DNA of 64,000 nucleotides, taken from Acidobacteriaceae bacterium (GTDB lineage: Bacteria > Acidobacteriota > Terriglobia > Terriglobales > Acidobacteriaceae). The notes under the pieces are model-generated. The model was not told the origin of the DNA. It made no database searches and saw only the letters and a list, made by a program, of their open reading frames with translations. The stretch is from assembly GCA_031296325.1 (NCBI GenBank), contig JARLFY010000025.1, positions 28,844-92,843 on the forward strand, in the 5' to 3' direction. Numbering within the stretch: position 1 is the stretch's first letter; each line of letters begins with the position of its first letter. Shown one piece after another: positions 1 to 64,000 of this stretch. The position numbers and the translations under genes are program-made.

Positions 1-255
1 ATTCAGAAGTTCTCTGATGCAGAGATTACGGAGTGCCCGCACTGCGCGGGTCCGCTGGAGCGCGTTGTTACGGCTGCGGCCTTCTCGCTCAAGGGCGGAG
101 GCTGGTACAAGGACGGCTACAGCAGCCACGTAAAGCACAAATCCTCCAGTGACCACTCGACCAGTTCCCCCAGCGCAGCGTCCAGTTCAAGCAGCGCCAC
201 ACCTGCGCCCGCATCAGCGCCAGCTCCCGCTGCGGCGACCGCCGCCAAGAAGTAG
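1..255 (+). CDS. FmdB-like zinc-ribbon protein, C-terminal part (5' truncated by window)
   Basis: Open frame 1 from base 1: IQKFSDAEITECPHCAGPLERVV...FSLKGGGWYKDGY, then Ser/Ala-rich tail, stop TAG at 253-255; CPHC and GGGWYKDGY typical of FmdB family. Confidence 0.8.
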   Translation: MQKFSDAEITECPHCAGPLERVVTAAAFSLKGGGWYKDGYSSHVKHKSSSDHSTSSPSAASSSSSATPAPASAPAPAAATAAKK

Positions 256-353
256 CGATGCTTTGTCGCAGTAAACGGAAAGCTCCGCATACATTGCATG
301 CCTAAGCGGCGTTCAACGTATGCGGAGCTTTGTCTGTGAACATTCTGCGAACG

Positions 354-1865
<1,512 letters not shown>

Positions 1866-1985
1866 CTCGATTCTAGCAATAAGCGGCGGTCGATTTCTCC
1901 CTGACCCTCTTCCGTGCGCAATCTTTCAAGAAAACTGGCGCTGCGAGATGACCAACGGCGGTGCATGCCCCTAGAATCTAAAGTG

Positions 1986-3110
1986 ATGGCTACAACGGTT
2001 CGTTCGTATTCAAAGATCAATCTAGGGCTGGCGATTGGGCCGGTGCGCGCAGACGGCTTTCATGGGCTGGCAACGCTCTATCAGACGCTGGCGCTGCACG
2101 ATCTGGTCACCGTCGAGGCGCGCCGACTGGCGGCGGGCGAGTCGCGCATCTCGCTGACGACCAACCACGCGCAAGTTCCCACCGACGCGCGCAACACGGC
2201 GTGGAAGATCGTCGAGCGAGCGTTGGCGCGGATGAATGTCACCGCTGAGGTCGCAGTCCACATCGAGAAACGGCTTCCCGTGCAGGGCGGAATGGGCGCA
2301 GGTTCGGCCAACGCCGCCGCCGCGCTGATCGGGCTGGAGAGCGAGCTGGAGATGGCTCTGCCCGAGACCGTCCGGCTGGAGATCGCCGCTGAGGTTGGTT
2401 CAGACGTTCCGCTCTTCCTCCTCGGCGGAGCGGTGCAGGGTACACAGCGCGGGGAGATCGTCCGCGCAATGCAGGACTTCCCCGCCACGGCCTGCGTGAT
2501 CGCCGTGCCGGAGGTTGGCGTATCCACTCCGCGAGCCTTTCGCGATTGGGACGAGCGGCAGGCGCAGAACCAGTTGACATCCGCCCCGCGAACCGATAAG
2601 CTGGATAAGTTGAGTCACGTTTACGCCTCCGTTCTTGGGGCTGACCTGAAGAAGTATGGGGTCAAGTCACAGACAGAGAAAACGCCTGACACATCCGGTA
2701 TCGTTCGTGGCCGCAGCCCTGAGATAAAACAGGGTGGCTTGGAGGGTGAAACTCCCAGGCACGGCAGCACATGGAACGGTCTTGCCGAGAATACTCTTCT
2801 CGCGCTTGTCCGCACCGGGATCGAAAACGACTTTGAAGAGGTCGTCTTTCCTCAGTATCCCCTCCTGCGTGAAATCAAGCGTTTATTGATGGGTACCCCG
2901 GCTGGCGCGTCTTCTGGCGCACCGGCAGATTCGAGTGGCAATGCGTTGTGCGCGGCGCTCTCGGGTTCAGGCTCCGCTCTGTTTGGCCTTTATCGGTCGA
3001 CGGCAGAGGCAGAAGCTGCTCAACAACGCGTTCAGGCTTCCGGCTGCAAGGCCCTCCTCACCGAGACCTTGCCCCGACAAGAGTACTGGCGCACAATGTT
3101 CGCAGAGTGA
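1986..3110 (+). CDS. ispE: 4-diphosphocytidyl-2-C-methyl-D-erythritol kinase
   Basis: MATTVRSYSKINLGLAIG start; GGMGAGSANAAAAL GHMP kinase motif; ORF track starts upstream at 1914 but ATG at 1986 fits the family. Confidence 0.92.
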   Translation: MATTVRSYSKINLGLAIGPVRADGFHGLATLYQTLALHDLVTVEARRLAAGESRISLTTNHAQVPTDARNTAWKIVERALARMNVTAEVAVHIEKRLPVQGGMGAGSANAAAALIGLESELEMALPETVRLEIAAEVGSDVPLFLLGGAVQGTQRGEIVRAMQDFPATACVIAVPEVGVSTPRAFRDWDERQAQNQLTSAPRTDKLDKLSHVYASVLGADLKKYGVKSQTEKTPDTSGIVRGRSPEIKQGGLEGETPRHGSTWNGLAENTLLALVRTGIENDFEEVVFPQYPLLREIKRLLMGTPAGASSGAPADSSGNALCAALSGSGSALFGLYRSTAEAEAAQQRVQASGCKALLTETLPRQEYWRTMFAE

Positions 3111-3144
3111 TGCTTGTCGGCAGGGAACACCGACGACCGTATAC

Positions 3145-3218
3145 TGGGCGATCGACTAATGGTAGGTCAAGTGCCTTTGACGCACTTTGTCCAGGTTCGA
3201 ATCCTGGTCGCCCAGCCA
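3145..3218 (+). tRNA. tRNA-Gln (anticodon TTG), CCA encoded
   Basis: TGGGCGA acceptor pairing with TCGCCCA, AGTGC-CTTTGAC-GCACT anticodon arm, GGTTCGAATCC T-arm. Confidence 0.9.
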
Positions 3219-3602
3219 AATTTCAGTCGACGCACAGAATACGACGAGAGCGAATAGAGTCCGCGCAGGTCAAGTGCGCGCAGACGAAACGATCGGTTTT
3301 CAATCGATTGGAAGATCGGCTTAGGTCGATCGCGTGGTTGGCTTCGGCCAGCCCGGTAACATAGGGTTCTTTCGGCGGCAGCAACTTGTCGCAGAGGTTG
3401 GACGGTTTTTGAGGTTTTGCACAGCGCTCCGCAATTGGAGCGAATGTAAGAGGTTCAGAGGCAGAAGTTTGAAGGGCCATGTCTCAGGTTTTGCAGTTTA
3501 CAGCCTGATATTTCGTAATTCGAGGTAGCGACGCAAAACAAGGCGCCGTAAGACGTAAAGCAGCAGGAGCACCCAAGGTCAACCAACCTGGAGGGTTTCA
3601 AC

Positions 3603-4721
3603 GTGAACAACCAAGACACGACTGCGGTTCTTTCCCCTATTTCAGAGCAGGCTGCGGAGGCGACAACGACCTCCCAGCCTGCTTCTACGTTAATTACCGA
3701 TGTACGACCAGAGGCCTTTCGCGCACCGCAGGACGGAGCGCGCATCGCCGCCGAGCGCAAGCGCTCTCCCAAACTGAGCGATGACAAGCGTTTCAAGATC
3801 TTCTGCGGATCGTCGAATCACGCCCTCGGCGAAGAGGTCTGCAAGTTCATCGGGGTTCCACTGGGCGAGGTTCGTCTACAGCGATTCGCCGATGGCGAGG
3901 TCTACTTCCAACTACTCGAGAACGTTCGCGGTGTGGATGTGTTTTTGATTCAGCCGACCTGCAATCCGGTCGACGAGCACCTGATGGAACTGCTGATTAT
4001 GATCGACGCTCTGAAGCGCGCATCGGCGGGACGCATCACGGTGGTCATTCCCTACTACGGCTACGCAAGGCAGGATCGCAAGGATCGCCCGCGCGTCGCC
4101 ATCACGTCCAAGCTGGTGGCCGACCTGCTCAGCACCGCCGGAGCGAATCGCGCTCTGCTGGTCGATCTGCACGCGGCGCAGATTCAGGGCTTCTTCAATA
4201 TTCCGGTCGATCACCTCTTCGCCAGCCCGGTGTTGGTGAGCTACTGCCGAGAGCTTGGGCTCCCGGATTTGACGGTGGTTTCTCCAGATGCGGGAGGCGT
4301 AGAGCGCGCGCGCTTCTTTGCCCAGAAGCTGGGAGTTCCTCTGGCCATCGTCGACAAGCGGCGCACCGACATCAACGTGACCGAAGTGATGAACGTGATC
4401 GGCGACGTAAAGGGTCGTTCCTGCCTGATTCTGGACGACATTGTCGATACAGCCGGAACGCTGGTGAAGACCGTGGAAGCGCTGTACGACCAGGGCGCGA
4501 AAAAAGTTTATGCCTGCGCCACGCACGCGGTTCTGTCGGGTCCGGCGGTAGCGCGCATCGAGGCCTCGCGGCTGGAGCAGTTGATCGTGACCAACACCAT
4601 CCCATTGCGCGAAGAGGCGCAGAAGCTGTCCAAGATCAAGGTGCTTTCCATCGCAGGACTGCTGGGCCGCGCCATCGAAAGCATCCACATGGAGACCAGC
4701 GTCAGTACGCTGTTCAACTAG
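3603..4721 (+). CDS. prs: Ribose-phosphate pyrophosphokinase
   Basis: FCGSSNHALGEEVCKFIGVPLGEV, YYGYARQDRKDRPR, LILDDIVDTAGT PRPP motif. Confidence 0.96.
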   Translation: MNNQDTTAVLSPISEQAAEATTTSQPASTLITDVRPEAFRAPQDGARIAAERKRSPKLSDDKRFKIFCGSSNHALGEEVCKFIGVPLGEVRLQRFADGEVYFQLLENVRGVDVFLIQPTCNPVDEHLMELLIMIDALKRASAGRITVVIPYYGYARQDRKDRPRVAITSKLVADLLSTAGANRALLVDLHAAQIQGFFNIPVDHLFASPVLVSYCRELGLPDLTVVSPDAGGVERARFFAQKLGVPLAIVDKRRTDINVTEVMNVIGDVKGRSCLILDDIVDTAGTLVKTVEALYDQGAKKVYACATHAVLSGPAVARIEASRLEQLIVTNTIPLREEAQKLSKIKVLSIAGLLGRAIESIHMETSVSTLFN

Positions 4722-4855
4722 ACGAAGTTGTAACAATGAGTTTGTAGATAGCAGGTAATTCAGATTGCGCGGCCAAGCCGCAAAGGGAGCGAAGGAAGTC
4801 CGTTACTGGGTTTTGACTCATTACTCACAGCGGTCTATCCCGTGCCCGAAAGGAA

Positions 4856-5536
4856 ATGATTATGGCAACCTCTACCACCCCCATCGTCGTCGCAACGCCC
4901 CGCGAGGGCCGTTTCAACAAGAATGCCGCCCGTCGCGTTCGCGTCACCGGTCAGATCCCCGCCGTTGTCTACGGAGCGGGCCAGCCCTCGGTCGCCGTCA
5001 CGGTTGATCCTCGCGTCGCCATCAGGATTCTGCACTCCGACTCTGGCCATAACACCATCTTCGACCTCGAAGTGACGGGAACTTCCGTCGTCAAGGCGAT
5101 GATCGTCGACTGGCAGAACGAGCCGATCAAGGGCGCTCTGCTGCACGTCGACCTCAAGCGCATCGCGATGGACAAGGCCATGCGCGTCTCGGTGCCAATC
5201 CAGTTGACCGGCGTTCCGGTTGGCGTCAAGGCGCAGGGTGGAATTCTGGAGCATGTGCTGCGTGAGGTCGAGATCGAGTGCCTCCCTGGCGACATCCCGG
5301 GCCATCTCGATGTAGACGTTAGCGCGCTGGAGATTCACGGCGTCATCCACGTCTCGGATCTGCCGCACTCCGGTTCGATCAAGTTCCTCGGCGACGAGCA
5401 TGCAACCGTCGCACACGTCACCGCCGTCAAGGAAGAGGCCGCGACCGAAGAGACCGCTGCCGCAGCAGAGCCCGAAGTAGCCAAGAAGGGCAAGGAAGAA
5501 GCCGAAGCCGCTGCTCCTGACGCCAAGAAGAAGTAA
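4856..5536 (+). CDS. rplY: 50S ribosomal protein L25 (CTC-type)
   Basis: N-terminal L25 domain (NKNAARRVRVTGQIPAVVYG) plus TL5 C-terminal domain and charged tail. Confidence 0.93.
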   Translation: MIMATSTTPIVVATPREGRFNKNAARRVRVTGQIPAVVYGAGQPSVAVTVDPRVAIRILHSDSGHNTIFDLEVTGTSVVKAMIVDWQNEPIKGALLHVDLKRIAMDKAMRVSVPIQLTGVPVGVKAQGGILEHVLREVEIECLPGDIPGHLDVDVSALEIHGVIHVSDLPHSGSIKFLGDEHATVAHVTAVKEEAATEETAAAAEPEVAKKGKEEAEAAAPDAKKK

Positions 5537-5651
5537 AGAGATTTCTTCTTGTTTTTGTCTTTAGATAGGGCGGGGCTTTAGCCCTGCCGCAATGATCGCA
5601 ACAGCGATGGGGCTTTAGCCCCGGAGTTGTTCGCACAGAGGAACGAACGGC

Positions 5652-6260
5652 GTGAAACTGATTATCGGTCTCGGAAATCCCGGCATCGAGTACCAGTTCA
5701 CTCCACACAACGTCGGCTTTCTCGCGCTGGATCGCATTGCGGAAGAGTGCAATGCGACCATCGCGAATCGCCGGGGCAAAGCTCTTACGACGAAGGTAAG
5801 GATTGCAGGACAAGAAGTTCTGCTGGCCAAGCCGGAGACGTTCATGAACCTGAGCGGGCAGTCAGTCGCCGCGCTGGTGAATGAGTTGGGAATCACGATT
5901 CCGTCCGAGGACGTGATTGTGATTCATGACGAGCTGGCCTTTCCGCTGGGCACGCTTCGCATCCGCGAGCGCGGTTCGGCGGGCGGGCACAACGGGATCA
6001 AGTCGATCCTCGGCGCGTTGGGAACAGAAGAGTGGATTCGCATTCGGATTGGCGTTGGGAAACCACCGCTGGCCGATGGCACGGAGATCAAGGCGGGAGG
6101 CAAGGATTACCTTCTCTCGCCGATGCGCAAGGCGGAGCTTGTGCTGCTGGATGAGGTTCTCGACCGCGTCAATCGCGCCGTCGAGGCGATTCTCGCCCAG
6201 GGAGTGAGCGCCGCTATGAACGAGTTCAATCGGACGGTTGCAAGCGAGTCGTCCGAGTAG
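5652..6260 (+). CDS. pth: Peptidyl-tRNA hydrolase
   Basis: MKLIIGLGNPGIEYQFTPHNVGFLALD, GGHNGIKSI. Confidence 0.97.
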   Translation: MKLIIGLGNPGIEYQFTPHNVGFLALDRIAEECNATIANRRGKALTTKVRIAGQEVLLAKPETFMNLSGQSVAALVNELGITIPSEDVIVIHDELAFPLGTLRIRERGSAGGHNGIKSILGALGTEEWIRIRIGVGKPPLADGTEIKAGGKDYLLSPMRKAELVLLDEVLDRVNRAVEAILAQGVSAAMNEFNRTVASESSE

Positions 6261-6408
6261 TTTTAGACAGCGAGGCACGGTTTCGGCCGTGCCAACACGA
6301 AACGATGACCCCGAGGGGGCGTAAGTCCCTGAGGATTATTCCAGACCGGGTTGGCAGAAGATACGCCAGCACGGTGCGAAGCAGAACTTCGCAGAAAGAA
6401 GTAAACGA

Positions 6409-6906
6409 ATGAATCGCACCTACGAAATCATGTTTATCGTTCGTCCCGACGTTGAGGAAGCCGATCTCGACAAGTTGATCGAGGGCTTCTCGGCCAACAT
6501 CGTCAACGGTGGCGGCGAAGTCAAGAGTGTAGAGAAGATGGGCCGTCGTCGGCTCGCCTACACGGTTCGCAAGTTCAACGACGGCTTCTATGTGCTGCTG
6601 AACATCGCCGCCGCAGGCAGCCTGATCGGCGAGATCGAGCGCCGTCTGCGCGTCTCCGAGCCGGTCATCAAGTTCATCACTGTGCGCATGGACGAAGAAG
6701 AGAAGCGTCTGGCCAAGGTGAAGGCTCTGCGCGACTCGAAGGTCAAGCGCAGCGCGCAGCCCATCGCCCCGCCCGCACCGGTTGCAGTCGTCGCCGAGCC
6801 GGAGGCCGCTGCGGTTGCCGAAGCGCCTGCTGCGGTTGCAGAGACGCCTGCTGCTGTCGCCGAGACGGTGGCACCCGTTGCCGCCGAGTCCGCCGCAACG
6901 GTCTAA
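6409..6906 (+). CDS. rpsF: 30S ribosomal protein S6 with Ala/Pro/Val-rich C-terminal tail
   Basis: MNRTYEIMFIVRPDVEEADLDKLIEGF; upstream of S18 and L9. Confidence 0.95.
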   Translation: MNRTYEIMFIVRPDVEEADLDKLIEGFSANIVNGGGEVKSVEKMGRRRLAYTVRKFNDGFYVLLNIAAAGSLIGEIERRLRVSEPVIKFITVRMDEEEKRLAKVKALRDSKVKRSAQPIAPPAPVAVVAEPEAAAVAEAPAAVAETPAAVAETVAPVAAESAATV

Positions 6907-7074
6907 TCGCCGCTTTGCACAAGATCTGCGCTGCGGCCTTGGCCGTCGCGCATACTGTACGAACCAACCGCCGCACCCGCTTCCAAACCCGGCCTACATG
7001 GCGGGCGTTCAAAGGCTACACAGCGAGCCTGGAGCGGTTTCGGCGCAACTCGAAAGAGATGAGAGGAATTTCCA

Positions 7075-7434
7075 ATGGCTGACGAAACCAGCGCACCGCA
7101 ATCCGCACCAGAAGCAAGACCCTACACGCCGCGCCCCGCATATGCCGGTCCTGGCGGCCCACGCCCACCCCGTCCCGCTGGCGGTCCTGGTGGAGCGGGC
7201 GGCCCCGGAGGACGCAAGTTCTTCCGTCGCAAGAAGGTCTGCAAGTTCTGCACCGAGAAGATCGACGCCATCAGCTACCGCGATGTTCGCCTGCTACAGG
7301 GCTTCGTCGCCGAACGGGGCAAGATCGTTCCGCGTCGTCTGACCGGCGTCTGCACCCGCCACCAGCGTCGCGTCTCGCTCGCCATCAAGCAGTCGCGCAA
7401 CATCGCTCTGCTCGCCTTCGCCGCGCGCTTCTAA
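7075..7434 (+). CDS. rpsR: 30S ribosomal protein S18 with Pro/Gly-rich N-terminal extension
   Basis: FFRRKKVCKFCTEKIDAISYRDVRLLQGFVAERGKIVPRRLTGVCTRHQRRV. Confidence 0.96.
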   Translation: MADETSAPQSAPEARPYTPRPAYAGPGGPRPPRPAGGPGGAGGPGGRKFFRRKKVCKFCTEKIDAISYRDVRLLQGFVAERGKIVPRRLTGVCTRHQRRVSLAIKQSRNIALLAFAARF

Positions 7435-7486
7435 CCCTCGCGCCGACCGGTAAGCCGGTCGGCGACAGAAATCTCGGAGAACTGCA

Positions 7487-7987
7487 ATGGAAGTCATTCT
7501 GAAGGAAGACGTCATCAAGCTCGGACATCGCGGCGATGTAGTCAAAATCGCCAACGGTTACGGGCGCAACTACCTGCTGCCCGGCAAGCTCGCCATCGAG
7601 GCGACGTCGGCAAACAAGGCCGTCATCGAACAGATGAAGGGCTCGGCAATCCGCAAACTGGCCAAGGAAAAGATCGTCGCAGACGAACTCGCCCAGAAGC
7701 TCGAAGCGGTCGAACTGACCTTCGAGCGCAAGGTGGGAGAGAACGATCACCTCTTCGGCTCGGTCACATCGGGCGACATCGCACAGCAGCTCGAAGCGAA
7801 GGGCTTCATCGTCGACCGGCGCAAGATCTCGTTGGAAGAGCCGTTGAAGACTCTCGGCGAGTTCCATGTGCCGATCAAGCTGCACCGCGAGGTCACCAGC
7901 CATCTCAAGGTCACAATCACCAGCGACCAGCCAGAAGGCTCGACCGAAGTCGTTGCCGCCGAAACCACTGCCGAACCAGCAGCGTAA
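7487..7987 (+). CDS. rplI: 50S ribosomal protein L9
   Basis: MEVILKEDVIKLGHRGDVVKIANGYGRNYLLP. Confidence 0.97.
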   Translation: MEVILKEDVIKLGHRGDVVKIANGYGRNYLLPGKLAIEATSANKAVIEQMKGSAIRKLAKEKIVADELAQKLEAVELTFERKVGENDHLFGSVTSGDIAQQLEAKGFIVDRRKISLEEPLKTLGEFHVPIKLHREVTSHLKVTITSDQPEGSTEVVAAETTAEPAA

Positions 7988-8008
7988 AAGCCACACAACG
8001 ATTCACCC

Positions 8009-8049
8009 AAAAAGCCCCGATCCACGTTCCAGTGAGTCGGGGCTTTTTA
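8009..8049 (+). terminator. Rho-independent terminator after rplI
   Basis: AAAAAGCCCCGA...TCGGGGCTTTTT hairpin with T tract. Confidence 0.85.
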
Positions 8050-8061
8050 CGTCAATACTCG

Positions 8062-8191
8062 TAGAAAAATTTCTGAATTACAGTAGGGCGTCTGTTTGTC
8101 ATCCCGCCGTCTGTTTGTCATTCCGTAGCGAAGCGAAGGAATCTGCTTTCCCTCGCTCCACGACGGTCTATCCCTTACCGAAGGCGCTCTA
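8062..8191 (+). repeat. Family B dispersed repeat with terminal inverted repeats
   Basis: TAGAAAAATTTCTGAATTACAG ... GTCATTCCGTAGCGAAGCGAAGGAATCTGC ... GACGGTCTATCCCTTACCGAAGGCGCTCTA. Confidence 0.85.
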
Positions 8192-9829
8192 CCGATTGAG
8201 CAGATCAACCGGCTGATAGACGTCCTTGATGCGGAAGGCCCCGGCCAGATCGGGGTGCCGCCGGGCGACGGCGCGATACATCTCCCACGCCACGCGGCGA
8301 TAGCTGAAGTGGCCCGCCACGCCGCTGCGCAGCTCGGAGATATAGAGCGCCTCGGCCAAGTCCATCTTGAAGAGAGCGCGAACGCGTGTGCCAAGCGGCA
8401 GCAGGTAGGTCGCATTCTCTGGCCCTGCCGTATCGCACAGGCTGCGGTAGGCGGCGTGGGCGGCGTCCATGGCGGCTCTGTAGGCCTCGTCGAGTCCGCA
8501 CTCAACCAGCGTAGGCTGGCCCGGACAGACCGGCGTCTCGTAGCCGTGAAGATCCGTGTAGGGCTGGATGAGCTGTACGCAGCGGCGATGGCGGTGCATG
8601 TCGCGGAATCCGCCGATGTCCATCAGGATGTCGAACTTGAAGCTCTGTCCGGCGGAGAAGGCGCGGGGCAGTTCGTCGTGCGGGCCGCGATGCTTGGTGC
8701 CAAGGGCGACGATCTCCGCAATCCCCGCCGGACTCAGCGCGATCACCGTGCGCTGAATCTGGCGCAGCGGGTAGTGGCACTCGGAGTAGAGCAGCGAGCT
8801 AGCCAACTCGACCTCCAGCGGCCCTGCGAGTTCGACCAGATCGACGACCGGAGCGTCCTCTATTGGCTGGCCCGCCATCAACTCTGCGGCGGCTGCGCGC
8901 AGTTCGCCGCGGGTGGCAATGGCGTAGGCATTGGGAGCGGAGTACTTGACCAGCGTCGGCGCCGTCTTGACCGGGCGCAGCAGAACCTCGGCGAGCTTGT
9001 CGCCGCACAGCCTGTCGACCGAGCCGACCTCTTCGCACAGTACACGCGCCTCGGCGTGGGTGACGTTCCACGCAGGCTCTGCGGCGGCCTTGCGCAGCTT
9101 CTCTCCCAGGCTGCGCACCTCGGCGAACTCGCTGCCCAGCAACCGCGAGATCTGCCCTTCCAGCGTGCGCGCGCTGACGATCTGCCCCAGCGAGGTGTTG
9201 GTCGCCAGCGGCAGCAGATAACGCGCCACATCGAAGGCACGGGCCTTCAACGTGCGCAGATAGGCCTCATCCTTCATCTCCGCGGGCTTGGGAACGGCGT
9301 TCTTCAGCGACTTGAGCGTCCCCGCACTGACGCAGTCATACGCGGCGAAGAGCGCCTCGATCGAGCCGGTATAGTCCTCCGTACACTCGCCCAACTCCGG
9401 CGTGAACCAGCCCGACTTGCGGAAGTTCTGGTAGCGCGTGCTGCGCTCCTGTCCGTCCCAACGCTGCTCGTCCACCAGAGCAATCGCAGCCAGCAGCGAC
9501 AGGCGTTCGATGGCAAAGGGAATGTGCGCCAGATCGGCGATCGAGCGATGCCCATACTGAAAGTAGAAGGTGTTCAGGAACTGCTCAGCCCTCTGCGCGC
9601 TGATCTCCGCCAACGACTCCTTCATGTTGAGCGAGGAGCGCGAGTACTTCGCCATGGCGTAGGCCAGAACCTCCGGGTCCGCGCCCTGAATGGCGTAGAC
9701 ATCGGTCTGGTTCGCAGCAGAGACCGAAGCGGCGGGCTGGGTCGAGTCGGCGGGCTTCAGGTCGGCAGACTTCGCGGAAGAGTTCTGATCGGAGTTCGGG
9801 GAGGTAGGCATAGGCTGGTTATCGAGCAT
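8189..9829 (-). CDS. Two-domain ThyX-like FAD-dependent thymidylate synthase family protein
   Basis: 546 aa; N-domain YGHRSIADLAHIPFAIERLS...QERSTRY, C-domain MHRHRRCVQLIQPY; COG1351-like. Confidence 0.75.
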   Translation of the reverse strand: MLDNQPMPTSPNSDQNSSAKSADLKPADSTQPAASVSAANQTDVYAIQGADPEVLAYAMAKYSRSSLNMKESLAEISAQRAEQFLNTFYFQYGHRSIADLAHIPFAIERLSLLAAIALVDEQRWDGQERSTRYQNFRKSGWFTPELGECTEDYTGSIEALFAAYDCVSAGTLKSLKNAVPKPAEMKDEAYLRTLKARAFDVARYLLPLATNTSLGQIVSARTLEGQISRLLGSEFAEVRSLGEKLRKAAAEPAWNVTHAEARVLCEEVGSVDRLCGDKLAEVLLRPVKTAPTLVKYSAPNAYAIATRGELRAAAAELMAGQPIEDAPVVDLVELAGPLEVELASSLLYSECHYPLRQIQRTVIALSPAGIAEIVALGTKHRGPHDELPRAFSAGQSFKFDILMDIGGFRDMHRHRRCVQLIQPYTDLHGYETPVCPGQPTLVECGLDEAYRAAMDAAHAAYRSLCDTAGPENATYLLPLGTRVRALFKMDLAEALYISELRSGVAGHFSYRRVAWEMYRAVARRHPDLAGAFRIKDVYQPVDLLNR

Positions 9830-9987
9830 CTCAAACAGAATATGCTATCCGCGCTCGCCGCGTGAATCTGATTATTCCTTGAAGACATTGTCATTCTGAG
9901 CGGAGCAGAGAATCCCCGCATTTGTTCTTGCGGTTGCTTGTCCTAAATCCGCGTTCCTCCGTGCAGATCCGTGGTCGGCCCTTCGCC

Positions 9988-10614
9988 CTACAACTCCACA
10001 AAGTTTTTGAAGACCTGCAACCCCACCGCCGCCGACTTCTCCGGATGGAACTGCACGCCCATCACGTTGTCGCGTTCCACCGCTGCGGTAAACGTTCCGC
10101 CGTAGTGCGTGATTGCGGCGGTTGCCGCGACCACCGGCGCGCGCCACGAGTGCGTGTAGTAGACGAAGCCGCCGTCCTTCACCCCGCGCAGCAGCCGCGA
10201 GTCCTCGCGAATACCCTCAAGCGAGTTCCAGCCCACATGCGGCGACTTCAGATCCGCCCCCTCGTACACCGCAGGAAAATGCTCGCACATTCCCGCAAAC
10301 GCTCCCAGCCCCTTCGTCCCAGGAGCCTCGGTCGAGCCTTCGAAGAGCCACTGCAGGCCGACGCAGATCCCCAGAAACCACGCGCCTTTGGCGATACTCT
10401 CGCGCACGGCTTCGGTCAGGCCAAGATCTTCCAGCAACTGCGTCGACTGAAAGTGCCCCACGCCGGGGAGGACAACTTTGTCGGCCCCACGCACCACCTC
10501 CGGCGACTGCGTCACCACCACCTCGCGCGCGGTGCGTTCCTCGCCCAGCAGATAGCGCAGCGCCTTCACCACGCTCGTCAAATTCCCCGCCTTGTAATCA
10601 ATCACTGCAATCAT
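9988..10614 (-). CDS. hisH: Imidazole glycerol phosphate synthase glutaminase subunit
   Basis: MIAVIDYKAGNLTSV, LGICVGLQWLFEGS, GVQFHPEKSA. Confidence 0.96.
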   Translation of the reverse strand: MIAVIDYKAGNLTSVVKALRYLLGEERTAREVVVTQSPEVVRGADKVVLPGVGHFQSTQLLEDLGLTEAVRESIAKGAWFLGICVGLQWLFEGSTEAPGTKGLGAFAGMCEHFPAVYEGADLKSPHVGWNSLEGIREDSRLLRGVKDGGFVYYTHSWRAPVVAATAAITHYGGTFTAAVERDNVMGVQFHPEKSAAVGLQVFKNFVEL

Positions 10615-10697
10615 CGAAACTCCAAATACTTAACACCGATTTTCACCGAGAGGCACCGATCAAAAGCAGTTCTCAATAAAATCTGGGTTCCACGGAC

Positions 10698-10858
10698 TAG
10701 AACATTTCAGAAATTGCTATAGTCCAATTTGTTTGTCATTCCGTAGCATTATTAGTGTGCCATTCCGTCGCGTCTTTTGTTTGTCATTCCGTAGCAAAGC
10801 GAAGGAATCTGCTTTTGCTCACTTCACAACGGTCTGCACCATTACCGAAAGCGCTCTA
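10698..10858 (+). repeat. Family B dispersed repeat
   Basis: TAGAACATTTCAGAAATTGCTATAGTCC ... ACGGTCTGCACCATTACCGAAAGCGCTCTA. Confidence 0.85.
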
Positions 10859-10892
10859 GAGTACTGATTCATTAATTCGTAGCAATAAACCA

Positions 10893-11003
10893 AGGGCCAA
10901 GGACGCTAAACCAAGGGCTGAAGGCCCGTTCTATACCAGCCTAGGCCGAAGGCCTAGGGTTACGTTCATCACGGAACCAAGGGCTGAAGGCCCGAACTAT
11001 AAC
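10893..11003. repeat. Family C palindromic intergenic repeat
   Basis: CCAAGGGCTGAAGGCCCGTTCTATACCAGCCTAGGCCGAAGGCCTAGGGTT, second partial copy. Confidence 0.8.
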
Positions 11004-11054
11004 TTCATAGAACTACTAACTCCGAACACTAGATCGGTGTTATGTTCTCCATCG

Positions 11055-11666
11055 TTACAGCAGTCCCTTGGTACTCGGCAGCATCTCGCGCATTCTTTCA
11101 TCACGCGAGCAGGCGCCGCGCATGGCTCGGGCGAAGGCCTTGAAGATGGCTTCGATCTTGTGGTGATTGCTGCGTCCGTACATGATTTTTACGTGGACGT
11201 TGGCCTTGGCTCCGCGCGCGAATCCCTCGAAGAAGTCCGTCAGTAGCTCGCTCTGGAAGTCGCCGACCATGGGCACGGTGACTTGGTCGTCGACGACGTA
11301 GGCCGTGCGCCCGCTCAGGTCAACGGCGGCGACGGCCAGCGTCTCGTCCATCGTCATCACGAAGTAGCCCGCGCGCATGATGCCCTTCTTGTCGCCCAGC
11401 GCAATGCCGAAGGCCTCGCCCAGTGCGATGCCCACGTCCTCCACCGTGTGGTGCTGATCGACGTCGAGGTCGCCGGTGCATTTGAGCGTGAGGTCGAAGC
11501 CGCCGTGGCGCGTGAACAGCTCCAGCATGTGGTCGAAGAATCGAATCCCGGTCGAGACCGAGTACGCGCCCTGGCCATCAATCGTCAGCGTCAAGGCAAT
11601 CTGCGTCTCGGTCGTACTGCGCTCGATCGTACCCGTGCGAACACTCTCAATTTGTGAATCCATCAC
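11055..11666 (-). CDS. hisB: Imidazoleglycerol-phosphate dehydratase
   Basis: [36 protein letters not shown]. Confidence 0.96.
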
Positions 11667-11693
11667 TCAATCTCCTATGCCGTCGCTGACTTG

Positions 11694-12833
11694 CTAACTC
11701 GCTGCTACCCAACCAATCTCTTGCAAAGACTCCTTCAATGCGGCGAGTCCCTGCGTCACATGATCTTCAATCCCAATCGTAATGCGTACGAAGCCATCGC
11801 ATCCGGGATCGCTCGACCGATCGCGCAGCAGCACGCCGCGTGTGCGCATCGCCTTCACCAACTCAGTATGCTTCGCGCCAATCTTCATCAGCACAAAGTT
11901 CGCGTGGCTGGGGAAAAAATCAATGCCAAGAGCGCGCAGCCCATCCATCATTCGCGCGCGCCCCGTGTTCACCTGATCGCAGTACCAGTCGAGATAAGTA
12001 CCGTCGGCCAGCGCCACCGGCAGGCAGTCCAGCGCGATGCCATTGACGTTGTAGGGCGAGCTGACCTTGCGCACCAGCTTCATCAACTCGGCATTCCCCG
12101 CCAGCATTCCAATGCGCAGAAACGCCAGTCCATAGGCCTTTGAAAACGTCCGCGCCACCAGCAGATTCGGCACCTTGCCCACATCGGCCAGCACCGAGTC
12201 GCCGTGAAAGTGATAGTAAGCCTCATCGGCCAAAACCACAGCCTGCGGAGCCGCAGCGCAGATGGCAAGCATTTGCTCGCGGCTAACGATTGCTCCCGTA
12301 GGATTGTTCGGCGAGGCGACAATAATCAGCTTGGTCTTCGGCGTAATCGCCGCAAGAAATCGCTCGTAGGGAAACTCCAGAGACTCGTCGGCCTGCACGC
12401 GAACCAGATGCGAGGTCATCATGCGCGCGCTGACCTCGTACATAAAGAAGGTCGGCGTGCAGATAATCGCCTCGTCGTCCTCCTCCAGAAACGCCGCGCA
12501 GATCAGGTGAATCGCCTCATCGACGCCGTTGGTCAGCAACACCTGATCGGGCCGCAAACCGAAGTGCTCCGCAGTAATCCGCTCCACGCCCTCGCGCTCG
12601 GGATACTTCGTCAAGCCCTCCGCAGTAGTCTGCTTCAGCCGCTTGAGTACCTTCGGCGACGCCGCATAAGTATTCTCATTGAAGTCCAACCGCAACGCAT
12701 CGCGCGCGGCCAGCGGAGGATGATACTCCGGCATCGCCAGCACCGCTCTGCGCGCCTGCGGCAACTCGTTCTTCACGCTCTCAACCTTAGCCACACTCGC
12801 CATCCCATCCGCCTCACTCACTCGCAACCGCAC
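11694..12833 (-). CDS. hisC: Histidinol-phosphate aminotransferase
   Basis: RLDFNENTYAASPKVLKRL, SPNNPTGAIV, ADEAYYHF, ARTFSKAYGLA. Confidence 0.94.
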   Translation of the reverse strand: MRLRVSEADGMASVAKVESVKNELPQARRAVLAMPEYHPPLAARDALRLDFNENTYAASPKVLKRLKQTTAEGLTKYPEREGVERITAEHFGLRPDQVLLTNGVDEAIHLICAAFLEEDDEAIICTPTFFMYEVSARMMTSHLVRVQADESLEFPYERFLAAITPKTKLIIVASPNNPTGAIVSREQMLAICAAAPQAVVLADEAYYHFHGDSVLADVGKVPNLLVARTFSKAYGLAFLRIGMLAGNAELMKLVRKVSSPYNVNGIALDCLPVALADGTYLDWYCDQVNTGRARMMDGLRALGIDFFPSHANFVLMKIGAKHTELVKAMRTRGVLLRDRSSDPGCDGFVRITIGIEDHVTQGLAALKESLQEIGWVAAS

Positions 12834-14093
12834 TTACCGCATCTTCACGCGCACACTCTGCGCATGGCCCATCAAACCCTCAGCCTCGGCCAGCGCAATC
12901 GCATGCGGCCCCATCGCGCGCAGCCCCTTGCGGGTGTACTGTTGCACCGTAATCACCTTGACGAAGTCCATCACGCTCAGCCCGCCGCGCACACGACCCA
13001 CGCGCCCCGTCGGCAAAACATGGTTCGGCCCAGAGATGTAGTCTCCCATCGACTGCGGCGAATACGCGCCCACAAACACCGAACCCGCATTGCGAACCCA
13101 CTTCAGATCCGCCGCTGCATCCACCGTCAGATGCTCCGGCGCCAGCCGATTCGTCAGCACGCGCGCCTCTGCAACCGTTTCGGTTACAAATACAAATCCC
13201 TGCGCCGCCAGCGACTGTTTTGCAATCGCATTGCTCTTCGCCTGCGCCTTCACCTCGACCATCACGGCCTCGGCAAGCGCGACGTTGCTGGTAATCAGCA
13301 CAGCCAGCGCCTCGGGATCGTGCTCCGCCTGCGCAACCATGTCTGCGGCAATCCCCGCTGCATCGCCCGTCTCGCTGGTCACCACAATCTCGGTCGGACC
13401 TGCGGGCATATCGATGCCGCACTCCTGCGAGACCATCACCTTGGCTGCCGTCACATAGAGATTTCCCGGCCCAACAATCTTGTTCACGCGCGCAATCGTC
13501 GCGGTTCCGTAAGCCATCGCCGCAATTGCCTGCGCTCCGCCGACGCGATAGAACTCCGTCACTCCAGCCAGCCACGCCGCAGCCAAAGTCTCCCGCGCGG
13601 GCTTCGGCGAGCAGACCACGATGCGCTCCACGCCCGCCACCTGCGCCGGAGTCGCCGTCATCAACAGCGTCGAGGGCAGCGGATAACGTCCGCCGGGAAC
13701 GTAGCAACCGACGCTCTCCAGCGGGCGAACAATCTGTCCAGCCTTCACTCCATCCGCCGGAGTGATCGTCCATTCCTTCGGCTTCTGCGCCGCAGCGAAG
13801 GCGCGAATGTTGGCCTGAGCCGCGCGCATCGCCGCTTGCAACTCCGGCGCAGTCGCCTTCCACGCGGCCTTCATCTCCTCGCGCGAGACCAGCAGCGAAG
13901 CCTCCGGCTTCATCCCATCGAACTTCGCCGACAGCTCGCGCAGAGCCGCATCGCCGCGCTCTCGCACCGATGTAACGATGCGCGTTACATCGGCTTCCAC
14001 CTTCGATGTGTTGGCCGCACCGCGCTGTTCGATCGTCTCGATCAGCGCGGCGGCAGCCTTCTTCGTTCGTCCAAACGTTCGTACCAGCTTCAT
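12834..14093 (-). CDS. hisD: Histidinol dehydrogenase
   Basis: VGCYVPGGRYPLPSTLLM, IVGPGNLYVTAAK, SGPNHVLPTGRVGR. Confidence 0.96.
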   Translation of the reverse strand: MKLVRTFGRTKKAAAALIETIEQRGAANTSKVEADVTRIVTSVRERGDAALRELSAKFDGMKPEASLLVSREEMKAAWKATAPELQAAMRAAQANIRAFAAAQKPKEWTITPADGVKAGQIVRPLESVGCYVPGGRYPLPSTLLMTATPAQVAGVERIVVCSPKPARETLAAAWLAGVTEFYRVGGAQAIAAMAYGTATIARVNKIVGPGNLYVTAAKVMVSQECGIDMPAGPTEIVVTSETGDAAGIAADMVAQAEHDPEALAVLITSNVALAEAVMVEVKAQAKSNAIAKQSLAAQGFVFVTETVAEARVLTNRLAPEHLTVDAAADLKWVRNAGSVFVGAYSPQSMGDYISGPNHVLPTGRVGRVRGGLSVMDFVKVITVQQYTRKGLRAMGPHAIALAEAEGLMGHAQSVRVKMR

Positions 14094-14103
14094 TTCTATC
14101 CTC

Positions 14104-14220
14104 TAGCGCATTTCTCGAATTACTGTAGACCAGAGATGAATTGTCATTCTGAGCGGAGCGAAGAATCCCCGCATTTTGCTCGCCCCAAAGACGGTCTACA
14201 CCTTTACCGAAAAAGCTCTA
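14104..14220 (+). repeat. Family A dispersed repeat
   Basis: TAGCGCATTTCTCGAATTACTGTAGACC ... GTCATTCTGAGCGGAGCGAAGAATCCCCGC ... GGTCTACACCTTTACCGAAAAAGCTCTA. Confidence 0.85.
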
Positions 14221-14223
14221 CTT

Positions 14224-15099
14224 TTACAGAACGACTTTGCTCAGCGGATACTCGACGATTCCGGTTGCGCCTGCATCCTTCAACTTGGGAATGACTTCGC
14301 GCACAATGGTCTCGTCGATGATGGTGTTCAGTGCGACCCACTCGGCGTCCTTCAGGTGCGAGATGGTCGGCGAGTTCAACGCGGGCAGTTGCGCGACGAT
14401 CTTGTCGAGGTCGGCCTTCGGCGCATTCATCATCAGGCCCACGCGGCCCTGCGCAGCGATGGCGGCGTTCAACATCAGCGCGATGTTCTCGATTTTCTTG
14501 CGCTTCCAGTCGTCCTTGAACGCATCCTTGTTGGCGATCAACTGCGTCTCGCTCTCCATCAGCGTCTCGATGATGCGCAGACGATTGGCGCGCAGGCTCG
14601 ATCCGGTCTCGGTGACTTCGACGATCGCGTCGGCCAGAGTCGGAGGCTTTACCTCAGTCGCGCCCCAGCTAAACTCCACCTTGACGGGAATGTTCTTGCT
14701 CGCGAAGTAGCGCTTGGTGAACTCCACCAACTCGGTCGCGATGACCTTGCCCGCCAGATCTTCCGGCTTCTGAAAGGGAGAATCCTCCGGCACACACAGA
14801 ACCCACTTCACCTTCTGCCGGCTCACCTTGGAGTAGGTCAGACTGGTGATGTACTCCACGTCCGTCTCGTTCTCCAACACCCAGTCGTTGCCGGTCAGAC
14901 CCGCGTCCAGCGCGCCCTTTTCCACGTAGCGAGCCATCTCCTGCGCGCGCACCAGCATGCACTCGATCTCGTCATCGTCGATACCGGGGAAGTAGCTTCG
15001 TCCACTGGCCGAGATCCGCCAGCCCGCACGCTCGAACAGAGCAATCGTTGCATCCTGCAAACTACCCTTGGGAATTCCCAACTTCAACTTCGTTGCCAT
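14224..15099 (-). CDS. hisG: ATP phosphoribosyltransferase
   Basis: [37 protein letters not shown]; start placed at internal ATG 15097-15099. Confidence 0.94.
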
Positions 15100-15233
15100 C
15101 ACACTCTCCTGAAGAATCTCTGAATCCGATTTTGTTTTGAAGGGGCGGGACTTTAGTCCCGCCATAAATCGCCAGCATCCAATGGGGCTTTAGCCCCCGA
15201 GGGAAACTTGAACGCTTATCTCAATCGTTCTCT

Positions 15234-15587
15234 TTACTTCCCTGCCGCAACTGGAATCGGCTTGGTAAAGCAGCTCACCGTTCCCTCGTGGCAGACCAGT
15301 CCATCGCCCTCGACCTCAACGCGGAACAGCAGCGTGTCGTTGTCGCAGTCGGTTGCAGCGCTGATGATGCGCAGACGATTACCGCTGGTCTCGCCCTTCA
15401 TCCAAAGCTTCTGGCGAGTGCGACTCCAGAAGGTTACGAAGCCGCTCTCCAGCGTCTTCTGGTAACTAATCTCGTTCAGGAAGCCGAGCATCAGCATCTC
15501 GCCGGTCTTGGCGTCCTGCACGATTCCCGGGACCAGGCCATCCATCTTGGCAAAGTCGATTGTTGGTGCGTTCTGTACGTTGCTCAT
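15234..15587 (-). CDS. hisI: Phosphoribosyl-AMP cyclohydrolase (HisI only, no HisE fusion)
   Basis: GLVPGIVQDAKTGEMLMLGFLNEISYQKTLESGFVTFWSRTRQKLWMKGETSGN. Confidence 0.95.
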   Translation of the reverse strand: MSNVQNAPTIDFAKMDGLVPGIVQDAKTGEMLMLGFLNEISYQKTLESGFVTFWSRTRQKLWMKGETSGNRLRIISAATDCDNDTLLFRVEVEGDGLVCHEGTVSCFTKPIPVAAGK

Positions 15588-15610
15588 CTCATTCTCGCTT
15601 TCGATATTTT

Positions 15611-15650
15611 TTACGTTGTCATTCTGGCGAAGCCAGAATCCCCGTATTTA
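15611..15650 (+). repeat. Family A short copy with perfect hairpin
   Basis: GTCATTCTGGCGAAGCCAGAATCCCCG. Confidence 0.8.
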
Positions 15651-15967
15651 GTCGTTGCTTGTCTCTTCTGATAAATACTTCCAAACGGTTGAACTCATTT
15701 CGGACTACTTGCAAATCGTTGTTGCGGCTTCAAGAGTTGCGTTCTGATTGCGTCCGCGCGCAGCAAAAAGGCCCGCTCGCGGTATGCGCGTCGGCGGGCC
15801 TCTGGAATCCTGGTGTGCGTTTTGCTACTTCGCCCAGCCACAGACAGCCGCCAACACGCTTGTCGCATGATGATGGTGATGTCCACGATGCTCGGTCGAA
15901 AAGCTCATCTGTTCCAAGGCTACCGTCAACCCATTCCCTTTGTCAACGCAGAATCATAAGATCGGCA

Positions 15968-16822
15968 TCAATTCGCCGAAGGCCGCTCGACGTGGTCGAT
16001 AACAATCACATCTACCGGAGCCTTCATCGGCACCAGCTTCAGCCCAAGCTGCTCCTGAAGCGCAGTATAGATCGAAGGCGCGGACGAGTCCCCCGTGGTG
16101 TCCAGATCATCCGAAAAGTTTAATGTGAACACGTAGAAGCCCTTGAGTCCGGTCTGGTCTTGTATCTTATGTCCTACCTTCTGAGACAGTAACCGGACCA
16201 GAGACTCCATCGAGATTCCGTCCGTCTTTATCGACTGTATCTTTCCCCCGCGGGTTGAGTATCCGCGGAAGGTCTTTGCCTCGGTCATCTTCGATCCACC
16301 CTTTGCGAGTACCAGCGCAAAGGTTGGCAGCTCACGGCTCTCGTGATGAACCTTCAGTTGAATGCGGTCTGCATACAGTGCCTGCTGCATCTGTTCGCGC
16401 ACCTTCTCCCGCTCCTCTGAACTCAGCTTCACCAGTTGCTCGGAGAGCGCGCCGTCCGGCTTGGCCTCGATATCAAACGTCTCGGAGCCGAACCACGCTG
16501 GGCCGCCCAAACACTGAAAGTCCAACTTGTCGTATGCCTCGCAGACAAGCGTCTTTAGCGTGTATCCCTTGGCAAAAAAGCGTCCGTTGGGCATTGAGCC
16601 AATACTGGTGGACATCCCCATACCGCTCTCAGCGTGCGGCTTGAAGGTTGCGACATCGTACGTCGCGCCGGGAGAAATCTCCGCAACAGTCTTTGCATCC
16701 GCCGCGCTCGCATCGGGTTTGGCTTGGGCCTGACAAAACGAGCCAGTCAGAGCAAGAAGCAGCAGCGAAAAAACTCCTACAGCCATCACGTCATAGGCCC
16801 TGCGAACGAAGTGCAAAATCAC
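15968..16822 (-). CDS. Secreted TIGR03435-family protein (Acidobacteria-type)
   Basis: Signal-like N-terminus; YDVATFKPH, ALYADRIQLKVHHESRELPTFALVLAKGG, LSQKVGHKIQDQTGLKGFYVFTLNF. Confidence 0.75.
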   Translation of the reverse strand: MILHFVRRAYDVMAVGVFSLLLLALTGSFCQAQAKPDASAADAKTVAEISPGATYDVATFKPHAESGMGMSTSIGSMPNGRFFAKGYTLKTLVCEAYDKLDFQCLGGPAWFGSETFDIEAKPDGALSEQLVKLSSEEREKVREQMQQALYADRIQLKVHHESRELPTFALVLAKGGSKMTEAKTFRGYSTRGGKIQSIKTDGISMESLVRLLSQKVGHKIQDQTGLKGFYVFTLNFSDDLDTTGDSSAPSIYTALQEQLGLKLVPMKAPVDVIVIDHVERPSAN

Positions 16823-16905
16823 GGAGTCTCCCAGAGCTTGCGATTTTAATTCATTCCACGATACGCTCGCGCGCAGCAGGTCGTTTCAAGAGCCCGCCCC
16901 GCTAC

Positions 16906-17254
16906 CTACTTTGGCCGATGGGCGATGATCTGGTCTTTGATCGCGGCATAGGCGGGCTGGGGCAGAATTCCGCGCGTGGTCAACTGGTTCTTCGCGGTGT
17001 AGGGCCTGCCCGCGATAATCCGCTGCACATATGCGTCGCCCATCCCTGGCAGAGCCTTCAACTGCGCCACCGTCGCGGTGTTGATGTCCAGCAGATTTTT
17101 CGACGCAGCAATCTTTTCGGAGACGCTCTGCGCAGGCTTGGCTGTGGGCGTAGTCGCGGGCGCACTCTGCGCTATCGAACCGCCACAGGCGAAGAGAAGG
17201 ACTCCGGCAGCCAACACCGCCGACAAAATTCTGCTGCTGCGACGAACGATCATC
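16906..17254 (-). CDS. Secreted helix-hairpin-helix protein (ComEA-like)
   Basis: Signal peptide MIVRRSSRILSAVLAAGVLLFACGG; LLDINTATVAQLKALPGMGDAYVQRIIAGRPY. Confidence 0.75.
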
Positions 17255-17430
17255 AATGGGTCTCCTTTAGAACTCCGCGAAAGACAAAGATAAATCCGTA
17301 CCAGAGTAGCGCAGATCTCATACACAAACCACACAATTATTTCGCCCAAAGACGACCTTTCGGAGGGATTTGCTCGTCCCACCAGATGCGTTGCGCGGGC
17401 ATTTGGTCGTACTCTACTAAATAGACCGTT

Positions 17431-18651
17431 ATGAAGAAAAAACTACGCATAGGCATTCTCTTCGGAGGCCGCTCGGGCGAGCACGAGGTCTCTCTGCTCT
17501 CCGGCGCGTCCATCCTCAAGGCCATCGACCGCAAGCGGTACGAGGTCGTCCCCATCGCCATCGACAAGCAGGGCCACTGGCTCAGCGGCAGCGAAGCGGA
17601 GCAACTGCTCGGCAGCGGCGCGCTGGCAACAGCAAACCTGCCCGGAGCCGCACAAGATGCCGAGTTCGCCACCAACGCCCAGCGCAGTGGCGAACCGCTC
17701 AACGTTCCCGCGCAACCCGCCGATGCGCTGCAACTCAGCAGCATCTCCAGCGCAGAGTTGGCGCATCCCGGCAACCCTCTCGCCGCCTCGCTGGACGTCG
17801 TCTTTCCCGTACTACACGGCACCTTTGGCGAGGACGGCACCATTCAGGGCCTCTTCGAGCTGGCCGACATCGCCTACGTCGGATCGGGCGTTCTCGGCTC
17901 CTCGGCGGGCATGGACAAGGACGCGATGAAGCGGCTCTTTGCCGCCGCCGGCCTGCCGCAAACGCCGCACGTCGTTCTGCTGCGCAGCCAGTGGCGCGCC
18001 GATCCCAAACGCGCAACCCGCCTCATCGAGAAGTCGCTGGCCTACCCGCTCTTCGTCAAGCCAGCGAACCTTGGCTCCAGCGTCGGCATCAGCAAGGTTC
18101 ACAACCGCAGCGAACTGGCCCCCGCGCTCGACCTCGCCGCCAGCTTCGACCGCAAGCTGGTCATCGAGCAGGGCGTCGGCGGCCCCGGCGTCAAGCCGCG
18201 CGAGTTCGAGGTCGCCGTCCTCGGCAACGACGAGCCCGAGGCCTCGGTCGTCGGCGAGATCGTCCCCAACAAGGAGTTCTACGACTACGACTCGAAGTAC
18301 GCCGACTCGCCCGAAGAGCCGTCGATCCCCATCATTCCCGCCGAGATCACCGCCGCCCAGTCCAAGCAGATCCGCCAGATGGCGCTCGCCGCCTTCCGCG
18401 CCTGCGACTGCTCCGGCCTGGCCCGCGTTGACTTCCTGATGGAGCCAGCCAGCAAAAGCAAGGGCCAGAAGACCAAGCCGCGCATCTACCTCAACGAGAT
18501 CAACACCATGCCCGGCTTCACCAGCATCTCGATGTACCCCAAGCTGTGGAAGGCCAGCGGAATCCCCTATAAAAAGCTCATCGACCGCCTCATCGTACTG
18601 GCCCTGGAACGCCATCGCGAGAAGCAGGAGACCCGCTTCACCAAGGCTTAG
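17431..18651 (+). CDS. ddl: D-alanine--D-alanine ligase
   Basis: RIGILFGGRSGEHEVSLLSGASI, YVGSGVLGSSAGMDKDAMK, LNEINTMPGFTSISMYPKL. Confidence 0.97.
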   Translation: MKKKLRIGILFGGRSGEHEVSLLSGASILKAIDRKRYEVVPIAIDKQGHWLSGSEAEQLLGSGALATANLPGAAQDAEFATNAQRSGEPLNVPAQPADALQLSSISSAELAHPGNPLAASLDVVFPVLHGTFGEDGTIQGLFELADIAYVGSGVLGSSAGMDKDAMKRLFAAAGLPQTPHVVLLRSQWRADPKRATRLIEKSLAYPLFVKPANLGSSVGISKVHNRSELAPALDLAASFDRKLVIEQGVGGPGVKPREFEVAVLGNDEPEASVVGEIVPNKEFYDYDSKYADSPEEPSIPIIPAEITAAQSKQIRQMALAAFRACDCSGLARVDFLMEPASKSKGQKTKPRIYLNEINTMPGFTSISMYPKLWKASGIPYKKLIDRLIVLALERHREKQETRFTKA

Positions 18652-18824
18652 AGCATATTTTTAATTGCTATAGACCAGAAATATATTGTCATTCTGAGCA
18701 ATGCTTTCTTGTGTATTGTCATTCTGAGCGATGCCCTTTTGAGGATTGTCTTTCTGAGCGAAGCGAAGAATCCCCGCATTTTGCTCGCGCCGCAACCGTC
18801 TAAACCATTACCGAAGATGTACTA
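18649..18824 (+). repeat. Family A dispersed repeat with three tandem head units
   Basis: TAGAGCATATTTTTAATTGCTATAGACC ... three ATTGTCATTCTGAGC-like heads ... CCATTACCGAAGATGTACTA. Confidence 0.85.
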
Positions 18825-18933
18825 ACGTCCTGAGTCTTAATTCGCAACACAGAAACCAAGGACTGAAGGCCCGACCGATAGCTTCACGAATACGACAGAA
18901 CACGAAGCACCACCAGCAAAAGAGGTCAACAAC

Positions 18934-19704
18934 ATGCTGACGAAACGAATTATTGCCTGTCTGGACGTACGAGGCGGGCGCGTAGTGAAGGGCGTACAGT
19001 TTGTCGACATCGTCGACGCGGGCGATCCGGCGGAGCTGGCGCATCGCCATGCGGCGGCTGGAGCCGACGAGATCGTCCTGCTCGACATTACCGCGACGCA
19101 CGAGGGCCGCGGAACGCTGCTCGACACCGTGCGCCGCGCGGCGGCCAAGCTCTTCGTGCCCTTCACCGTGGGCGGCGGCATTCGCACGGCAGACGACGCC
19201 GCAGCCGTCTTCAACGCAGGCGCGGACAAGGTCAGCATCAACTCGTCGGCAATCGCCCGGCCCGAGCTGATCGGCGAGATCGGCGGCAGCTTCGGCGCGC
19301 AGGCCGTCATCGTGGCCATCGACGCACGACGCGGCGCGAAGGGAGTAGAAGACGCCGAGGTCTACGTCAGCGGCGGTCGCAAGCCCACCGGCCTGCGTGT
19401 GGTGGACTGGGCAAAAGAGGCCGAGTCGCGCGGCGCCGGAGAGATTCTGCTCACCAGCATGGACACCGACGGCATGCGCAACGGCTTCGACTGCGAACTG
19501 ACCGCGGCCGTCAGCGAGGCAGTCCAGATCCCCGTTATCGCCAGCGGTGGAGCGGGCACCGCCGAACACTTCGCCGAGGTCTTCAGCCGTGGCAAGGCCG
19601 ACGCCGCACTGGCCGCCAGCATCTTCCACTTCGGCGTCACCGACTCGCGCGAATTGAAAGCCCAGTTGGCAAAGGCTGGAGTCAGCGTCCGTCTGCCCTG
19701 CTAA
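18934..19704 (+). CDS. hisF: Imidazole glycerol phosphate synthase cyclase subunit
   Basis: [36 protein letters not shown]. Confidence 0.96.
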
Positions 19705-19736
19705 AGACTTAACGCCGATCTGCACCGATGGCACCG

Positions 19737-19952
19737 ATTCCGTAGCAATTTGTTGTCATTCCGTAGCACTTTTTGTTGTCATTCCGTAGCGCGAGCGGAG
19801 GAATCTGCTTTTTTGCTTCACAATGGTCTACCCCATTACCAAAAATGTTCTAACCAAGGGCCAAAGGCCCGCTCTATACCAGCCTAGGCCGTAGGCCTAG
19901 GGTTGCATCAGGCAAACAGACTGAGGGCTGAAAGCCCGACCTATACTTTCGC
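19737..19952 (+). repeat. Family B repeat followed by family C
   Basis: GTCATTCCGTAGCGCGAGCGGAGGAATCTGC ... then CCAAGGGCCAAAGGCCCGCTCTATACCAGCCTAGGCCGTAGGCCTAGGG. Confidence 0.8.
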
Positions 19953-19981
19953 TATAGCAATACTTCAGGAGACCAAAATAG

Positions 19982-20683
19982 ATGTTGATTCCTTCGATTG
20001 ATCTGATGGGTGGGCGGATTGTGCAATTAGTGCAAGGCGAGAAGCTCAAGCTGGCCTTCGACGACTTCGAGTACTGGATCGAGCGCTTCTCGAAGTACCC
20101 GCTCGTCCAACTCATTGATCTCGACGCGGCGATGCGCCAAGGCGAGAATCGCAAGCTCATTGAGATGATCTGCAAGCGTCTCCCCTGTCAGGTGGGCGGA
20201 GGCCTGAAGACCGCCGCCGATGGCCGTACCCTGCTCGATGTCGGCGCCAAACGCGTCATCTATGGATCGAGTCTCTTCGGCGTGGCCGAGGAGGGCGAAA
20301 AGCGTCGCCACAAGATCATCCGCCTCGAATTTGCCGAGGAGTTGAAGCGCGCGCTGGGCGAAGAAGCCCTCTGCTTCTCGGTCGACACCAAGGGCGGACG
20401 CGTCGCCGTGAAGGGTTGGAAGGACTCGGTCGAGCTAACCCCCGAAGAGGCCGTCACCTGGCTCGAAGACTCCTGCGCCGCCTTCCTCTACACCCACGTC
20501 GACACCGAGGGAACGATGCAGGGCTTTCCGCTGGACGTCGCCGCCGTTCTGCGCGCCTGCACCGCCAAGCAGCTCATCGTCGCCGGAGGCATCAAGGAGC
20601 GCGCCGAGATCGACGCGCTCGATGCAATGGGCGTCGATGCCGTCGCAGGCATGGCGGTCTACTCCGGCGCAATGGACGCATAG
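19982..20683 (+). CDS. hisA: HisA-like phosphoribosylformimino-AICAR ribotide isomerase (divergent)
   Basis: MLIPSIDLMGGRIVQLVQGEK; FSVDTKGGRVAVKGW; position next to hisF. Confidence 0.8.
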   Translation: MLIPSIDLMGGRIVQLVQGEKLKLAFDDFEYWIERFSKYPLVQLIDLDAAMRQGENRKLIEMICKRLPCQVGGGLKTAADGRTLLDVGAKRVIYGSSLFGVAEEGEKRRHKIIRLEFAEELKRALGEEALCFSVDTKGGRVAVKGWKDSVELTPEEAVTWLEDSCAAFLYTHVDTEGTMQGFPLDVAAVLRACTAKQLIVAGGIKERAEIDALDAMGVDAVAGMAVYSGAMDA

Positions 20684-20769
20684 CGCACAGGCACATTGAA
20701 AAGAGTGGAAGCCAGTAGGAGACCTCTACCCCTTGATGCGTGAAGGATGGCATCTACCCCATCAAGGCG

Positions 20770-20880
20770 TCATTCTGAGCGAAGCTCAGAATCTCTGTCG
20801 TTCTTTCGATCCGGCTGAAACGCCTCCGACCTGCCGGGTGCCCCCATTCATGACGATCATCGTCATGGGTGGGAGTCAAT
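20770..20880 (+). repeat. Family A short perfect hairpin followed by family D hairpin variant
   Basis: ATTCTGAGC-GAA-GCTCAGAAT; CCCCCATTCATGACG-ATCAT-CGTCATGGGTGGGAG. Confidence 0.75.
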
Positions 20881-20939
20881 ACCGCCCGCACTACGAGCCG
20901 TTGTCTTTGCTGTTGTCTTCAAACGACTAACCCAGAACG

Positions 20940-21971
20940 TTAGTTACCCGCGTCATTCGCCGCGATGGCGTAGTAGCCCTTGCGCGTCTCGATCTTCAAC
21001 CCTTTGCCGCAGTTGAGGTCGAGCTTGCGAAAGGTTCCATCGTTCTTGGCGTTGGTCGGCGTATAGCTGAGCAGGTACTGGGTGCGCAACTCGTCCTGAA
21101 TCTGGTTGAAGGCGTCCTCCAGCTTCTTGCCGTCGTGTCCCACGTTGATGACGCGGCCTCCGGTCTCGCTGGCGAGCTGCTGCATGTCGCGCGCGCCGGA
21201 GTCGGCGAGATTGAAGCCCCCTCCGCCATAGAATCCGTGGTCGGCGATCAGAATGACGTAGATAATGGCATTCGCCTTCTGCGCGGCCTCGATGGAACTC
21301 TTCAGCGTCTCCTGCGACCCCTGATCGCCTCCATCGGTCAACAACACCAGAACCTTGCGCCCCGCCTCCATGCGCAGCTTTTCGTTGGCTGCCAGATAGA
21401 CGGCGTCGAAGAGCAGCGTTCCGCGCGGCTCGCCGTTGCCGGTGACCGAGCCGGTTCCTGCGCCGGTATTGATCGAAGCCTTGTTCAGCGCACGCTGAAT
21501 CTCGCTGGCTCGGTTGGTATAGTCGGACAGCAGGTTCACATTGATGTCGAAGGAGATGAGGAACGCCTCGTCCTTGAGCTTGAGAACGTCGCGCAGAAAG
21601 GTTGCGCCAGACTCCTTCTCCAGCGGCAGAACATTGGTCTGCGAACCCGAAGTATCCAGCAGAATGCCGATGGTCAGCGGCAGCTTCTTCTCCTGGGTAA
21701 AGTTCTTGATCGTCTGCGGAACCTTGTCCTCGCTGACGGCGCACTCGCCCTTGGACAGATTGGTGACGAATCCGTCTTTATCCCGCGCAGAGAAGTACAG
21801 ATTGACCAGATTGACGTTGATGTTCAGGGTCGGCGCGTCAACGTCGTTCGTCGCCAGCGCGGGAGCATCCGACGCCGGCGGCGGCCCGTCGGGCGAGGGA
21901 GCCTCCTGCGCAAGCAGGGCTGGAAACAGAGAGAGCGACACCGCAGCGGCAGCGATTCGGAGAAAGCGCAT
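20940..21971 (-). CDS. VWFA-related secreted protein (TIGR03436-like), intact MIDAS
   Basis: Signal-like N-terminus; LTIGILLDTSGSQTN; LLTDGGDQGS; C-terminal YLLSYTPTNAKNDGTFRKL...GYYA. Confidence 0.8.
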   Translation of the reverse strand: MRFLRIAAAAVSLSLFPALLAQEAPSPDGPPPASDAPALATNDVDAPTLNINVNLVNLYFSARDKDGFVTNLSKGECAVSEDKVPQTIKNFTQEKKLPLTIGILLDTSGSQTNVLPLEKESGATFLRDVLKLKDEAFLISFDINVNLLSDYTNRASEIQRALNKASINTGAGTGSVTGNGEPRGTLLFDAVYLAANEKLRMEAGRKVLVLLTDGGDQGSQETLKSSIEAAQKANAIIYVILIADHGFYGGGGFNLADSGARDMQQLASETGGRVINVGHDGKKLEDAFNQIQDELRTQYLLSYTPTNAKNDGTFRKLDLNCGKGLKIETRKGYYAIAANDAGN

Positions 21972-22022
21972 AGTTCATTATGCCAACGATTACGCAAATT
22001 TAGACGAAGCCCCGTCGATTTG

Positions 22023-22170
22023 GTTTCGTCATCCTGAGCGAAGCGAAGAGTCCCCGCATTTTGCTCGCACCATGAAACTCTACCCCTTTGAGCTATTCGG
22101 GATTGCTATAGGCCAATTTGTTTGTCATTCCGTAGCGAAGCAAAGGAATCTGCTTTTGCTCGCTCGACAC
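22023..22170 (+). repeat. Adjacent family A and family B copies
   Basis: GTCATCCTGAGCGAAGCGAAGAGTCCCCGCATTTTGCTCGC then GTCATTCCGTAGCGAAGCAAAGGAATCTGCTTTTGC. Confidence 0.75.
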
Positions 22171-22313
22171 AACGTTGCCGGGGGGGGGCTGCGTCCAACC
22201 ATCTTGCAACACGCCCGCACGACGAGAGGTCGCGCGACCGAGCAAGGCGCACCGCTGGCAGTCTCCGTGCGCCACTGGTACTCTCATAGAGGTATGGCAC
22301 GGGGGTCTTCGAG

Positions 22314-23642
22314 TTGAGAAATAGCATATTGGCAGGATCAATGGCGTTGGTAATGCTTGGCGCACAGGCACAGACAAAGCTCGCGCAGCCGCAGGGCGCG
22401 CAGCCACAGCCCGCCGCCGCGCAGGAGAATCTTGCGCTACAGACGATTCCGGACGCTCCAAAGCCGCAGGCGACTCTGCCCAACCTAACCTCGGTCGCTC
22501 CCGGCAAGGGAACAACCGCCGCTACCACCGCCGACTCAACCGCGAACAGAGCGCCTGCGCCTGCACCAAAGCCAGCGCCCAGCGCTCAGCCCCATCCCTA
22601 CCAAGTTACCGGCGACGAGGCCGACAGCGGCATGACCATTCACGTCGGCGTAAACGACGTCAACGTGCCGTTTACGGTGAAGGACTCGAAGGGCAAGCTG
22701 GTGGCTGGGCTGACGGCCCGCGAGATTCAGGTCTACGAGAACGGTCTGCTCCAGCACATCACCCGCTTTACCACCGACGCCTTTCCTCTCTCCGTGGCCA
22801 TCATCGTCGACCAGACCCTCAACCAGCACGACATGGATCGCGTGAACGCCGCTCTGGGAGCCTTGCAGGGAGCCTTCACCAAGTACGACGAGGTTGCGGT
22901 CTACACCTACAACAACGGCCCCAAGCTGCTGACGGACTTTACCGGAGCGGACAGCGCGCGTCTGACGCAGGCCATCGAAGAGTCGAAGGGGCAGGGACGC
23001 GATCAGTTGCTGGCGGGCGATCTGAGCGGCCCCATGTCGCAGACCACGGTCATCAACAACCAGAACTTCGATCCGAACACGGCATCGTCGCGCGGCCACA
23101 CCGGAATTCAGTTGAACGCGCCCAAGGAATACCACGTGCTGAACGACGCGATTCTGGCCGCCGCCACCGCACTCAGCCGCAAGCCGGTCGAACGTCGCCG
23201 CGTCATCTACGTCATCTCCGACGGCAAGGAATATGGCAGCACGGCCCACTTCAAGGACGTCGTCAGGTATCTGCAGACCAACAGCATCGAGGTGGACGGA
23301 ACGCTGGTGGGAGACTCTTCCCTGCCGGTACTGGGCTTCCTCGACCGCATCCATCTGCCGCTCACCATGAGCGACAACATTCTGCCAAAGTACTCTACCG
23401 CAACCGGCGGTGTCTTCGACGCGGAGTACATGTCGGGAGCGATCGAGAAGAGCTTCAGCCGCATCGCCGAAGAGGTTCGCAGCCGCTACACGCTCGACTA
23501 CATCACGCAGGAGCCGTTGATCGACGGCAAGTACCGCAAGTTGGAGGTGCGCGTCCTGCGCCCCGGCCTGACGGTTTTGGCCCGGCAGGGCTACTACCCC
23601 TCGGCGATACAGGCCCGACCGCGACCCGCCGCCGCGCAATAG
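22314..23642 (+). CDS. VWFA-related secreted protein (TIGR03436-like), degenerate MIDAS
   Basis: VNVPFTVKDSKGKLVAGLTAREIQVYENG; IIVDQTLNQ; VIYVISDGKEYGS; YRKLEVRVLRPGLTVLARQGYY. Confidence 0.8.
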   Translation: MRNSILAGSMALVMLGAQAQTKLAQPQGAQPQPAAAQENLALQTIPDAPKPQATLPNLTSVAPGKGTTAATTADSTANRAPAPAPKPAPSAQPHPYQVTGDEADSGMTIHVGVNDVNVPFTVKDSKGKLVAGLTAREIQVYENGLLQHITRFTTDAFPLSVAIIVDQTLNQHDMDRVNAALGALQGAFTKYDEVAVYTYNNGPKLLTDFTGADSARLTQAIEESKGQGRDQLLAGDLSGPMSQTTVINNQNFDPNTASSRGHTGIQLNAPKEYHVLNDAILAAATALSRKPVERRRVIYVISDGKEYGSTAHFKDVVRYLQTNSIEVDGTLVGDSSLPVLGFLDRIHLPLTMSDNILPKYSTATGGVFDAEYMSGAIEKSFSRIAEEVRSRYTLDYITQEPLIDGKYRKLEVRVLRPGLTVLARQGYYPSAIQARPRPAAAQ

Positions 23643-23647
23643 TCTGA

Positions 23648-24706
23648 ATGGATGCGATGAATACTCTTTTCAGCGGCAATGCGCTGCTCGCGCTGGCTGC
23701 GGCGGCAATCTGGGGCGGCAGCGACTTCTCCGGCGGCATGGGCGTCAAGGCCGCCGGGGGCAGCGTTCGCGCGGCTCTGCGCGTCATTCTGCTCAGCCAC
23801 ATCACCAGCTTTGTCGTACTCCTCGGCATCGCGCACCTACGCGGAGACGCCGCTCCACACGGCGCCCTGCTGGCCTGGGGACTGGCCGCAGGAGTGCTCG
23901 GCGGACTCTCCCTGACGGCCTTCTACATCGCTCTCTCGCGCGGAGCAATGGGCGCGTCGGCCGCGATCAGCGGACTACTGGCCGCAGCCATTCCCGCCGC
24001 CGTAGCAATGTGGATGGACGGCTCTCCGGGTGCGCGCCCCCTGCTCGGCTTCGTCGTGGCAGGGCTGGCAATCTGGCTGATCGCCGCCGGATCAGCCGAT
24101 GAGACATCTCGCGGGGAAACTCCCCCCATCGCCAGCGGAACCATGCTGCTGGCAACGCTGGCAGGCGTCGGCTTTGGATTCTATTTTGTAGCGCTCAAGA
24201 TGGCCGGTCCCGCAGGAGTAATCTGGCCGATGGCCACCTCGCGCATCGGCAGCCTCTGCGTCTGCTCGCTCATGCTTTTGGCTCTACAGCATTTTGCGAA
24301 TTGCAATAGATCAGGAGAAATTTGTCATCCTGAGCAAAGCCCCCTTGAGAATTGTCATTCTGAGCGAAGCGAAGAATCCCCGCATTTTGCTCGCACTACG
24401 ACGCTCTGCCCCATTAATAAAAATGCGCCAGCCTCGCGATCCGACAAAGCAACCGAGCCACGCATCCGCCTCAACCGCAAAGCCGTCGGTTGGGCTTTGG
24501 CGACCGCGCTGCTGGATACCTCGGGCAATATGCTCTTTGTAGCGGCGACCCGCGCCGGCAGGCTGGACGTAGCCGCCGTGCTGGCCTCGCTCTACCCCGC
24601 GACCACCATTCTGCTGGCGGCGCTGGCTCTGGGCGAATGGCCTACCCGTCGGCAGGCCATCGGCATGGCCACCGCAGCGATCGCCGTAGTCCTGATCGCG
24701 CTGTAG
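23648..24706 (+). CDS. EamA/DMT-family membrane transporter containing an in-frame repeat insertion
   Basis: Multi-TM; AAAAIWGGSDFSGG; second half VGWALATALLDTSGNMLFVAATRAGRLDVAAVLASLYPATTILLAALALGEWPTRRQ; interrupted by [13 protein letters not shown] segment. Confidence 0.85.
   Translation: MDAMNTLFSGNALLALAAAAIWGGSDFSGGMGVKAAGGSVRAALRVILLSHITSFVVLLGIAHLRGDAAPHGALLAWGLAAGVLGGLSLTAFYIALSRGAMGASAAISGLLAAAIPAAVAMWMDGSPGARPLLGFVVAGLAIWLIAAGSADETSRGETPPIASGTMLLATLAGVGFGFYFVALKMAGPAGVIWPMATSRIGSLCVCSLMLLALQHFANCNRSGEICHPEQSPLENCHSERSEESPHFARTTTLCPINKNAPASRSDKATEPRIRLNRKAVGWALATALLDTSGNMLFVAATRAGRLDVAAVLASLYPATTILLAALALGEWPTRRQAIGMATAAIAVVLIAL
24285..24428 (+). repeat. Family A repeat inside the EamA transporter gene
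   Basis: TACAGCATTTTGCGAATTGCAATAGATC ... GTCATTCTGAGCGAAGCGAAGAATCCCCGCATTTTGCTCGC ... CCATTAATAAAAATGCGC. Confidence 0.9.
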
Positions 24707-24736
24707 CTCTACCGGCCTAGTATGAACGCAGAGAAC

Positions 24737-24828
24737 AATGAATTGTCCTTCTGAACGAAGCGAAGAATCCCCGCATTTCGTTCGCCCCGCGACGCTCAAC
24801 CTCATCGGCGAGAATGCTCCAAACCACG
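24737..24828 (+). repeat. Family A repeat
   Basis: TTGTCCTTCTGAACGAAGCGAAGAATCCCCGCATTTCGTTCGC ... GGCGAGAATGCTCC. Confidence 0.75.
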
Positions 24829-24851
24829 ACGCATCATCGTAAACAGAAGTC

Positions 24852-25157
24852 CTACTTGATGACGGTTTCGTGTTCGCGATCGGCAGCGGCCTTCAGTTCC
24901 GCCGCAACGCGAGCCTCTGCGGCGACACGCGCCTCGGCAGCGAGCTTGGCCTCCTGATACGCCTTGGCCTCCAGCTCTTCCTTCTTCTTCTGTTCGTCCG
25001 TCTGAGCCTCTTCTTCAAGGCCCTTTAGCCCGGACTTGAAGCCGCGCAGTCCTTCGCCGAGGCCCTTGCCCAGTTCTGGCAGCTTCTTGCCGCCGAAGAG
25101 CACGATTACGATGAGGCCAATCACGAGCAGATGCATCGGTTGGAATAGGTCGCCCAT
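24852..25157 (-). CDS. tatA: Sec-independent translocase TatA-like
   Basis: LLVIGLIVIVLFGGKKLPELGKGLGEGLRGFKSGLKG. Confidence 0.88.
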   Translation of the reverse strand: MGDLFQPMHLLVIGLIVIVLFGGKKLPELGKGLGEGLRGFKSGLKGLEEEAQTDEQKKKEELEAKAYQEAKLAAEARVAAEARVAAELKAAADREHETVIK

Positions 25158-25303
25158 AAAAATATCTCCTGACTACTGTGCATCGGAAAAGAGCCCTTTT
25201 GCACACATAATTGTCGCACAAATACGTCCATTTGGGCCGAGCGGAAGAATCGTCCCTGTAATTGCTTTGGCATACGGTCGCCTCCTCCCGCTAAACTAAT
25301 TCT

Positions 25304-25993
25304 GTGCCGACTGTTGCCAAGCCGAAACTGCGCCCGATCCAGCGCCTTGCTCTGATCGTGGTGCCGCCTCTGGTAGCGCTCCTCGTCCGCCTGATTGGCA
25401 GCACCCTGCGCTACGAGGAACGCATAGAACCGGGAGTGACCCGGGGCGACCTGATCCCCGGCCCTACCGTCTTCGCCTTCTGGCATCGTTCGCTGCTGGT
25501 CTGCGCGCATCGCTTTCGCGACTTGAATATTGCGATTCTGGTCAGTTCCAGCTTCGACGGCGAGCTGATTACCCGCACCATCGAGAGGTTGGGATTCCGC
25601 GTCATTCGTGGTTCCAGCTCGCGCGGCGGTGCCGCCGGACTGCGTGGCATGAAGATGGCCTACGCCACAGGCCACATCTGCGCCATCACCGCCGACGGGC
25701 CACGCGGCCCGGTCTACGTCGCCAAGCCGGGAACCGCCCAGCTAGCCAACTCGGTCGGAGAGATCGGCGCAGACGGCAAGCCCGTCGGAACCTGGGTCGG
25801 CAGCTTCTACGTCTACCCCGAGCGAGCCTGGGAGCTGCGCTCGTGGGACAAGTTCATGATTCCCAAACCCTTCTCGCGCGTCCTCGTCACCTGGCCCGCC
25901 CACGTTCCCGCCGATCAGGTCACGCCCCAAACAGTCCAAGCCGCCCTGAACCGCTCCGTCGCAATGATCCATGAGGCAGCCAACCAAGTCTAA
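25304..25993 (+). CDS. DUF374 / lysophospholipid acyltransferase-like protein
   Basis: VFAFWHRSLLVCAHRF, SSSFDGELITRTIERLGFRVIRGSSSRGGAAGLRGM, ITADGPRGPVYVAKPGTAQLA. Confidence 0.85.
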   Translation: MPTVAKPKLRPIQRLALIVVPPLVALLVRLIGSTLRYEERIEPGVTRGDLIPGPTVFAFWHRSLLVCAHRFRDLNIAILVSSSFDGELITRTIERLGFRVIRGSSSRGGAAGLRGMKMAYATGHICAITADGPRGPVYVAKPGTAQLANSVGEIGADGKPVGTWVGSFYVYPERAWELRSWDKFMIPKPFSRVLVTWPAHVPADQVTPQTVQAALNRSVAMIHEAANQV

Positions 25994-25998
25994 GAACC

Positions 25999-26245
25999 CT
26001 GGAATAAAGCTATTTCAGACCTGCTATCCCCTTTTGTTTGTCATTCCGTAGCAACGCGAAGAAATCTGCTTCTGCCCTTGCTCCTGTTTTTGTTTGTCAT
26101 TCCCGAAGGGAATCTGCTTTTGCCTTTGCTTTTGTCTTTGTCTTTGTCTTTGTCTTTGTCTTTGTTTGTCATTCTGAGCGAAGCGAAGAATCCCCGCATT
26201 TCGCCGACCGCCGCAACGCCCTACCCCATTACCAAAAACGCTCTA
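25999..26245 (+). repeat. Composite family B + hexanucleotide array + family A
   Basis: GTCATTCCCGAAGGGAATCTGCTTTTGCC(TTTGTC)n TTTGTCATTCTGAGCGAAGCGAAGAATCCCCGC ... GCTCTA. Confidence 0.85.
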
Positions 26246-26280
26246 AACTTAAAACCGTGCCTCTCTCGAATTCCAACCCA

Positions 26281-27468
26281 ATGCTCGTCTCGGACTTCCA
26301 CTTCGATCTCCCCGAATCCCTCATCGCCCAGCATCCTCCCGCCGAGCGCGGATCGAGCCGCATGCTCGTCCTCCATCGCGCTCCGCAACCGGACGAGCCT
26401 GCCCTCGTAGACGAGCGTTTCACCAGCCTTCCCAGCCTCCTGCAACCCGGCGACCTGCTGGTCCTCAACGACTCGCGCGTCCTCCCGGCGCGTCTCTTTG
26501 CCACTCGCCGCGGAGCGCGCACCCAGGCCAACTCGCCCGACCCCAGCGGCCAGATCGAGGTCTTGCTGACCGAACAGTTGCAGAATTCTGCACACCCTGA
26601 AGAGAATCTCTGGCACGCTCTGGTTCGTCCCGCGCGCAAGGTTCAGCCCGGCGAGACGCTGCTCTTCTTCGAGCCTCACGCGGAGACGGGACGCTCTGCC
26701 CAGCCCGTGCTGACCGCCGAGATCGTCGCCACCGGAGAGTTCGGCGAACGCACCCTGCGCTTTGCCCCCACCGAGGACTTCTACGCAACCATCGCGCGCA
26801 TCGGCCACATGCCTCTGCCTCCCTACATCCATCGCGATCAGGCCGAGCAGCCCGACTCCGTCGAGGACCGCGAGCGCTACCAGACGGTCTACTCGCAGCA
26901 ACTCGGCTCGGCGGCGGCGCCCACCGCCGGACTGCACTTTACCCCGCAGGTTCTGGCCGCGCTACAGGCTCGCGGCGTGGAGATCGCCACCATCACGCTG
27001 CACGTCGGTCTGGGAACCTTCCAGCCGGTACGGGTCGATCGGCTCGACCAGATCCGCCTACACAGCGAGCGCTACACCCTGCCCGAATCCACCGCCGAGG
27101 CGATCAACCGCGCCCGCGCCGAGGGCCGCCGCATCGTCGCCGCCGGAACCACCACCACGCGCACTCTGGAACACATCGCCGCAGAGTCCGAACGAGCCGG
27201 GGAGACCACCCTGCGCGCGCACTCCGGGGCGACCTCCATCTTCATCGCGCCCGGCCATCGCTTCCGCATCGTCGGAGGACTGTTGACCAACTTCCATCTG
27301 CCCGAATCCACCCTCCTGATGCTGGTCGCAGCCTTCGTCGCCTCCCCCTTCGCCGCAGATCCGAATCACGCAGAGCAAGGCCGCCAGAAGATTCTAGCCG
27401 CCTACGCCCACGCCGTTCGCGCGCAGTACCGCTTCTACTCCTACGGCGACTGCATGTTGCTGCTCTGA
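26281..27468 (+). CDS. queA: S-adenosylmethionine:tRNA ribosyltransferase-isomerase
   Basis: [43 protein letters not shown] track starts at 26038 but the extra N-terminus is repeat DNA. Confidence 0.93.
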
Positions 27469-27531
27469 AGCCCGAAGCAATAGCAACACGCCATCCAAGT
27501 ATGGGTGCCCCATCTTCGGCGCAGCTTCATC

Positions 27532-27735
27532 GCCGGGTGCCCCATCCATCGCGGTTTCATCAGCGATGGGTGGGAGGAATACAGTTCGCACCATAAGTCG
27601 CGGCTTTTGCCTGTTTTTGTTTGTCATCCCCGAAGGGGATCTGCTTTTGCCTTTGCTGTTGCCGTTGCCTCGCCGTTGTCGGGCAAGGGCCAAAGGCCCG
27701 TCCTATACCAGCCCAGGCCGAAGACCTGGGGGTGC
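27532..27735 (+). repeat. Composite family D-B-C repeat
   Basis: GGGTGCCCCATCCATCGCGGTTTCATCAGCGATGGGTGGGAG; GTCATCCCCGAAGGGGATCTGC; AAGGGCCAAAGGCCCG... Confidence 0.8.
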
Positions 27736-27770
27736 GCTGTTTGCTCGCATCTTCTAAATCTTGCGGGTTC

Positions 27771-28847
27771 TCAAGCAGCCTCGTTCTCCGCCTTCAGCTT
27801 CTCCGCCGTGTAGTACGAGATCAGCGCGTCGATGGTCGGCTGCAACTGTCCTTCCATCACCATGGCCAACTGATGATTGGTCAACCCGATGCGATGATCG
27901 GTCATGCGGTTCTGGGGGAAGTTGTAGGTGCGAATCTTCTCCGAGCGATCGCCGGTTCCGATCTGCTGCTTGCGATCCTTGGCCTGAATCTGGTGGATGC
28001 GTTCCTTCTCCACCTCGTAGAGCCGCGCCCGCAAGACGCGCATTCCCTTCTCGCGGTTCTTGATCTGCGACTTCTCGTCCTGACAGCTTACGACGGTATT
28101 GGTCGGCAGATGCGTAATGCGCACCGCCGAGTAAGTCGTATTGACCGACTGCCCGCCCGGCCCCGACGAGCAGAAGGTGTCGATGCGCAGGTCCTTCGGC
28201 TCGATCTTGACGTCGACCTCCTCGGCCTCCGGCAGCACGGCCACCGTAATCGCCGAGGTATGCACCCGGCCCTGCGTCTCGGTCGCCGGAACGCGCTGTA
28301 CGCGGTGAACGCCCGACTCGTACTTCAGCAGCGAGTAGACGTTATTGCCCTCGATGATCGCGGTAACGTCCTTCAGTCCGTTGCCGATTCCCGACTCGGT
28401 CTGCGACAGCACCTCGACCTTCCAGCGATGCTGCTCGGCGAATCGCATGTACATGCGGAAGACCTCGGTGACAAACAGCGCAGCCTCATCGCCTCCGGTT
28501 CCCGCGCGCAGTTCGAGAATCACGTTCTTCTCGTCGTTCGGATCCTTGGGCAGCAACATCACCTTGAGCTGCTCTTCGATCGGCGCAAGCTGTGGCTCCA
28601 GCGTGGTCAGCTCTTCGGCGGCCATGGCCTTCACATCCGGGTCGGGATCGGCCAGCATCGCCTTGGCCTCGGCAATGCCATCTTTAACCTTGCGATACTC
28701 ACGGAATTTTTCCACCGCAGGCTCCATGTCGCGGTGCTGCTTGGCGATGGCCTGAAACTTCTTCTGGTCGTTGACCAGCGTGGGATCGGACATCTGGTTA
28801 CCAAGCTCGTTGTAACGGACTTCGAGTTGATCGAGACGATCAAACAT
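27771..28847 (-). CDS. prfA: Peptide chain release factor 1
   Basis: [43 protein letters not shown] (GGQ motif). Confidence 0.97.
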
Positions 28848-29041
28848 GGGAATTTCTCCTGAAAACAGGGATTAGGAAATAGGGGTCAGGCAAGAACGAT
28901 AGACGCGCACCAGGAAATAGGCGCAGCTAGTGCTGATCGCGACGCAAGGGCGTCACGCGGGGGGAGTTCACCGAAGATGCACTCACTCGAATCATCGCTA
29001 CATGTATTCTACCGCGATTGCCAGACGCATTGAAACTCCCT

Positions 29042-29392
29042 TGCCGGGTGCCCCATCCATCGCGGTTTCATCAGCAATGGGGGAAGGGATACAGTTCGCA
29101 CCACAAGCCGCTGCTTTTGCCGTTGTCGTTGCCTATCGTTCGTTTGTCATTCCGCAGCCTTTTGTTTGTCGTTGCCTATCGTTTGTCATTCCGCAGCGCC
29201 TGTTGTTTGTCATTCCGCAGCGCGAGCGGAGGAATCTGCTTTTGCCTTTGTCTCTGTCTGGCAAGGGCCAAAGGCCCGTTCTATACCAGCCCAGGCCGAA
29301 GGCCTGGGTCAACGCCCAGCCCAACGACCAGGGGCTGAAGGCCCGCGCTATAGCTCTCTGCGCATCAAAATGCGGTGTCTCGATACGGCCTA
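29042..29392 (+). repeat. Composite family D-B-C repeat
   Basis: Same order as 27532-27735, with multiple tandem GTCATTCCGCAGC heads; ends TCTCGATACGGCCTAG. Confidence 0.8.
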
Positions 29393-30994
29393 GCCTTGGC
29401 GGGCGCGTTCGATCGCTCGCACCACGGCGCGAGCCTTGTTCTCGCACTCGGCGAACTCGTTCTCCGGCACTGAGTCGGCGACCAGCCCGGCGCCAGCCTG
29501 AATGTAGCCCTGCTCGCCGTTCATGAACAGGGTGCGGATGGCGATGCACGAGTCGAGATTGCCGCTGAAGTCGGCGTACAGAATCGATCCGCCGTAGACG
29601 CCGCGCCGCGCCGGTTCCAGCTCCTCGATGATCTCCATGGCGCGAATCTTCGGCGCGCCGCTCAGGGTTCCGGCGGGAAAACAGGCGCGAAAGGCGTCGA
29701 TCGCGTCCAACTCTGGCTTCAATGTCCCTTCGAGCGAGCTGACCAGATGCATGATGTGCGAGTAGCGCTCGACGAACATCAGGTCTTTGACCTTCACGCT
29801 GCCATATTCGCTGACGCGGCCTACGTCGTTGCGTCCGAGATCGACCAACATCACATGCTCGGCGACCTCCTTCTGGTCGGCGCGCAGACTGGCCTCCAGA
29901 GCGCGATCCTCCACCTCGTCGGCAGAGCGCGGACGCGATCCGGCAATGGGCCGATACTCGACCGTGCGTTCATGCACCCGCACCAGCAACTCCGGCGAAG
30001 CTCCGACAATGTGCGCCACGACGGGCTGCAACTTCTTCGCCTTCTTGACCGCCTTCGCCGACGACGCAGCCTCCATCCCGAAGCGCAGGAAGTACATGTA
30101 CGGCGAAGGGTTGACGATGCGCAGCGAGCGATAGACGTCGAAGGCATCGACGCCGGGAATGCAGTCGAATCGCTGCGACAGAACGCACTGGAAGACGTCG
30201 CCCGAGGCGATGTACTCCTTGGCGCGCAGCACCGACTTGAGGAAGCGAGCCTTCGGCGTCCGCGCGCGCAGCTTGAGCGCGCCGAGCTTCTTTGCCGCGC
30301 TGCGCGATTTGGCCTTTACCGGCAAAGCCCGCGCCAGCCGCTTCTCCAACCGGTCGAGCCGCTTGACGGCCTGCGCATAGGCCGACTGCGCAACCTGCGC
30401 CGCCGTCTTTCCCGCAGATCGTGCCGCAGCCTTCTCGCGCGTCAGATCGGCGGTAACGATCAGGAAGATCTCTTTCTTCACATGGTCGAAGGCCAGAACC
30501 TGATCGAAGAACATCAAGCATGCATCGGGCACTCCCAACTCGTCCTTGGCCAACTCCGGCAGTCGCTCGATCTGGCGGACGACATCGTAGGAGAAGAATC
30601 CCACCGCTCCGGCAGTGAACGGCGGAAGCCCCTGCAATCGCGCCGGTGTGTGGCCGCTGAGCGCGAGCTTCAACTCGGCGAAGATGTCGCCCTCGAAGCT
30701 GCGCCGCTTTGCGCCCTGCTCCACGCTGATCGAGCTTCCGCGCGAGACGATCTTCTTGTACGGCTCGATGCCGATGAAGGTGTAACGTCCCACGTGTTCG
30801 CCGCCTTCGACCGATTCGAGCAGAAACGCCTCCGGCTCGTCGTGCGCAATGCGCAGGAAGGCCGAGACCGGCGTCTCCAGATCCGCCGTCACCGTGCGGT
30901 AGACGGGAACCAGCGAGTGCGTGCGGCTCAGCGAGAGAAACTCGCGCAGGGTGGGCAGAGAAGACTTGGAGTTCACTGAGGATGCGTTCGCCAT
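29390..30994 (-). CDS. trpE: Anthranilate synthase component I
   Basis: LGRNDVGRVSEYGSVKVKDLMFVERYSHIMHLVSSLEG; CFPAGTLSGAPKIRAMEIIEELE; start placed at ATG 30992-30994. Confidence 0.95.
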   Translation of the reverse strand: MANASSVNSKSSLPTLREFLSLSRTHSLVPVYRTVTADLETPVSAFLRIAHDEPEAFLLESVEGGEHVGRYTFIGIEPYKKIVSRGSSISVEQGAKRRSFEGDIFAELKLALSGHTPARLQGLPPFTAGAVGFFSYDVVRQIERLPELAKDELGVPDACLMFFDQVLAFDHVKKEIFLIVTADLTREKAAARSAGKTAAQVAQSAYAQAVKRLDRLEKRLARALPVKAKSRSAAKKLGALKLRARTPKARFLKSVLRAKEYIASGDVFQCVLSQRFDCIPGVDAFDVYRSLRIVNPSPYMYFLRFGMEAASSAKAVKKAKKLQPVVAHIVGASPELLVRVHERTVEYRPIAGSRPRSADEVEDRALEASLRADQKEVAEHVMLVDLGRNDVGRVSEYGSVKVKDLMFVERYSHIMHLVSSLEGTLKPELDAIDAFRACFPAGTLSGAPKIRAMEIIEELEPARRGVYGGSILYADFSGNLDSCIAIRTLFMNGEQGYIQAGAGLVADSVPENEFAECENKARAVVRAIERARQG

Positions 30995-31066
30995 AACGTG
31001 TCTTCCCATCATACTTCCCACGCGGCCCAATCTGGGAGTCCAGCCCTGTTTCGGGCACTCCCGCAT

Positions 31067-31182
31067 TAGAGCATTTTCTGAATTGCTATAGACCAAGAAT
31101 GAATTGTCATTCTGAGCGTAGCGAAGAATCCCCGCATTTTGCTCGATCCACGACGGTCTACACCATTACAGAAAATGCTCTA
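31067..31182 (+). repeat. Family A repeat, cleanest terminal inverted repeats (116 bp)
   Basis: TAGAGCATTTTCTGAATTGCTATAGACC ... GGTCTACACCATTACAGAAAATGCTCTA. Confidence 0.9.
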
Positions 31183-31617
31183 GTCGTGCAACGCCGCTTC
31201 AAAGCGCTGGAGCGCTGCATCCGACCAGGCGTGGCTGTCCTTGCGCCAGATCTCGCCCGGTTCGGCGACGAAGTTGGGGAAGTCCATGCGGCAGTATCCG
31301 CAGCGCGCCGCGAAGTCGTAGAGCGCCTGCGCCACGCCGTCGAGATACAGCACGGCCTGCATCCCATCGCGCGACCACTCGACCGCCGCAGTTCGCTCGG
31401 ACGTGGGCCGCTGTAGCTTCTTGTCGCTGGTCGCCAACGCATTGACGTTGTAGAGCAGCATGGCGTCGAGCAGAGCCGCCTCCTGCGTCTGGTGCGAGCG
31501 GTCGCAGGCGTAGAAGTAGCCCGCAACCCCCTCGTCCTCGAAGACCACAGTCCACGGAACCGTCGGCGAGTCCGAAGAGAGAAATGCGCGACCGGGAGTA
31601 AAAGTTAGCGACTGCAT
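31180..31617 (-). CDS. Small hypothetical protein (possibly DUF2251-like)
   Basis: 145 aa MQSLTFTPGRAFLSSDSPTVPWTVVFEDEGVAGYFYACDR...; start at 31615-31617. Confidence 0.55.
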   Translation of the reverse strand: MQSLTFTPGRAFLSSDSPTVPWTVVFEDEGVAGYFYACDRSHQTQEAALLDAMLLYNVNALATSDKKLQRPTSERTAAVEWSRDGMQAVLYLDGVAQALYDFAARCGYCRMDFPNFVAEPGEIWRKDSHAWSDAALQRFEAALHD

Positions 31618-31754
31618 AGCACCTCCTCTCCACAATACACGGCCCACGCACGCGGTACACTCAATGCGGGGCGCAATGGTTGCGCGTCCTCTGTCACAAA
31701 CCAGCACACGAGAGCGCAGACAAGCTTGAAGATCGATCGGCAGACCACCGCAGC

Positions 31755-32804
31755 ATGACCCTTCCCCGCATCCACATCGGACGACCGCAGCGCCTTGCCG
31801 CGCTTCTTCTGCTCGCCTTCTTCGCCGAGTGCCTCTGGATCGTCGCGCACCAGCCGCTCGCGTCGGCGGTTGTCTGCCTGCACGGCGACGGCATCTTCGC
31901 CCAGCGCGTGGTGGAGCTTCCGCTTGCCGCGCTGCATCTGGCGCACTGCGACTCGGCCCGCGCAACGCTTTTTCTGCTCCACGTTCCCTTCGCGCTCTTC
32001 GCGGCCTGGATGGGCGGCGGACTCTGGTGGGTCTCGCGTCGCCTCTTCGGCAACGAGGGCGGCTTCTTTGCGCTGGCTCTCTACTGCTTCTGCCCAGCCG
32101 TCCTGCGTATGGCTACCACGCCGAACAACGATTTGCTGGCGGTCTGGGGACTCTACGGGCTGGTCTACACCGCGATGGGCGTGGCCCACGCCATGCAGAG
32201 TCCGCGGCGCAAGTGGCGTCCGCGCATCGCTCTGTTGACCCTTGCTCTGGGACTCACCGCAGCGGCACATCTGCTGGCCGCCGTTGCAGGCCTCCTCGCC
32301 GCCATCGCCTTCATGATGTACCTTGCGGAAGGCCGCCGCAAGACGGCTCTACAGATTCTCGCCTTCGCCGCGATGGGCGCGCTTGCAATCCTCTTCGCTG
32401 CCTATGGATTCCATCCCGCCGCACTCCGTTTCGCACTCCCCGGCGGAGCCATGCGCCTCTCGCTTGCAGGCCCGCAGAGCTTCGCCAACAACAAGGCGAA
32501 CCTGCCCATCCTGATCGCGACCGGCGTTGCCGCTCTGCTCTACCTCGGCACACGTCGCAGCCGCTACTTCGGCAACACTGCGCCGCTGTTGATGGTCTTT
32601 GCACTGGCGCCGCTGGCTGTCGGCAGTCAGATTGCCAGCGCGCCGTGGCTCTGGGCGCTGCCGTTTCTCTTCACCTTCCTCGGCGGAGTCTTTGCTGATG
32701 CGCTCGAAACCAGCAAGCGAAATCTCTTTCTGGTTCTGGTCGGCGCGATCCTCAGCGCGCAAGCGGTCTTCTGCCTCGCTGCGCTCCCATCGCTGGCGCG
32801 CTAA
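31755..32804 (+). CDS. Multi-pass membrane protein (glycosyltransferase family 39-like, PMT-like)
   Basis: Repeated hydrophobic helices; LWWVSRRLFGNEGGFFALALYCFCPAVLRMATTPNNDLLAVWGLYGLVY. Confidence 0.6.
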   Translation: MTLPRIHIGRPQRLAALLLLAFFAECLWIVAHQPLASAVVCLHGDGIFAQRVVELPLAALHLAHCDSARATLFLLHVPFALFAAWMGGGLWWVSRRLFGNEGGFFALALYCFCPAVLRMATTPNNDLLAVWGLYGLVYTAMGVAHAMQSPRRKWRPRIALLTLALGLTAAAHLLAAVAGLLAAIAFMMYLAEGRRKTALQILAFAAMGALAILFAAYGFHPAALRFALPGGAMRLSLAGPQSFANNKANLPILIATGVAALLYLGTRRSRYFGNTAPLLMVFALAPLAVGSQIASAPWLWALPFLFTFLGGVFADALETSKRNLFLVLVGAILSAQAVFCLAALPSLAR

Positions 32805-32899
32805 GTCGGCTTCGAAAATTCCCCAGAATTTTCTTGGGGATAAACAGGCTGCGGAAAACTCATCCTATCGGAAGTGGAATTCACGCGCTGATTGTGATG

Positions 32900-33022
32900 C
32901 CGTGTGCCCCATCCATCGCGGTTTCATCAGCGATGGGTGGGAGGGATACAGTTTGCACCACAAGCCGCTGGTTTTTCCGTTGTCGTAGCCTATTGTTTGT
33001 TTGTCATTCCGCAGCGAAGGGA
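32900..33022 (+). repeat. Family D-B composite repeat
   Basis: TGTGCCCCATCCATCGCGGTTTCATCAGCGATGGGTGGGAGGGATACAG... TTTGTCATTCCGCAGCGAAGGG. Confidence 0.75.
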
Positions 33023-33024
33023 AA

Positions 33025-33101
33025 TGGTGCGCCCGAGAAGATTCGAACTTCTGACCTACAGCTTCGGAGGCTGCCGCTCTATCCAGCTGAGCTACGGGCG
33101 C
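33025..33101 (-). tRNA. tRNA-Arg (anticodon CCG), CCA encoded
   Basis: Reverse complement GCGCCCGTAGCTCAGCTGGATAGAGCGGCAGCCTCCGAAGCTGTAGGTCAGAAGTTCGAATCTTCTCGGGCGCACCA. Confidence 0.95.
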
Positions 33102-33235
33102 ATACAGAAAGATTAGCATGGAGCGTCGCAGATCGCATCTGGAGCGATGGATTCTGACTGCGCGCATCCAAAAGGGCGAATTGTTTTGCTGGAGAATCGC
33201 AGACCTCTTCCTCTCAACCGTGAAAGAATAGAGGC

Positions 33236-34420
33236 ATGAGTCTGTTTAGTTCCATCTACGCAGAGAGGGATGCTGAGATTCGCAGCATCCTGACGAGTGT
33301 TCGTTGCCCATCGCTACAACGTGTCGAGGAGATTCTGGCAAAGAGCCAGTCCTCCGTCCCTGAGGCTCCGAGCCTCGCCGAACTCGCCGAGCTTTTGCAG
33401 ATTGGCGTAACCGAAGGCGCAGACGAGCAGGTTGAACTGCTGCGCGCACACACTCGCAAGCACTGGCGCGCGCCCAGCGGAAACACCCTGCGCTACGTCT
33501 CCCCGATCTACGTCTCCAGCTTCTGCGTCGATGCCTGCCCATACTGCAACTTCTCCGCGCTACGCAAGGATACGGTGCGTCATCGCCTGAGCCTCGACGA
33601 ACTCGACCGCGAGATCGAACTGGTTCTGGCCCGCGACGCCCGCGTTATCGAACTGGTTTACGCCACCGATCCGGAGTACGACACCAAGGCTCTGGTGCGC
33701 GACGTCTCCCGCGCCGTGCGTGCGGTCGAGAATATCGAAGGCGGCGGAGTCCTGCTCTGCACCGAGTATCTGCCCAGCGAGACCTATCAGGCTCTCGCCG
33801 ACGCCGGTCTGCGCGGCATTGTGCAGTGGGATGAGACGCTCGACGAGCAGGCCTACAATCGCTGGCACTCCGCCAGCCCGCGCAAGGCCAACTTCCACGC
33901 CCGTCTGGACAATCATGACCGCGCCATGTCCGCCGGTTTAGATGTCGCCCATGGAGCGCTCTTCGGTCTGGCCGACTTCCGCTACGACGCGCTGATGCAG
34001 GTCGCCCGCGCCCGCTACTTCGCCGAAGCCTACGGTCGCGGCCCGTTCGTCATGGGAACGGCGCGACTCAAGCCTATCGGCGGAAAAGAGCTGCATCTCA
34101 GCACCACGGTCAGCGACCGCGCCCACGAGAACGCTCTGACGACCTACAAGATCGCTCTGCCGCAGGCTGGACGCTGGCTACAGACCCGCGAGACCTTCGA
34201 GATGAACCTGCGCAACCTGCTCGACAATGACGTGTTCACCTACTCCTGCGGAGACGTGCAGCCGGGTGGATACGCACAGATCAAAACCACCTCCATTGCG
34301 GGAGCGCAGTTTGGCGTCAACGAGCTGGAACGCAACTACGTCGACAACGAGCTGGCCAAACTGGGCTTCAAGATCAACTACGGCTGGATGTCCCCGGCCA
34401 GAACCCTTGCCGCTCGCTGA
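33236..34420 (+). CDS. thiH: 2-iminoacetate synthase (radical SAM)
   Basis: YVSPIYVSSFCVDACPYCNFSA radical SAM CxxxCxxC; ETYQALADAGLRGIVQWDETLDEQAY. Confidence 0.9.
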   Translation: MSLFSSIYAERDAEIRSILTSVRCPSLQRVEEILAKSQSSVPEAPSLAELAELLQIGVTEGADEQVELLRAHTRKHWRAPSGNTLRYVSPIYVSSFCVDACPYCNFSALRKDTVRHRLSLDELDREIELVLARDARVIELVYATDPEYDTKALVRDVSRAVRAVENIEGGGVLLCTEYLPSETYQALADAGLRGIVQWDETLDEQAYNRWHSASPRKANFHARLDNHDRAMSAGLDVAHGALFGLADFRYDALMQVARARYFAEAYGRGPFVMGTARLKPIGGKELHLSTTVSDRAHENALTTYKIALPQAGRWLQTRETFEMNLRNLLDNDVFTYSCGDVQPGGYAQIKTTSIAGAQFGVNELERNYVDNELAKLGFKINYGWMSPARTLAAR

Positions 34421-34524
34421 ACAAAGGTGCCCCAGAAGGAATAATATTTCCGCTCGTCATGCATGAATTTGCATGCCGTTTTATAGCGCCATTGCTTTCA
34501 TAAGCTGTTTCTCTAATATCAGTT

Positions 34525-34540
34525 TGGCCATCTTCTTGCT
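34525..34540 (+). promoter_or_regulatory. Candidate sigma-54 (-24/-12) promoter upstream of PEP-CTERM gene
   Basis: TGGCCATCTTCTTGCT: GG-N10-GC spacing, TGGC and TTGCT match consensus TGGCACG-N4-TTGCW. Confidence 0.45.
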
Positions 34541-34678
34541 GCATACAGTGGACGACCTTCCAGTTGCGCTAAAGCTGTTTTCCCTGGCCGCAATTTCGGA
34601 AGGCCATGTCCGCTGGCCGGTTTCCGTTCACGCTGTCGCCATGACAGCGAACTGGACGACAGCCAGAGAGGAGATGGT

Positions 34679-35290
34679 ATGAAAAAGAGCATCTTTCTTC
34701 TGAGCGCGGCAATTATTCTTCTGGGGATGAGCGCTACCACTGCACTCGCTAATTCCGTAGAAAACCTGACAGATCCCTTTGTAAACGGTCCGGCTGGCGT
34801 AACCACTGCAAACACCTACTCTGGACTGGTCTGGATTGATATAACCGGAGTTGGACAAGCCGCAGGAACGCAGTACAGCGACGCGTTCTATGTCTACACA
34901 AATAGCAGTGGAACTAACCTTACCGGAACCGGCTGCCCGGCAGGTCAAGACAATGTTTCCTGTCCGTGGCATTTTACCGGCGGCGTATATAACTGGGTAT
35001 TGCAGATTGATGGCCAGGATCCACTGAATAATCCGACTGACTACAGTATCGTGGCCGGTAGTCTTCAATACAACCCGCTGCACGATTACGTCTTTGAGAT
35101 CAATTTATTCACCCCGGGTCCGATCACCTTTGGGGTTGCGGATCTCAATACGGGAGACAACACCGGAAGTTACAATATTTCCCTGATTGAAGCGACTCCA
35201 GAGCCAGAAACGCTTCTGCTTCTTGCCACGGGTTTTGTTGGACTCGCAGTCTTCTGGAGGAAGATTCAGCCAAGCCTGAATGCTCTGTAG
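34679..35290 (+). CDS. PEP-CTERM sorting-domain secreted protein
   Basis: Signal peptide MKKSIFLLSAAIILLGMSATTALA; C-terminus TPEPETLLLLATGFVGLAVFWRKIQPSL (PEP + TM + basic tail). Confidence 0.8.
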   Translation: MKKSIFLLSAAIILLGMSATTALANSVENLTDPFVNGPAGVTTANTYSGLVWIDITGVGQAAGTQYSDAFYVYTNSSGTNLTGTGCPAGQDNVSCPWHFTGGVYNWVLQIDGQDPLNNPTDYSIVAGSLQYNPLHDYVFEINLFTPGPITFGVADLNTGDNTGSYNISLIEATPEPETLLLLATGFVGLAVFWRKIQPSLNAL

Positions 35291-35407
35291 AGTTTCATTC
35301 ATTTGGGCAATGCGTGCTCTCGAAATCTTGCTGGAAAATTCTTGCAGCCAGCGCCTGTCGTCGGAACGAAGCGAAGTTTGTCTAAAGCAGAGTAAAGTTT
35401 TAGAGAG

Positions 35408-36586
35408 ATGACGAACACGACTCAGTCTGCCCCACTTCGTCCCCGCCGTCTTGGCGCGGCCATGATCGCCGCGATGGTGGCGTTGTCCGCCACGCTGGCT
35501 GTGCCCGTTGCCTGTGCGCAGACTACGCCGCAGCCTCCCGTCGCCCAGTCCTCCGACTCCGATGCAGGCCCCAACAGCGACAACGGTTCCATCGTTATTC
35601 CCCGAAAGAAGGAGTCCAGCGAGCCTCCACCGCCCGCTGCTCCTGCCGAACCGGTGGTCAAGAATCCGGGCGGAGCGGTCTACTCCATGCACATCGATGT
35701 TCCCATGGTGAACCTCGACGTCTCGGTCGTGCTGGATAAAAACCACCAGTTCGTGCCCGGACTGAAGGCGGGAAACTTTCTTGTTCTGGAAGATGGCGTG
35801 GAGCAGAAGGTCGACGCGGTGCGGGTTACGCAGACGCCGATCACAGCGGTCATGCTGCTGGAGTTTGCCTCCAACTCCTACTACTTCATCAACGACATGC
35901 GCAATGCGTCGGACAGCTTCTTCCGAACGCTGCGCCCGGAAGACTACATCGCAGTGATGACCTACGATCTGCGCACCCATGTTCTCTGCGACTTTACCAA
36001 CAACAAGGACGTGATCGCGCAGAGCCTCAACTCGTTGACCATGCCGATGTTCACCGACACCGATCTCTTCGACGCGCTCTACGAGACGCTGGATCGCAGT
36101 ACGCGTATCGAGGGACGCAAGTACATTATTCTGATCGGAACTGGTCGAGACACCTTCTCAAAGATCACACTGGACAGGATTCTGGCCAAGATCAAAGCAA
36201 CGCCCAATGTGACGATCTTCACCATTGGCACCGGCGCGTTGGTCAACCAGTTGAGCGCGGGCGGTGGCATGCGCGAGATGAACTATCTACAGGCGCAGAA
36301 CCAGTTGAAGAGCTTCGCCGCGATGACCGGAGGGCTCAGTTTCTCGCCACTGTTTCAGGGCGAGTTGCCCGACGACTTTGCGCAGATCAACAACTCCATT
36401 CGCAACCAGTATGTGGTCAGCTATCGCCCAACCAACTCTGCCACAGACGGGAGCTTCCGCAAGATCAAGGTGATTCTGGTGGATAACGAGGGCCATCCGC
36501 TCCAGATTCAGGACGAGAAGGGAAGGCCGCAGAAGTACTCCGTCGTGGCTCGCGATGGCTACAAGGCTCGTCTTCCGGTGGAATAG
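35408..36586 (+). CDS. VWFA-related secreted protein (TIGR03436-like), degenerate MIDAS
   Basis: VNLDVSVVLDKNHQFVPGLKAGNFLVLEDGVEQKV; QYVVSYRPTNSATDGSFRKIKVILVD. Confidence 0.8.
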   Translation: MTNTTQSAPLRPRRLGAAMIAAMVALSATLAVPVACAQTTPQPPVAQSSDSDAGPNSDNGSIVIPRKKESSEPPPPAAPAEPVVKNPGGAVYSMHIDVPMVNLDVSVVLDKNHQFVPGLKAGNFLVLEDGVEQKVDAVRVTQTPITAVMLLEFASNSYYFINDMRNASDSFFRTLRPEDYIAVMTYDLRTHVLCDFTNNKDVIAQSLNSLTMPMFTDTDLFDALYETLDRSTRIEGRKYIILIGTGRDTFSKITLDRILAKIKATPNVTIFTIGTGALVNQLSAGGGMREMNYLQAQNQLKSFAAMTGGLSFSPLFQGELPDDFAQINNSIRNQYVVSYRPTNSATDGSFRKIKVILVDNEGHPLQIQDEKGRPQKYSVVARDGYKARLPVE

Positions 36587-36664
36587 GTTGGCTGTTGGAT
36601 GAGCGGCGGCGCGGGAGCAGGGCGGTATGATGATCGCAGAGCAATTCAAACGCTGGGAGTGACG

Positions 36665-37300
36665 ATGCGAGATGAGTTTGTAACCGGGGACTACTTTAGT
36701 TTTTTCTCTCTCCCGAAGAAGCTGGTGGTGGACACGGCTGCGCTGGAGAAGAGCTTCTATGCGCTGAGCCGCAGGCTGCATCCCGATCGCTTCGCCTCCA
36801 GGTCCGCTGCGGAGCAATCCGCCGCGTTGTCCCAGAGTTCGCGTCTCAACGACGCCTATCGCACGCTGAAGGATCCGATTGCGCGTACCGAGTATCTGCT
36901 GAAGCTCGAAGGCGTGGAGATGGAGGAGCAGTCGAAGGCCGCGACTGAGGCTGCGCGCGCGAGTGGCGAGGCCAAGAAGCAGATCGTTCCGGTAGATCTG
37001 CTGGAAGAGGCCTTCGAGCTGAACATGCAGCTTGAAGAGATGCGCATGGCTCGCAAGATGGGAGACGACGACCCACAGTTGCGTCAGGATCTGCTGGCAG
37101 CCAAGTCCAGCTTCGACGCCAAGATGGCCGCAACGCAGGCTGAGTTGGAGACGCTCTGGGTTCGCTGGGACGCAGCCTTTGATGCGGACGATGCTTCAGC
37201 CAAGGCTTCGGCTCGCGATGCCATGGTCGCGCTGCTCAACCGCCGGAGTTATCTGCGCAATCTGGTTCGCGATGTGAACGACGCGCTGGAGCCTGCCTGA
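36665..37300 (+). CDS. hscB: Fe-S cluster co-chaperone HscB
   Basis: DYFSFFSLPKKLVVDTAALEKSFYALSRRLHPDRF (J-domain HPD); SSRLNDAYRTLKDPIARTEYLLKLEG. Confidence 0.9.
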   Translation: MRDEFVTGDYFSFFSLPKKLVVDTAALEKSFYALSRRLHPDRFASRSAAEQSAALSQSSRLNDAYRTLKDPIARTEYLLKLEGVEMEEQSKAATEAARASGEAKKQIVPVDLLEEAFELNMQLEEMRMARKMGDDDPQLRQDLLAAKSSFDAKMAATQAELETLWVRWDAAFDADDASAKASARDAMVALLNRRSYLRNLVRDVNDALEPA

Positions 37301-37327
37301 TTCCGGCGTCTAGTGTTCATTGAAGAA

Positions 37328-37659
37328 TAGGTCGGGCCTTCAGCCCTCGGGAGATTGATGGCCTCATACCTAGGGCTTTGCCCTAGGCCGTATCGACATA
37401 TAGCTCTTTTGTGCTTGCAGTTGTGCTTGCTGTTTGTCATTCCGCAGCCTTTTGTTTGTCATTCCGCAGCGCAGCGGTGGTATCTGCTTTTCGCTCGCAC
37501 CACGAAAATCTATCCCCTTGGGGGGAAATACTATAAAGACAACGGCAAAGACAACCGCAACGGCAAAAGCAGATTCCTCCGCTGCGCTGCGGAATAACAA
37601 ACAAAAGAGAGGCAACAGCAGCGTCACAAAGCAACGTGTATATGTCGATACGCCCTAGG
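37328..37659. repeat. Composite: family C, family B forward, family B reverse, inside a 21-bp inverted repeat
   Basis: CCTAGGCCGTATCGACATATA (37382-37402) versus reverse complement at 37639-37659. Confidence 0.85.
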
Positions 37660-39259
37660 TAATGCTGGCTCCATGCGGAAGTCGCGCTTCCAGCGAAATC
37701 GTACCAGACTCAGAGAGTTCATGGGACGCGGCTATCTTACTGACGTCAGGCAAGGGGACTTCCAGATCAACGCGCGTGCCGTGATGCGGTTGTGTCGTGA
37801 TGGTTAGTTTTCCATTCACCAGACGCGTTCGTTCCTCCATGCCAATCAATCCGAGCCCGCCCTGTCCTTTCACGGCCTTCAGGTTGAAACCATCGCCGTC
37901 ATCCGCGATTCTCAACACGACCGCCCCCTTGAGCCAAGCGACCTTGACTGAGATGTGTTTGGCCGCTGCATGCTTGGCTATATTTTGCAGGCACTCCTGT
38001 GCGACGCGATAGAGGCAGGAGGCTGCTTCACGTGGCACCACGACCGGCGCGGCGTGGCCTGTAAATTTCAGCTCGGCATCAGAGTTCCGCTCAGAAAACT
38101 GATCGCAAAGATCCCGTAGAGAAGCGACGATGCCGAGGTTGTCGATGACGGAGGAGTGCAGTTCGTGCGCAATATGGCGGGTCTCTTCCGAGGTCCTGAC
38201 CACTCGAACCTGTAGCGACTTAAGTCGGCGTCGCATGTTCTCGGGAAGCGGACTGGCCACAAGCGCGCCAATGTCGATGGCCAGCGAAGCAAGTTGCTGG
38301 CAGATCTGATCGTGCAACTCGCGCGAGACCTTGCGATCCTCCTCGTCCTTAGCCGTCAGGAGGCTGGCTGCCAGAGTTTGAATCTCCTGCGTGTGCTGCT
38401 GCGCAACCTGCTCCAGCCGCTTACGTTGGGTGATATCGACCAGAAAGGCGACGGCAAACCTGCCCTCCGCCGTCTCGTAGTTGCTTAGGCCAATTTCGAC
38501 CGGAAAGTTGCTGCCATCCTTGCGGCGGCCGGTGAGATTCGTTCCCGGCCCCATGCGTCGGCTTGGCATCTTGGCAAAGTATTCCTGATAGTGCTCGGAA
38601 TGACGGCCCCGGACGCTCTCTGGAATCAGAATGTCGAGCGGCTGCCCGAGAAGTTCCTCGCGCTGGTAGCCAAACATCATCTCCGTATCGCGATTGACGA
38701 GCACAATCTTGCCATCTGCGCTCACGGCGATGACAGCCTGAGGAGCGGACTCCAGCAAGGAACGAATGGAAGAGGCGTTTTTTTGCGACTCTTGCTGCGC
38801 ATGAACCCTCTCGGTAACGTCTTCCGAAGCGATAAAAATGCCGCCGGTGGTCTCCCCGGAGTCTCCCCATGGCGTGATCTGCCAACTGACCCAGTGCTCC
38901 GAGCCATCCGGCGCAACGTATCTTTCTTCCTGCACGGAGACCGATTCTCCCGCCAGACCCCGACTGTGAGCTAATTTCCAGTCCTCCGGTAGATTCGGGA
39001 AGCATTCGTAGTGACTCTGTGTGAGGAGCTGATCCCGAGTCACGCCGACGCCATCAAGCCAGTGCTGACTTACCTGGACGCACCGCAACTGGCGATCCAG
39101 CATGATGACTCCCACGGGAGCCTGCTCCACAAAGGTGCGTAGAATCTTCAACTCGCGCTCCAGCGCCTGCTCCCTTTCGCTGGCGCTTGTACTCCGACGG
39201 ACATTGCCATTTCCTGTGTGAGTTTTAGAGGGCTGGGGGGCCATAACTTTGGAGGCCAT
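37655..39259 (-). CDS. PAS-domain sensor histidine kinase (HisKA_3/NarL-type)
   Basis: Two PAS domains; KVSRELHDQICQQLASLAIDIGAL; GGLGLIGMEERTRLVNGKLTI ATPase motif. Confidence 0.9.
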   Translation of the reverse strand: MASKVMAPQPSKTHTGNGNVRRSTSASEREQALERELKILRTFVEQAPVGVIMLDRQLRCVQVSQHWLDGVGVTRDQLLTQSHYECFPNLPEDWKLAHSRGLAGESVSVQEERYVAPDGSEHWVSWQITPWGDSGETTGGIFIASEDVTERVHAQQESQKNASSIRSLLESAPQAVIAVSADGKIVLVNRDTEMMFGYQREELLGQPLDILIPESVRGRHSEHYQEYFAKMPSRRMGPGTNLTGRRKDGSNFPVEIGLSNYETAEGRFAVAFLVDITQRKRLEQVAQQHTQEIQTLAASLLTAKDEEDRKVSRELHDQICQQLASLAIDIGALVASPLPENMRRRLKSLQVRVVRTSEETRHIAHELHSSVIDNLGIVASLRDLCDQFSERNSDAELKFTGHAAPVVVPREAASCLYRVAQECLQNIAKHAAAKHISVKVAWLKGAVVLRIADDGDGFNLKAVKGQGGLGLIGMEERTRLVNGKLTITTQPHHGTRVDLEVPLPDVSKIAASHELSESGTISLEARLPHGASIT

Positions 39260-39675
39260 AGGTGAAACCTTTCAGAGGACTAGACAGCAAGATACCACTG
39301 CCAGAACGGGTTTGAGTTCTTGCCGACTGTCAAAGGCCGAATAATATCGCGATCCGCTATGGACAGTACGCCTGTTGCTGTGACAATGTATTCTTGAAAT
39401 AGATCCGGAACACGATCAAGTACGAGGAGGTCTGACCACGCGCCTGAAATCTGGCGCGGCACCCAGAACCTTGTTTGCTCGTCCCCTTGAGTTATGCGAG
39501 ACCGTCCGGTCCAACTCAACAATAATGGCCTATTTCGCACGTTCAGGCCGAATCAACCACAATAGATTTTTGAAAGTCAAAACTAGCGACTGGTTCTACA
39601 ATTAAGAAACCAAACTGCCCACACTGGTGCTACCACTTACACGTAATTGATTACTGGAACGGAGAAAAAAATCCC

Positions 39676-41409
39676 ATGGAACCTGTTAATATTTCGGGAA
39701 ATTCCAAGCAGCCCGGCATTTTGCTGGGGACGAATGCTTGGCAAAAGAGACACACTTCCTCTTTGAAGCAGATTTTAGGACTGGCTGTCCTGGCAGCGAC
39801 CTGCCTGCCTGTTGGCGCGCTGGCGCAGACCGCCGCCCCTGCGAAGGCCGATCCGCAGCCGCAGGATCAAAAACTACAGCAGTTGGAACAGAAGCTGGAT
39901 CAGCAACAGCAAGAGATTGATGCGCTCCGGCTCGACCTGAAGCGAACCGCCAAGGAACTGCAACGCGCCAAGGAACAAACCGGCGAAGCAACCGTGACTC
40001 CCGCCGCTGTGGCCGCAGTGGCCGTGCAGGCGCAGGAGGCAAAGTCGGAGATCAAAGAAACGAATGCCAAGGTCGAGGAACTCGAAAGCCCTCTGGCCAT
40101 TCACTACAAGAAGTTGTCGATTATCCCCGGTGGGTTTCTGGCGGCGGAGAGCGTCTTCCGTACGCGCAATGAAAACTCCGACATGGGCAGCGACTTCGGC
40201 GCGGTTCCCTTCGACGGCACGGCGAATGCCAACCTCAGCGAGTTTCACATGAGCGCACGGGCTTCGCGCGCCTCGGTGATGTTGAAGACCGACTACAAAA
40301 ACACCAAGCTCACGGGCTTTGCCGAGATCGATTGGTATGGCGATACGGCGGCCAACGACATCAAGTCGAACAGCTACTCTCCTCGCGAACGACAGCTCTG
40401 GGTTCGGTTGGATGGACCGCATGGCTTGAGTTTTACCGCAGGGCAGATGTGGAGCCTGATGGTACGGCACAATCAGGGAATGGAAACAGGGCAAGAGGAC
40501 AGCGCTCCTGGAGACCTGATCGAAGGATCCTTCATTCTCGGCCACGTCTGGGAACGCCAGGTCGGCTTCCGACTGGTAAAGAACTTCAACAACAAGGCCT
40601 GGGTTGGGATCGCGGCTGAAAATCCGCAAACCACGTACAGCGTGACTAATGAACCGCTCTATATGTTCGGTCTGTCTACGAGCGCAAACGCAACCACGCC
40701 CTCCAGCGACATCATTCCGTATTCTGCCGGTGTCGCGTCGGGATTCTCCACCGATCTTGCCCCGGATCTGATTGCCAAGGTTAACATCGAGCCAGGCTGG
40801 GGTCACTACGAACTGAAGGCGATCTACCGCTTCTTCCGCACGCGCGAAAATGGCGTAACTTACAACGCATACGGCACGGGCGTTGGCTGGAGCACGAAGT
40901 CCCCCATCCTGCACAATCTGGATTTCATCACCGAAGGTCTTGCCGGCGAAGGCATCGGTCGCTACTCCTCTGGCGGAGGCCCGGACATCACACTGCATCC
41001 CGATGGCAGCCCTGTGCCAATCCGTCAACTGCATATTTCAAGCGGCTTTGAGTATCGTCCATATTCCAAGCTGTCCATGTTTGCCTACGGCGGAAACGAG
41101 TATTACCAGCGCGCCGCCTACGTCAACTCCAACGGACTTGGGGTTGGATACGGCAGTCCTTTGACGAACAACAGCCAGTGCTCGGTGGAGGTTCCCGGTT
41201 ACGACCTTCCGACCTGCACGGCGCAGAACCGCGATCTGAGTCAGGTGATTGGCGGCTTCTGGTACTCCTTCTTCAAGGGGCCATACGGCACAGTGAAGCT
41301 CGGTGCGAACTATGAGCATCTTCACCGGAACACATGGTACGCCGTTGGCGGTCAGCCCTACGGAAGAGACGATGTTGTGATGACGTCTGTCCGTTTTGTC
41401 CTGCCCTAG
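39676..41409 (+). CDS. DcaP-like outer-membrane porin
   Basis: Coiled-coil N-terminus QQLEQKLDQQQQEIDALRLDLKRT; SFTAGQMWSLM; C-terminal aromatic strand VVMTSVRFVLP. Confidence 0.75.
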   Translation: MEPVNISGNSKQPGILLGTNAWQKRHTSSLKQILGLAVLAATCLPVGALAQTAAPAKADPQPQDQKLQQLEQKLDQQQQEIDALRLDLKRTAKELQRAKEQTGEATVTPAAVAAVAVQAQEAKSEIKETNAKVEELESPLAIHYKKLSIIPGGFLAAESVFRTRNENSDMGSDFGAVPFDGTANANLSEFHMSARASRASVMLKTDYKNTKLTGFAEIDWYGDTAANDIKSNSYSPRERQLWVRLDGPHGLSFTAGQMWSLMVRHNQGMETGQEDSAPGDLIEGSFILGHVWERQVGFRLVKNFNNKAWVGIAAENPQTTYSVTNEPLYMFGLSTSANATTPSSDIIPYSAGVASGFSTDLAPDLIAKVNIEPGWGHYELKAIYRFFRTRENGVTYNAYGTGVGWSTKSPILHNLDFITEGLAGEGIGRYSSGGGPDITLHPDGSPVPIRQLHISSGFEYRPYSKLSMFAYGGNEYYQRAAYVNSNGLGVGYGSPLTNNSQCSVEVPGYDLPTCTAQNRDLSQVIGGFWYSFFKGPYGTVKLGANYEHLHRNTWYAVGGQPYGRDDVVMTSVRFVLP

Positions 41410-41473
41410 ACAGTTTGATTTCGCCTTGTGCTTGGACGCAAGGCCCTTAGCAATAGATTTTCCGGAGGAAGAA

Positions 41474-43681
41474 ATGAAAAGATCCAACCTAAATATTCCG
41501 AGAACGAAGAAGCTTCTCGTGGCATTGCTCTCAGGAGCAATGATCTCCACCGTGTTGGCGGGATGTAGTGGAACCGCGTATCAGGCTCCCACTCCAGTCG
41601 TGCAGGTGGGAACATCGACTGCCGTAGACCCGAATCTGCCCGCCGAACCAGCGCTGCCGACCAGCGCTCAGGTCTGCACGACCCTGTATGCGTCCGACAG
41701 CCTGATCGCGCGGCCGGACGGCTCCCTGCCTCCCGAGGCGGATCCGTCTGTAGCAGGAGTGGGCGTCGCGGCCAGTGCGGCGACGACGAACCCAGATCAG
41801 GCCCGCATTCAAGCGGCGCTCAACGCCTGTGGCGCTTCGGTGGATGCCGCAGTCGGAGCGACGATCGCAGCGGCTGATGCCGCAGCCACCGCAGCGCAGG
41901 TTGCAGCAGCCGTTCCGAACGTAAACATCTCCGGCGTCTCCGCCGAAGAGTTGAGAAAGCCGGTCTATCAGGCTCCTCAGTTTGCGGTTCGTCTCGCCGT
42001 CAGCCAGACAACCAACGGGGGGAATGCCTTCATCAGCGGCCCTCTCGTTCTGCCTTCCGGCGTAACCCTTTGGATCGATAAGGGGGTCACTCTCTTCGGC
42101 GCGCGCGATGTGACGCTCTACTCGCCGTTAGCCGCTGGACCGTACTGCGGTAATGTTGCGGTGAGTGCGACCAAGGCCGGAAGCTCCGGTAACTGCGCCG
42201 CGCTGATTACCGGAACAAATCTGGTCAACTCCGCAGTCATGGGAGACGGATCCATTGATGGTCGCGGCTACTCCGAGATCGTGACGACGAACAAGCTGTA
42301 TCCCCTCATCAAGGTCGATCTGACCTGCTCGAACACCTATGCGGCCTACAAGACCGGAACGCAGGCGGTTCAGGGCACTCCGTGCGACGATGGCGGTACG
42401 ATTGTCGATCTGGCTTCTTCCGCGCGCAATATGACGTGGTGGGATCTGGCTTGGCTGGGCAACATGGTCGATAACGGTTCAACCGGAGTCGGTTCCCAGT
42501 CGGTTCCTCGCTTGATGGTCTACAACTACGCGAAGAACCTGACGCTCTATCGCATCACCCTGAACAACAGCCCGAACTTCCACGTAGTGCCTGCCGGAGT
42601 GGACGGCTTCGTTGTCTGGGACGTCAAGGTGCAGACGCCTTCTCTCGCTGCTTACCAAAACCCCACCGGAAACGGAAACCCGCTCTACACGGGAGTTCTA
42701 TTTACGGCTGGCGGCGGTGGCCCGAATGGCGGAGAGCAGACCTATCAGGGTAACGTAAAAAATACGGACGCCTTTGATCCTGCATCAGCTGGCAAGCTGA
42801 CCTCCGGCTACCTCACCACGGGAGGAAACGGAACCACCGGTGTCACCACGGCATCGGCTACGGGGAAGATCTCTTTCGACGGCTACCTGAAGAATCTCTT
42901 CTTCGTTCACAACTACATCAGCACCGGGGACGACGACATCGCCCTGAAGGGAAGTAACAACCCAAGCCCATCCGGGTCTGGCCTAGCCGGAGTCGATGGA
43001 GCTCGTGGTGCGTTCTCTACCCTTCCCTACGGAATTGTGATTGCCCATAACCACATCTATGGTGGCCACGGGATCTCAATCGGTTCTGAAACCAATGCTG
43101 GAGTCCAAAACGTTCAGGTTTACGACAACAGCTTTGACAATGGCGAAGAAGGTCTTCGTATCAAGACAGACGTCGCTCGCGGCGGTCTGGTCCAGAACAT
43201 CTACTACAACAACATCTGCATGCGCAACATGGATAATGCTCTGTTGTTTACTCCGTACTACAGCAGCAAGGCTTTGCCTGCTGGCGGACCTCTCTATCCT
43301 GACTTCAAGAACCTCTTTCTGAACAACATCAGTATCGAGGGAGCCGCAGGAGTGACGCTGCAAGGCTATGCAGCGCAGTCCGGGCCGGTCTTGAATAATC
43401 CTCAGTATCCGCTCATCATGACGCTGAACAATGTAGTGGCGGAATCACCCGCCTCTATCAGCCTCATCGATTCGGATGCCAACCTCACCCTGACAGGACT
43501 CAACAACCTGCCCATCGTAAATTCATCGAATACTCGGGTTTCCGTGACGGGTACAGCTTCGGAGTTTGTGGATCCAGCCGTTGCGTTCTCCACTGTCCTC
43601 GATTGCACACAGGCCTTCATCGATTTTCCGACGACGACCAGCCCAACGGGAACCACCTGGCCTATCCCCCCCCTCTACTAA
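41474..43681 (+). CDS. Glycoside hydrolase family 28 (polygalacturonase-like) lipoprotein
   Basis: LSGAMISTVLAGCSG lipobox; ISTGDDDIALKG; GHGISIGSE; GLRIKTDVARGG GH28 motifs. Confidence 0.88.
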   Translation: MKRSNLNIPRTKKLLVALLSGAMISTVLAGCSGTAYQAPTPVVQVGTSTAVDPNLPAEPALPTSAQVCTTLYASDSLIARPDGSLPPEADPSVAGVGVAASAATTNPDQARIQAALNACGASVDAAVGATIAAADAAATAAQVAAAVPNVNISGVSAEELRKPVYQAPQFAVRLAVSQTTNGGNAFISGPLVLPSGVTLWIDKGVTLFGARDVTLYSPLAAGPYCGNVAVSATKAGSSGNCAALITGTNLVNSAVMGDGSIDGRGYSEIVTTNKLYPLIKVDLTCSNTYAAYKTGTQAVQGTPCDDGGTIVDLASSARNMTWWDLAWLGNMVDNGSTGVGSQSVPRLMVYNYAKNLTLYRITLNNSPNFHVVPAGVDGFVVWDVKVQTPSLAAYQNPTGNGNPLYTGVLFTAGGGGPNGGEQTYQGNVKNTDAFDPASAGKLTSGYLTTGGNGTTGVTTASATGKISFDGYLKNLFFVHNYISTGDDDIALKGSNNPSPSGSGLAGVDGARGAFSTLPYGIVIAHNHIYGGHGISIGSETNAGVQNVQVYDNSFDNGEEGLRIKTDVARGGLVQNIYYNNICMRNMDNALLFTPYYSSKALPAGGPLYPDFKNLFLNNISIEGAAGVTLQGYAAQSGPVLNNPQYPLIMTLNNVVAESPASISLIDSDANLTLTGLNNLPIVNSSNTRVSVTGTASEFVDPAVAFSTVLDCTQAFIDFPTTTSPTGTTWPIPPLY

Positions 43682-43683
43682 AC

Positions 43684-43717
43684 CGTAAGATCCCCTGCGC
43701 AGGCAGGGGATCTTACG
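43684..43717. terminator. 15-bp perfect hairpin after GH28 gene
   Basis: CGTAAGATCCCCTGC-GCAG-GCAGGGGATCTTACG. Confidence 0.6.
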
Positions 43718-43794
43718 CAACAGGATAGGGTAATAAATTGCTGAATCGCTGCGTGTTCTGAGTTTGTAAGCGTACGGTTCTGCGAGTTCTTTTT

Positions 43795-43840
43795 AAATGC
43801 GTATGGAGGCCGGGTCAGGGCCTTCATACGCATTTTCTTT
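43795..43840. terminator. Terminator-like hairpin with A/T flanks
   Basis: AAATGCGTATGGAGGCC-GGGTCAG-GGCCTTCATACGCATTTTC. Confidence 0.7.
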
Positions 43841-43879
43841 TGCCTGAAGATGAGAGGCTTGCCCGCTTGGATCTCTTTC

Positions 43880-43980
43880 GGAATGGGGGATAGCCCAATT
43901 TGTTTGTCATTCCGTAGCAAAGTGGAGGAATCTGCTTTTTTCGATGCGCCACGGTCTACAACCACTGCATAAAGGTCTAC
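43880..43980 (+). repeat. Family B repeat
   Basis: TTTGTTTGTCATTCCGTAGCAAAGTGGAGGAATCTGCTTTTTTCG ... CGGTCTAC. Confidence 0.75.
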
Positions 43981-43995
43981 GATCGACTTCTTGCT

Positions 43996-44406
43996 CTACA
44001 TGATCGAGGCCTGAGCGAACTTGCGCACCATCGTCAGCAGTAGCTTGCGGTCGTTCTCCGAAAGGCGCGAGGAGTACTTCTGAATCTGGGTGAGGAAGCG
44101 AATCTCGTCTTCGTCCAGATGCAGCGCGGACATATCCTGCGCAATCCCCTGCTCGGCGAAGAACTGGGAGAGTTGCAGGTCGAGCGCGGCCGCAATCTTC
44201 TGTAGCGTATCCAGCGACGGCACGGTATGCCCGTTCTCGACCCGCGAGAGATAGCAGCGCAACAGGCCCGTGCGCTTCTCGATGTCTCCCTGCGACATCC
44301 CCTTTTGCAGCCGATAGTTGCGGATCGTCACGCCAATGTTCTTGGCGATCGTTTCAACGGGGGGAAGAGTGCTCGGCGGAATCGGAAGTGTTTGTATATG
44401 TGCCAT
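43996..44406 (-). CDS. XRE-family helix-turn-helix regulator
   Basis: IRNYRLQKGMSQGDIEKRTGLLRCYLSRVENGHTVPSLDTLQKIAAALDL. Confidence 0.9.
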   Translation of the reverse strand: MAHIQTLPIPPSTLPPVETIAKNIGVTIRNYRLQKGMSQGDIEKRTGLLRCYLSRVENGHTVPSLDTLQKIAAALDLQLSQFFAEQGIAQDMSALHLDEDEIRFLTQIQKYSSRLSENDRKLLLTMVRKFAQASIM

Positions 44407-44628
44407 TAGCCACAAAGTAAACATATGCGACGACAAGGTCAATGGTTAATTTACGTCAGGCTGCGATTCGCGTACCCAGAGAGGTTCCCTGCCAGTCATT
44501 TACCAGACCACACTTAAACTCCTACTTGAACCCCACATCCAACGCGAACCAAGCCGTGTACTAACCGATAGGTTAATAGCTATCTTTATCAACAAGATAA
44601 AGACGTTCAGAAAAGAAGCGTCAAGGAG

Positions 44629-44743
44629 GTTAGAGCCGTTCCTGTAATGGTGTTGCCGGCGTCGAACGAGCCACAAGCGGATTCCTCCGCTCGCGCTACG
44701 GAATGACAAAAATCCGGTCAGCCGTAATTCGAGAGACAATCTA
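44629..44743 (-). repeat. Family B repeat, reverse orientation
   Basis: TTAGAGCCGTTCCTGTAATGG ... GCGGATTCCTCCGCTCGCGCTACGGAATGAC ... ATCTAG. Confidence 0.85.
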
Positions 44744-45445
44744 GGGGGTAACGAGGGAACCCAGCGCTTCGCCCTGGACGACTCGCACGATGTTGCCCGA
44801 CTCCTTCATGCTGAAGACCATCATGGGCATATTGTTGTCGCGACAGAGCGAGACGGCAGCGGTGTCCATGACGCGCAGGTTCAGACGGAGCATCTCGGTG
44901 TAGGAGATCTGGGAGAACTTGGTTGCCTCGGGGTTCGTCTTGGGATCGGCGGTGTAGATGCCGTCGACCGAGGTGGCTTTGAGCAGAACGTCGGCCTTGA
45001 TCTCCATGGCGCGCAGGCTGGCTGCGGTGTCGGTGGAGAAGAAGGGGTTTCCGGTTCCGGCGGCAAAGATGACGATGCGTCCCTTTTCCAGATGGCGCAT
45101 GGCGCGACGGCGAATGTAGGGCTCGGCGACCTGATGCATGGCGATGGCGCTCATTACGCGGCAGTTAAGGCCAAGCTTCTCGATTGCGTCCTGCAAGGCG
45201 ACGGCGTTGATGACCGTCGAGAGCATTCCCATGTGATCGGCGGCGACGCGATCCATGTCGATGGCCTGCTGGGCCACGCCGCGGAAGAAGTTTCCTCCGC
45301 CGACGACAATGCCGATCTCGCAGCCAAGAGCGTGGACGGCGGCGATCTCTGCGGCTACTTTGTGGATGAAGATGGCGTCGATGCCAAAGCCGGTGCCAGC
45401 GGCGAGGGCTTCTCCGGAGAGCTTGAGGAGGACTCGTTTGTACAT
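44741..45445 (-). CDS. pyrH: Uridylate kinase
   Basis: [45 protein letters not shown]. Confidence 0.97.
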
Positions 45446-45616
45446 ATCAGGTCTAAGTATCGCACGGAGAGCAAGCGAGGGCCGTCAAAATACTCTAAAT
45501 GGCCGATCTGATTTATTCGCCAGCGAACGCAACTTGAGCGGAGATTTGGGGTATATGCTGATACGATGCGGCGAGCATGGATGCCGTAAGTCCATAGGAT
45601 GAGAGGATATAACTCG

Positions 45617-46153
45617 ATGAATCAGAACATACGATGGATGATTCTACTGGCTGGAATCACGGCGTTTACAACTGTTGGCGCACAGGCCCAGCAGGTTCAG
45701 GGGCAGTATCAGGATCAAGGACAATATCAGGGACGCGATCAGGGGTGGGATCACAATCATGGGCCACGCCATCCGGCCTACCTGCGCGCGATGAGCGAGC
45801 TGCGCGAGGCGCGGCACTACCTGAACGATGGATGGGCGTGGGAGCCGGTGCGTCGCGACGAGGCCGCGGCGGTTCGCGAGATCGACGCGGCCATCCACGA
45901 GATCCAGATCGCGGCCATTGACGATGGAAGACGGTTCGACGAACCCTTCCCGATCGACCAACACATGAATCCGCATGATCGCTTCCGCAAGGCGAACGAC
46001 CTGCTGTTTGCGGCGCACAACGATCTGGCGAGAGCCGAAGAGGTTCCAGAGGCTCGCGGACTGCGCGATCGAGCCATCATGCATGTGGATCGGGCGCACC
46101 AGATCGTCGATCACGCGGAACGCAGCACTCACTGGAAGATCATTATTCAATAG
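45617..46153 (+). CDS. Secreted hypothetical protein, Gln/Tyr-rich N-terminus
   Basis: Signal peptide MNQNIRWMILLAGITAFTTVGAQAQ then QYQDQGQYQGRDQG. Confidence 0.65.
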   Translation: MNQNIRWMILLAGITAFTTVGAQAQQVQGQYQDQGQYQGRDQGWDHNHGPRHPAYLRAMSELREARHYLNDGWAWEPVRRDEAAAVREIDAAIHEIQIAAIDDGRRFDEPFPIDQHMNPHDRFRKANDLLFAAHNDLARAEEVPEARGLRDRAIMHVDRAHQIVDHAERSTHWKIIIQ

Positions 46154-46280
46154 CGCTTTCTGGCGAGTAGAGCAGATCCCATAATGGGGGATGCCGTCGT
46201 CGAACAAGCGCAAGCAGATTCCTCCGCTTGCGCTACGGAATGACAACAAGCCGGAATACAGTAAATCGAGAAATGGGCTG
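46151..46280 (-). repeat. Family B repeat, reverse orientation
   Basis: TAGCGCTTTCTGG ... GCAGATTCCTCCGCTTGCGCTACGGAATGAC ... ACAGTAAATCGAGAAATGG. Confidence 0.8.
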
Positions 46281-46325
46281 AAAAACGTAAGGCCTGTCTG
46301 GTATCCAGACAGGCCCTACGTTTTT
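46281..46325. terminator. Bidirectional terminator
   Basis: AAAAACGTAAGGCCTGTCTGGTATCCAGACAGGCCCTACGTTTTT. Confidence 0.85.
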
Positions 46326-46355
46326 GCTTGCAGTGCAGATTGTGCAGTCTATGGT

Positions 46356-47408
46356 TTACTTCGCGCCAGGTACGTACTTCGTCTTGAGAACGTTACCGAG
46401 CGATATATTGTCTGGTCCCGTCACCTTGATCTCCGGCTTTGAGGATTTGATGTCGAGTTGTTTGAAGTCGCCAGGCTTACCGGGAGATTCCACAGTAACG
46501 ACGACGTCGCTATCAAGCACTCGGTAGAGACGATCCAGAAGTGGGTCGAGCGAGGATGGTGCGTACTGGCCGTCGTACAAAGCTCCTCCGCTGGTGGAAC
46601 GAACCAGTTGCGAGAAGTTCTGCGGGCCTTCCAGAAGACCGCCACCGCCCCGGGTTGGAGGATGAGGATCCATGAAATAGAAGGGGAACGGGAGGATTCC
46701 GGCTCTCTGTAGACTGGTCTCGGCCGCAGTGACGTTTGGATTATCGGCATCGCCGCCCTGCGAGACGGAGTTGCCACGCATCAGCCCATCGGTAAAGAAG
46801 AGGACGGCGCGAATCTTCGTCGGATCCGGATCCGGCCATTTCGTGGCCAGATCGGTCAGGCAGCCGAAGGGATTGCCTCCGGTGTCGTTCCTCGTATCAG
46901 AGACCTCTAACCGCGTCGGCACACGAAGCGCGGCGCCGTCCAGCGCACGGTCCTTGGTGAATCCCTGAACAATCCGTACATGAGCCTGCACCATGTAGCC
47001 AACCGCAATCTCGACGTTCGGCGGCATGGAGTTCATGAACTTCTTGATGGAATCGAATTGATCGAGAATTCCGATCTGTTGGCCATTATCCAGCGCGATC
47101 ACGAGTTGAATTCCGTGGCTGCCCGTCAGCAGAGGCTCAAACGATTTGATAGTCGCGGGCTTGCCGCCAACCTTGATGGAGGCTATGTCGGACTGCACAA
47201 GCGGCGGCAGAATTCTGGAGGTATCCCCCGCAGGACTTTTCGCGCCCGTGGCATGCATCACGACCAGCGTTGAAGTCTGGGCCGTGGCCAGCGGAGCCAC
47301 AGCAAGAGAAAGGAGCAAAGCGCTTGTCGCCGCAACCAGAAAACGAGCGGAAGCGGGCAAACCAAGTTTAGAGTGCGATGGAATCTTATGGGGAAATGTC
47401 GGGGTCAT
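46356..47408 (-). CDS. VWFA-like secreted protein without canonical MIDAS
   Basis: LVIALDNGQQIGILDQFDSIKKFMNSMP; IRAVLFFTDGLMRGNS. Confidence 0.65.
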   Translation of the reverse strand: MTPTFPHKIPSHSKLGLPASARFLVAATSALLLSLAVAPLATAQTSTLVVMHATGAKSPAGDTSRILPPLVQSDIASIKVGGKPATIKSFEPLLTGSHGIQLVIALDNGQQIGILDQFDSIKKFMNSMPPNVEIAVGYMVQAHVRIVQGFTKDRALDGAALRVPTRLEVSDTRNDTGGNPFGCLTDLATKWPDPDPTKIRAVLFFTDGLMRGNSVSQGGDADNPNVTAAETSLQRAGILPFPFYFMDPHPPTRGGGGLLEGPQNFSQLVRSTSGGALYDGQYAPSSLDPLLDRLYRVLDSDVVVTVESPGKPGDFKQLDIKSSKPEIKVTGPDNISLGNVLKTKYVPGAK

Positions 47409-47565
47409 GGCTGGCTCTCCTGTAGCCTCATGCTTCTTGCGGTCAGCGAACATTGCTGCTCAGCAGCAAAAACCACTGCGACCAATATACCGAGTGTGGA
47501 AAACGGATGGCAAACGAGTACGTCCAACGACAGCAATTCCAGAGCATCTCGCAAACGGCTTTACC

Positions 47566-47690
47566 CGTTTTTTGTCATTCCTCGGCGTAAGTTTGCTCGT
47601 CATTCCTCAGCCTCAGCTTGTCATTCCTCAGCCTCTCTTGCTTGTCATTCCGCAGTGAAGCGAAGGAATCTGCTTTTACCTTTCGGATGG
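47566..47690 (+). repeat. Family B repeat with four tandem heads
   Basis: TTGTCATTCCTCGGCG, TCGTCATTCCTCAGCCTC, TTGTCATTCCTCAGCCTC, TTGTCATTCCGCAGTGAAGCGAAGGAATCTGC. Confidence 0.85.
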
Positions 47691-47733
47691 AGCAGAACTT
47701 ACCCAAAGGCTCTGACCGGAAGACGGAATGGCT

Positions 47734-48465
47734 TTATTGCTGACTATGCGGCGCCAAAAGCTCCTGACGGATGAGCGGGTCGCGAAGATAGGGCTTGAGT
47801 TCGCTGAAAGGGATCGGGGTGAGCTTGGCGCAGAGGTCGGAGGAGTGAGGCAGCGAGGATGGATGGGCGATGAGCGCCTTGCGGCTGGAGTCGAGCCAAA
47901 AGTCGAAGGTGGTGCTGGGATCGTTGACCGCAGCGGTGCAGTCCTCGTCGAGCTTGGCGTAGCGAAGGTAGAGCTGGAGCAGCGGCGAGGGCTTGTCGGC
48001 TGGGGGATTGAGAAACTCGTCGGTGAAGAAGCGGTGCCAGTCGAGTTCGTGGCCGGTGGCGAGGTCGAAGGTGATGGGGTAGGGAACGTTGTCGCTGGTG
48101 TAGGAACCGCCGCAGAAGAAGCTGGTGCGCACGTCGACGCTGAGCAGGCGGGGCGAGAGATAGGCGAGACGAACCAGTTCGCTGTAGATGGCCTTGGTGG
48201 TGCGCGTGGAGCGGAGGCAGTCGGTGCGCGCACCTCGGTCGATGCGCTCGCGGTTGGCAAGCTGCTTGTTGACCTGCGCCTGAATGGCTGTGTCCGCCAG
48301 ACCGGAGAGGCGGGGAAAGCTCTGCTGCGGCGACTGCGAGAAGGTGGGAGCAGCGCTAACGGTCTGCGCTGGCTGGTCAAGCGCGGGCGCTACGGACTGC
48401 GCGGTGGCGCTGAGGGCTGGAGCGCAGAGGGCGGCGAGTAGGATCGTTCCGGCGAATCGGGTCAT
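47734..48465 (-). CDS. Secreted hypothetical protein
   Basis: Signal peptide; FFCGGSYTSDNVPYPITFDLATGHELDWHRFFTDEFL (DUF3298/RsiV-like flavour). Confidence 0.55.
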   Translation of the reverse strand: MTRFAGTILLAALCAPALSATAQSVAPALDQPAQTVSAAPTFSQSPQQSFPRLSGLADTAIQAQVNKQLANRERIDRGARTDCLRSTRTTKAIYSELVRLAYLSPRLLSVDVRTSFFCGGSYTSDNVPYPITFDLATGHELDWHRFFTDEFLNPPADKPSPLLQLYLRYAKLDEDCTAAVNDPSTTFDFWLDSSRKALIAHPSSLPHSSDLCAKLTPIPFSELKPYLRDPLIRQELLAPHSQQ

Positions 48466-49247
48466 GGCTGCTTTCTAGGGTGGTTGGAGGGAGCGTTGGG
48501 GTTGGCGGTCAGCCACTTGTCGAAGGGGATGGTGAAGTCGAAGAGTTCCAGTTTGCCGTCCAGCGTGCGGATCTGCTTGATGTAGAGCAGGGCGTGGGCG
48601 AGCGCGGGCTGCTCGATGCCCCGGATGTCGTAGAAGAGGTAGCCCGCGAGGGTGGAGTGAGCGTTGACGATGGTTCCGTGAAAGCCGAATTCGTCGTCGT
48701 CCTGGGTGATCTTCTTGTCGATGGGGGTGCGCTGAATGGGGATCGGGATCAGCGGAATGCGGATGGGCTGGGTGCTGTGCAGGGTGAAGAGGCGGCGGTT
48801 GATCTCTTCCTCGGTGGCGGCGGGGAGCTTGTCTCCGGCGGCGGAGAGAAACTGGATGCGAACCTCGTCGAGTTGCAGGGCGCGGTCGCCGTCGTTGGTG
48901 AAGATGACGCGGACGGGCAGAAGTCCGTTCTGGATGTAGGACAGGCGGAAGAAGCTACATTTTTTTGGCTCGTCGCATGGCTCGGCGGCGATGGTGAGAT
49001 GCTCGTCGGGATGCGCGTCGTTGGCGGGATAGGTGGAGGCCGCAGACTCGGGCGGCGGGGCCTTATGATCGGCGGCGCGGGCGAGCGTGGAAGAAAGGCT
49101 GAGCAGCGCGGCGACTATGATAGAAGGCAAAGCAGTGCGGAAGATGGATCGCAGGGCTGCGAAAGCGATTGCCCGTGCGGACGTCGTCGACTGCACGGCT
49201 GCGGCGCGGATTGGGCGCGATGGGCGCGGGTTGCGATGCGAGTTCAT
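48462..49247 (-). CDS. Secreted hypothetical protein
   Basis: N-terminal hydrophobic segment; ECG-independent 261 aa ORF overlapping the next gene by 4 nt. Confidence 0.5.
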   Translation of the reverse strand: MNSHRNPRPSRPIRAAAVQSTTSARAIAFAALRSIFRTALPSIIVAALLSLSSTLARAADHKAPPPESAASTYPANDAHPDEHLTIAAEPCDEPKKCSFFRLSYIQNGLLPVRVIFTNDGDRALQLDEVRIQFLSAAGDKLPAATEEEINRRLFTLHSTQPIRIPLIPIPIQRTPIDKKITQDDDEFGFHGTIVNAHSTLAGYLFYDIRGIEQPALAHALLYIKQIRTLDGKLELFDFTIPFDKWLTANPNAPSNHPRKQP

Positions 49248-49329
49248 GCTGGGTTGATTATCATCTTCACTGGCGCGGCGGTAAAGGCCTGCGGGATTGC
49301 AGCCAGTTGCGAAAGAGAGTGCGGGGACG

Positions 49330-50646
49330 ATGGGGATGGCACTGTATAGCTTGCTGCTGATGGTGGGGTTGGCGGTCTGCTCGCCGTGGTGGCTGGCGCG
49401 GATGGTGCGCTATCGCGCCGGCATGAGCCAGCGGCTGGGGCGCGTTCCGGCGGAGCTACAGGCGGCGGTTGCGGGGCGGCAGGTGGTCTGGCTACATGCG
49501 GTCAGCGTGGGCGAGGTGTTGGCGGCGACGCGGCTGGGCGCGGAGTTGGAGGCCGTACTGGGCGCGGGGTGGGTCGTCATGGTTTCGACGACGACCGCGA
49601 CGGGGCAGGCCTTGGCGCGGGAGAGGTTTGGCGCGGCGCGGGTCTTTTACTATCCGCTGGACTTTGCCTGGGCGGTGCGGGCTTATCTGCGAGCGTTGCA
49701 GCCGAAGATGCTGGTTCTGATGGAAAGCGAGCTGTGGCCGCGCATGCTCGTAGAATGCGGGCGGGCGGGAGTGCCGGTCGCCGTAGTGAATGCTCGTGTC
49801 TCGGATCGGAGTTATGCGCGTGGGTTGCGGGTCAAGGCGATCTGGGGACGAGTGCTGCGGCATGTCGATCTGTTCCTCGCGCAGAGCGAGGAGGACGCGC
49901 GGCGGCTGGTCGCAATGGGCGCGCGCGTGGAGGCCGTGCAAGCGACGGGGAACCTGAAGTACGACGTGCGGGCTGCGCGAGAGAGCTGGGTTGCCGAGTT
50001 GATCTTGAAGGTTGCTGCTGGTCGTCCGATTGTGGTCGCGGGCAGCACGGTTGGTGCGGATCGTGTCGATGAAGAACGGATGGTCGTTGCCGCATGGAGA
50101 GGTACAGCGCGGGTCGATCTGAATGCACTTTTAGTCCTAGCTCCACGGCATCCTGAGCGTTTTGAAATGATTGAACACTCAACGGGATATAGGACATTGA
50201 CAGCAAGCAGTCTGAAAGTCGGGGTGCGAAGCGATGAGGCGTTTACGGAGTCAGGATTGGGCAGAGACGGACTGCCAGTCGAAGTAATAGTACTCGATAC
50301 AATTGGCGATCTTGCGGCTGTCTACGGCATTGCAGACCTTGCATTTGTTGGAGGCAGTCTTCTGCCGCATGGTGGACACAATCCTTTGGAGCCAGCTCGG
50401 TTTGGTGTGCCAGTTGTGATGGGATCTTCCTTCGAAAACTTTCGCGATATTGTGACGAAGATGCAGGCGGTTGACGGAATTCGTGCCGTACAAAACGACG
50501 TTGAATTAGAGGAAGTATTCGTTGAGCTGCTGACGGATCGCGCGGCGGCGCGGGCGATGGGCGAGCGGGGGCGGCGGGTGTTTGAGGAGCAACAGGGAGC
50601 GACCGGGCGAGCGGTTGAGGCGTTGGTTGGGATGGTGCGGCGATGA
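49330..50646 (+). CDS. waaA: 3-deoxy-D-manno-octulosonic acid transferase
   Basis: VWLHAVSVGEVLAA; LVLMESELWPRML; ALVIVAPRHPERFE-like LLVLAPRHPERF; GGSLLPHGGHNPLEPARFGVPV. Confidence 0.93.
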   Translation: MGMALYSLLLMVGLAVCSPWWLARMVRYRAGMSQRLGRVPAELQAAVAGRQVVWLHAVSVGEVLAATRLGAELEAVLGAGWVVMVSTTTATGQALARERFGAARVFYYPLDFAWAVRAYLRALQPKMLVLMESELWPRMLVECGRAGVPVAVVNARVSDRSYARGLRVKAIWGRVLRHVDLFLAQSEEDARRLVAMGARVEAVQATGNLKYDVRAARESWVAELILKVAAGRPIVVAGSTVGADRVDEERMVVAAWRGTARVDLNALLVLAPRHPERFEMIEHSTGYRTLTASSLKVGVRSDEAFTESGLGRDGLPVEVIVLDTIGDLAAVYGIADLAFVGGSLLPHGGHNPLEPARFGVPVVMGSSFENFRDIVTKMQAVDGIRAVQNDVELEEVFVELLTDRAAARAMGERGRRVFEEQQGATGRAVEALVGMVRR

Positions 50647-51713
50647 GGGCGCGGAGATGGTGGGGCTGGCCGTTGGTGCCGGTCTATGCGGCGGGGCTGG
50701 CGGTTCGAGATTGGATGCGGCGTAAGGGATGGCTGCGGGTTCGGCGGCTGGAGTGGCCGGTCGTCAGTGTGGGAAGCCTGTCTGCGGGCGGCGCGGGGAA
50801 GACTCCGGTGGTGATTGCGCTGGCGGAGCTGCTGCGGGCGCAGGGCTGGTCGGTCGACGTGTTGTCGCGGGGGTATGGGCGCGCGGGGACAGGCGTGGAG
50901 CGGGTGAATTTGGCGGCGCAGAATGCGGCTGGGCGATTTGGCGATGAGCCGACTCTGATCGCGCAGAAGGCTGGGGTTCCGGTTTGGGTTGGGGCAGAGC
51001 GGTTTGCGGCGGGAGTGGCTGCGGAGAGCTTTGCGGCTGGCGGAGGAGAAGCAGACTCCTCCGCTTCGCTGCGGAATGACAAACAAGAATCGCTGCGGAA
51101 TAACAAAAAGAAAGTGCATCTGCTGGATGATGGGTTTCAACACTGGAGGCTGGCTCGGACGGTGGAGGCGGTACTGGTAACAGAGGAGGATCTGGACGAT
51201 GCTCTGTTGCCTAGGGGGAATCGGCGGGAACGGCTGACGGCGCTGGCGCGGGCGGATGTAGTTGTGCTGAGGGATGAGGAGCGCGGGCGGGTGGAGGCTC
51301 GTGTGCGTCGCTGGATGCGCGAGGGTGCGGCGATCTGGAGTGTGCGGCGAGAGCTGCGCGTTGGCGATTCGCTCGGCGAGGCAAAGGCGCATGTGCAGAC
51401 GCTGGGGTTCTGCGCGATTGCGCGGCCGGAGGGATTCTGGGGAATGCTGGGCGATGTGGGGTTCGCCCTGGCCGAAATGGTGGATTTCGGCGATCATCAT
51501 GCCTATACGATAAGAGATATAGATGCTCTGGCGACGAAGGCGAAGGCTCTTGGCGCGACGGGCTTCGTCACGACGGAGAAGGATGCGGTGAAGTTGAGCG
51601 GGGCAATGATGGAGCGGTTGCGCGAGGTTGGGCCGGTCTGCGTAGCGGGGCTGGAGGCGCGGTTTGTGGATGAGGCGGATGTGATGCGCGGGCTGGAGGC
51701 GCGCTGCCAGTGA
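50643..51713 (+). CDS. lpxK: Tetraacyldisaccharide 4'-kinase containing an in-frame repeat insertion
   Basis: VVSVGSLSAGGAGKTPVVIALAELL; HLLDDGFQHWRLAR; ATGA overlap with waaA. Confidence 0.93.
   Translation: MRARRWWGWPLVPVYAAGLAVRDWMRRKGWLRVRRLEWPVVSVGSLSAGGAGKTPVVIALAELLRAQGWSVDVLSRGYGRAGTGVERVNLAAQNAAGRFGDEPTLIAQKAGVPVWVGAERFAAGVAAESFAAGGGEADSSASLRNDKQESLRNNKKKVHLLDDGFQHWRLARTVEAVLVTEEDLDDALLPRGNRRERLTALARADVVVLRDEERGRVEARVRRWMREGAAIWSVRRELRVGDSLGEAKAHVQTLGFCAIARPEGFWGMLGDVGFALAEMVDFGDHHAYTIRDIDALATKAKALGATGFVTTEKDAVKLSGAMMERLREVGPVCVAGLEARFVDEADVMRGLEARCQ
51043..51113 (-). repeat. Family B repeat inside lpxK, reverse orientation
   Basis: GGAGAAGCAGACTCCTCCGCTTCGCTGCGGAATGACAAACAAGAATCGCTGCGGAATAACAAAAAG. 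Confidence 0.9.
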
Positions 51714-52753
51714 AAGTGCTGATTGTACGGATTGGAGCGATGGGTGACGTTCTGCACACGATGCCGGCGGTGGCGGCTCTGCGCCAGAAGCATCCGGACT
51801 GGTTCATCGGGTGGGCGATTGAGCCGCGCTGGAGCGACCTACTGCAGATGGCGGGAGACTACGACGACATGTCGCAGGCCGTGGGGAGATTCGCCAGCCA
51901 CGCGCTGGTGGATCGCTGGTACAGCGTGACGACCGGAGCGTGGAAGGTGAAGCCCTTTTCGCGGCGTACGCACCGCGAGATGGGCGTGTTGCGCGATGTG
52001 TTGCGCAGGGAGCAGTTCGACCTGTGCGTCGATATGCAGGGATCGCTGAAGTCGGCGGTTGTGGCCCGCATGGCGAAGGCATCGGTGCTGGTAGGAGCGG
52101 ACAAGCCGCGGGAACGAGTGGCTCGCATGTTCTACAAACATAAGGTGGAGACGACGGCGGCGCATGTGGTGGAGCAGGGATGCGAGTTGTTGGGAGAGGC
52201 CGTGGGTGAGACGCTGCGACCGGTTCCGGTAACGCTTCCGATGGATGAGATGGACGAGCGATGGGCCGATGAGATGGTGGGGCGCGAGCCATTCTGCCTG
52301 ATCTCTCCCGGAGGGGGTTGGGGATCGAAGATCTGGCCGGCGGAGCGGTTTGGCCGGGTTGCAGCGGAGTTGGGACGAGCAGGGATTCGGTCGGTGGTTA
52401 ATACGGCTCCGAGAGGATCGGCGGAGGCGGATCGCTGCGTTGCGGCCAGTGCGGGATTCGCTCGCGCGGCTCCTGGAACGGTGGGACAGCTTGTGGCTCT
52501 GACGCGGCGCGCAGCGGTGGTCGTCGCCAGCGATACAGGGCCGCTGCATCTGGCGGCGGCGCTGGAGAGGCCCGTTGTGGCGATCTTTGGGCCGACCGAT
52601 CCGGCTCGCAACGGGCCTTATGGAACGCACTCGCGAGTGCTGCGCAGCGCGGGAAGCGTGACCAGCTACAAGCGTCTGATTGAGGCCGAGGATGGATTGC
52701 TGCGCATCGAAGTTGAGGACGTGGCTGCGGCGGCGCTGGAGTTGCTGGGGTAA
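51710..52753 (+). CDS. Glycosyltransferase family 9 (heptosyltransferase)
   Basis: MKVLIVRIGAMGDVLHTMPAVAALRQKHP; SDTGPLHLAAALERPVVAIFGPTDPARNGP. Confidence 0.92.
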   Translation: MKVLIVRIGAMGDVLHTMPAVAALRQKHPDWFIGWAIEPRWSDLLQMAGDYDDMSQAVGRFASHALVDRWYSVTTGAWKVKPFSRRTHREMGVLRDVLRREQFDLCVDMQGSLKSAVVARMAKASVLVGADKPRERVARMFYKHKVETTAAHVVEQGCELLGEAVGETLRPVPVTLPMDEMDERWADEMVGREPFCLISPGGGWGSKIWPAERFGRVAAELGRAGIRSVVNTAPRGSAEADRCVAASAGFARAAPGTVGQLVALTRRAAVVVASDTGPLHLAAALERPVVAIFGPTDPARNGPYGTHSRVLRSAGSVTSYKRLIEAEDGLLRIEVEDVAAAALELLG

Positions 52754-52786
52754 GCGCGGGTTGCCGTGCTATCGTGAAGGGGCAAA

Positions 52787-55174
52787 GTGTCTAGTCAATA
52801 CAGTGACGAGCAGGAGAACGAGAAGCCAGTGAAGCAGCCTTGGTGGCGAGGCTTGTTGGCGCGCCTTCGCGAGGTCAAACTGTTGCACGGATCGGAACAT
52901 CCCTCGCGCAAGATCGCTGTACGAGCTACGTTCACGGTACTGCTTGCAGCCTCCTCCGTCTTCGGAGTGATGTGCGGACTGGTGCTGGTTTACTCGATCG
53001 ACCTTCCGCAGATGGACGATCTGGCGCGCTACCGACCGAATACGACGACCGAGTTGCTGGATATTCACGGGCAGGAGATCGGCTCGTTTGCGCTGGAACG
53101 GCGTGTGGTGGTTCCTTACACGGAGTTTCCTCCAGTGCTGCGCGACGCGATTATCTCCATTGAAGACAAGAGCTTCGAGAGAAACTGGGGGGTGAATCTG
53201 TTTCGCGCGGTGGGAGCTGCGTGGCGCGATATTCACTCGCACAGCCGGGTACAGGGATCGTCTACGCTGACCATGCAACTGGCTCGCAACCTGTTTCTAT
53301 CCAATGAGAAGACCTATGGGCGCAAGATTCAGGAGATTCTCCTGTCGGTGCAGATCGAGCGGGTCTTTACCAAGGATCAGATCTTTGCGCTGTATGCAAA
53401 CCAGATCTATCTGGGGCATGGAACGTATGGTTTTGAGGCCGCGTCCGAATTTTACTTTAGCAAGCATGTACACGATCTGACGCTTCCCGAGGCGGCGCTT
53501 TTGGCGGCTCTACCGAAGGGCGCAGAGGCTTACTCTCCGATTCGCAATCCAGATCGCGCGCTGCGACGGCGGAATCTGGTTCTGAGCGAGATGCTGGCGG
53601 ATAAAAAGATCAGCGCGGCGCAGGAACAGGCTGCGGCGGCCTCTCCGCTAGGGCTGAATATCGAGCCTCCACCGAACTCCGAAGCTCCTTATTTTGTCGA
53701 GGAGGTTCGGCGACAGTTGGAGAAGGAGTACGGCGCCGAAGAGGTTCACGGGGCCGGATTGAAGGTCTATACGACGCTTGATCTTGGCTTGCAGCGCATT
53801 GCAAACAAAGCAATTCTGGACGGAACGGCGAATTATGAGCGACGCCACGGCTGGAAGGGCAATCTGGTCAACGTGCTGGCCTCGGGCGGCAGTCTGGAGC
53901 AGTACACGCATCCCGACTGGAGTCAGGCGATCGTTCCCGGCGGGTACTATCACGCGCTGGTGACGGAGGTTTCGCCGGAGCGGGTGGTGGTGCGGATCGG
54001 CAGGACGCGGGCGGCGATGACTCCGGCGGACTGGGTCTGGACGAAGATGACTTCGGCGGCGGACTTCCTTTCTGTGGGCGATGTGGCCTATGTGCGGCTG
54101 GGCGAAGGCTCGGTCGACGGGATGGAGCATGCGCTGCTGGAGGAGGACACCGGGGTGCAGGCGTCGTTGATGGCGGTGGATAACTCGAACGGCGAGGTTC
54201 TGGCGATGGTTGGCGGCAGAGACTTTGCCCTCTCGCAGTTCAATCGGGCTACTCAGTCGGAGCGTCAGGTGGGGTCGTCGTTCAAACCTTACGTCTACAC
54301 GACGGCGGTGGAGGCGGGAGCCAAGCCGACCGACATGATTGTGGACGGGCCGGTGAGCTTCTACACGCCGAACGGGCCTTACACTCCGCACAACTACGAG
54401 AACGACTACGAAGGCTCGATGACGCTGCTGACTGCGTTTGCCCGGTCGCGCAATATTCCTGCGCTGAAGCTGGCTGACAGGGTCGGGATTCGCAAGGTGA
54501 TCGAGACCGCGCACCGGTTTGGCGTGACCAGCAATATTCCGGCGTTTCTTCCGATTGCAATTGGCGCGGCGGACATCTCGCTGGCCGAACAGGTTGGGTC
54601 GTACAGCGTCTTTCCCAACGACGGGATTCGCATTGAGCCGCACACGATTCGCCGCGTGACGCAGGCCGACGGGTTGCCGATGGAGGAGCCTGCGCCGAAG
54701 GTGACTGAGGTGATCTCGGTGGAGACGGCGCGCACGATGATGCAGTTCCTACAGGCGGTGACGCGGATGGGAACCGGCGCGGCGGCGGCCTCGCTGAATC
54801 ATCCTCTGGGCGGCAAGACGGGAACGACGAACAACTATACGGACGCGTGGTTCATTGGATTTTCTCCGTCGGTGACCTGCGGAACGTGGATCGGGTACGA
54901 CAATCGGCAGACGCTGGGCGAGAAGGAGACTGGCGCGAAGGCCGCTCTGCCCATGTGGATGGACTTCATGCGGGCGGCGATTGCGAGCAAGCCGAATGAG
55001 GCCTTCCCAACGGAAAACGCTCCGAAGAAGGAGCTGGAGGTGTCGGTGACGGCGGCGGGGGCTGGATCGTCAGGGGCGAAGGAGATTCCCACGGCTCCGG
55101 CGGAGATGAACCCGGATGCGATTGAGCCGGAAGAGAGTTCAGGGAGCAACTCAACCTCGGAAGAGACGAAATAG
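52787..55174 (+). CDS. PBP1A-family penicillin-binding protein
   Basis: SIEDKSFERNWGVNLFRAVGAAWRD; GSSTLTMQLARNLFLS; QVGSSFKPYVY; GGKTGTTNNYTDAWFIGF. Confidence 0.95.
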   Translation: MSSQYSDEQENEKPVKQPWWRGLLARLREVKLLHGSEHPSRKIAVRATFTVLLAASSVFGVMCGLVLVYSIDLPQMDDLARYRPNTTTELLDIHGQEIGSFALERRVVVPYTEFPPVLRDAIISIEDKSFERNWGVNLFRAVGAAWRDIHSHSRVQGSSTLTMQLARNLFLSNEKTYGRKIQEILLSVQIERVFTKDQIFALYANQIYLGHGTYGFEAASEFYFSKHVHDLTLPEAALLAALPKGAEAYSPIRNPDRALRRRNLVLSEMLADKKISAAQEQAAAASPLGLNIEPPPNSEAPYFVEEVRRQLEKEYGAEEVHGAGLKVYTTLDLGLQRIANKAILDGTANYERRHGWKGNLVNVLASGGSLEQYTHPDWSQAIVPGGYYHALVTEVSPERVVVRIGRTRAAMTPADWVWTKMTSAADFLSVGDVAYVRLGEGSVDGMEHALLEEDTGVQASLMAVDNSNGEVLAMVGGRDFALSQFNRATQSERQVGSSFKPYVYTTAVEAGAKPTDMIVDGPVSFYTPNGPYTPHNYENDYEGSMTLLTAFARSRNIPALKLADRVGIRKVIETAHRFGVTSNIPAFLPIAIGAADISLAEQVGSYSVFPNDGIRIEPHTIRRVTQADGLPMEEPAPKVTEVISVETARTMMQFLQAVTRMGTGAAAASLNHPLGGKTGTTNNYTDAWFIGFSPSVTCGTWIGYDNRQTLGEKETGAKAALPMWMDFMRAAIASKPNEAFPTENAPKKELEVSVTAAGAGSSGAKEIPTAPAEMNPDAIEPEESSGSNSTSEETK

Positions 55175-55315
55175 TCGCGCTCCAATCTTCCTGTTTGGGA
55201 GAGTTGCCGGGATAGATGAAGGCTTTGTCGGAACGGACGAATTGGCAAAGATCGCTCCAGTCATAGAGAATCCTGTAGTCGGATAAATTCCGAGCCAGAG
55301 TTGAAAGGAAGTCGC

Positions 55316-56242
55316 ATGTCGCATAAATTGATTGCTCCCGCACGTTCCGTCCTTTGCCGCGTGGTGCTTCTCCCGCTGCTCGCCAGCCTCACGCTCTTTG
55401 CCAGCGCGCAGACAGCTCCCACAGCAGCTTCAGCACCCGCAGCAACAACCGCGCCGCAACTTCTGACAATGAACGGTATCGCGCACATCGCCATTCGGGT
55501 CAAGGACATCGCGGCCTCGGTCGCCTTCTACCACAAGCTCGGCTTCGAACAGGCCTTCGTCAACACCGCCAAGGATGGCAGCGTCTCGCAGGCCTTCCTC
55601 AAGATCAACGACAAGCAGTTCATCGAGCTTTACCCGGTCACGGCGAACGATCCTCAGGTGGGCTTCCTGCACCTCTGCTTCGAGGGTGCAGACCTCAACG
55701 CTCTGCACGACGCCTACGAAGCCGAGGGGCTCGCTCCCATCGCGGTGCGCAAGGCCGCCGCAGGCAATCTTCTCTTCACCATCAAAGGCCCCGAGCAGCC
55801 CGCCTTCCCGCAGAACATCGAGTACACCCAGTACATGCCCGACTCGCGCCACAGCAAGGACGCGGGCCTGCATCTCGGCGCGGATCGCGTCGCCGACCGC
55901 ATGACCATCGTCTCGCTCGCCATGCAGAATCCCGCCTCGGCCCGCGCCTTCTACCTCGCCAAGCTCGGCTTCACCGTAGACCCTGCCAACCTCGCGCGGC
56001 TCACCCTTCCCGGCACCTCCAGCCAGCAGGTCGAGTTCGTCTCCGCCGACGTACTCGGACTCCGCTCCAGCATCACTCTCATCGCTCCCAGCCTGAACAA
56101 GGCCGTCGCGCAACTCACTCGCCAACAAATCGACTTCCATCGAGTCTCCAGCAGCGTCAAAGACGCCAAAGGCAAAGTCCAGCCAGAGATAATCATCGTT
56201 CAGGATCCCGACAACAACTCAATCCGGATCGTCGCCCAATGA
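55316..56242 (+). CDS. Exported VOC (glyoxalase-fold) family protein
   Basis: Signal peptide; GIAHIAIRVKDIAASVAFYHKLGFEQ; second half SARAFYLAKLGFTV. Confidence 0.8.
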   Translation: MSHKLIAPARSVLCRVVLLPLLASLTLFASAQTAPTAASAPAATTAPQLLTMNGIAHIAIRVKDIAASVAFYHKLGFEQAFVNTAKDGSVSQAFLKINDKQFIELYPVTANDPQVGFLHLCFEGADLNALHDAYEAEGLAPIAVRKAAAGNLLFTIKGPEQPAFPQNIEYTQYMPDSRHSKDAGLHLGADRVADRMTIVSLAMQNPASARAFYLAKLGFTVDPANLARLTLPGTSSQQVEFVSADVLGLRSSITLIAPSLNKAVAQLTRQQIDFHRVSSSVKDAKGKVQPEIIIVQDPDNNSIRIVAQ

Positions 56243-56252
56243 TTGCGCCGGA

Positions 56253-57221
56253 ATGACCCTCCACGAAGCCCTCCAACTCGCAACCCGCCAGCTTGAATCC
56301 TCCGCCGAACTGCGCGCCGACGCAGCGCGTGACGCAGCATTTCTGTTGCGTCACGCGCTGGCAATCTCCCTCGCAGCACAACTCGCCGATCCTGACCGTC
56401 CTCTCACGCCAGCCCAGCAGAGCGCATACGAAGCCCTCATCCAGCGTCGCCTGCGCAACGAGCCGATCCAGTACATCACCGGCGAGCAGGAGTTTTACGG
56501 CCTCGCCCTCGGCGTCACGCCCGCTGTCCTCATTCCGCGCCCCGAGACCGAGCATTTAGTCGAATCCGTCCTCGCCGAGTTTGCGGCTCATCCCGCAGCC
56601 TCAGCTTTTCATCCCACAACCGGGTCTTGTCCAGCCAATCCTGACTCCCATCCCACAAACTTTGCTTGTCATCCCACAGCGAAGCGAAGGGATCCGCTTC
56701 TCCCTTCCCACTCTCTCCGCATCCTGGACATCGGAACCGGCTCAGGAGCCATCGCCATCGCGCTGGCCCACCACCTGCCTAACACGCAGATCACCGCCGT
56801 CGATCTCTCGCCCGCCGCGCTCGCGGTCGCCGCGGCAAACGCCGCGCGCCACGGTCTCGCCGACCGCATCCGCTTCGTGCAATCCGACCTGCTCGCCGCG
56901 TTTTCCACCGACGATCTACCGTTTGACGCCATCGTCTCCAACCCGCCCTACGTTCCCACCGCAGATCGTGCCACGCTCCACCCGCAGGTGCGTGACCACG
57001 AGCCGTCCTCTGCGCTCTTCGCCGGTGCAGATGGCCTCGACATATATCGTCGTCTGATTCCGCAAGCCCGCGCCGCGCTCGTTCCCAACGGTCTGCTGGC
57101 CATTGAGATTGGCCACGAGCAGCGCGATCCAATCGCCGCCCTGCTCGCTGACTGGTTCCAACTCCGCTTCGTCGACGACCTGCAAGGCATTCCGCGCATC
57201 GCTCTGGCTCGCAAGCCCTGA
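56253..57221 (+). CDS. prmC: Release-factor glutamine methyltransferase containing an in-frame repeat insertion
   Basis: PIQYITGEQEFYGLALGVTPAVLIPRPETEHLVE; ILDIGTGSGAIAIALA; FDAIVSNPPYV. Confidence 0.93.
   Translation: MTLHEALQLATRQLESSAELRADAARDAAFLLRHALAISLAAQLADPDRPLTPAQQSAYEALIQRRLRNEPIQYITGEQEFYGLALGVTPAVLIPRPETEHLVESVLAEFAAHPAASAFHPTTGSCPANPDSHPTNFACHPTAKRRDPLLPSHSLRILDIGTGSGAIAIALAHHLPNTQITAVDLSPAALAVAAANAARHGLADRIRFVQSDLLAAFSTDDLPFDAIVSNPPYVPTADRATLHPQVRDHEPSSALFAGADGLDIYRRLIPQARAALVPNGLLAIEIGHEQRDPIAALLADWFQLRFVDDLQGIPRIALARKP
56584..56712 (+). repeat. Family B repeat inside prmC
   Basis: CATCCCGCAGCCTCAGC..., final head CTTGTCATCCCACAGCGAAGCGAAGGGATCCGCTTCTCCC. Confidence 0.88.
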
Positions 57222-57356
57222 ACCCAAACGAAGCCCGCGTTTTCGTGCCGTGAACCATTCTGCACACTGTCTTCGCACGAACAATCGCACCTGCGAGGCC
57301 TCGCTCGATTTACAATCACTGCGGCTGCTGAAATCCGCCCAGCCGGAAAGCTGTCC

Positions 57357-58190
57357 ATGCCCATGCCCGAATTCTCGCCGTTTCTGATCGCTCTCGCCAT
57401 CCTGCTGCTCTATATCCTCAACTCCATCAAGATCCTCAAGGAGTATGAGCGCGCGGTCGTCTTTCGCCTTGGCCGCGTACGTCACGATGCCTCTGGTCCC
57501 GGAATCATTCTGGTCTTCCGCCCCATCGATCAGATCACCCGCGTCTCGCTCCGTCAGGAGGCGATGGAGGTTCCCTCGCAGGACATCATCACCCGCGACA
57601 ACGTCACGCTGAAGGTCAACGCGGTCATCACGCTGCGCGTCATTGATCCGGTCAAGGCCGTCATCGAGGTCTCGAACTACGTCTATCAGACCTCGCAGTT
57701 TGCCCAGACCACGCTGCGCTCGGTGCTCGGCGAGGTCGATCTGGATGAGTTGCTCGCTCATCGCGACCGCCTCAACCTGCGCATTCAGACCATCATCGAC
57801 GGCCACACTGCGCCCTTCGGCCTCAAGGTCGTCTCGGTCGAAGTCAAGCAGGTCGACATGCCGGAGAACATGCTGCGCGCCATGGCCAAGCAGGCCGAGG
57901 CAGAGCGCGAACGTCGCGCCAAGATCATCCACGCCGAGGGAGAGTTCAACGCTGCAGCCAAGCTCGTCGAGGCCGCATCGCTGATGGCCACCCAGCCGAT
58001 GACCCTGCAACTGCGCTACCTGCAGACCCTCACCGAGATTGGCGTGGAGAAGAACACAACCATCGTCTTCCCTCTGCCCATGGAACTCATTAACATGTTC
58101 AATAAGACAATCGCCGCGCCCGCCATCGCCCCCGCCGCAGAATCCTCTGCGACCGCCGCCTTGGACAACGACGCACAACCGAAGGAGTAA
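57357..58190 (+). CDS. SPFH/Band-7 slipin-family protein
   Basis: KILKEYERAVVFRLGRVRHDASGPGIILVFRPIDQI; PSQDIITRDNVTLKVNAVI. Confidence 0.92.
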   Translation: MPMPEFSPFLIALAILLLYILNSIKILKEYERAVVFRLGRVRHDASGPGIILVFRPIDQITRVSLRQEAMEVPSQDIITRDNVTLKVNAVITLRVIDPVKAVIEVSNYVYQTSQFAQTTLRSVLGEVDLDELLAHRDRLNLRIQTIIDGHTAPFGLKVVSVEVKQVDMPENMLRAMAKQAEAERERRAKIIHAEGEFNAAAKLVEAASLMATQPMTLQLRYLQTLTEIGVEKNTTIVFPLPMELINMFNKTIAAPAIAPAAESSATAALDNDAQPKE

Positions 58191-58192
58191 TC

Positions 58193-58990
58193 GTGAAGCA
58201 GCGTCCCTACGACGACGAAGAAGATCTACCAACCCGCAGACAGACCAGTGCAGACCGCTCCTCCGGCGCAGACCGCGAGCTGTCGCTCGGCGCGCCGGCG
58301 ATCCTTGGCATCTTCTTCGCTCTCGCCCTGATCTGCGCCTGCTTCTTTGGCTTTGGCTACAGCATGGGCCGCAAGGCCGCGCAGGCCAACGCTGCGACAG
58401 ACGCAGCGGCCAACGCCGACACCTCAGGCGCCAACGCCAACTCCGCCAAGCCGGCCGCCGGAAGTCTGGCCAACCAGCCAGCGCCAGCCAGTTCCTCCGC
58501 CGAGCAATCAAACGGCAGCGACTCGAACGCGCCCGACTCCACGCAGTCGGGCGCAAGTCCATCCACCGCGCAGCCAACCACGCCGTCTTCGGCCTCTGGC
58601 AAGTCCAAAGCGAGTCCCTCCGACGCGATCATCGCCGGGGACAAGCCCATCAAGCCCGCAACTCACACGCCGCCTCCCGCTCCCAGCAGCAAGCAACCCG
58701 CAGCAACACCAGCCAAGCCTGCTGCATCGACGAGCAAGCAGCCGACCGCCGCTCCGCTGCCTGCCGCTCCGGCTGGCAGCTTCATGGTGCAGGTCGCCGC
58801 CGTCTCCAGTCAGGAGGTCGCCGACATTGAGATCTCTGCGCTCAAGAAGAAGGGCTACAACGTAGCCATCCACCACGAGCCACAGGACAAGCTCCTGCAT
58901 GTACAGATCGGCCCCTTCGCCAACCGCAAGGACGCCCAGACAATGCAACAACGCGTCCTTGCCGACGGCTTCAACGCCATCGTCAAGTAG
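58193..58990 (+). CDS. SPOR-domain protein with single TM
   Basis: TM helix; SFMVQVAAVSSQEVADIEISALKKKGYNVAI...LLHVQIGPFANRKDAQTMQQRVLADGFNAIVK. Confidence 0.88.
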   Translation: MKQRPYDDEEDLPTRRQTSADRSSGADRELSLGAPAILGIFFALALICACFFGFGYSMGRKAAQANAATDAAANADTSGANANSAKPAAGSLANQPAPASSSAEQSNGSDSNAPDSTQSGASPSTAQPTTPSSASGKSKASPSDAIIAGDKPIKPATHTPPPAPSSKQPAATPAKPAASTSKQPTAAPLPAAPAGSFMVQVAAVSSQEVADIEISALKKKGYNVAIHHEPQDKLLHVQIGPFANRKDAQTMQQRVLADGFNAIVK

Positions 58991-59045
58991 GCTGGTTCGA
59001 AGTTTGAGCAATTTTCTCTATTACATACTGCGGTAAAGCTAATGG

Positions 59046-59130
59046 GAATTGTCATCCTGAGTAAGCGCAAAGCGCGAGTCGAAGGATCTGCGTTTTCTTC
59101 GCGCCGCGATACTCTACAGGTAAAAATTCT
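59046..59130 (+). repeat. Divergent family B repeat
   Basis: TTGTCATCCTGAGTAAGCGCAAAGCGCGAGTCGAAGGATCTGCGTTTTCTTCGCGC ... ACTCTACAGGTAAAAATTC. Confidence 0.7.
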
Positions 59131-59212
59131 TATGCCTTTGCCTTATCCGCGTAGATCCGTGCCTCTATCCGGGTTAGGCCTTTCCTTTGGCAAGTCCTGA
59201 GCGAAGCGCCGG

Positions 59213-60277
59213 TTAGGGTTTCTTCGCCTTGGGCGGAGCGATCATCAGGAAGTTGAGCGAGAAGCCGACGACGTCGTCGTGGTTGCGCAGGCTTCGGCTG
59301 TAGGCTCCCGTCAGGGTGATGTGACGCTCCAGAGGAATATCCAGCGAGGTGTCAAAGCCATTGTCCTCGCCCGGCCCCTTATTGGTCGAGGTCGTCACCT
59401 TCTTCTTTCCCTTGCCGGTCGTCGAGTAGATCAGATCCTGAGTCAGGGGCAACGACTCGTAGGCGTCTGCGTCGAAGCTACAGTTCATGGGCAGGTTGAA
59501 CGACGCCCCCGCCTGAAAGGAAGCCACCGAGCCGACGGCGATGTAGCTCTTGCGCACGGTCTGGTGAACCAGACTGGTGGAATCGCCGAAGCCAAGCTCG
59601 ATCTCGGGGGTGAAGAAGTCCAGATCCTTATCGAAGTGGTTGTTGATGTTGTAGGTCACCTGACCTGCGCCCAGTCCATAGTTCGTGTTGCCGCTGGGCA
59701 GTCCAAGGGAGACGGTATTGCTGTACTCGACGACGGAGGTGAGCGCGTCGTAGTGGAAGGCGAGCGAGGTATCGCCCACAACACCCGACTTCGACTGGTA
59801 GGCGTAGACGGGCTTGGCCTTGGTGCCGACATTCGCATAGACGTTGATGTAGACGAAGTCCGGGATCGACGCGTTGGCACTGAGGTGCTTGTTATAGACG
59901 AAGATGGCGTTCGGCGTCAGAACGGAGGACCAACCGGCGCTGGAGTCGTGCTGCGAACTGGTGGAGAGCGTCGCGTTGAAGCCGCGAGTGGCTAGCTCCG
60001 GCGCGGGCTTGGGGTCGGCACCGGGAGTCGCGCTGGCGTCGGAGGCCAGCGACACCGGAGCTTGGGCGTAGATCGCTGGAACGAGGCTCGCCAGCAGAAC
60101 GAGCGATGCGACGCGAAGGGCGAGAGCAAGCGAAGTGCGCAGGGAATGGCCAGAACGCGAGATAGGCAAGTGATAACTCCTTGGAAGACTGAATTGTAGC
60201 GTTGCAAATTCAGACGCGAATAAAGAAAAAGAATGCAGGCGAAAACACTCGAGCGCAGAGTGCGGGAGATCGCTCAT
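59213..60277 (-). CDS. Outer-membrane beta-barrel-like secreted protein, paralogue 1
   Basis: Shares SSQHDSSAGWSSVLTPN, NVGTKAKPVYAYQSKSGVVGDTSLAFHYD, GLGAGQVTYNINNHFDKD, YSTTGKGKKKVTTSTN with next gene. Confidence 0.65.
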   Translation of the reverse strand: MSDLPHSALECFRLHSFSLFASEFATLQFSLPRSYHLPISRSGHSLRTSLALALRVASLVLLASLVPAIYAQAPVSLASDASATPGADPKPAPELATRGFNATLSTSSQHDSSAGWSSVLTPNAIFVYNKHLSANASIPDFVYINVYANVGTKAKPVYAYQSKSGVVGDTSLAFHYDALTSVVEYSNTVSLGLPSGNTNYGLGAGQVTYNINNHFDKDLDFFTPEIELGFGDSTSLVHQTVRKSYIAVGSVASFQAGASFNLPMNCSFDADAYESLPLTQDLIYSTTGKGKKKVTTSTNKGPGEDNGFDTSLDIPLERHITLTGAYSRSLRNHDDVVGFSLNFLMIAPPKAKKP

Positions 60278-60282
60278 GAAGT

Positions 60283-61359
60283 TTATAGCGCGGGCAGAGT
60301 CTTTGGCTTCGGCGCGGTCAGCAGAAAGTTGAAGGAGAAGCCGGCCAGATCGTCGTGGTCGCGCAGACTCCGGTTGTAGTAGCTCGAAATCGTGAACGTG
60401 TGCGTGATCGGAACCTCCAGCGAGACGATGAAGCCGTTGTCTTCGGCGGGATCAATGTTGGTCGAGGTGGTCACCTTCTTTTTACCGCTGCCGGTCGTCG
60501 AGTAGACGAGGTTGTTGTCCAGCGGCAGTTCCTCGAAGGCCTCGGCGTCGAAGCTCATGCGCAGAGGCAGATCAATCGACGTTCCCACCTGAAAATGAGC
60601 CATCGGCCCGACGGTAATATAGCTTTTGACCAGCGTCAGATTGACCAGTTGGCTGGTGTCGCCGAAGCCGAGTTCGAGATCCGGCGTGAAGCGACCGATC
60701 TCTCTTTCAAAGTGGTTGTTGACGGAGTAGGTGAGTTGCCCTGCGCCCAGACCAAACTTCGAGTTCCCCGACGGCACACCCATTGATCCCGTCGCGGTAT
60801 AGGAGACGAGCGGCATGCTCCAATCGCCGTGCAACGAGATCGAGGTGTCGCCGAAGGTCCCGTTCTTCGAGGCATACGCATAGACCGGCTTGGATTTGGT
60901 TCCCACATTGGCATCGACGTTGATGCGCAGATAAAGCGGCACACTCGAATCCACACTGAAGTGCGGATTGAAGCGGTAGGCCACATAGGGAGTCAGCAGC
61001 GTCGTCCAGCCATTGCTGGAGTCGTGCTGCGAGCCGGTATTGAAGGAGACTGTAATGCCGCGCGGAGGAGGTGCGGAAAGCGCGGAAAGACTCTCCGCCT
61101 CTGCGCTGATTTCGCTGGTTCCAGCCAACTCGTTGAGAACATCGTTCTCGCTCGCTGCGCTGCGCAATGGGGCTTTGCTCGAAAGCGCGGATGAACTCTG
61201 CGTCTGCGCCGCGCTGGAGAGGCTCGCAAAGACAAACAGAAGCGCAGAGAAGATCAGGGCTTGATCCGTGTGCATCCTGAACACGCGAAGACTCCTTCGA
61301 TAAGTACAGAGGGGCAAGGGGTACAGATCTATATGAACAGATTGGCAGAGAGGGATCAA
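60283..61359 (-). CDS. Outer-membrane beta-barrel-like secreted protein, paralogue 2
   Basis: GSQHDSSNGWTTLLTPY, NVGTKSKPVYAYASKNGTFGDTSISLHGD, GLGAGQLTYSVNNHFERE, YSTTGSGKKKVTTSTN. Confidence 0.65.
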   Translation of the reverse strand: MIPLCQSVHIDLYPLPLCTYRRSLRVFRMHTDQALIFSALLFVFASLSSAAQTQSSSALSSKAPLRSAASENDVLNELAGTSEISAEAESLSALSAPPPRGITVSFNTGSQHDSSNGWTTLLTPYVAYRFNPHFSVDSSVPLYLRINVDANVGTKSKPVYAYASKNGTFGDTSISLHGDWSMPLVSYTATGSMGVPSGNSKFGLGAGQLTYSVNNHFEREIGRFTPDLELGFGDTSQLVNLTLVKSYITVGPMAHFQVGTSIDLPLRMSFDAEAFEELPLDNNLVYSTTGSGKKKVTTSTNIDPAEDNGFIVSLEVPITHTFTISSYYNRSLRDHDDLAGFSFNFLLTAPKPKTLPAL

Positions 61360-61375
61360 CCATCAGGAGCGAAAT

Positions 61376-61490
61376 AGAGCCGTTTCCGTAATGGGGCATG
61401 CCATCATCGCACGAGCCAAAAGCGGATTCCTCCGCTCGCGCTACGGAATGACAAAGAAGTCAGGCTACAATAATCCAGAAAACACGCTAA
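61376..61490 (-). repeat. Family B repeat, reverse orientation
   Basis: TAGAGCCGTTTCCGTAATGGGGC ... GCGGATTCCTCCGCTCGCGCTACGGAATGAC ... CCAGAAAACACGCTA. Confidence 0.85.
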
Positions 61491-61493
61491 AAA

Positions 61494-61530
61494 TCAGGCG
61501 CACGCAGGAGTCCTGCATGCGCCTGATCGT
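61494..61530 (-). terminator. Terminator downstream of gltA
   Basis: Minus strand ATCAGGCGCATGCAGGACTCCTGCGTGCGCCTGATTTTTAG. Confidence 0.75.
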
Positions 61531-61542
61531 TTCTGCACGGCT

Positions 61543-62676
61543 CTAGCGTTCGGCCAGAGGCGCGTAGGGCTGCGGATAGGCTGGGCCGATGTAGTCGGCG
61601 CGCGGGCGGATCAGGCGATTGTCGTCGAGCTGTTCGATGACGTGCGCGGTCCAGCCGGCGATGCGACTGATGGCGAAGATTGGAGTGAAGAGATCAATCT
61701 CCACGCCCAGCGTAGTGTAGGTCGAGGCCGAATAGAAGTCCACGTTGGCGTTGAGATGCTTGGCCTCGTTGACATAAAGCTCGATCTTGCGCGACATGTC
61801 GTACCACTTGGTCTGGCCCGCCGAATGGCTCAGATCCTTCGACATCTGGCGCAGGTGCGTCGCGCGCGGATCTTCGGTGTGATAGACGCGGTGGCCGAAG
61901 CCGGAGATCTTTTTCTTCTCGGCGAACATTTTCTTGACGTACTCGACCGGATCGGCCTCTTCATCCTCGATGGCGAAGAGGATCTTCATGGTCTCTGCGT
62001 TGGCTCCGCCGTGGAGCGGCCCCTTGAGCGCGCCGATGGCTCCGACGATCGCCGAGTGAATGTCGGAGAGCGTCGAGGCGATGACGCGCGCCGTAAAGGT
62101 GCTTGCGTTCAGCTCGTGATCGGCCTGTAGAATCAGCGCGACGTCGAGGGCGCGGGTCGCCGTCTCGGTCGGATTCACGCCGTTCAGCATGCGCAGGAAG
62201 TTGGCCGAGTGGGAGAGGCTGCGATCCGGGTCGATGATCGACTTGCCCTTGCGGATGCGATCGAAGATGGCCACAATCATGGCGATCTGCGAGGTCAGCC
62301 GATACCCCTTGCGAACGTTCGCCTCGTGCGACGAATCCTTCTCCTCCGGGTCGTAGAGCGAGAGCAGGCTGACGGCAGTGCGCAGAACTTCCATCGGCGT
62401 AGCGTCGTGAGGAACGCTGCGCAGAAAGTCGTAGATGCGCCAGTTCAGCGTGCGCGCCGCAGCCAGTTCCTTGCGGAACTCTGCGAGTTGCGTGGCATTC
62501 GGCAAAGCCCCAAACCACAGAAGATACGTCGTCTCCTCGAAGGTCGAGTGATCGGCCAGATCGTGAATATCGATACCGCGGTAGGCGAGAACGCCCGCAT
62601 CTCCATCAATCCAACAGATCGACGACTTCGTGGCGATAATACCTTCAAGACCCTTTACCGGGAGGACCACAGACAT
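61543..62676 (-). CDS. gltA: Citrate synthase
   Basis: GVLAYRGIDIHDLADHSTFEETTYLLWFG; ALKGPLHGGANAETM; GFGHRVYHTEDPRATHLRQM. Confidence 0.95.
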   Translation of the reverse strand: MSVVLPVKGLEGIIATKSSICWIDGDAGVLAYRGIDIHDLADHSTFEETTYLLWFGALPNATQLAEFRKELAAARTLNWRIYDFLRSVPHDATPMEVLRTAVSLLSLYDPEEKDSSHEANVRKGYRLTSQIAMIVAIFDRIRKGKSIIDPDRSLSHSANFLRMLNGVNPTETATRALDVALILQADHELNASTFTARVIASTLSDIHSAIVGAIGALKGPLHGGANAETMKILFAIEDEEADPVEYVKKMFAEKKKISGFGHRVYHTEDPRATHLRQMSKDLSHSAGQTKWYDMSRKIELYVNEAKHLNANVDFYSASTYTTLGVEIDLFTPIFAISRIAGWTAHVIEQLDDNRLIRPRADYIGPAYPQPYAPLAER

Positions 62677-62986
62677 GGCGTACCTTCTTCGCAAGATTTG
62701 GGACGGAGATTACAGTACGGTTATAACCCAGAGAAAAAATAATTGCCACGAAATTCCCGGCTTACGTCCTTGCAACTCCATCTACTTCGATGCGATGCCC
62801 CCTCCATCGGGTGCAGATTCCTCGCGCCACGGCCTGTTTTTTTTCTGTGCAACGAGCCAAAAGTACCCGCGGGGCTATAGTCTCTTCTAGTGCATCCCGC
62901 AATGCGGTGCGGTCTCGCTGTGCAACCTCTTGACAGCGCGCCCACGTCTCAAGGGAAGCTGACACCAGAGCGGGAGGAAGAAATTC

Positions 62987-63826
62987 ATGAGTGAGACAGA
63001 ACCGGTCATCGTAACTAAACAACCCACCTCGGCAACATCCATCGCGGCAATCGTCATTGCTGCACTAATCGGGATCGGTGCGCTGATCTGGTGCTACGGC
63101 CTACAGAATCACATCACCGAGACTGAGCAGAAATTGGCGGACGCCGACAAGAAGAACGCCGAACTCTCCGACCATCTCGAAGCCACCAACGCACGCCTGC
63201 GCGCCACCGCAGACACGCTGGGGCAGAACGTCGGGGCAACCCAGAAGCAGATCGACGATCGAACCGCAGTTATCATTGCGGCACAGAAGTCGCAGAACGT
63301 CGAGACCGCCAAACTGTCGCAGCAGCAGCAGGCCGCAGAGAAGCAGATCGGCGCTGTCTCCAACGACGTTGCCGGCGTGAAGACCGATGTCGGAGGCGTG
63401 AAGACAGAGGTCGGAGGAGTGAAGACCGACGTTGCCAACACGCGTAGCGAACTCGAGGCAGCCAAGGCTCAGATGCAGACCATGATGGGAGACGAGGGCA
63501 GGATGAGCGGCCTGATCGCAACCAATCATGACCAGCTCGAGATCCTGAAGCACAAGGGCGACCGCAACTACGTCGAGTTCACCCTACAGAAGGGCGCGCA
63601 GCCCACGCCGCTCTTCCCTGTCAAGCTGCAGTTGAAGAAGCTGGACAACAAGCACTCGCGCTTCACCATCGTCGTCAGCGCCGACGACCGCAACATCGAG
63701 AAGAAGGACAAGACCGTCGATGAACCGGTGCAGTTCTATTGCGGCAAACAGCCTCAGCTCTTTGAGCTGGTCGTCAACAGCATCGAGAAGAACAAGGTCT
63801 CGGGCTACCTCTCAATGCCGAAATAA
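62987..63826 (+). CDS. Membrane-anchored coiled-coil hypothetical protein
   Basis: N-terminal TM SIAAIVIAALIGIGALIWCYGL; long Gln/Ala-rich coiled coil; 7-residue repeats GVKTDVG. Confidence 0.65.
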   Translation: MSETEPVIVTKQPTSATSIAAIVIAALIGIGALIWCYGLQNHITETEQKLADADKKNAELSDHLEATNARLRATADTLGQNVGATQKQIDDRTAVIIAAQKSQNVETAKLSQQQQAAEKQIGAVSNDVAGVKTDVGGVKTEVGGVKTDVANTRSELEAAKAQMQTMMGDEGRMSGLIATNHDQLEILKHKGDRNYVEFTLQKGAQPTPLFPVKLQLKKLDNKHSRFTIVVSADDRNIEKKDKTVDEPVQFYCGKQPQLFELVVNSIEKNKVSGYLSMPK

Positions 63827-63923
63827 CCAACCCTGGCGCGGCTTGCACGCATCAGGCAGTATGACCTTGCCCCCGCAAAACGTATCCCTTAGCAAACTGT
63901 TCTAATGCGAAAGGGTAGCGAAG

Positions 63924-64000
63924 ATGACGAAGGCAACGCGGGGACGTTACACGCTTGAGTTCAAGCAAGAGGCGGTTCGGCTTGTAGAGTCGGGCCAGAG
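63924..64000 (+). mobile_element. IS3-type transposase OrfA, start only (truncated by window)
   Basis: MTKATRGRYTLEFKQEAVRLVESGQ, helix-turn-helix_Tnp_1 start. Confidence 0.7.

Follow-up and report, generated by a model that had tools for sequence, protein, structure and literature searches.

A covarying GNA-capped hairpin at the core of a TGTC-tagged repeat in an Acidobacteriaceae genome

Results

Repeat units in the 64-kb window

The host genome is a Granulicella-like Acidobacteriaceae MAG, a 2.6-Mb draft in 94 contigs that is 88.8% complete. The nearest named relatives of its ddl are in Granulicella MAGs (79% protein identity). The window, which is the whole stretch of 64,000 nucleotides that was analyzed, contains A and B hairpin units, shorter and variant forms, and in-frame units within lpxK and prmC (Table 1). 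The five hairpins quoted in the original prediction are present (15621-15639, 20772-20792, 26099-26113, 27626-27640 and, as GCGC-AAA-GCGC inside ATCCT...AGGAT, 59051), as are the GCGA loops reported for some B copies (19778, 29209, 44707 and 61452, with GCAA at 46244) and the ATCCC...GGGAT unit reported in prmC (56668..56693).

Table 1. Repeat units and related features in the window.
Feature	Position	Strand	Evidence
GTC tag and perfect-stem hairpin ATTCTGGC-GAA-GCCAGAAT (main finding)	15618..15639	+	exact sequence; DNA fold -6.8 kcal/mol, z -5.4
GTC tag and perfect-stem hairpin ATTCTGAGC-GAA-GCTCAGAAT	20769..20792	+	sequence
15-mer hairpin ATTCCC-GAA-GGGAAT with GTC tag	26096..26113	+	
15-mer hairpin ATCCCC-GAA-GGGGAT with GTC tag; pair 3 compensated T-A to C-G	27623..27640	+	
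Fold-back element, complete, 116 nt; A unit 31106-31129 between 28-nt outer arms TAGAGCATTTTCTGAATTGCTATAGACC / GGTCTACACCATTACAGAAAATGCTCTA	31067..31182	+	
A unit, loop GGA	14143..14166	+	
A unit, 3' half decayed	9890..9913	+	
A unit; two tandem 5'-half copies upstream (18679-18740)	18748..18771	+	
A unit, ATCCT...AGAGT, decayed	22028..22051	+	
A unit; 5'-half copy upstream (24324)	24354..24377	+	
A unit, CTTCT...AGAAT	24745..24768	+	
A unit, loop GAA	26168..26191	+	
B unit, internal pair GTA/GAA	8117..8142	+	
B unit	10783..10808	+	
B unit, GCGA tetraloop	19778..19804	+	
B unit	22124..22149	+	
B unit, decayed	26040..26065	+	
B unit, GCGA tetraloop; 5'-half copies upstream	29209..29235	+	
B unit, left member of inverted tags-out pair with 37565-37607	37458..37483	+	
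B unit, right member of tags-out pair with 37458-37483	37565..37607	-	
B unit	43906..43931	+	
B unit, GCGA tetraloop	44681..44707	-	
B unit, GCAA tetraloop	46218..46244	-	
B unit	47644..47669	+	
B unit and 5'-half copy, in frame in lpxK (ORF 50643-51713)	51023..51107	-	alignment to relatives
B-type unit ATCCC...GGGAT and half copies, in frame in prmC (ORF 56253-57221)	56668..56693	+	insertion vs L128
Variant ATCCT...GCGC-AAA-GCGC...AGGAT	59051..59088	+	
B unit, GCGA tetraloop	61426..61452	-	

The pattern GTCATYCYN4-16RGRATC has 469 copies in the whole 2.6-Mb genome compared to 0 for a reversed-pattern control. The mean density is one unit per 5.5 kb, and copy number ranges from 6 to 469 per genome within the same genus. 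An unbiased copy set was drawn from 2.12 Mb of the genome, read in stretches, by fixing only the 5' tag (TTGTC) and the 3' tail; the interior was left free, so paired arms were not selected. The interiors of the ~380 units recovered are nearly all A-21, B-23, B-24, 13/15-mer or perfect-stem forms.

Architecture of the unit

Each unit consists of TGTC, a hairpin, and a C. In the unbiased set, the A-21 form reads ATTCT-GA-GC-GNA-GC-GA-AGAAT and the B-23 form reads ATTCC-GYA-GC-GNA-GC-GRA-GGAAT. B-24 units carry the loops GCGA, GCAA, GTGA or GAAA, the 15-mers read AT(T/C)CC-C-GNA-G-GG(A/G)AT, and the 13-mers read ATCCC-GTA-GGGAT; perfect long stems are likewise present. The A stem has nine positions, two of which are G.A, and the perfect variants span 6-10 bp. 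The first two A stem pairs are nearly invariant in this genome (AT in 108/117 copies and TA in 117/117). The G.A and A.G positions are retained in 112/117 and 109/117 A copies, respectively, and in 214/225 B copies. The tail in this genome is CCCC or CTGC.

Units in other hosts were taken from IMG/VR contigs, and the cross-host counts given throughout are samples among the matches listed, taken without host phylogeny. The flanks were read from a search with the hairpin alone, which did not require the tag. Positions -4 to -1 were T in 101/131, G in 118, T in 120 and C in 113 of these units among the matches listed. Outside the hairpin, only TGTC before it and C-T/C-C after it are conserved across hosts, and nothing beyond, among the matches listed. 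The B-23 form was not found in viral contigs. A 26-nt sister form, ATTGC...GCAAT, is present in Microgenomates and in one Spirochaetaceae genome.

The loop follows a simple rule. Among 117 A copies the loop is GAA in 31, GCA in 29, GGA in 25 and GTA in 21, for a GNA total of 106/117. In the 70 exact A copies, the central loop base is split nearly evenly (16-19 each) and all else is fixed. The loop is also GNA in 126/160 cross-host units among the matches listed. Loops are mostly 3-nt GNA, and 4-nt GNRA loops are confined to the B-24 subset. The GAA or GCGA loop of the original prediction thus named two forms that do occur, but the rule is broader: GNA with all four N, and GNRA for the tetraloops. 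According to PMC4686876, stable DNA mini-hairpins combine a loop of the form GNA or GNNA with two or more closing G-C pairs, and the A and B caps are built this way. Such freedom at the central base, next to a fixed G and A, is expected under the GNA mini-hairpin rule.

Two other sequence families were noted. A hairpin sub-family elsewhere in the genome, ATTCTGACACTGCACGAAGTGCAGGGGAAGAAT, carries CTGCAC-GAA-GTGCAG within ATTCT...AGAAT arms and also occurs as CTGAAC-GAA-GTTCAG within the same arms, a compensated transversion. A 16-mer, GCCGTATCGACATATA, recurs at about -55 upstream of B units in this genome, with parts of it found up to 27 times.

Insertions, half copies and fold-back elements

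The units in lpxK and prmC are insertions. Alignment shows that the lpxK insertion (51023-51107) is polymorphic: it is absent in four relatives, and a fifth has a different palindrome there. The protein scores above the TIGR00682 cut-off. The prmC repeat array (56520-56700) is absent in L128 and sits in the linker before the methyltransferase domain of a protein that scores above the TIGR03534 cut-off. These in-frame arrays recall the Rickettsia palindromic elements. Empty orthologous sites were not found in L115-L118, where there is no synteny past ddl.

In 48 of the 101 B copies that are incomplete, the departure from the consensus falls precisely on the first base of the loop. Half copies run straight into another tag in 37 cases, with 19 different fillers, and 3'-only copies are rare. 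Half copies that end at the loop place the breakpoints at the hairpin tip, in DNA. Tandem arrays of 5' halves (TTTGTCATTCCGCAGC plus CTTTTG, with a period of ~22-24 nt) lead into a full unit at 10727-10803, 29142-29243 and 37406-37485, and their growth is one-directional. Paired units are arranged tags-out (HH) in 15 cases, tags-in (TT) in 1 and in tandem (HT) in 23.

About 40 units are centered in fold-back elements that usually measure 113-117 nt and have outer arms of 28 nt (TAGAGCATTTT...AAAATGCTCTA). Nearly all of these elements (~40 places and 31067-31182) have an A or B hairpin inside, and an empty element was not found in this genome. The outer arms match slightly better within an element than between elements. 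The DNA fold of the element at 31067-31182 (-23.8 kcal/mol, z -6.1) is far better than its shuffles. An autonomous element sharing the outer arms was sought and rejected, as the only arm pairs more than 1 kb apart resemble chance neighboring short elements.

Covariation of the arms

Within this genome, the two sides change together at specific pairs. The A pair 3/19 has 7 compensated and 1 one-sided change, the A pair 8/14 has 7 and 9, and the B pair 3/21 has 7 and 7. The B pair 7/17 occurs as CG (86), TA (64), TG (48) and CA (21). The remaining stem pairs, pooled over A and B, have 84 one-sided changes versus 2 compensated. The original prediction that pairing is kept through changes on both sides therefore describes A 3/19, A 8/14, B 3/21 and, in part, B 7/17, but not the other pairs in the genome. 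Corrected mutual information ranks the same pairs at the top here (3/19 and 8/14 in A, 3/21 in B). In B, the column pair 7/12 is second, and 7/17 rises above threshold only when all copies are counted. Copies inside one genome share ancestry, so per-copy p-values are inflated. An asymmetry between G.T and A.C pairs was rejected as a strand test; it is weak and inconsistent from pair to pair.

In the cross-host set, where three arm bases per side were left free, 133/142 units are fully complementary compared to 38.7 expected for independent arms, and nine arm types occur among these 142 units of the matches listed. With pair 3 alone free, the counts are TA 65, CG 44, AT 11, GC 9 and TG 2, with other pairs absent; pair 3 is Watson-Crick in 129/131 units and takes all four forms among the matches listed. 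Among the 31 distinct cores, pairing holds in 96.8% of cells, and changes on both sides number 31, versus 9.5 in shuffles and at most 6 with the partner slid, again among the matches listed. The top three mutual-information pairs in the cross-host matches listed (3/19, 5/17 and 4/18) are all structural. The arms in other genomes of the class are TCT/AGA, CCT/AGG, TCC/GGA, CCC/GGG and GCT/AGC among the matches listed. The arms covary in a fold-specific manner. The predicted covariation at the arm positions is borne out, with structural pairs ranking highest both here and among the cross-host matches listed. Both-side changes are in excess across hosts among the matches listed, and one-sided changes prevail at most pairs within the genome.

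Compensated changes mark source lineages, and resident copies decay one-sidedly. Compensation between source lineages together with one-sided decay of residents indicates a constraint at the copying step, not one on the individual resident copies. The compensated changes could instead be a mutational by-product, in which the polymerase switches template and copies one arm onto the other without selection or recognition. Perfect variants such as ATTCTGAGC-GAA-GCTCAGAAT (four copies in 2.1 Mb of the genome) resemble one arm copied to the other, and the half copies put breakpoints at the loop. Such switching would also repair the G.A and A.G positions, yet these are kept in the great majority of A and B copies; the loop retains its G and A while the middle base varies, and most one-sided changes in residents stay unrepaired. 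Some of the compensated changes probably do arise by template switching within the hairpin. By itself such switching would erase the conserved G.A pairs, and it is an unlikely explanation of the covariation.

Orientation, skew and folding

Units between co-directional genes, called with a crude gene caller, lie 74 with and 82 against transcription. Their orientation tracks GC skew. With the third-codon-position skew corrected for gene strand, the mean is -0.068 for + units and +0.078 for - units (p = 2.8e-18), and across the range of skew values the share of + units drops from 54/67 to 9/69. A whole-stretch flip permutation on raw skew gave p < 5e-5, and the effect is significant for A units, B units and 15-mers separately. 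None of 69 intergenic 7-mers of the tag's composition reaches the skew value of the units. The 8-mer controls on raw skew come closer (minimum -0.043 versus -0.050 for the units), which makes the corrected measure the more trustworthy of the two. On viral contigs, 172/263 units are on the C-rich strand among the matches listed (p = 5e-11). Conserved operons are on the G-rich strand in 5 of 8 cases and not in the other 3. A coding-strand majority was rejected as evidence for the leading strand; it reflects codon-usage bias, and the corrected count is 52.5%. The G-rich strand is the leading strand in most bacteria. If that holds here, with GC skew as a proxy for replication direction, the hairpin as written is on the discontinuously made strand.

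The canonical A hairpin has a predicted DNA fold of -1.9 kcal/mol (z -0.2) in the ViennaRNA DNA model, no better than shuffles, and this model may leave sheared G.A pairs or GNA loops uncredited. For canonical B, ViennaRNA prefers a shifted stem, TCCGC/GCGGA, which was rejected because position 7 covaries with 17 and position 3 with 21.

The hairpin could act as RNA, as a terminator, an mRNA stabilizer or a small RNA, with selection on the transcript preserving the pairing. RNA folds of the units exceed the DNA folds in stability, GNRA tetraloops are a classical RNA motif, and units are denser in convergent gene gaps (94 per 55 kb) than in divergent ones (29 per 55 kb). A neighboring palindrome family is also catalogued as an RNA (Acido-Lenti-1). 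The near-even split relative to transcription argues against an RNA role, since the loop and the G.A pairs make the fold strand-specific; orientation follows GC skew instead. The triloops tolerate any central base, and the only Rfam covariance models above gathering score were tRNA and Acido-Lenti-1, with none at the A or B units. An RNA function is accordingly quite unlikely. DNA is favored over RNA by the loop rule, by an orientation that is random with respect to transcription yet linked to GC skew, and by half copies that end at the loop. The original proposal that selection or the copying mechanism acts on a folded single strand is supported by the covariation in the genome and across hosts, and its DNA half is favored.

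The Acido-Lenti-1 RNA (RF01687) matches lie on the - strand near A and B units (10914-10958, 19857-19901 and 29264-29308). They belong to a separate palindrome family of the GGGCTGAAGGCCC type whose orientation also tracks GC skew genome-wide. Rather than an sRNA, this family may therefore represent mobile palindromic DNA.

A double-stranded dyad whose symmetric half sites are kept by a protein dimer, or by a role as a skewed architectural signal of the chromosome (akin to Chi or KOPS), would fit the average spacing and the strong orientation bias but is highly improbable given the range of copy number within one genus, the units inserted inside genes, and the occurrence of four Watson-Crick pairs at one dyad position and of indel-length variants with matched stems, which are unexpected of a fixed protein site.

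Discussion

The core probably serves a small, non-autonomous, TGTC-tagged REP-type mobile DNA repeat as its module for recognition and folding; the repeat would be propagated as a folded single strand. In the folded written strand, the lower stem would be rich in A-T, the G.A irregularity would be tandem, and a C-G pair would close the GNA or GNNA cap. We infer a single-stranded DNA intermediate and a strand-specific enzyme that would read the tag and the folded strand and then copy or insert the unit, probably while the DNA is single-stranded in replication. Only foldable source copies would propagate, so the arms would change in compensated pairs between source lineages, and inserted copies would then decay freely. 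The data suggest that the repeat spreads as folded single-stranded DNA via a putative enzyme. A wider and more doubtful proposal is that the repeats form a class spanning Acidobacteriota, Microgenomates, Spirochaetota and unassigned hosts. This class would spread without RAYT, through a replication-strand-locked process that reads a folded DNA code of 28 nt (TGTC, covarying arms, G.A irregularity and GNA cap) and has its own single-strand enzyme.

For the question of what mobilizes CGTC/TGTC-tagged repeats, this one offers a high-copy, structurally defined substrate whose loop obeys a rule, which prefers one strand and which occurs in natural compensatory variants. It would also put the d(GCGNAGC) mini-hairpin of the chemists to natural use across a whole genome. 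The lpxK and prmC insertions, both in frame, show that such repeats reshape conserved proteins outside Rickettsia as well.

A RAYT/Y1 transposase was considered as the mobilizer and rejected. A Y1/HUH gene (PF01797) was not found in this genome, which is 88.8% complete. Of the 30 RAYT loci inspected across the order, a single one has a repeat copy within ~1.5 kb and none has copies on both sides; the number of RAYT genes does not correlate with repeat copy number (rho 0.06). None of the open-access papers listed (30 of 65 hits) describes the hairpin core, and an earlier published description of the core sequence may exist.

The d(GCGNAGC) sequences are extraordinarily stable DNA mini-hairpins (Hirao, Yoshizawa, as cited in PMC4686876). 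By sequence, the A cap is exactly of this class, with all four N. The stability, as cited there, is known from synthetic oligonucleotides; unlike these, the cap described here is natural, genome-wide and covarying. The repeat resembles the ends of IS200/IS605 in its strand-specific imperfect hairpins and as mobile DNA tied to replication as single-stranded DNA, but TnpA is not encoded here and no autonomous element was found. In E. coli REPs, mid-stem mismatches matter for TnpAREP (PMC8266576). Like the GTAG-tagged REPs and their RAYTs (E. coli group 2; PMC8266576), the repeat combines a tag with a folded single strand and a mid-stem irregularity, and it is strand-specific, non-autonomous and found in inverted pairs. 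It differs in having TGTC in place of a GTAG or GGAG tag, its genome has no RAYT, and RAYT loci in the order are without flanking copies of it.

The closest match is the CGTC-tagged REP super-family (Di Nocera et al. 2013), which includes Neisseria dRS3 and Rickettsia RPE-4/RPE-6 and has no associated transposase, its mobilizing agent having been left open (PMC3733652). These REPs have an unpaired CGTC (or TGTC/CCTC) at one end, A-T as the first two stem pairs, a stem of 8-9 bp, a loop of 4-5 nt and a tail fitting CCA, and among their dimers HH predominate, TT are rare and HT are negligible (PMC3733652). The repeat shares the TGTC tag variant, the two A-T pairs, a short unpaired tail, a large excess of tags-out over tags-in pairs (15:1), in-frame intragenic units and the lack of a transposase. 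It differs in its GNA/GNRA loop, its C(T/C)C tail, the tandem or split G.A irregularity in the stem and the HT tandem arrays with half copies, and Acidobacteriota and the CPR phylum Microgenomates are outside the phyla listed for the super-family. The mismatch in loop length and tail sets the repeat apart from the four Di Nocera families (PMC3733652), under which it is not filed, by their descriptions rather than by the sequences in their Figure 2. Judged by its sequence features, the repeat appears to be close kin of the CGTC/TGTC-tagged REPs, from which it differs in loop, stem irregularity and tail.
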